Source: a virus
Reading direction: 5' to 3' (one strand)
Virus record (IMG/VR): IMGVR_UViG_3300021093_001700
Location: 1 to 24,380 of that record
Length of the DNA: 24,380 bases
In this document: positions 1 through 24,380 of the stretch, one piece after another
Numbering within the stretch: position 1 is the stretch's first letter
Layout of the letters: each line of letters starts with the position of its first letter
Translations under genes and position numbers: made by a program
Notes under the pieces: model-generated
The model's database searches: none
Told to the model about the DNA's origin: nothing
What the model saw: only the letters and a program-made list of their open reading frames with translations

Positions 1-24
1 AAATATCTCATATTAATACCTGTT

Positions 25-951
25 TTATAGTTCTGATAATTCTGCTAGGGTAGCCGAAACTGCTATTTCAGAAATTGCAACTGATGGCAACACAGCCATG
101 TTATTTTTAATAATTTGTATTGCCTTATCTTTCTTTTGATTTGTATCAGCCCATAAATCTAGGTTATTATACATCCAACGATAAATCTCTTCAACTCTAG
201 TTGGATGCATATTTAGATGTTCAAGCAATTTCTTTCTTGCTTCATAGGCTTGCTTAGTTTTAAATAATTGAACTGCATTTACTAGAAACGCATCATCATC
301 AGTATTAGAATTAATTAATGAATTAAGTTTACCATTAATGACACTTTGCTGTAATGTGTTTAGACACTTGCGTAAATCGGGATAACTTCCGCGCACATAT
401 GTGTCCAAAGTGTCTAAATCAAAATCGACATTTTCACTTACTAATACTGTAGCCGCTCTTGATGTGAACTCAACAATATCTGGATTATTAATGTGGAATT
501 CCTGACAGCGACTTTTTAGCGCAGGAATAATACGATACTGATAATTGCATGTGAGTATATAGCGTACTGTCATGTGATATGCTTCCATATCATTTCTTAA
601 AGCAGCTTGTGCATTAGGAGTAAGATAATCTGCCTCATCTAAAAGAACTACCTTTAACTTGCCAAACGGCATAGTCTGTACGAAACTGTTGATCTTTGTA
701 CGTAGGTTCTCAATACCATTTTCACGACTTGCGTTAATTTCTAGCACATCGTATGGGTCTATTTCAAGTGCTGATATAAGAACTTTTGCTAGTGTGGTTT
801 TTCCAACACCAGGATCGCCGCTTAATAATAGATGTGGGATGCTTTCTTCAGCGATCCAGCGTTCAACAGTTTGGCGCTGAGTGTCATCAGCAAATACATA
901 TTCGCTAACAGTTTTAGGTCTGTATGCTTCGACCCAGAGTTTATTTTTCAT
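25..951 (-). CDS. gp44: Sliding-clamp loader large subunit (T4 gp44-like AAA+ ATPase)
   Basis: This 308-residue protein is an AAA+ ATPase of the clamp-loader family; T4 gp44 is of similar length (319 residues). It would use ATP to open the gp45 sliding clamp and load it on primer-template DNA at the replication fork. Visible motifs are a Walker A GDPGVGKT (residues 45-52), a Walker B LLDEAD (103-108) and the sensor/arginine-finger SRC (147-149), followed by the helical collar domain. The start ATG at 951 precedes the conserved N-terminal WVEAYRPKT, which is where the family begins. On the minus strand just past its stop there is an AGG and an ATG (positions 9-11) opening another gene that runs off the window. 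By T4 order this could be the small subunit gp62, but only three codons are visible. The family assignment is firm. Confidence 0.95.
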   Translation of the reverse strand: MKNKLWVEAYRPKTVSEYVFADDTQRQTVERWIAEESIPHLLLSGDPGVGKTTLAKVLISALEIDPYDVLEINASRENGIENLRTKINSFVQTMPFGKLKVVLLDEADYLTPNAQAALRNDMEAYHMTVRYILTCNYQYRIIPALKSRCQEFHINNPDIVEFTSRAATVLVSENVDFDLDTLDTYVRGSYPDLRKCLNTLQQSVINGKLNSLINSNTDDDAFLVNAVQLFKTKQAYEARKKLLEHLNMHPTRVEEIYRWMYNNLDLWADTNQKKDKAIQIIKNNMAVLPSVAISEIAVSATLAELSEL

Positions 952-959
952 ACAACTAG

Positions 960-986
960 ATTATCTAAACTATAGTGTTTAGTCAA
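960..986 (-). promoter_or_regulatory. Possible sigma-70-like promoter before gp44
   Basis: On the minus strand TTGACT (986-981) is followed 15 nt later by GATAAT (965-960). The spacer is shorter than the usual 16-18 nt, so this is a weak candidate. The arms CTAAAC and GTTTAG (965-970 and 977-982) form a 6-bp inverted repeat inside the element, which could be an operator or chance. The gap to the ATG at 951 is only 8 nt. Confidence 0.3.
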
Positions 987-990
987 GTAA

Positions 991-1344
991 TTAAATGCCC
1001 TTATCACTAAATGTAAGGTCGTTAACGGGTTCGTCGCTAACAAGCAATATGTCTTTTGGATCAACTTTGCGTATTACAACTTCGCCATTTTCATCTTCAA
1101 TATTAATGCCACGTGTCCAACGACCATGACTGACCATAATATATTGTCCAACTTCTAATCCTTTTACTTCAGGGCCTAGTGCGTATATCTTACCCCAGCG
1201 TGGGCGTATACCATTACTTTTCATATCGTCATTAATAATCACGATACCACCATCACTTAAACGTTCATCAAACTTCATATCAGATACGATAATGGTATCC
1301 TTAAGTGGACGTATTTTACCAGTTTTTGTTAATCCATATGCCAT
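991..1344 (-). CDS. GroES-like co-chaperonin (T4 gp31-like role)
   Basis: A 117-residue protein with the GroES fold signature: an N-terminal IRPLKDTIIVSD strand (residues 12-23), a mobile-loop-like segment around residues 27-45 containing GGIVI, then WGKIYALGPEV and a C-terminal strand ending DILLVSDE. GroES caps the GroEL folding chamber. In T4 the analogue gp31 replaces host GroES so that the capsid protein gp23 can fold, and the same role is likely here. T4 gp31 has 111 residues, so the size fits. The gene follows the upstream 113-residue gene with only one base between stop and start. A purine-rich AGGGGA lies in the end of that gene, about 13 nt before the ATG. Family assignment is good; the link to gp23 folding is inferred from T4. 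Confidence 0.85.
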   Translation of the reverse strand: MAYGLTKTGKIRPLKDTIIVSDMKFDERLSDGGIVIINDDMKSNGIRPRWGKIYALGPEVKGLEVGQYIMVSHGRWTRGINIEDENGEVVIRKVDPKDILLVSDEPVNDLTFSDKGI

Positions 1345-1345
1345 A

Positions 1346-1687
1346 TTACTTTTTTATCCCCTTGGCTTTAATTTTTTCTACTTCAATATCATGTTGTAGA
1401 TCACTAATTAAATCTTTTTCCTCTTCAGTAAGAGTATATTCAGATTCTGGTGCCTGTGTTGGCTTCTGAACAGCGCGTTTTGCTTGTGCAGAGCGTGTAC
1501 CAACAGTAGCAGCATACCCTGAAGCAACTTTTTCAGTGACGGGTACGATTACCTTACCTTCACTATCAATAGTGTCTCCACGTGCATTAACTTTCATGTT
1601 GCCAACAGCGCGAGCCTTTTCATTTTTAGCTGCTAATGCTGTCATGTCTAATGTTCTACCTTGTGCTGTTCGATATTTACCTGTCAT
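1346..1687 (-). CDS. Conserved T4-like phage hypothetical protein
   Basis: This 113-residue protein begins MTGKYRTAQGRTLDM and continues with VGNMKVNARGDTID. I recall this pattern from small proteins of unknown function in marine T4-like phages, though no search was possible. It is basic in its first two thirds, with an Ala/Lys/Gln-rich linker, and ends in a charged helix (about residues 83-113). No catalytic motif, signal peptide or membrane segment is visible. A clear AGGAG lies 6-7 nt before the ATG at 1687. It sits between the DnaE-like fragment and the co-chaperonin gene in a tightly spaced run, so it is probably co-transcribed with them. It could be a minor virion or assembly protein, but nothing in the sequence decides this. 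Confidence 0.7.
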   Translation of the reverse strand: MTGKYRTAQGRTLDMTALAAKNEKARAVGNMKVNARGDTIDSEGKVIVPVTEKVASGYAATVGTRSAQAKRAVQKPTQAPESEYTLTEEEKDLISDLQHDIEVEKIKAKGIKK

Positions 1688-1696
1688 AAAAAACTC

Positions 1697-2197
1697 CTAT
1701 TTTAGAAACTCCTCAATAGGGAGATCATAATATAGACTATTTATTTTGTGAATACCTATCAAAAATAATACAAAACTTGCTACACTACTACCTCTACCCA
1801 CACCCCAAACTATATTATTTTCTCGCATAGTATCGACCAAATATTTAAGATATTGCAATAACGAAAACATATTACGCTCTTGAAATAATAGTAACTCATG
1901 TCCTGCACGGTGTAATTCGCTATCGGATTTACACTGTTCTAATACCCATTTAGCGATATCCATATTTTTATATTCGTCCGGCATAAGCCAATTTGATTGT
2001 TTTTGCTCATCAAATTTATCTATAGAAATATCCGGGTCATTGTATTTTTGTAGATTTGGAAAATTATCTAAATTTAAAGTATTTGTAATTTCAGTGGCTG
2101 TCAAAACATTACGTAACTTAAGTTCAGGATTTTCCAGATAAAGGTCGCAGAGTTCGCCTTCACTATAAATGAATTGTCCATACTTATCTATTAGCAT
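1697..2197 (-). CDS. Short DnaE (Pol III alpha) palm-like protein lacking catalytic residues
   Basis: A 166-residue protein whose C-terminal half resembles the start of the bacterial DNA polymerase III alpha (DnaE/PolC) palm. It reads E-x3-F at about 106-110, a helix SLLQYLKYLVDTMRENN, the motif VGRGSS (133-138), then FVLFLIGI and YYDLPIEEFLK at the C-terminus. In DnaE the GRGS motif is followed by the ...ERFLNPER... segment and the catalytic aspartates (D-x-D). This protein stops right after the EEFLK that corresponds to ERFLN, so the catalytic triad, PHP domain, fingers and tau-binding parts are absent. It cannot be a polymerase by itself. The next gene starts 9 nt downstream, so no split remainder lies there. 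It begins at a perfect-consensus promoter with no Shine-Dalgarno. The similarity is convincing by eye; the function is unknown. Confidence 0.7.
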   Translation of the reverse strand: MLIDKYGQFIYSEGELCDLYLENPELKLRNVLTATEITNTLNLDNFPNLQKYNDPDISIDKFDEQKQSNWLMPDEYKNMDIAKWVLEQCKSDSELHRAGHELLLFQERNMFSLLQYLKYLVDTMRENNIVWGVGRGSSVASFVLFLIGIHKINSLYYDLPIEEFLK

Positions 2198-2203
2198 CTA
2201 TTA

Positions 2204-2231
2204 ATTATAACAGATATATTACTATTGTCAA
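2204..2231 (-). promoter_or_regulatory. Consensus sigma-70 promoter (TTGACA-16-TATAAT)
   Basis: On the minus strand TTGACA (2231-2226) and TATAAT (2209-2204) are both perfect consensus hexamers, separated by 16 nt. This is the signal of the host housekeeping RNA polymerase and would give early expression of the DnaE-like gene and the genes after it. Six bases (TAATAG) separate the -10 box from the ATG at 2197, so the expected +1 is the A of the start codon. The -35 box overlaps the stop codon region of the 179-residue gene upstream. Confidence 0.85.
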
Positions 2232-2767
2232 TTTTTCCAAATAAGGCCTGTCTTATTCCAATCTTCAATATCATTAAACTGTACAATCTTTTTATTTTTG
2301 GTTTTACGTAATTTGGACTGATAATTTAAGTTGGGATCATTATACCAGTCATCTTCATTAAACTCTTCTGCTTCTTCAACTACATTATGAAAACGTATAT
2401 CTGCACTAAGTTTACTACTAAGTTTGATTTCATCAATGTTGACTCGTCCTTCTGTTATAGCATTAAATTTGCGTAATAATATTAAACTAATAATTTGATC
2501 ATAGGGATCTGTGGGCAGTGTTAGGATATTCATACCTGTTTTTTCGTATAATGCTATTTGCTTTTTGTCATTTTTATTAATAAAAATACTATGCTCAACA
2601 TAATTCTGTATAAAATAAAATATTCTTTCAACTGCTGTAAGTTGCTCTTCCTCTTTTTCGGTTAGTATATCTATATAAAGCGTCATATGATATAGATTCA
2701 TCATATGTGCCTTTTCAAAATAAACTGCACTTAAAAAAGTAAAATCTTTTTCAATTCTAGCATTCAT
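2228..2767 (-). CDS. Conserved hypothetical protein, T4-like phage
   Basis: A 179-residue protein that I cannot assign to a known function. The first half is helical with many aromatic and methionine residues (FEKAHMMNLYHMTLYIDIL) and includes a KEEEQ stretch. The middle has LILLRKFNAI, and the C-terminus is acidic then basic (AEEFNEDDWYNDP, then RKTKNKK) and ends in tryptophan-containing segments. There is no signal peptide, membrane helix or recognisable active-site motif. Its ATG overlaps the stop of the preceding 76-residue gene by 4 nt (ATGA), so the two are translationally coupled and probably work together. Its stop lies within the strong promoter of the next gene, which marks the boundary between two transcription units. 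Confidence 0.65.
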   Translation of the reverse strand: MNARIEKDFTFLSAVYFEKAHMMNLYHMTLYIDILTEKEEEQLTAVERIFYFIQNYVEHSIFINKNDKKQIALYEKTGMNILTLPTDPYDQIISLILLRKFNAITEGRVNIDEIKLSSKLSADIRFHNVVEEAEEFNEDDWYNDPNLNYQSKLRKTKNKKIVQFNDIEDWNKTGLIWKN

Positions 2768-2994
2768 TTTTTGTCAACTTTAATTTGCATGTTGACCTTT
2801 TGCTTATCAATTAAGTCATTCATTTTTTTATTATATGCAGTACGATAACTATCTATAGCCATATTAATTTGATTAATCATTGGCCTATTACCCATACGAT
2901 ATGCAAAATTTAGTTTATTTGTCAATTCACTTAATTTTGTTTGCAAATCTTCTAATGATTTATCATTCAAATCTTGAATAAACGGATGTTCCAT
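2764..2994 (-). CDS. Small coiled-coil conserved hypothetical protein
   Basis: A 76-residue, strongly helical protein with heptad-like spacing (LNDKSLEDLQTKLSELTNKL, then MGNRPMINQINMAIDSYRTAY) and a lysine-rich tail. A similar MEHPFI...AYRMGN pattern occurs, as far as I recall, in small conserved proteins of marine T4-like phages; the function is unknown. The ATG lies 3 nt after the TAA of the 433-residue structural gene and has no Shine-Dalgarno site, so reinitiation after that gene is likely. Its stop overlaps the start of the 179-residue gene by 4 nt. Confidence 0.65.
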   Translation of the reverse strand: MEHPFIQDLNDKSLEDLQTKLSELTNKLNFAYRMGNRPMINQINMAIDSYRTAYNKKMNDLIDKQKVNMQIKVDKK

Positions 2995-2997
2995 AAA

Positions 2998-4299
2998 TTA
3001 GAACGGCTGTAGCGGTACTCTCGTAAAAATATCTTTGCCTTCATAGATTGTATAATCTATATCAACGTTGCCCGAACTTACAGTTGTTAATGTATTTACC
3101 TCTGCGCCCGCTATACCATTAAATCTATTTTGGCTTATTGTTATATTAGAACCAGTAACTGATCTAACATAGTATGCTTCATTAATAGTTACATTGCCAG
3201 TATTTCCTGTACTCTCTCCGGTAAAAACGATTGGCATATTTGCAACTAAATTTGCTGTAGATCCACTTACGGTTATAATGTTTGGAGCAGTTATACTTGT
3301 AATACTACGGTCAAATACATTTGCTGAAAAATCATCTTTAGCAACATATAGATAAGTTACTGGGTTTACTTTCATGTTACCACTGCTGCCTGCTAAATCT
3401 ACATTACCAGAAATATTAGCATTTGCTGATACTGTAAAGTGCGTAGTGTTAGCAATATTACCTACATAGTAAGTTGTACCAACCGTTACATTGGCTTCAA
3501 AGCTTGTGCCAGTAAACACTACAGGCATACCACTGTATAATGTAATAGTATTTGCAGTTACAAAGAAGTCTGAGGCTGTGCTTGATGTTGCATAAAGTTG
3601 TGTGACTTCTGGACTTACACAGACTGTACCTTCCATATCACCATACTGACCAGTGCTTGGTGGTGTACGTTGTACAATTTGTGTGCTTTGATATGGTCTG
3701 TTTACTGGAGTGATGTAAATCGAGTTGCCGCAATCAGTTGAATAACAATCTAATACTAATTCAGTACAATTATGTGGAAATGTTAATGTTGCTAAATTAC
3801 CAACATTAGCATAGTTGTTTAATAATGTAGTACCATAGTCATCGTTTGAAAAAATAACTTCGCTGGGAAACTGTAGATTATAGTTTGCTGCGGTGTTACT
3901 AGTACTAATCATTAATGTAACTTTGCTTAGTGTACCAGTTGGTGCCCAATTACCAAATGATAGTAATACGTTTCCACCTAATGTGCCGTAATGTACATCA
4001 GCAATACCCAAATCAACAAGTATGCCGCCTGTAATAGATCCGCCAAGATTATACATAGTGCTGCGAAAGCCTAGTACGCTAGCATTAGCAATCAATACGT
4101 TAGCCATGTTGTTATCAATAGCAGCACTGCCTATAGCATTTTTAACTACAACACTTGTTTCTAAATCTGTAATCTCCGCAGATGCTATGTCTAGATTTTG
4201 TTTGATATTAGTGAAATTATTACGAAATCCTTGGCTATTATTATTAATGCCAGGTATTGGATAATTTACATCTAGACCATTTGTGTTAATTGTACTCAT
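2998..4299 (-). CDS. Virion structural / tail-fibre-like repeat protein
   Basis: A 433-residue protein rich in Thr, Ser, Asn, Val and Gly and poor in charged residues, typical of beta-structured phage surface proteins. The N-terminus contains GLDVNYPIPGINNNSQGF and NFTNIKQNLDIASAEI, a pattern I associate with T4-like virion structural proteins of aquatic phages. Two copies of a module of about 75-95 residues follow. They are recognisable by GMPVVFTG (from about residue 257) then TYYV then FTVS, and NMPIVFTG (from about 354) then AYYV then ITIS. A related module occurs in the next structural gene. A late-promoter match lies 6 nt before the ATG and there is no Shine-Dalgarno. The likely role is a fibre, whisker or decoration protein; a host-adhesion role is inferred, not shown. 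Confidence 0.7.
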   Translation of the reverse strand: MSTINTNGLDVNYPIPGINNNSQGFRNNFTNIKQNLDIASAEITDLETSVVVKNAIGSAAIDNNMANVLIANASVLGFRSTMYNLGGSITGGILVDLGIADVHYGTLGGNVLLSFGNWAPTGTLSKVTLMISTSNTAANYNLQFPSEVIFSNDDYGTTLLNNYANVGNLATLTFPHNCTELVLDCYSTDCGNSIYITPVNRPYQSTQIVQRTPPSTGQYGDMEGTVCVSPEVTQLYATSSTASDFFVTANTITLYSGMPVVFTGTSFEANVTVGTTYYVGNIANTTHFTVSANANISGNVDLAGSSGNMKVNPVTYLYVAKDDFSANVFDRSITSITAPNIITVSGSTANLVANMPIVFTGESTGNTGNVTINEAYYVRSVTGSNITISQNRFNGIAGAEVNTLTTVSSGNVDIDYTIYEGKDIFTRVPLQPF

Positions 4300-4305
4300 A
4301 GTGTG

Positions 4306-4313
4306 TATTTAGT
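4306..4313 (-). promoter_or_regulatory. Late-promoter-like ACTAAATA
   Basis: The minus strand reads ACTAAATA, a variant of the T4 late promoter TATAAATA read by gp55. Six bases then lead directly to the ATG at 4299, so a transcript starting here would have almost no leader. The same ACTAAATA octamer is used in mirrored form at 17855-17876, which supports it as a real variant in this phage. Confidence 0.5.
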
Positions 4314-4334
4314 ATTTTATAATCCTGGGCTTTT

Positions 4335-7300
4335 TTATGCTTTTGGATATGCTGTTTTATTAGGCAATATTGTCTTTCTAGGAAACAACACTTGAAAATC
4401 TTGACTATCAATAGGATTGGGTTGTGGAACAGCACTTGGGAGGTTTATAAATGCTCCAGGGTTAAATGTTGTATCATAGTCATATGTAAGTGATTTATTC
4501 ACTGTGAATCTATCTAATTGGAAATCAATGAGATTAAGCGATATTTTATTACCTATCTCATCTCGCCAGTTATTATTAATATTATATGCTATTTGTTCAG
4601 CATAACTTTTAAAATTATTTCTTATCCAACCGTTTTCAGTTTTTTGTTCTTCAAATTGTTTATAAGTTAACGAATCGTTATTAACTATTATTTTTGCTTC
4701 GCAATATGCTATGACCCATGCTTTTGTAAACCCTAATGTGCTGCCATTTAATTGTTGACTTGACATCCATAGTGGTAGAAGAGCAGCACTACTGTCAACG
4801 CCTAGTACATCTTCAACTTGCTTACGCATATTTTCTAAACTATTTGGATATAATAATCTAGCATAGCCTGGGGATAAGCTTGTATAGAAAGTTGGCTGTC
4901 CTTGATTAGTTTTAAATTTTATATCATCTTGTGTTGATAACCAAAATATTTTATCTTGTGCAAGTATATTGAGTTGAAATGGATAAATGTAACTAGTATA
5001 GATATCTGTAATACTAGTGTACCATGGTCCTAAATTTAAATCTATCCAAAAGGGCCAATTAATTTCTTTACTTACGCTAATTCCTTGGGGGTTCACTAAG
5101 TTGTCTACAATTTCGCTATAAACAACTTCGTAAATAATTTCATTCTTTTCATTTCTTGCGATAGCAGTTTTAAGTGGACCTAAGGTAATATTTCTAAAAT
5201 AATGCTGTATATTCACGCTGGCTATATATTCTGGCAAACTACTAGCTTTAATACCATAGGCATGTACATATGTAACATTTTTTGCTTTTCCAAAATTACT
5301 ATCATTAATACGATATAAATAATTGTTTGGTATTAGAGTTGTATTATCTAATAAACTGTAAATAAGTTCTCTATCAGCAATACTTGGCGTGCATTTCATA
5401 TATAATGATTCGGTCGGCTCAATAAATTTTTGAACCACATTTATTGTAAAGGTTTTTTCTTTTTGTATGTTTAATTTAAAATCTTCGCTATATGCATTTA
5501 CAGTAAATGTATATGGAATAGATATATCTTTTGATTTATAATCATCTGTAGTTTCATATGCTACGTTTCCAACTATATCCCCATTAGATAATAAAGATAA
5601 ATTTTTAGGGAGTGTGTTTGCATCAGTAGTCAATTCATATAGTAATGGTACACTACTGTTTTCAGCCTGTACACGAAATACACTTGTAGTGCCATTAAAT
5701 ATATTACCAAGATTATTTGGAGTGATCCATGTTATGGTATTACTAATATCATTAGTTACTAATATGCTAAAGTTATAGGCAGGACTAATAATACTTGGAT
5801 TATTTGCTTTTCTTACTCTAACAGAAAAATTATATTTGTAAATAGTAGTAATAGGTACGTTTATATTGCCACGTATCCAACCTGTGCTACTATCTCCAAT
5901 TAATTGTGTATCTAGTTCGGTATTATCATCTGTTGGAAAACTAAACAAATATTCTATGGTATCACTATCAAAATCATACCCTAGTATTTTAAATGTAAAA
6001 TAATTATTAGCAAAATACTTTCCAATTGGTGCATTAGTAGTTAAGGGAAATGTATCGCCAGTTATAATACTGCCTTCTGGTAAGACATAGAATCCATAAT
6101 TTGAAACATCTTGGTCTATATTATATGTTTTTGGTCTTGTATTATAGATAATGGGAGTTCTAATATTTCCTACGCCCGTAACTAAATTTTGATTTAATAC
6201 CTGTATACTAAAACTTCTTAAAATATTTCCTAATTCGCTATCTATTCTTAGAGTAAAATTAAATATTTTATTTATTGGAGTAACTTGTGTATTGTCAGGC
6301 AATGTTGCATCCATAATGCCTGTGTCGCTTGAAATTATAAATTCTGGCCCACCCAGTGCTGTACTAATAGTAAATTCTGAGTTGCTAACAATTTTTTTAA
6401 TAAAATATGTAGTACCAGTAATATTTAAAGGATCAAATGTAGCAACACCACCAAACACTACTCCAGAAAATCTTATTGGTCTACCTATCTTAAATCCTAT
6501 AGTAGATAATGCTGTCAGTGTATTTTTTCCATATGTAGTTTTTGTAATAGCAGTATTAATTTGTTCGTAAATCTCTGTTATTACTGGTGCTTCGGCATAG
6601 CCGCGTATTAGCCCTGCCTCGTTTATTTCTAATCCTGGTGGTAATGATCCGCTTGCTATCGCTATACTAGCGGCATACAAATTTTCTGCTGGATTAACAA
6701 ATTCTATTTGATTTGTATACCAAGTGCTATCAAGTGTTGCTTGTAATGCCCCGGCAGGAGTTTCAAAATAAGGAACTAAACTTCCAGAAATAGTCATGCT
6801 AAATGTTCTATCACTAATAAAAGAGTTATTGTCTGTGCAACGAATTACAAAAATATAAGTTTCACTTTCAACATCTTCTGACGGCGTCCCTTGTAATATT
6901 GCACTATTATTTTGTTTGTCATTTACTAAACTTAAACCTAAAGGCAGTTTGCCTGAAATTATTTTGTATGTAAGTCTAGCAGTGGGATATGTTAGAAATG
7001 CAGTACCAGTTCCTGTTGCTGCTCCGGTAGCAATAAACTTTGTACCTATATTATTATTTGGGGCTCCTACAGTGGTAAAGTTTGTTTCTGTTAGAGGATT
7101 AACGCCAGCATTGGTACTTAATATTTCATAAGTATCTCCTGCTGTTAAATTAGTAGCTGATACAGCAGGACTACGGGCTTTAATTAGAATTCCAGGTATA
7201 TTAATATCATTTGGAAAAGTTCCTAAATTCCATGTAACATTATTATAGATGCTTGTATCAGTTACTTGTCTGCCATTTAATTCATAAAAACTAGGTGTTA

Positions 7301-7604
7301 TCCAAACAGGGTTAGGATTTTTAATAGTAATGAAAAAATCTCTTAATGATGTATTTCCTAAATCGTCATATGCTTGTATTGTAAAACCATATACAGTATC
7401 AGCGTTTACAAATTGTGCTGTGCCACTAATTACTCCTAGCACTGACAATACTAAACCAGGAGGTAAATTTTCTGAGTATATTTTATAGAAAATGGTAGTT
7501 GCAGGATAAACAGGAGTAGCAGACAAAGTAATAGGTATTATTAATTTTTGACTTACTATAGTACCTAAATTTCCTGCAGGTGTTACCCAAATTGGATCTG
7601 ACAT
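4335..7604 (-). CDS. Large tail-fibre-like protein with Ig-like (putative He_PIG) domains
   Basis: A 1089-residue secreted-type surface protein without a signal peptide, as expected for a virion part. It opens with WVTPAGNLGTI and repeats the putative Ig (He_PIG-type) signature: ...YKIYSENLPPGLVLSVLGVISGTA (about residues 42-65), KLPLGLSLVNDKQNNSAILQGTP (about 218-240) and SGSLPPGLEINEAGLIRGYA (about 318-337). Further W(V/I)TP-type strand starts include WITPNNLGNIF. A GRPIRFSG...TTYFI...FTIS module near residues 374-410 is related to the two modules of the adjacent 433-residue gene. The last third (about 720-1089) lacks Ig signatures and holds a distinct, Tyr/Trp-rich globular region. The gene lies 6 nt after the collagen-like gene and probably shares its late promoter. 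A host-contact role is inferred from architecture. Confidence 0.75.
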   Translation of the reverse strand: MSDPIWVTPAGNLGTIVSQKLIIPITLSATPVYPATTIFYKIYSENLPPGLVLSVLGVISGTAQFVNADTVYGFTIQAYDDLGNTSLRDFFITIKNPNPVWITPSFYELNGRQVTDTSIYNNVTWNLGTFPNDINIPGILIKARSPAVSATNLTAGDTYEILSTNAGVNPLTETNFTTVGAPNNNIGTKFIATGAATGTGTAFLTYPTARLTYKIISGKLPLGLSLVNDKQNNSAILQGTPSEDVESETYIFVIRCTDNNSFISDRTFSMTISGSLVPYFETPAGALQATLDSTWYTNQIEFVNPAENLYAASIAIASGSLPPGLEINEAGLIRGYAEAPVITEIYEQINTAITKTTYGKNTLTALSTIGFKIGRPIRFSGVVFGGVATFDPLNITGTTYFIKKIVSNSEFTISTALGGPEFIISSDTGIMDATLPDNTQVTPINKIFNFTLRIDSELGNILRSFSIQVLNQNLVTGVGNIRTPIIYNTRPKTYNIDQDVSNYGFYVLPEGSIITGDTFPLTTNAPIGKYFANNYFTFKILGYDFDSDTIEYLFSFPTDDNTELDTQLIGDSSTGWIRGNINVPITTIYKYNFSVRVRKANNPSIISPAYNFSILVTNDISNTITWITPNNLGNIFNGTTSVFRVQAENSSVPLLYELTTDANTLPKNLSLLSNGDIVGNVAYETTDDYKSKDISIPYTFTVNAYSEDFKLNIQKEKTFTINVVQKFIEPTESLYMKCTPSIADRELIYSLLDNTTLIPNNYLYRINDSNFGKAKNVTYVHAYGIKASSLPEYIASVNIQHYFRNITLGPLKTAIARNEKNEIIYEVVYSEIVDNLVNPQGISVSKEINWPFWIDLNLGPWYTSITDIYTSYIYPFQLNILAQDKIFWLSTQDDIKFKTNQGQPTFYTSLSPGYARLLYPNSLENMRKQVEDVLGVDSSAALLPLWMSSQQLNGSTLGFTKAWVIAYCEAKIIVNNDSLTYKQFEEQKTENGWIRNNFKSYAEQIAYNINNNWRDEIGNKISLNLIDFQLDRFTVNKSLTYDYDTTFNPGAFINLPSAVPQPNPIDSQDFQVLFPRKTILPNKTAYPKA

Positions 7605-7610
7605 TTTATA

Positions 7611-8099
7611 TTACCAACTTGTTGTACCTGAGAACTTAGCCCAGGTATTTGCGTCTACACAAATATATAAGTTTCCACCGATATCATATGCAGCCTCTCC
7701 AGCAGTTCCTGGATCAGTATTTGCTGTTGGCGCTGTTGCCCATATTATGCCAGCAGCACCGGTGGCTCCGACGTTACCTTCAGGCCCAGTTGCTCCCGCA
7801 CTTCCAGTGGCTCCTGCTGCCCCTGTAGCACCTGCAGCACCTGCTGCACCAGTTGCTCCCGCACTTCCAGTGGCTCCTGCTGCCCCTGTCGCCCCTGCTG
7901 GACCAGTAGCACCTGTAACATTAGCAAGAATTGATACACCGTTAGCGTAATTATAAACGTTTGCAAAAACACGATTTGCTGTAACATTACCATTAGCATA
8001 ATTTAAATTAGTAATAATATTGCCATTGGCATCAACAACATCGATAGGTGGAATGCCTACTGTGATACCGCCTAGTGAATTAAATGGTTCAGCTGCCAT
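7611..8099 (-). CDS. Collagen-like Gly-X-Y repeat structural protein
   Basis: A 162-residue protein in three parts. An N-terminal segment (about residues 1-60) contains [18 protein letters not shown] and an [19 protein letters not shown] motif. A central run of about 18 Gly-X-Y triplets (about 63-117) is dominated by GAT, GAA, GSA and GPE. A C-terminal globular piece ends with a [18 protein letters not shown] motif of the kind found at the tips of phage fibres. Collagen-like triplets in phage fibres form homotrimeric triple helices. The DNA under the repeat is GC-rich compared with its neighbours and contains a perfect 41-bp direct repeat. An AAGGA Shine-Dalgarno and a GATAAATA late promoter lie upstream. 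It probably forms a short tail fibre or decoration protein together with the next two structural genes. Confidence 0.8.
7786..7889. repeat. Perfect 41-bp direct repeat, 63-nt period, in collagen-like gene
   Basis: Bases 7786-7826 and 7849-7889 are identical over 41 bp and start 63 nt (21 codons) apart, so they stay in frame. They encode the same Gly-X-Y block twice. Such repeats can expand or shrink by slippage or recombination without a frameshift. Confidence 0.9.
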
Positions 8100-8120
8100 A
8101 TGAATTATCCTTTATAAGAA

Positions 8121-8128
8121 TATTTATC
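8121..8128 (-). promoter_or_regulatory. Late promoter GATAAATA for the fibre gene block
   Basis: The minus strand reads GATAAATA, one base from the T4 late consensus TATAAATA, 21 nt before the ATG at 8099. A good Shine-Dalgarno (AAGGA) lies between. It stands directly after the terminator that ends the head-gene unit, so the fibre block has its own late start. Confidence 0.75.
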
Positions 8129-8130
8129 AC

Positions 8131-8157
8131 AAAAAAGAAAGGGCGCACTAGGCGCCC
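8131..8157 (-). terminator. Intrinsic terminator after gp23
   Basis: On the minus strand a GC-rich stem GGGCGC / GCGCCC with a 5-nt loop (8157-8141) is followed by the T-rich tract TTTCTTTTTT (8140-8131). This is a textbook rho-independent terminator 27 nt past the stop of gp23. It would insulate the very highly expressed capsid gene from the fibre genes. Confidence 0.9.
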
Positions 8158-8183
8158 AATCTTTTGAACAACACTTCCAACTA

Positions 8184-9380
8184 TTATTGGAATGTTAGGT
8201 TCTGTACAGCGATCTCGCCTACATAGTCAGCTGCGTTACCGAAGCTGCTTGCAGTGTTAGTCAACTCTACATAACCATAACGTGTCATAAATGACACGAC
8301 TGGTTCGAAAGTTGATGGATCAAGTACAACACCGCTTGACATCAATGGGATGTATGGGCAGTAGAATGCTGCTGCGTCAGTCTCACTTGAGCCCTTATAA
8401 CCAACCAATACTGGTTGAGAATCGTTAGCATATGAGTTGACGAATACACGCATTGCACCGTTCAATGTACCAACAAACTTAGTGTTAGTTGGTGCTTCGA
8501 AAGTGCCTTCAGTTGTACGTGCGAATGCTGAAGTTGTTGCTGACTGTAGAACAGTCAAAGCTGCTGAAGATACAACTGCAAAGTTACCTGCACCGCGACG
8601 AGTGCGCTGTGCAATCAAGTTTGCAACGCGGTTGATTAGAACTGCTAGTGCAGCGTGTTCGTCACCAACATAAGTTGCTGTGCCTGATACTGTTGCTTGG
8701 TTGTATGTAAATTCTGTTGCTGCTAGAGTGCTTAGTGACAACAAAATTTCTTGGTCGATTTCAGCAGTGATTTCCTGTGCTAGAGCAGCCATAATTTCTG
8801 CTTCTACGTCGATACCATGCTGTGACTGTGCATCTTGAGCGGCTTCGAATGTCCAGCGAGCTTGTAGCTTGCGTGACTTTGCTTCAACAGCCTGTCTTAA
8901 GATTTGTACAGAAATTAACTTACCGCCGTTACCTTCTAATGCTGCTGTATCATTGCCTGTGTAGCTTGATGATGAAGCAGTATTTTGTGGTGTACGTGAA
9001 TATGCCTGAGCAATTTTGAATGGGCTCAATGCTTCTTCACCAGCAGTTACGCTTGTTGCGGCTGCTGAAGTGTCAGTTAATGACTGTGCGTAACGAACAC
9101 GTAATGTATGAATCTGACCCACTGGACCAGTCATTGGCTGAACGCCTACTAATTCGTTAGCGATAACAGTTGGCATAACACGACGAATTACTGGAAGAAT
9201 AACGCGATTTAGTGTTGCGATATTACCAGCAGTTGTAGTGCCTGCAGAAGATTCTGCTAGCAACTGCTTGCGAGTGTTTTCTAGAATAACACCCATTGTT
9301 GAACGACGAGTTCCCTTTAGACCTTCTAACAGGGCATCTTTAGTCTCGTCCCAACGGCTTTCTAAGAGTACTTTAGACAT
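8184..9380 (-). CDS. gp23: Major capsid protein (T4 gp23-like)
   Basis: A 398-residue major head protein. The diagnostic block AGNIATLNRVILPVIRRVMP, followed by TVIANELVGVQPMTGPVGQI (about residues 51-90), matches the T4 gp23 family. T4 gp23 has 521 residues, so this is a compact version. It assembles into the prohead shell around the gp22 scaffold. A likely gp21 cleavage site of the (L/I)-x-E type is LAE at 41-43, which would remove an N-terminal propeptide as in T4. A strong AGGAGA Shine-Dalgarno precedes the ATG at 9380. It follows gp22 by 26 nt and ends in a strong terminator. The identification is secure; the cleavage site is inferred. Confidence 0.97.
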   Translation of the reverse strand: MSKVLLESRWDETKDALLEGLKGTRRSTMGVILENTRKQLLAESSAGTTTAGNIATLNRVILPVIRRVMPTVIANELVGVQPMTGPVGQIHTLRVRYAQSLTDTSAAATSVTAGEEALSPFKIAQAYSRTPQNTASSSSYTGNDTAALEGNGGKLISVQILRQAVEAKSRKLQARWTFEAAQDAQSQHGIDVEAEIMAALAQEITAEIDQEILLSLSTLAATEFTYNQATVSGTATYVGDEHAALAVLINRVANLIAQRTRRGAGNFAVVSSAALTVLQSATTSAFARTTEGTFEAPTNTKFVGTLNGAMRVFVNSYANDSQPVLVGYKGSSETDAAAFYCPYIPLMSSGVVLDPSTFEPVVSFMTRYGYVELTNTASSFGNAADYVGEIAVQNLTFQ

Positions 9381-9406
9381 TATATTATCTCCTAATTGTC
9401 TTTATA

Positions 9407-10516
9407 TTAAAGCCCTGCCAGACGCTTGAAATCAATCAAGTTACTTTCGGCAACTGGATCTTCTTCAACTTTCTTATTGGCAGTTTGTTTATCACCTGTA
9501 ACTTCTTTTACAACACTTTCAGTTATAGTAGTTTTAGCGCCTACTTTTTCACTTCCAGTGTTAAGTACTGATGGTAAATATTTGTCGAAAGCGACCTTCA
9601 ATTTTGGTGTTTGGACGCCTTCAAGTAAAGTTTTCATTACTGAAGCCTTCTCATCGTTTAATGGCGATAGCAATTCTGCCATAGCCTTTTCGCGCTGAGT
9701 TGATTCTTTAATAATGCGAACTTCACGATCCTTTGATTCTACTAGCTTTTGGGCTTCATCAACCTTTGCTGTAGCTTGTGCTAGTTCTTGTTCCTTAGCA
9801 GCAAGTTCTGCCTTTATCTTGCGAGTTTCAGCCTTATCATTTAGATAAGTTACACTGTATTCGCTAGCATAGGCTTCGAACAACTTGCGACCAAAGTTAT
9901 TTTCTCTAGCAACTTTGATATCTTCTTTAAGCTGTGATAGTTCAGTCTTAAGATGTTTAGCAACAGCAGTGCCAACTTTTGATGCACTTTCAGCAATAAA
10001 TTTTGCTTTGAGTGCTTCTAATTGTTCGCGACCTTCTGCTACTAACTTAACACGTGCTTCAACAACTGCTTGTTTGTCTGTGCTAAATTCCTTGATTTCA
10101 CGCGCTAAGGCATGAACAATGAACTTTTCAAGTTTTTGTTGATTTTCCGTTTGAACTTTACGATCATTACGTAGTTCACGAATTTCTTCAGCAAGTTTAG
10201 TGACCATAAAGTCATTAAACTTTTCTGCGTGTTCTTGCATCTTTAGTTGACCCTTGACTCGATCTTCACTTATAATCTTCTTTTCTTCGTGGAACTCACG
10301 AATTTCTTCTGATAGACTTTCAGTTACCATCTTGTCTAGAGCCTCAACCATCACGCTTCTGTCATGCTCATACTTTTGTGCATACTCCTCACGTAGTTCT
10401 GCACGTACTTGTTCTTTGGCTTCAACTAACTTTGCTTCCCAAGCCTCATTTAAAGTCTTGGAAACGTCTTCATTAATGAGACCACTGTCAAGTAATGGTT
10501 TGATAGCATCTAACAT
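9407..10516 (-). CDS. gp22: Prohead scaffolding core protein (T4 gp22-like)
   Basis: A 369-residue protein that is almost entirely helical and highly charged (Glu/Lys/Ala-rich), with long coiled-coil stretches over about residues 25-280. It is identified as gp22, the main scaffold of the T4 prohead, by its place between the gp21 protease and the gp23 capsid gene, by the coiled-coil composition, and by the C-terminal ESNLIDFKRLAGL. T4 gp22 has 269 residues, so this one is longer. In T4 the core is degraded by gp21 during head maturation. A GGGGAA Shine-Dalgarno lies before the ATG at 10516. The internal K-A/E-rich segments (EIREFHEEKK, EIRELRNDRK, EIKEFSTDKQ) look like a repeated unit of about 35-40 residues. 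Confidence 0.9.
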   Translation of the reverse strand: MLDAIKPLLDSGLINEDVSKTLNEAWEAKLVEAKEQVRAELREEYAQKYEHDRSVMVEALDKMVTESLSEEIREFHEEKKIISEDRVKGQLKMQEHAEKFNDFMVTKLAEEIRELRNDRKVQTENQQKLEKFIVHALAREIKEFSTDKQAVVEARVKLVAEGREQLEALKAKFIAESASKVGTAVAKHLKTELSQLKEDIKVARENNFGRKLFEAYASEYSVTYLNDKAETRKIKAELAAKEQELAQATAKVDEAQKLVESKDREVRIIKESTQREKAMAELLSPLNDEKASVMKTLLEGVQTPKLKVAFDKYLPSVLNTGSEKVGAKTTITESVVKEVTGDKQTANKKVEEDPVAESNLIDFKRLAGL

Positions 10517-10530
10517 GCTGCGTTCCCCTA

Positions 10531-11172
10531 TTATGTAATTTTCAACTCTTTGATGAGGCGTTTAACTTCCTCAGCCAAATAGTTTTGTACCTTCTTGTCG
10601 CCCCTTGTTTCCCTAGCGATTTCTAAAACTTTATGACCATACTTCATATTATGAAGGCTTTCATAAATTGCTTTAGGATATGCGTTAGGTGCGCTTGGCT
10701 GTGCGACAATATCAACAGTGATTATTTCAAAATCACTTACCTTACCGTTCAAGTCACTTACATTACCTGATCCGCGACTTGAAACGCCTAGTTTAACACC
10801 ACTCTCCAACATAGTCTTTACAAGTTGACCCATTGGAGTTGGTAAAATCTTTAGTTTGCCGTAGCCGTTTGGCCCATCCATCCACATGCTTGTAATCATG
10901 TGACTTACACGATCTAAATTAATTTTTAGATCATCTGGGTGATCGACTTCGCCTAATACTGAGTAACCTTCTGTAATCTGCTTGTTTAACGTTTCAACGG
11001 CAGTCTCAATTTCAGCAACGGGATAAACACGCTCATTTGCGTTCTTTACCCCGCCCTGAATAAAGATGCCCTTCATATAGAGGGTCTTTAGGTCGCTGCC
11101 CTGTTCACTAACAGATTCAACGACCATGTTTGCTCTATCAAACGTTAAGTGTTCCTTGAGATACAAAGCCAT
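10531..11172 (-). CDS. gp21: Prohead core protease (T4 gp21-like)
   Basis: A 213-residue serine protease of the herpesvirus-assemblin-like fold; T4 gp21 has 212 residues. It cleaves scaffold and capsid proteins inside the prohead. Visible catalytic features are the His of EVDHP (H78) and the Ser of GVSSRGSG (S131/S132), with the family motif KGIFIQGG (34-41) near the N-terminus. An AAGGG lies before the ATG at 11172, which follows the gp67-like gene by 19 nt. The order core protein - protease - scaffold - capsid is the T4 head order, and the assignment is secure. Confidence 0.95.
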   Translation of the reverse strand: MALYLKEHLTFDRANMVVESVSEQGSDLKTLYMKGIFIQGGVKNANERVYPVAEIETAVETLNKQITEGYSVLGEVDHPDDLKINLDRVSHMITSMWMDGPNGYGKLKILPTPMGQLVKTMLESGVKLGVSSRGSGNVSDLNGKVSDFEIITVDIVAQPSAPNAYPKAIYESLHNMKYGHKVLEIARETRGDKKVQNYLAEEVKRLIKELKIT

Positions 11173-11191
11173 GTTTACAAGTTACCCTTAA

Positions 11192-12010
11192 TTAGCCTTT
11201 GGCCACTGGGCTCTTGCCACCAGCTGAGCCATCTTTCGTGACTGGCTTAGGTGCTGACTCACCCTTTTCTTTGAAATTGTCCTGGCCTGGGACATTCTTA
11301 AACTTACCTGCGCCTGGAAGACTGCCTTCTTTCTTGCTGTATTCATTTGATGGAGCCTTTGGACCAGTTGGGACCACTTCTGCATCGCCTGAGAACTTGA
11401 CTGGTTTCACACCTGCTGCTTCAACCTTAGGTTTAGTTAATGCTGGGCTCTTAGTGTTTGCACCATTGTCCCCGTGAGTTACACTTACTTTCTTGAGTGT
11501 TACTGCTTCTTCTAGATGTTCCTCTGATTCTTCCATTGCTTCATCTTCTTCATCTTCATCTTCCATCATTTCTTCAGACATATCTGCTTCTTCTTCCATT
11601 TCTTCGCCTGCACCACTAAGTTCTTTTTCGAACTTAGCAATTAGTTCGTCAATTTCGTTTTCAGCGTCAACGATACGATCTTCTAGGTCATCTACTTTAT
11701 CTTCGATGTCCATATCTTCATCGCCGTCTTTTTCCATGTCTTTTGTTAGTTCGTCGCCGGCTTCTTCTGCATCGTGATCTAGTTCTTCTACATCTGAATC
11801 ATCTTCTGCCATAGTTTCATCGGCTTCGATTTCATCCATCATGGATCCAACCATGTCACCTTCTGACATGTCTTTTTCTTCTTCTGCCATGATATTTTCA
11901 TAAATTTCGCGTGACTTTTCTACTACGATTTCGTGGAATAACTCGCGAGCTTTTTCTTCATTCTCATTGATAATTAGGTCAATGAGTTCTTCATACTTTT
12001 TGTTTTCCAT
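11192..12010 (-). CDS. Acidic prohead core protein (T4 gp67-like, extended)
   Basis: A 272-residue protein. The N-terminus (about residues 7-40, ELIDLIINENEEKARELF then HEIVVEKSREIYENIM) resembles the start of T4 gp67 (an LIEAI...AARKLFAEAM-type helix). It is followed by a very long Asp/Glu/Met-rich region (about 42-168), and gp67 is likewise acidic. T4 gp67 is only 80 residues, so this is a much longer relative. The last 100 residues are Lys/Pro/Gly-rich and basic. In T4, gp67 is an internal prohead core protein cleaved by gp21. The location between gp20 and gp21 fits. An AAGGAG Shine-Dalgarno and an AATAAATA late promoter lie upstream. It may combine the roles of T4 gp67 and gp68; that is inference. 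Confidence 0.75.
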   Translation of the reverse strand: MENKKYEELIDLIINENEEKARELFHEIVVEKSREIYENIMAEEEKDMSEGDMVGSMMDEIEADETMAEDDSDVEELDHDAEEAGDELTKDMEKDGDEDMDIEDKVDDLEDRIVDAENEIDELIAKFEKELSGAGEEMEEEADMSEEMMEDEDEEDEAMEESEEHLEEAVTLKKVSVTHGDNGANTKSPALTKPKVEAAGVKPVKFSGDAEVVPTGPKAPSNEYSKKEGSLPGAGKFKNVPGQDNFKEKGESAPKPVTKDGSAGGKSPVAKG

Positions 12011-12046
12011 TTGAAATTCTCCTTGTAAGAAATGGCTTTGTAGATT

Positions 12047-12054
12047 TATTTATT
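12047..12054 (-). promoter_or_regulatory. Late promoter AATAAATA before the gp67-like gene
   Basis: The minus strand reads AATAAATA 36 nt before the ATG at 12010. It overlaps an 8-bp inverted repeat (arms TTTATTGA at 12049-12056 and TCAATAAA at 12060-12067, 3-nt loop). This would serve the gp67-like - gp21 - gp22 - gp23 unit. Confidence 0.65.
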
Positions 12055-12118
12055 GAGTATCAATAAAAAGTGTTCAATAAGTGCGATTTTTTTGCGTTTT
12101 TAAGGATTTTAGAGAAAA

Positions 12119-12340
12119 TTATGGAGTTGGGGCCTGAGGCGATGCTCCATACTGTTTACGTATTTGCTCTAAACTTAGTTTTTTTTCATAGTTACGTACA
12201 TCCAACATTTTACGTAAATGTCGTAATTGTTTAAGAGTAAGTTTGGATTTACGTGTAGTTTCCCACTTTGGTTTACTGTTATCATTCTTTACGTCCTGAT
12301 ACCCAGTAAGAGGGGGATCAAACATTTCAAATAGTTTCAT
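12119..12340 (-). CDS. Small basic conserved protein downstream of the portal gene
   Basis: A 73-residue, strongly basic protein: MKLFEMFDPPLTGYQD, then a basic helix KLTLKQLRHLRKMLDVRNYEKK (about residues 33-54) and a short Pro/Ala tail. I believe small proteins of this pattern are common next to gp20 in marine T4-like phages, but I know of no function. It starts 13 nt after the gp20 stop. It has no Shine-Dalgarno, and a GATAAATA late motif stands 5 nt before its ATG. It could be a core or DNA-binding head protein in the position of T4 gp67/gp68; this is a guess from place and charge. Confidence 0.65.
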   Translation of the reverse strand: MKLFEMFDPPLTGYQDVKNDNSKPKWETTRKSKLTLKQLRHLRKMLDVRNYEKKLSLEQIRKQYGASPQAPTP

Positions 12341-12345
12341 AAAAT

Positions 12346-12353
12346 TATTTATC
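12346..12353 (-). promoter_or_regulatory. Late-promoter match GATAAATA 5 nt before the ATG
   Basis: The minus strand reads GATAAATA in the short gap between gp20 and the 73-residue gene. The predicted transcript start would fall at or within a base or two of the ATG at 12340. There is no Shine-Dalgarno. Confidence 0.5.
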
Positions 12354-14144
12354 TTAAGTTACAGGACTAGCGGGAGTTGCTGGCGCTTCTGGGGCTGCTG
12401 GGGCGCCCCCTGCTGGTGCTGTCGAGACTGGCCCAGCAATATTTTCTGGGCCCAATGCTGCATTGGCTTCTGGAGCTGCTTGTAATTCATCTGCTGAGTC
12501 CTGATCACTGGAAATGTCACTAATAGATAATCCAACGCTACGCAAATCTTTACCAACAGGTTTATCTAATTTTTCATCAGTATTTTCTTGACGCCATAAT
12601 TTATCATTCTTGGCCATTTCTTCCTCAGTTAAGCCTAAAAATCTTTCTAGTGCAAAACGTTTGCTAACATAGGGAAATTGTTGTATCGTATTGAAATTAT
12701 TAGCGCGAACTGTATCCAGTTCGCCCTGACGATAACTAGCAAAATTTTGTGGAGGATTAAATTGTAATTTAAATAATCCTGCGTCAATACTAAATCCTCT
12801 CCAACGTAAGAATAATTTAAATTCTTCGTCGAATCTAGTTGCCATATAACTTTGCAAACGTTCACAATATTGATTAAAACGAAATTCTTGAATTAGTGCA
12901 GTACCAACTTTACCATCAGTCATAATACGCTCACTGTCATCTGGACCAGTTGGCAAGTATGAACTTGGTACACGCAGACCACGTGCTAATCTATTATTGA
13001 AATAACGTAGATCGTCAATCTCACCTAAATTTTGTCCGCCCTGCATAACTTCTACACTTGATCCGCGACCATCTGCGGTGACTGGAAAGAAGTAATCCTC
13101 ATTCATTGAAAGTGGGTTATATGTAGCATCTACAATTGATTGTCCGCCATACACGCTGGGAATTCTACGCTGGTGTATTTCGTTTTTAATGCGCTCTACA
13201 AATGCCATAGCCATATGACTTGGCATGTTACCTACGTCAATCTTAAATAATCTGCGTTCTGGAGCACGTTGGACACGATAGATTAATACTGCATCTTCAA
13301 GTAATTCTTTTTGTTTGTAAACTTTAAATATATTTTCTAATATACTTTGACCGAATGGCCAAAATCTATCAAGTCCTTCAGTAAGACTAAAATGCACTAC
13401 ATGTTTTGAATCAATAGCACTTTCGCTTTGACCCAATGTAAAACGACTGCCTGTGGTATTATATGGCATTGCAGGTACAGTGTAAGGTGTATTAGTTCCG
13501 CCACCTGTTCCGCCTAATCCTGTTGCAGGATTAGCAGCAAAATCTGTATTTGTTTTTTGTGCTACGCTTAAATTTTGTAGATTAATATTTAAATCTTTTA
13601 ATACATATTGCTCGGGCAGTTTGCCTTCGCTTTCATTCACAATAACTTTGATAACTTTTACCATATCCACCCAAAACAATTTAAATGTTTCTGGGTCTCG
13701 CACAAAAACTTGATCGCCATACTTAATTGTATTACGAAATATTTTAAATATTCTATGGTTAAGTTCGTTTAAATTAGTCCATTGCTGTAGTTGAGTTTTT
13801 AATATTTCAACTTCGTGTGGCGTAGGATCATCTAAGAATTTAAATGCAAATGGTGTTCCATTTTGTTCATTTGTTTGTGTGCTGAATTCTGATATAATGT
13901 CTAAACAAGCATTTATTTCAGCGTCAACATCCATCATTTCATATTGATTGTAACGTTCAATACGATTAGGATGTCCAGTGTAGACTTCAGGAAGTCTACT
14001 CATGTAGTTACGGAAACTCCAATCTAAATTGCTATTTTGCGTAGTATTATTAACGCTATTGTTCCAGGCACCAGTGTTACTATTAAGACCGCTAATGGGA
14101 CTACTAATACCCGATTTATTTAAAAAACGTTTGGTTAATGGCAT
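12354..14144 (-). CDS. gp20: Portal vertex protein (T4 gp20-like)
   Basis: A 596-residue portal protein; T4 gp20 has 524. It forms the dodecameric ring at one head vertex, nucleates prohead assembly and is the DNA channel. Recognisable segments are YEMMDVDAEINACLDIISEF (about residues 68-87), VHFSLTEGLDRFWPFGQSIL, the RVQRAPERRLFKIDVGNMP block and DDLRYFNNRLARGLRVPSSY. All are typical of the family and often used as a marker for T4-like phages. The final 50 residues are an Ala/Pro-rich tail (APAGGAPAAPEAPATPASP), probably flexible and absent from T4. A perfect TATAAATA late promoter lies 17 nt before the ATG. The assignment is secure. Confidence 0.97.
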   Translation of the reverse strand: MPLTKRFLNKSGISSPISGLNSNTGAWNNSVNNTTQNSNLDWSFRNYMSRLPEVYTGHPNRIERYNQYEMMDVDAEINACLDIISEFSTQTNEQNGTPFAFKFLDDPTPHEVEILKTQLQQWTNLNELNHRIFKIFRNTIKYGDQVFVRDPETFKLFWVDMVKVIKVIVNESEGKLPEQYVLKDLNINLQNLSVAQKTNTDFAANPATGLGGTGGGTNTPYTVPAMPYNTTGSRFTLGQSESAIDSKHVVHFSLTEGLDRFWPFGQSILENIFKVYKQKELLEDAVLIYRVQRAPERRLFKIDVGNMPSHMAMAFVERIKNEIHQRRIPSVYGGQSIVDATYNPLSMNEDYFFPVTADGRGSSVEVMQGGQNLGEIDDLRYFNNRLARGLRVPSSYLPTGPDDSERIMTDGKVGTALIQEFRFNQYCERLQSYMATRFDEEFKLFLRWRGFSIDAGLFKLQFNPPQNFASYRQGELDTVRANNFNTIQQFPYVSKRFALERFLGLTEEEMAKNDKLWRQENTDEKLDKPVGKDLRSVGLSISDISSDQDSADELQAAPEANAALGPENIAGPVSTAPAGGAPAAPEAPATPASPVT

Positions 14145-14161
14145 TGATATATCTCAAAGAC

Positions 14162-14169
14162 TATTTATA
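14162..14169 (-). promoter_or_regulatory. Perfect T4 late promoter TATAAATA before gp20
   Basis: The minus strand reads TATAAATA, the exact T4 late consensus recognised by gp55, in the gap between the tape-measure-like gene and gp20, 17 nt before the gp20 ATG. This starts the head-gene transcription unit. Confidence 0.85.
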
Positions 14170-17100
14170 TTATGACCTTGATGCACGTAGTATTTTTTCT
14201 TGTGTACTTTGTTGATTTTGTAGTATATCGATTACCCTTTCCAATCTTAAAATATACTCTCCGGTAGATTTAACTGTTTGATCGGAAACATGTCTCATCG
14301 CTGTTTCTACTTTTTCTGCTATTTGTTGGTTAATACTTTCAGCATTTGTTAAATTACTTTCCTTTGTTTCTTCCATTTTACTTATTTTATCTAAAATAGT
14401 ATTTGAAATAGATATTTGTTTAATTGAATCATTTTTGGTAATTCCTAATGATCCTTCATAAGATGGATTACCCATGGACATTTGACCTAATTGAGCAAGT
14501 ACACTATTTTTTGCTAATGGCACAACAGCTTCAAGACCGTGCATTTCTACATCATATCCAGACTTAGGTCCTTGTACAATACCGCCTTCTGCCAACTGTG
14601 CGTGTATATGTCCACCTGTTGATTTTTCAGTTCTATTATTGTATTCATCTATTGCGTGGCTAAAGCCCATTGACTTTAGTTGTGCAACAATGTCTCTACC
14701 TTCTTTTACACTTGGCGTGCTAGTTAGTGTAAAATCTACTGCTCTGCCTTTTGTATGTTGACTATTAGGACTGTTCTGTTGATGATATTGATCATTGAAT
14801 GATGAAAAATATTTAAAGTCAGGAATAGTATTTTGTATTTGTTGTGATAAATCTATTAACCTACTATCTACTCTTGCCCCGGGAGCCTGAACATCTCCTT
14901 GTTTTAGTTTAAGTCCTTCTGCTATAAGATCGCCGCGATCTACTCCACTTGATGTGCTTGCTCCTGCTCCACCACTTAGTGGAGTTTTGCCGCTTACTAG
15001 GTCTGCTAGTATCTGAAGTCTTTCGTCAGTTACCTTACTAAATGCTGCGGCATGTTCTCTAGTGATTTGAAGTTTTCTTCTTTGTTCTTCTAAATCATCT
15101 CTACTTTTAACATATTCTTTTTCTAATGCATTTAAAGCTTGAGTGCGGGCACTTACGGATTTTTTTGTTGATGAAATTTTATTTTCTAATTCTGCTAATG
15201 ATTCCTTAGCAGCCTTATCTTCAATATACTTTTCTTTAGCCATTATTGGGCCAAATTCACTAAACCCAACTACTACATCGCGCTCCCTTGTAAATCTATC
15301 GCGCATTTCTTTGGCTTCTTTTTCAAGTCTTTTTAATTCTGCTTCGTCATTTTTATTCCATGCATCCCATAATTTTTGACGTTTTGAGACATAGTCTTTT
15401 GCCATTTCAACTTGGCGTTCATCAAATCCTGCTTCTATTTGTTCTACTGTTTTTGATGGCCCAGTAGTTTCTTCTCCAGGTCGCGCTTCGGCACCCGGTA
15501 CGGCACCAGACTGTGTGGTAACTGTGGTATTTTGTCTAGTTGCTTCTGTATTTGCTTCAATTGCTAATTTTAAGAAATCTTCATTGCGTGTTCTTTGGTC
15601 TGTTAATGTTTGTGATGCAATCGTTGCTGCTTCTGTTGCTTCTTTTGCTTTTTCTGTGATTTCATTGCTATCACTAAAGAATGATTTAATACCATCATAG
15701 TTTTCAATAACGCCCATTAACCCGCCGGCTACTGCTCCTAATCCTGTACCTATAGGACCAAAGACAGAACCCATCAGAGCAAATTGTGCCGCCGAACCTA
15801 TTATTCCACCTGCCGCACTTAATCCTTGCGCGCCCTTTGCATCAACAACGTTTAGGCTTTGTAACATTCCTGCGCCTTGTTGTAGGGCATAACCACCTAC
15901 CATAGCAGCAGCGCCGTGACCTCCTACCGTAGCCATATGGCCCATACGATCTCTAACACCTGCGCCGCTAGTAGGAATAATTCCAGTAGTATTTTCGTCG
16001 CCTAATACTAATCTTCCGAATCTACCTCGTTGTGGTCCACCTGCTTGAGGTCCAGTAGGAGCAACTATGCCTCCTGTGCCCGGTAATGGCATACCTGTGC
16101 CAACGCCGCCTGCCCCTAAAATTCTACCACGAGCCTGTGCCTCTGACATGCCTTGGGCTCGCATTTTTCTATATTGTTTTTGCTGAGCCTTAGTCATGCC
16201 TGTAGAACCTATAGGCATCATAGCGCCGCCACCTACACAGTTACATATTTCTTGTAGGTTAATAACTCTTACCAACATAGCATTTGCTGGTGTTTGACCT
16301 AACTGACCTTGACCTGGACCAGTTAAACGACCAAATCTATCTTTGGTATTACTAAATGGGTTTCTACGTGCTTGCGCACTAGTCATAATACCCATAGCAT
16401 ATGTTGCAGCAAAGGCTGCTGCTGCTAGAACCTTAAAGGAGTCAATAGCATCTTCCATACCAACGGCTAATGGGTTAAAGCGGTCTATTACACGATCTAG
16501 GCCTTGCTGGAACTTTCTTTCCATTGCTTCCATGTTAGCAACGCCTTCCATTAAGGCGTCCCTAGTAGCCTGCTGTGCATCTACACCTTTTTTACCTGCC
16601 TCTAATGCTGCTTGCGCATTTTTTCTTTGACCAGTGACACCTTGCTCTGATGCCATAGTCATTCGTTCAGTGCTTACTCCTATAGTTTTTGCTAATTCAA
16701 TACCGGCTGGACCTAATTCAGCAATGCCGGTACCAAAACGTTGCATAGTCTTGTCAATTGAAGCAGTGTTTTCATTCATTATATTTGCAGTTACAACAGT
16801 GCCTTCTACGCCTGCTTCTAAATCTCTACCTGCTTTTAATACATCTAGACCGCTTACTTGCAATCGCGCAGTGTATTCAGTCATTACCTTACCGCCGCTG
16901 GCAAATGATTGTAGATAGGCTATCTGCGCTTCTTTATCAAATCTTGAAATGCCTTTTATAGCAGTTTGTATATTTTCAACTTGTTGACGTATTCTTTTTT
17001 CAGTATCAAAGTCTCCGGCTCTATTTGCGTCTGATGCTTGTTTTTCAAGCATCATAATTTTCATTTTAATATTTTCATTTGCTGCTGCTAAGTCAAGTGC

Positions 17101-17844
17101 TGCTTGCTGTTGTTTAATATCGGCTCCAGTTAAATCAGCCAATATAACTAAATTCTTCATGTAGGCTTCAGATGATTTTCTTAGATCAGCAACAGGGCGA
17201 TTTAAGTTTATACCTAATGCGTTGGCTTGTTGTAAATATTTGCCGGTGTATTCAAAAACTTCTTCAAATGTAAATCCTAATTTTCTAAATCCAGTCATGT
17301 TTTTGGTGACGATATCACCAAATTTCTGCATACCAGTACCTACACTATCACCGACATTTATAAATGCAGCGCCCGCAGTCTTAGCAGCCTTACCAACAGC
17401 CTGCATTTGGAATGTACTACCACCTGCGGCTTCTGTCACACCTCTTAATGCTTGTGCTGTAAAATGTGCTTGTGCACCTATATCAGCAATCTCATCAAAT
17501 CCTCTACTAATTCTATCAGTCTGAGCAAAGACTTGTTCGATCATAATTGCTGAGGCTTTAGCAGCAGCACCTATACTTTTTCCAAAGACACCCATATCAG
17601 AGGTTAGTTGTCCTACAGTATCAGCCAAGCCTTGGAATAAATTGCCGTATTTGCTGAAACCTTTTTCTGCTGAACTAATGGCGCTAACAAAACTCATGGT
17701 TGCCTTGCCGGCACCCTCGAATGCAACATTCATAGCCTTGCCAAACTTTGAAGTATCGGCTGTTAGTTTAGATTGGATCTTCGACTGTTCAATAATATAA
17801 GCTCTAACGCTTTCTGGGTCGTTTACGTCATATTTTTCTGCCAT
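14170..17844 (-). CDS. Tape-measure-like tail protein with M15-type peptidase domain
   Basis: A 1224-residue protein. The N-terminal 500 residues are helical, Ala/Gly/Ser-rich and low in Cys, with long repeats of small residues. A Gly/Ala-rich hydrophobic stretch (about 640-710) and a charged coiled coil (about 780-960) follow; this is the usual layout of tail tape measures. Near the C-terminus a peptidase M15 / D-Ala-D-Ala carboxypeptidase-like signature is visible: SQHTKGRAVDF gives H1030 and D1037 (H-x6-D), and GGHIHAQ gives H1079-x-H1081, a zinc site for cutting peptidoglycan peptides. T4's tape measure gp29 has about 590 residues and no such domain. It is transcribed away from gp26 from a shared palindromic late promoter. 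It could alternatively be a hub-associated structural lysin. Confidence 0.75.
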   Translation of the reverse strand: MAEKYDVNDPESVRAYIIEQSKIQSKLTADTSKFGKAMNVAFEGAGKATMSFVSAISSAEKGFSKYGNLFQGLADTVGQLTSDMGVFGKSIGAAAKASAIMIEQVFAQTDRISRGFDEIADIGAQAHFTAQALRGVTEAAGGSTFQMQAVGKAAKTAGAAFINVGDSVGTGMQKFGDIVTKNMTGFRKLGFTFEEVFEYTGKYLQQANALGINLNRPVADLRKSSEAYMKNLVILADLTGADIKQQQAALDLAAANENIKMKIMMLEKQASDANRAGDFDTEKRIRQQVENIQTAIKGISRFDKEAQIAYLQSFASGGKVMTEYTARLQVSGLDVLKAGRDLEAGVEGTVVTANIMNENTASIDKTMQRFGTGIAELGPAGIELAKTIGVSTERMTMASEQGVTGQRKNAQAALEAGKKGVDAQQATRDALMEGVANMEAMERKFQQGLDRVIDRFNPLAVGMEDAIDSFKVLAAAAFAATYAMGIMTSAQARRNPFSNTKDRFGRLTGPGQGQLGQTPANAMLVRVINLQEICNCVGGGAMMPIGSTGMTKAQQKQYRKMRAQGMSEAQARGRILGAGGVGTGMPLPGTGGIVAPTGPQAGGPQRGRFGRLVLGDENTTGIIPTSGAGVRDRMGHMATVGGHGAAAMVGGYALQQGAGMLQSLNVVDAKGAQGLSAAGGIIGSAAQFALMGSVFGPIGTGLGAVAGGLMGVIENYDGIKSFFSDSNEITEKAKEATEAATIASQTLTDQRTRNEDFLKLAIEANTEATRQNTTVTTQSGAVPGAEARPGEETTGPSKTVEQIEAGFDERQVEMAKDYVSKRQKLWDAWNKNDEAELKRLEKEAKEMRDRFTRERDVVVGFSEFGPIMAKEKYIEDKAAKESLAELENKISSTKKSVSARTQALNALEKEYVKSRDDLEEQRRKLQITREHAAAFSKVTDERLQILADLVSGKTPLSGGAGASTSSGVDRGDLIAEGLKLKQGDVQAPGARVDSRLIDLSQQIQNTIPDFKYFSSFNDQYHQQNSPNSQHTKGRAVDFTLTSTPSVKEGRDIVAQLKSMGFSHAIDEYNNRTEKSTGGHIHAQLAEGGIVQGPKSGYDVEMHGLEAVVPLAKNSVLAQLGQMSMGNPSYEGSLGITKNDSIKQISISNTILDKISKMEETKESNLTNAESINQQIAEKVETAMRHVSDQTVKSTGEYILRLERVIDILQNQQSTQEKILRASRS

Positions 17845-17853
17845 TTATATGCT

Positions 17854-17877
17854 CACTAAATACATTACTATTTAGTG
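17854..17877. promoter_or_regulatory. Palindromic divergent late promoter
   Basis: The intergenic region between gp26 (plus) and the tape-measure gene (minus) holds a perfect inverted repeat: CACTAAATA (17854-17862), a 6-nt spacer, then TATTTAGTG (17869-17877). Each arm contains ACTAAATA reading outward across the other arm: on the plus strand at 17855-17862 and on the minus strand at 17876-17869. They point to genes starting 49 nt (gp26) and 24 nt (tape measure) away. The layout is that of two facing, overlapping late promoters. Confidence 0.7.
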
Positions 17878-17911
17878 CCAAAATTACACTATTATTGAGG
17901 TTAATCCATTT

Positions 17912-18736
17912 ATGAATACTAATCCTTTAAAACAGTATTTTCGTCGCCCTAGCGTTTATTTAAAACTTCCTAGCGGGGGTCAAGGATATCCAGAAGGTTC
18001 TATCACACTTAGTGATTCAGGTGAACTTCCTGTCTATCCAATGACCGCTATAGATGAAATTACTAGTAAAACTCCAGACGCACTGTTTAATGGTACTGCT
18101 GTTGTTGAAATTATTAAAAGTTGTGTACCAGATATTAAAGATCCATGGGTAATAAAGAATATTGATATTGATAGTATCTTAATTTCTATACGTGCTGCTT
18201 CAGGAGCAGGAAGTATAGATGTGAACACTAAATGCCCAAAGTGTTCAAATGAAGCCATGTATGGTGTTAATTTAGTGAGCGCACTTAATACTATGAAAAG
18301 TGGCGATTATAATAAAGAACTATCAATAAATGATTTAAAAATTAAGTTTAAACCGTTAGATTATCGTGAATTAAATCGATCTAGTTTAGAACAAATGGAG
18401 ATACAAAAACTTTTTACATCAATTGAAGGCACTGAAGATATAGCACAAAAGAATAAGTTAACAGAACAAGCATTACGTGGCCTTACTGATTTAACTATGG
18501 AACTAGTTTCTAAAGCAATAGATTATATAAAAACTCCAGAAACCATAGTGTCTCAGCCTGAATATATTTTAGAATTTTTAAAGAATGTAGATATGAAAGA
18601 TTATGTAACTATACGTGATTATAATGCTAGCCTTCGCTCACAGGCATCTTTAAAACCACTCGATATAAAGTGTACGGAGTGTGGGAACGAGTTTGAACAA
18701 CCGTTTACACTAAACATGTCTGATTTTTTCGGCTAA
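17912..18736 (+). CDS. gp26: Baseplate hub / tail-assembly protein (T4 gp26-like), zero-frame product
   Basis: A 274-residue protein of the T4 gp26 (T4_baseplate) family; T4 gp26 has 208 residues and is needed for baseplate hub assembly. N-terminal features are FRRPSVYLKLPSGG and a MTAIDEI segment. Two Cys pairs, CPKC (108-111) and CTEC (254-257), suggest a split zinc-binding site. The start at 17912 has a GAGG Shine-Dalgarno 11 nt upstream. It is the only confident plus-strand gene and is driven from the divergent late promoter. The reading frame ends FFG-stop, and at the two Phe codons there is a T TTT TTC slippery sequence, where ribosomes probably shift -1 into the downstream gp51-like segment. 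Its place beside the tape-measure gene is that of tail assembly chaperones in many phages. Confidence 0.9.
   Translation: MNTNPLKQYFRRPSVYLKLPSGGQGYPEGSITLSDSGELPVYPMTAIDEITSKTPDALFNGTAVVEIIKSCVPDIKDPWVIKNIDIDSILISIRAASGAGSIDVNTKCPKCSNEAMYGVNLVSALNTMKSGDYNKELSINDLKIKFKPLDYRELNRSSLEQMEIQKLFTSIEGTEDIAQKNKLTEQALRGLTDLTMELVSKAIDYIKTPETIVSQPEYILEFLKNVDMKDYVTIRDYNASLRSQASLKPLDIKCTECGNEFEQPFTLNMSDFFG
18724..18730 (+). other. Slippery heptamer for -1 programmed ribosomal frameshift
   Basis: The heptamer T TTT TTC is in the zero frame of gp26 and fits the X XXY YYZ rule. The zero-frame stop TAA follows at 18734. A stem-loop starts 6 nt after the heptamer (arms 18737-18744 and 18766-18773, GGCTTCTT with AAGAAGCT, one G-T pair, 21-nt loop). 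That spacing is in the usual range for frameshift stimulation. Confidence 0.75.
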
Positions 18737-18960
18737 GGCTTCTTTATCTCGCTCCTGACGAAATTAAGAAGCTCATAGATCAATACGAAAAAGACGTTAA
18801 TACAATTAAAAAAAATGCTCTATCAATAGCATGGTATATGCGTGGTGGTATTTCCTATACAGATGTTTTAAACTTAAGTCAAGAGGAATATGACATGTGT
18901 AATAAATTAATTGAGCAAAATCTTGAAACAACCAAAAAGAGTAATTTACCATTCTTTTAA
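18724..18960 (+). CDS. gp51-like / tail-assembly segment, probably made as a -1 frameshift extension of gp26
   Basis: In the -1 frame relative to gp26 there is an open segment that runs to TAA at 18958-18960. It reads RLRLLYLAPDEIKKLIDQYE and later IAWYMRGGISYTDVL...LETTKKSNLPFF. The W-Y-M-R-G-G and TTKKSNLPFF ending resemble the small gp51-type (baseplate hub assembly) proteins of marine T4-like phages as I remember them. The frame has no ATG, GTG or TTG between its upstream stop (18721) and the conserved part; the first ATG is inside WYMRGG. Separate initiation is therefore unlikely. A shift at the heptamer would give a 349-residue fusion (273 + 76). This mirrors the G/GT pattern of tail assembly chaperones. 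The gp51 naming is less sure than the frameshift. Confidence 0.75.
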   Translation, partial: FFRLRLLYLAPDEIKKLIDQYEKDVNTIKKNALSIAWYMRGGISYTDVLNLSQEEYDMCNKLIEQNLETTKKSNLPFF

Positions 18961-18979
18961 AGTTGTCCTACGGACAACT
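18961..18979 (+). terminator. Perfect 8-bp hairpin after gp26/gp51
   Basis: AGTTGTCC, loop TAC, GGACAACT: a perfect 8-bp stem immediately after the stop at 18960. A T-rich run (TTTCTTTT) comes only about 25 nt later, so it is not a classic intrinsic terminator. It may stop or stabilise the 3' end of the plus-strand transcript. Confidence 0.5.
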
Positions 18980-19064
18980 ACTTCGTTCGCTATCGCTCAC
19001 TCAGTTTCTTTTAAATTATTCTTGGATTTATATATTTTGCCGCTTTGAAGCCATGGTAGTGCTA

Positions 19065-19250
19065 TTACAGCACTACCAAAGATTGAACTTGCCTGCCCAT
19101 CATCCATGTCGTTTGTTCCCATAATACTATCCTGTTTTGATGTATTATGCTACCGGTTATACTGTAAAGTTTATGGACTGTAGTTGTAGACTCATCATCT
19201 ACTATAACGCATGTTACATATCCGCAAAACGAAATAAGATATGTACTCAT
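19065..19250 (-). CDS. Doubtful 61-codon reading frame
   Basis: Starts MSTYLISFCGYVTCVIV and continues ...TTTVHKLYSITGSIIHQNRI. It has no Shine-Dalgarno and no recognisable family. A second small frame (ATG at 19122, ending at 18997) overlaps it out of phase. Together they could be the remains of one frameshifted gene or simply chance frames. Listed only because nothing else explains this stretch. Confidence 0.2.
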   Translation of the reverse strand: MSTYLISFCGYVTCVIVDDESTTTVHKLYSITGSIIHQNRIVLWEQTTWMMGRQVQSLVVL

Positions 19251-19251
19251 T

Positions 19252-19369
19252 GAGGGTTCGCAAACCTTTCGATTGCCCTCTCGGTATACGATACTATAAA
19301 AGTATCTTTACTCCAGATCCGCAGGCTACTGGCTTCCCAGGCTTGCTCAAGGAGGATAGTTAAACTATC
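19252..19369. ncRNA. Candidate structured RNA or regulatory element, strand uncertain
   Basis: Four nested or successive inverted repeats occur within 118 nt: GAGGG/CCCTC (19252-19256 and 19276-19280) enclosing a possible alternative GGTT/AACC pairing (19255-19266); GATACT/AGTATC; the compound GC-rich hairpin at 19321-19346; and GATAGTT/AACTATC overlapping the stop of the resolvase gene. The plus strand also carries AAGGAGG (19349-19355), a perfect Shine-Dalgarno core, with no usable ATG after it. This could be a small RNA or a 3'-end element of the minus-strand operon. I cannot match it to a known family. Confidence 0.3.
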
Positions 19370-19949
19370 AATTAAGTTTTGTGCTAACTAAAGTATTGGT
19401 ATTTGTATCAAGTGTTATAGTATTCGACTTGGTGTCTATAGAGATATTAGAGTATTTTTTAACGAAATCTTTATTCAATTTAAAAAAGTGATCAAAATCA
19501 ATTATTAACCAATCACCCAATTTATTACTAGTATAATACATAAATTGATCAGTGACCCAAGTGTATTTGCTTTGTACGCATACAAAACGTCCCTTGCGGT
19601 TAAATTTCATAAACAGTATATTAAAATCATCAGATTCAGCTACAGCCATCATTTGTTCTAACCAACCATCTAATACTTTACAGTCGCCCATTAGTACTAA
19701 ATGAAATGGAAAATCAGCGTAACTCTTACATTCTGCATTAAATTTTGGGAAACTCTGTCCTGGAACAATGTCACCCTTAAAACTACGTATTTGGCCTTCG
19801 TGTAATATCTGTGTACGAACTTGATTTTTGCCGCCCACATATGCGCCGCTGCCCGGAGCACGTATAAAACTTTCGCGGTATAGGTTGCTTAAAAAAGCAG
19901 CAATTTCACGTTCAAAACTTGAACCCTTTTGTTTTTGTGGGCTAGGCAT
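19368..19949 (-). CDS. Hjc-like Holliday-junction resolvase (PD-(D/E)XK nuclease)
   Basis: A 193-residue protein. The N-terminal 80 residues carry the archaeal Hjc-type nuclease layout: KGSSFEREIAAFL (E13), RAPGSGAYVGG (30-40), a GDIV aspartate (D60) and AECKS (E73, K75). This is the PD-(D/E)XK pattern E...D-x12-E-x-K with the Hjc-like R-x-x-G-S-G motif. It would cut four-way junctions made during recombination-dependent replication and packaging, a job done in T4 by the unrelated endonuclease VII (gp49). The C-terminal half is not recognisable and ends with an Asn/Thr-rich tail. It starts 8 nt after the glycosyltransferase-like gene, in the operon with gp46/gp47, whose products act on the same intermediates. 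It could instead be another PD-(D/E)XK endonuclease. Confidence 0.7.
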   Translation of the reverse strand: MPSPQKQKGSSFEREIAAFLSNLYRESFIRAPGSGAYVGGKNQVRTQILHEGQIRSFKGDIVPGQSFPKFNAECKSYADFPFHLVLMGDCKVLDGWLEQMMAVAESDDFNILFMKFNRKGRFVCVQSKYTWVTDQFMYYTSNKLGDWLIIDFDHFFKLNKDFVKKYSNISIDTKSNTITLDTNTNTLVSTKLN

Positions 19950-19957
19950 ATTGTTAG

Positions 19958-21160
19958 TTATTCGTAAAATTTGTTATGAAATATTTTCTTACTTATTAAT
20001 ACACTTTGGTTGTGTTTGGTAATTTCCTTTACACCGTTAAGAAAATAAGTTAATTGATCTTGATTTAAATTACACAATCTTTCAATTTCTAACAGTATAC
20101 AATATAGTCTCTCATTGTCATCTAAAACTGTATCATAGAACTCATTAATGTAAGGGCTAAATGTTTTGTATCCTATCTCTTTAAGTTTTTCTAGAAAATT
20201 AGGAACGCTTACTACGATAAAAGGATGTCCACACAATATAGGCTTGAAAATTTTCTCGCTTAATAATCTACCAGATTGATTATTTAAATGTGGTGCAGTA
20301 CCAGTATAAAAGTTAGTTTCAGTGATTACACTAAAATATGAATCTTTATAATACTTTATTAATTTTGGTTCTAAAGCTACACGATTTGTTTTTAAATCTG
20401 TAGTATCTACATATAGTGAAGGACTGTTAATTAAAGACTCTTTATTTTTATCTAAAGAATTTTTTATAATTGCATAATGTTTACTTAATTCTATAATTTC
20501 ATCCCATATGTTTGACCAATTTTTATTATCATCAGCCTCACCTAAACTTACAAAGCCCTTATCAATTAAATTAAAATCTTTTAGCAGAGCAACTAATGTT
20601 ACTCTATGTGGGCGCCATCTGCGATTTAGACATAAGAATTTCTTATCATATTCTTTAGTCTGCAATATATTTACATTTTGGTTACGTATAAGTTTACTAC
20701 ATTTTTGTATGTCGTACTCTCCCTGACGTAACCATTCTGCTTTAATTAATTCTTTATTATAAATTTTACTTACACTGAGAATTTTATCAAATATGTCACT
20801 AGATTCACTGCATAGTATTATTTGTGATTCAGGTATATGCTGCTCAATTACTATATTGGTATAGATACTGTCTACAACATCATGGAATGATTCATAGGAG
20901 TTGTTTAGTACCAAAAATATATCTTTGTTTATTATTTTATTTAAAATTTCAAAATTAATAAATGAATTTAATTTAAATTTGTTAAGACTTTTTGCTGAAT
21001 TAAATTCCAGATAATATACAGGCAATTCAGAAAAATTACGAAAGCGTAACGAAATACCTCCAAAACCCTGAACCATTTTACTAGTATGAACTTGTATTAG
21101 TTCGTCTTTGATATCATCACTATACAAATAGTAAATTTTGTCAGGATTTAGTATTGGCAT
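19958..21160 (-). CDS. Glycosyltransferase-like protein
   Basis: A 400-residue protein. The centre has LCLNRRWRPHRVTLVALL (NRRWRPHR at 179-186). The C-terminal third has YFSVITETNFYTG and then SEKIFKPILCGHPFIVV (from residue 301), followed by LKEIGYKTFSPYINEFYD. The (S/T)EK-x-F/Y-K-x(4)-G-x-P-F-I-V pattern followed by G-(F/Y)-x-T-F and an E-x-Y-D is typical of GT-B-fold donor-binding halves (exostosin or fucosyltransferase-like). The acceptor and sugar cannot be told. Its ATG overlaps the gp46 stop (TAATG), so it is translationally coupled to the recombination genes, an unexpected place. It may modify phage DNA, a virion protein or host surface sugars. The family call is moderate. Confidence 0.6.
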   Translation of the reverse strand: MPILNPDKIYYLYSDDIKDELIQVHTSKMVQGFGGISLRFRNFSELPVYYLEFNSAKSLNKFKLNSFINFEILNKIINKDIFLVLNNSYESFHDVVDSIYTNIVIEQHIPESQIILCSESSDIFDKILSVSKIYNKELIKAEWLRQGEYDIQKCSKLIRNQNVNILQTKEYDKKFLCLNRRWRPHRVTLVALLKDFNLIDKGFVSLGEADDNKNWSNIWDEIIELSKHYAIIKNSLDKNKESLINSPSLYVDTTDLKTNRVALEPKLIKYYKDSYFSVITETNFYTGTAPHLNNQSGRLLSEKIFKPILCGHPFIVVSVPNFLEKLKEIGYKTFSPYINEFYDTVLDDNERLYCILLEIERLCNLNQDQLTYFLNGVKEITKHNQSVLISKKIFHNKFYE

Positions 21161-22926
21161 TACATTGCATATTCGGCAGAAGCATTGTATGTTGTAAAGC
21201 CATTTTCTTTTACAACCTTAAGTACACTAGGAACACGCCCCGCTAATTCCTCACGATGCGAAACTAGCCATACTGATTTGTTTCTATTGCGTGACATGTC
21301 TTTGAGAATAGCCATGCTATTTTCTACGCCCATACTATCCATACCACTATCAATTAATTCGTCAATAAATAATGTGTTAATTGGACTATATAAACTTTCC
21401 CATACATCACGGAAAGCAAATGATAGACCCAGTATTAATCTATTGCGTTCACCACGACTTAGATTATCGAAATCAAGTTCGCGTCCATACTCAGTTATCT
21501 CAACAGATAGATCGTTTAAAAATATTACTTGATGAGGTAATCCGATTCTATCAAGGTAGTGTGTGAGCCTTGCATTGAGATAACTGAGATTTTGATCAAT
21601 AATTTTCTTACGTACAAAACTGTCTTTGCTGGTTAATAAATCTAATAAGAACTTTTGATGGTCAAGAACTCTATTGTATGTGTTGATGTTACTAAAGTCA
21701 ACGATTTGTAATGCTTGATTCTCCATCTCACTTATTTGATCAGTATATGGATTTTCATCACTTTCTTTTTCATCTATAGATTTAACAAGACTGTCAACCA
21801 TACTACGATGTTGGAACGCCTCTTGCTCTGTGTCGTAATATAGTTTTGGTTGTTTACCTATAGGACCCAATGCTATTTTAGCAGATTTAAGTTCATGTAA
21901 AAATTCAGTATGTTCGGTAATTGCTTTATTACTTTCTGCTTTGGCTAATTGTTTTTCTTTTAATACAGTAGCATGTTTATCATCGTGCAAGTCTTGCCCA
22001 CAAGCATAACACTTGTGTTCAGCAAGTTGTTCTAGTTCCTTTTCTACCTTCTTAAGATTTTTTTCTTCTTTGTGAATATCATCTTCAGTGCGCGAGATGT
22101 TTTTGTCGATATCAGCCATGTCTTTTTTACGCTGATTATACTCAGACAAATCTTTGTGACCTTGTAACTCAACATCAATGTCTAACTTCTTAAGTTCTTC
22201 AAGGTCATCCTTTAACCTCTTTAAATCTTCGTTGTGCTTGGCATCCCACAACTTTGACCTTCGTTTTAGGTTTTCAATTTGTTCTTGTATACGTTTGTTT
22301 GCTTCTTCAACTGCTTTGTTCTTGTATTCTTCTTCGGTTAGTTTATCTTTAGTTAATTTAATTTGTTCTTTGATAAGGTCTGCTTTTTCCGAGAGTAATG
22401 TTATGCCAAGCAACTGTTCGATAATGTTACGTTGATCATTAGCCTTCATGGCTAAAAAAGGTTCACTATAGGTATTTAGCGCAACAATATGTTTAAACAT
22501 ATCAGGTGTCATGTTTAACGCACGTTCAATATGCTCTTGTGTTTCTTTATTCTCACCCTGAGCATCGTTCACACATTCTTCTTCTTTGTTATCTACATAA
22601 AACTTAAGTATATTTGGCTTGCGTCCACGTTCAATCTTATAATCAACACCGTTTACAGTAAATTCAAGTGTAACCATCATGCCTTTAGCATTAGTGCGAT
22701 TGATTAAATTATCTTTACGAATTTGATTGATTGGAGTACCAAACAATACATATGAAAGACCTTGGATTAGGGTAGTTTTACCAGTACCATTTCTAGCACC
22801 ATCTCCCCCTAAATCAAGATTCTCACCCAGTATTAATGTTAATTCTTTGCTATCAAAGTTCACAGCCTGTGTAACTGCACCAATAGACAAAAAATTTCTT
22901 AATGTAATATTTTTTAATAGTATCAT
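21160..22926 (-). CDS. gp46: Recombination endonuclease subunit (T4 gp46, SbcC/Rad50-like)
   Basis: A 588-residue SMC/Rad50-type ATPase; T4 gp46 has 560. With gp47 it resects double-strand ends for recombination-dependent replication and host DNA breakdown. Features in order: Walker A GARNGTGKT (43-51) in the N-terminal ATPase lobe; a long coiled coil (about 175-420) broken by the zinc hook C306-Y-A-C309; the ABC signature LSRGERNRL (about 480); and Walker B LFIDE (D522, E523), followed by the D-loop-like SGMD. The start ATG overlaps the gp47 stop by 4 nt. The assignment is secure. Confidence 0.96.
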   Translation of the reverse strand: MILLKNITLRNFLSIGAVTQAVNFDSKELTLILGENLDLGGDGARNGTGKTTLIQGLSYVLFGTPINQIRKDNLINRTNAKGMMVTLEFTVNGVDYKIERGRKPNILKFYVDNKEEECVNDAQGENKETQEHIERALNMTPDMFKHIVALNTYSEPFLAMKANDQRNIIEQLLGITLLSEKADLIKEQIKLTKDKLTEEEYKNKAVEEANKRIQEQIENLKRRSKLWDAKHNEDLKRLKDDLEELKKLDIDVELQGHKDLSEYNQRKKDMADIDKNISRTEDDIHKEEKNLKKVEKELEQLAEHKCYACGQDLHDDKHATVLKEKQLAKAESNKAITEHTEFLHELKSAKIALGPIGKQPKLYYDTEQEAFQHRSMVDSLVKSIDEKESDENPYTDQISEMENQALQIVDFSNINTYNRVLDHQKFLLDLLTSKDSFVRKKIIDQNLSYLNARLTHYLDRIGLPHQVIFLNDLSVEITEYGRELDFDNLSRGERNRLILGLSFAFRDVWESLYSPINTLFIDELIDSGMDSMGVENSMAILKDMSRNRNKSVWLVSHREELAGRVPSVLKVVKENGFTTYNASAEYAM

Positions 22927-23942
22927 AGATTCTTATAAATCTCTAGCAATAATTTTTGGTCATAAAATTGACTTTCAATATTGCTGATTTGATCTAATAT
23001 TATCTGATCAACACTTTCGAATTTCAACTCACCTGGAGCAAGATCAAGTGTGTGCTGATCAAGTTTTATGGGTATTAATCCCATCTCACGTAATTGATGC
23101 TTTGGTACAAGTGTTTCTTTAATGTAATTTGCCTCTTCATAACTAATATCAATATCAAGATGTACACGAATACTACTGCGTGGTAATAGATATCCGTCAG
23201 GATTTTCTAATACTTCACTTAATTTATAAACTCTAAATGTTGGTTGTTTAGGCCATGATTTGAATATAGGATCCTCTCCCCATTCAATTATCATCATGCC
23301 ACGTGCGTCATCACCTGCATCAGCATAGTTGTGTGGGAAAGCATTGCCCATATACCATATATTTTTACGCGATTGTCTTTTGTGAAAATGTCCTGAATAT
23401 ACTTGTTCAAATCCAACTACATGTTCATCGCTAATTTCACCATGATCTGGCATTTCTACCATGGCATTCATATAGAAGCGTGGCAACTCAAGATGCGAAA
23501 ACAAATATTTTGTTGCTTTGATCTTGGGCAGTTTCTTATATTCATCTCCTACTAACCATGGCGCGATAGTGACATCGCCTTCACTAAACCAGTCATTGAT
23601 GATATGCACGTTTGGCAGATGCCTTGCCCACTCAACACTATGTATATCTCTGCGGTCACGATAATAAAGATCGTGATTGCCTGGAATAAAATAAACACTA
23701 TCAAAATTGTCATTTAATTTTTCTAATGCACGTAATCCATATTGCATAGTATGGATATTAATACTGGCACGATGATGATTATAATCACCTAAGAAAAAGC
23801 ATGTCTTACAACCTTCACTTTTTGCAGTTTCTATGAACCAATCAATGAAATCGGCGCAATCTTGATTATGTTCCAGACTATTTGACTTTAAACCAAAATG
23901 TATATCTGTAAAGATTGCTGCCTTCTTAAATAAGTTAGACAT
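22923..23942 (-). CDS. gp47: Recombination endonuclease subunit (T4 gp47, SbcD/Mre11-like)
   Basis: A 339-residue Mre11/SbcD-type nuclease, the same length as T4 gp47. All five phosphoesterase motifs are present: FTDIHFG (D13, H15), FLGDYNHH (D53), PGNHD (N89, H90), FSHLE (H150) and YSGHFH (H185, H187). These bind two metal ions at the active site. It acts in complex with gp46, whose gene overlaps its stop by 4 nt. The region 23943-23986 before the ATG is very AT-rich and shows no good promoter, so expression from gp55's side is possible. The assignment is secure. Confidence 0.96.
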   Translation of the reverse strand: MSNLFKKAAIFTDIHFGLKSNSLEHNQDCADFIDWFIETAKSEGCKTCFFLGDYNHHRASINIHTMQYGLRALEKLNDNFDSVYFIPGNHDLYYRDRRDIHSVEWARHLPNVHIINDWFSEGDVTIAPWLVGDEYKKLPKIKATKYLFSHLELPRFYMNAMVEMPDHGEISDEHVVGFEQVYSGHFHKRQSRKNIWYMGNAFPHNYADAGDDARGMMIIEWGEDPIFKSWPKQPTFRVYKLSEVLENPDGYLLPRSSIRVHLDIDISYEEANYIKETLVPKHQLREMGLIPIKLDQHTLDLAPGELKFESVDQIILDQISNIESQFYDQKLLLEIYKNL

Positions 23943-23986
23943 CTATATATTTTATCTAAGTTGTTGATTTACTTAAAGTTTTTTGG

Positions 23987-24379
23987 TTATTCTTCATATT
24001 GATTGAATTTTGTTCCACTCATTTGACGAGTAAAACTTGGGTTCAATCCATTCATTTCAAGAATATCATCACGAATATTTTGATTACGCTTTTCAGTATT
24101 CAATACACGGCAGAAACTATTTGTGATAGCAGCAGTGTAATAAGCGAATGGATTAGCACTCTTTGCTTCATTGAAACGTAATCCAACATATGTCAATTGA
24201 AGTATGGCACTGTTACGCATTTCATCATTGTATGTGTAACCGCGCCAGTTAAATTTCATGGCATATTTTTCGCAAAGCATGATAAACATACGTGCTAACT
24301 TATCAGTAATCTTGCCATGATCTTTACTGAATTTCCCAGTCTTGACACCGCCCTTCCAATGACTTTTGCCTACACATAC
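23987..24379 (-). CDS. gp55: Late-transcription sigma factor (T4 gp55-like), partial
   Basis: The frame is open through the window edge: codons continue upstream of the internal ATG at 24289 to at least 24379, adding about 30 residues (including CVGKSHWKGGVKTGKFS and KITDKLARMF). The ATG at 24289 is therefore not the likely start. The visible 131 residues include FIMLCEKYAMKFNWRGYTYN, DEMRNSAILQLTYVGLRFN, and NPFAYYTAAITNSFCRVLN followed by TEKRNQNIRDD. This is the sigma region-2-like core of gp55 that binds RNA polymerase and reads the TATAAATA late promoter; T4 gp55 has 185 residues in total. The order gp55-gp47-gp46 is as in T4. Late-promoter matches elsewhere in the window are its expected targets. 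Confidence 0.9.
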   Translation of the reverse strand, partial: VCVGKSHWKGGVKTGKFSKDHGKITDKLARMFIMLCEKYAMKFNWRGYTYNDEMRNSAILQLTYVGLRFNEAKSANPFAYYTAAITNSFCRVLNTEKRNQNIRDDILEMNGLNPSFTRQMSGTKFNQYEE

Positions 24380-24380
24380 T

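Follow-up and report, generated by a model that had tools for sequence, protein, structure and literature searches.

Results

Organisation of the gp26 junction

The DNA analysed here (the window) is an IMG/VR virus record of 24,380 bases. On its forward strand gp26 occupies positions 17912-18736, from an ATG at 17912 to a TAA at 18734-18736, and encodes 274 amino acids that probably constitute the short form of a tail assembly chaperone (TAC-N); judging from the sequence, a GAGG at 17897-17900, 11 nt 5′ of the ATG, may serve as its ribosome binding site. The 3′ end of the gene reads GAT TTT TTC GGC TAA and includes the slippery heptamer T TTT TTC (18724-18730), with the zero-frame stop one codon beyond it. 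The -1 frame has a TGA at 18721-18723, just upstream of the heptamer, and is then open for 76 codons (18730-18957) up to a TAA at 18958-18960. This -1 extension (TAC-C, 18730-18960) resembles the C-terminus of gp51, and the predicted product of slippage would continue from F273 of gp26 into the 76 codons, giving 349 amino acids in total. The first ATG of the -1 frame in the window falls within the conserved part of the extension and there is no ATG, GTG or TTG before it. A stem whose arms lie at 18737-18744 and 18766-18773 begins 6 nt past the heptamer. An earlier note on this DNA had described the heptamer, the open -1 frame, the startless extension and the stem, all of which are present as described, and the products of 274 and 349 residues that it gave are also those obtained from the coordinates.

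Directly 3′ of the -1-frame stop, at 18961-18979, there is a perfect 8-bp hairpin, AGTTGTCC-TAC-GGACAACT, that could be a terminator or an RNA processing signal.

The short form

The gp26 protein matches PF12322 (E 4.5e-20; 72.7 bits, the cut-off being 24.5) and phrog_150, a baseplate hub family (E 5.5e-19). An AF2 model of the short form (pLDDT 88.6) matches predicted T4-like hub assembly proteins well, the best with an E of 5.5e-24. When the same model was compared to the PDB with Foldseek no match was found below E 0.001, and neither with Foldseek nor with VIA-align was a solved chaperone, HK97 gp13 or similar, among the matches listed; the VIA-align rows covered mainly helices 134-230.

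Two CxxC pairs in gp26 (C108 and C111, C254 and C257) show little or no variation across the jumbo set, and similar cysteines are present in T4 gp26 and gp51; this suggests that the short form has a split zinc site made up of the two pairs. In BFVD the fold of the short form is matched, at E values of about 1e-4 to 1e-7, by uncharacterised proteins of 384-548 amino acids from Erwinia phage Special G, Ralstonia phages RP12, RSL1 and RSF1 and Achromobacter phage Motura; these jumbo-phage proteins may be unrecognised tail assembly chaperones.

A chaperone is expected to be absent from virions. The annotation of gp26 as a structural protein in phage CBB counts against the chaperone reading, while in the annotation of PA5oct ESI-MS/MS is noted for the neighbour of gp26 and not for gp26 itself.

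Conservation of the slip site

Two scans of IMG/VR returned at least 102 loci, some of them overlapping or identical. In nearly all of the loci listed gp26 was either the window's own sequence or about 50-58% identical to it, and in two the identity was 31%. Conservation was assessed on the 78 distinct clade sequences among the matches listed, the window's included. The heptamer TTTTTTC is exact in every one of these 78 sequences, and all 77 complete ones have an extension of exactly 76 residues; in the remaining one (L078) the extension leaves the end of the contig after 33 residues. From the matches listed, 66 representatives were taken that share less than 90% nucleotide identity, with a mean pairwise identity of 61%. 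The nine bases ATTTTTTCG are invariant in all 66, and the distance from heptamer to stop is the same in 65. Clade sequences are related by descent and the counts are not independent trials; a mean identity of 61% nevertheless leaves ample room for drift despite shared descent. The conservation of the site is genuine and far from chance.

At the other Phe-Phe pairs of the same loci, TTT TTC is used in 26 of 112 cases (23%), and the full T-TTT-TTC occurs in 10 of the 112.

The -1 extension

It is clear that the -1 frame is under selection as a protein. Its pN/pS is 0.40, compared with 1.06 and 1.58 for the remaining frames, so that purifying selection at the protein level is confined to the -1 frame. 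An AF2 model of the extension is helical, with a pLDDT of 87.7. The window's -1 domain could not be assigned clearly to any family in searches of Pfam, PHROGs and NCBIfam; matches to P22 integrase (E 0.1-0.8) were taken as chance.

These observations bear on the idea that the junction is a neutral leftover, in which two phenylalanines are needed at the end of the protein, TTTTTTC is an accident of codon usage and the -1 frame a gene in decay. A Phe-Phe pair can certainly be kept without frameshifting, as in T4 gp26, which ends EFFELL. However, the low use of TTT TTC at the other pairs, together with the constant length of the -1 frame and the purifying selection on it, make a neutral origin scarcely credible.

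Alternatively, the -1 segment could be a separate gene (gp51) translated by termination and reinitiation at the gp26 stop, which in the window would have to employ a weak start such as ATT or ATA. In Phosso, 121Q and the cyanophages an ATG does overlap or closely trail the stop of gp26, and 17 of the 66 close relatives have an ATG, GTG or TTG ahead of the conserved part. The other 49, including the window, have none, and neither the position nor the kind of the candidate start is conserved, whereas the heptamer and the stem are, although reinitiation requires neither of them. The earlier note had asked whether a start is also lacking in relatives, as it is in most, and had regarded a conserved alternative start as contrary to its proposal; none was seen among the relatives. 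We therefore consider reinitiation to be very unlikely, and programmed frameshifting remains the preferred reading.

A conserved stem downstream of the heptamer

Folding of positions 18731-18800 of the window gave -13.9 kcal/mol, with a z of -1.55 against dinucleotide shuffles. RNAalifold, applied to the junction alignment of the 66 representatives, predicted no pairs and no single consensus structure, perhaps because the pairing is shifted by one base in some sequences; L108, L117 and L129, for example, have good stems of their own that are displaced in this way when folded individually. For this reason the 54 bases 3′ of the heptamer were folded in each representative and compared to a null of permuted synonymous codons of the -1 frame. 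The mean folding energy across the 66 was -14.7 kcal/mol compared to -7.5 kcal/mol in the shuffles, giving a mean z of -2.85, with 56 of the 66 below -2. Three later windows of the -1 frame, used as a control, had mean z values of only -0.43 to -0.60.

For the ten named pairs, 82.4% of cells in the gap-free alignment of the representatives are paired, but sliding the 3′ arm by 1-3 columns leaves only 34-50% of cells paired. Double-sided changes are seen in five of the stem pairs, though the number of pair types is not above the shuffle control (194/500). Individual folds contain the stem in nearly all of the 66. The stem is thus real in the window clade, and both it and the heptamer are kept in relatives, the comparison that the earlier note had proposed. 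Among the more distant annotated jumbo phages, some show no stem as clear as that seen in the window clade. The stem may stimulate slippage.

Conservation of this kind is also informative about a further possibility, that RNA polymerase slips on the T6 run and that mRNAs with an altered number of U residues encode the long form. The run is homopolymeric and in some T4-like phages is extended to T7, as such slippage would favour. Six T residues are, though, a short run for transcriptional slippage, and conservation extends to the base that follows them and to the stem beyond, neither of which would be needed; slippage by the polymerase is accordingly extremely unlikely, even more so than reinitiation, and slippage by the ribosome is again the explanation that we favour.

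The divergent neighbour of gp26

On the reverse strand at 14170-17844, and transcribed away from gp26, is a gene for a protein of 1224 amino acids. Near its C-terminus the protein carries a GGIV..EAVVPL-type motif, GGIVQGPKSGYDVEMHGLEAVVPL, which we take to be of the kind found in tape measure proteins, and on the basis of this motif and its position it is likely to be the tape measure protein. No family match to it was found in Pfam, PHROGs or NCBIfam. T4 gp29 and PF25671, searched for in the relatives, gave no match in any of them, a result that carries no weight either way. A large divergent ORF adjoins gp26 in all 65 relatives among the matches listed. Twenty-five of these ORFs are complete, with lengths of 747-1171 amino acids, and a similar motif was found in six. 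The statement that gp26 lies beside the tape-measure gene is therefore right as to adjacency, but the neighbour is on the opposite strand and its identity as a tape measure protein is only likely. A lambda-type order, with the chaperone gene directly preceding the tape-measure gene on the same strand, was found neither in the window nor in the 65 relatives, all of which have the divergent layout.

Elsewhere on the reverse strand, at 7611-8099, a short protein with collagen-like GATGAAG repeats is encoded, adjoining a large, probably virion-related protein (4335-7604).

Distribution among named phages

The same junction is present in annotated jumbo phages in which gp26 is about 25-34% identical. 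TTTTTTC is found in 13 of 14 such relatives (Phosso, Atu_ph07, PA5oct, Munch, Hallingskeid, BF, 121Q, RaK2, SCTP-2, Vibrio 2.275.O, GAP32, CBB and XaC1) and the fourteenth, XacN1, has TTTTTTT. In the records of annotated relatives the -1 domain appears as a separate hypothetical protein, is started at an internal ATG or is omitted (RaK2 and PA5oct are examples). A literature search found no papers on frameshifting in RaK2-like phages.

OLIVR5 has the same junction layout, as do the cyanophages S-PM2 and P-SSM2 and phage KVP40, with TTTTTTC, and Cr30, phiM12 and HTVC008M, with TTTTTTT. The slip site therefore runs through much of the T4 superfamily. Some 9-10 nt upstream of it, S-PM2, P-SSM2 and Cr30 (L047, L046 and L049) have a GGAGGG, a Shine-Dalgarno-like possible stimulator; the window clade is without this element and has the downstream stem instead, and different lineages may use different stimulators.

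Relation to T4 gp26 and gp51

T4 gene 26 ends GAG TTC TTT GAG, with no heptamer and an immediate stop in the -1 frame. T4 encodes a full-length gp51, and the absence of the heptamer is what the earlier note had suggested looking for in genomes where gp51 is separate. Both T4 proteins match PF12322 (gp26, E 8.8e-64; gp51, E 3.9e-52), and gp51 has a further match, to phrog_634, in its C-terminal part. Since gp51 combines these two matches it looks like a domain of the gp26 type to which an extension has been added, that is, like the long form encoded by a gene of its own.

With hhalign, the jumbo extension aligned to the extensions of other T4-like phages at 64.9% (E 6e-5), and these in turn to the C-terminus of T4 gp51 at 87.2% (E 4e-6), while the direct comparison of the jumbo extension with the gp51 C-terminus gave 6.8% and was not significant. 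The description of the -1 segment as gp51-like consequently appears to hold for the C-terminal extension of gp51, by a probable, weak homology that passes through intermediates, and not for gp51 as a whole.

Discussion

We conclude that gp26 and the -1 frame very probably belong to a single gene for a tail assembly chaperone, in which a programmed -1 ribosomal frameshift gives a minor long form. This is what the earlier note had put forward, and it is supported by the heptamer, the stem, the selection on the -1 frame and the contrast with T4. Most ribosomes would stop at 18734-18736 and release the short form. The stem would slow a minority of them, and these would slip back one base at T TTT TTC, with both tRNAs able to re-pair on TTT TTT, and go on to make the long form with its helical C-terminal domain. 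By analogy with lambda gpG and gpGT, many short and few long copies might then coat the tape-measure protein, the C-terminal domain recruiting the tube protein so that assembly of the tube begins.

The slip site is so widespread in the T4 superfamily that the two-gene arrangement of T4 itself looks derived. We lean, by a little, towards a wider scheme for the jumbo clade in which the chaperone and tape-measure genes diverge from a short intergenic region that they share, the proportions of short chaperone, long chaperone and tape measure being set by the frameshift and a divergent pair of promoters rather than by a single operon, and in which T4 genes 26 and 51 are the derived state, duplication having replaced frameshifting.

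These findings correct the annotation of a jumbo-phage group that is widely distributed and includes RaK2, 121Q, PA5oct, Munch and GAP32 as well as several hundred IMG/VR stretches. The compact, conserved slip site and stem also offer a test case for how phages set the ratio of their chaperones.

Comparison with known systems

In lambda the genes G and T precede the tape-measure gene H and share its orientation. As in lambda gpG/gpGT, the window has a -1 frameshift site near the end of the short form and a minor long form, as predicted, with an extra C-terminal domain; here, however, the chaperone gene and the likely tape-measure gene are divergent. The lambda proteins gpG and gpGT are described as occurring in a 30:1 ratio, with the G part on the tape measure, while recruitment of the tube protein falls to the T part (PMC5009743). 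The Vandenendeviridae and Andersonviridae, the group of phage Adele, likewise have a single gene with a conserved poly-T -1 site, the downstream part of which is usually annotated as a hypothetical protein; they differ in that the site is GTTTTT and the tape-measure gene is downstream, and the account of the site in that paper mentions no stem (PMC12846349).

The window clade shares with the T4-type chaperones a PF12322 short form and a (here predicted) long form that consists of that domain and a C-terminal extension, and with the frameshifting T4-like groups a poly-T -1 slip site that ends the short form. The abstract of the 2022 study of the T4-like chaperones reportedly names T4 genes 26 and 51 and describes frameshifting as conserved in several T4-like groups. 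The recasting of gp26 and gp51 as a chaperone pair, which the earlier note had offered as a revision, is upheld as a reading but is not new. That T4-like tail assembly chaperones had been identified by Vladimirov, Gautam and Davidson (Virology 2022, 566:9-15) is cited both in PMC10885494 and in PMC12846349, the latter, on Adele, referring to it in connection with poly-T sites in the chaperone genes of T4-like phages; the former, on PRFect, states that some T4-like phages have one short and one longer fusion gene and no frameshifting. The general idea is therefore already published, and set against the 2022 work as it is known from these citing papers, the additions made here are the jumbo clade, the strength of the conservation, the conserved stem and the divergent layout. 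T4 has separate paralogous genes for the short form (26) and the long form (51), whereas in the window and its jumbo relatives a single gene with a predicted frameshift serves for both; the window clade further differs from T4 in its conserved downstream stem and in a chaperone gene that points away from the likely tape-measure gene.
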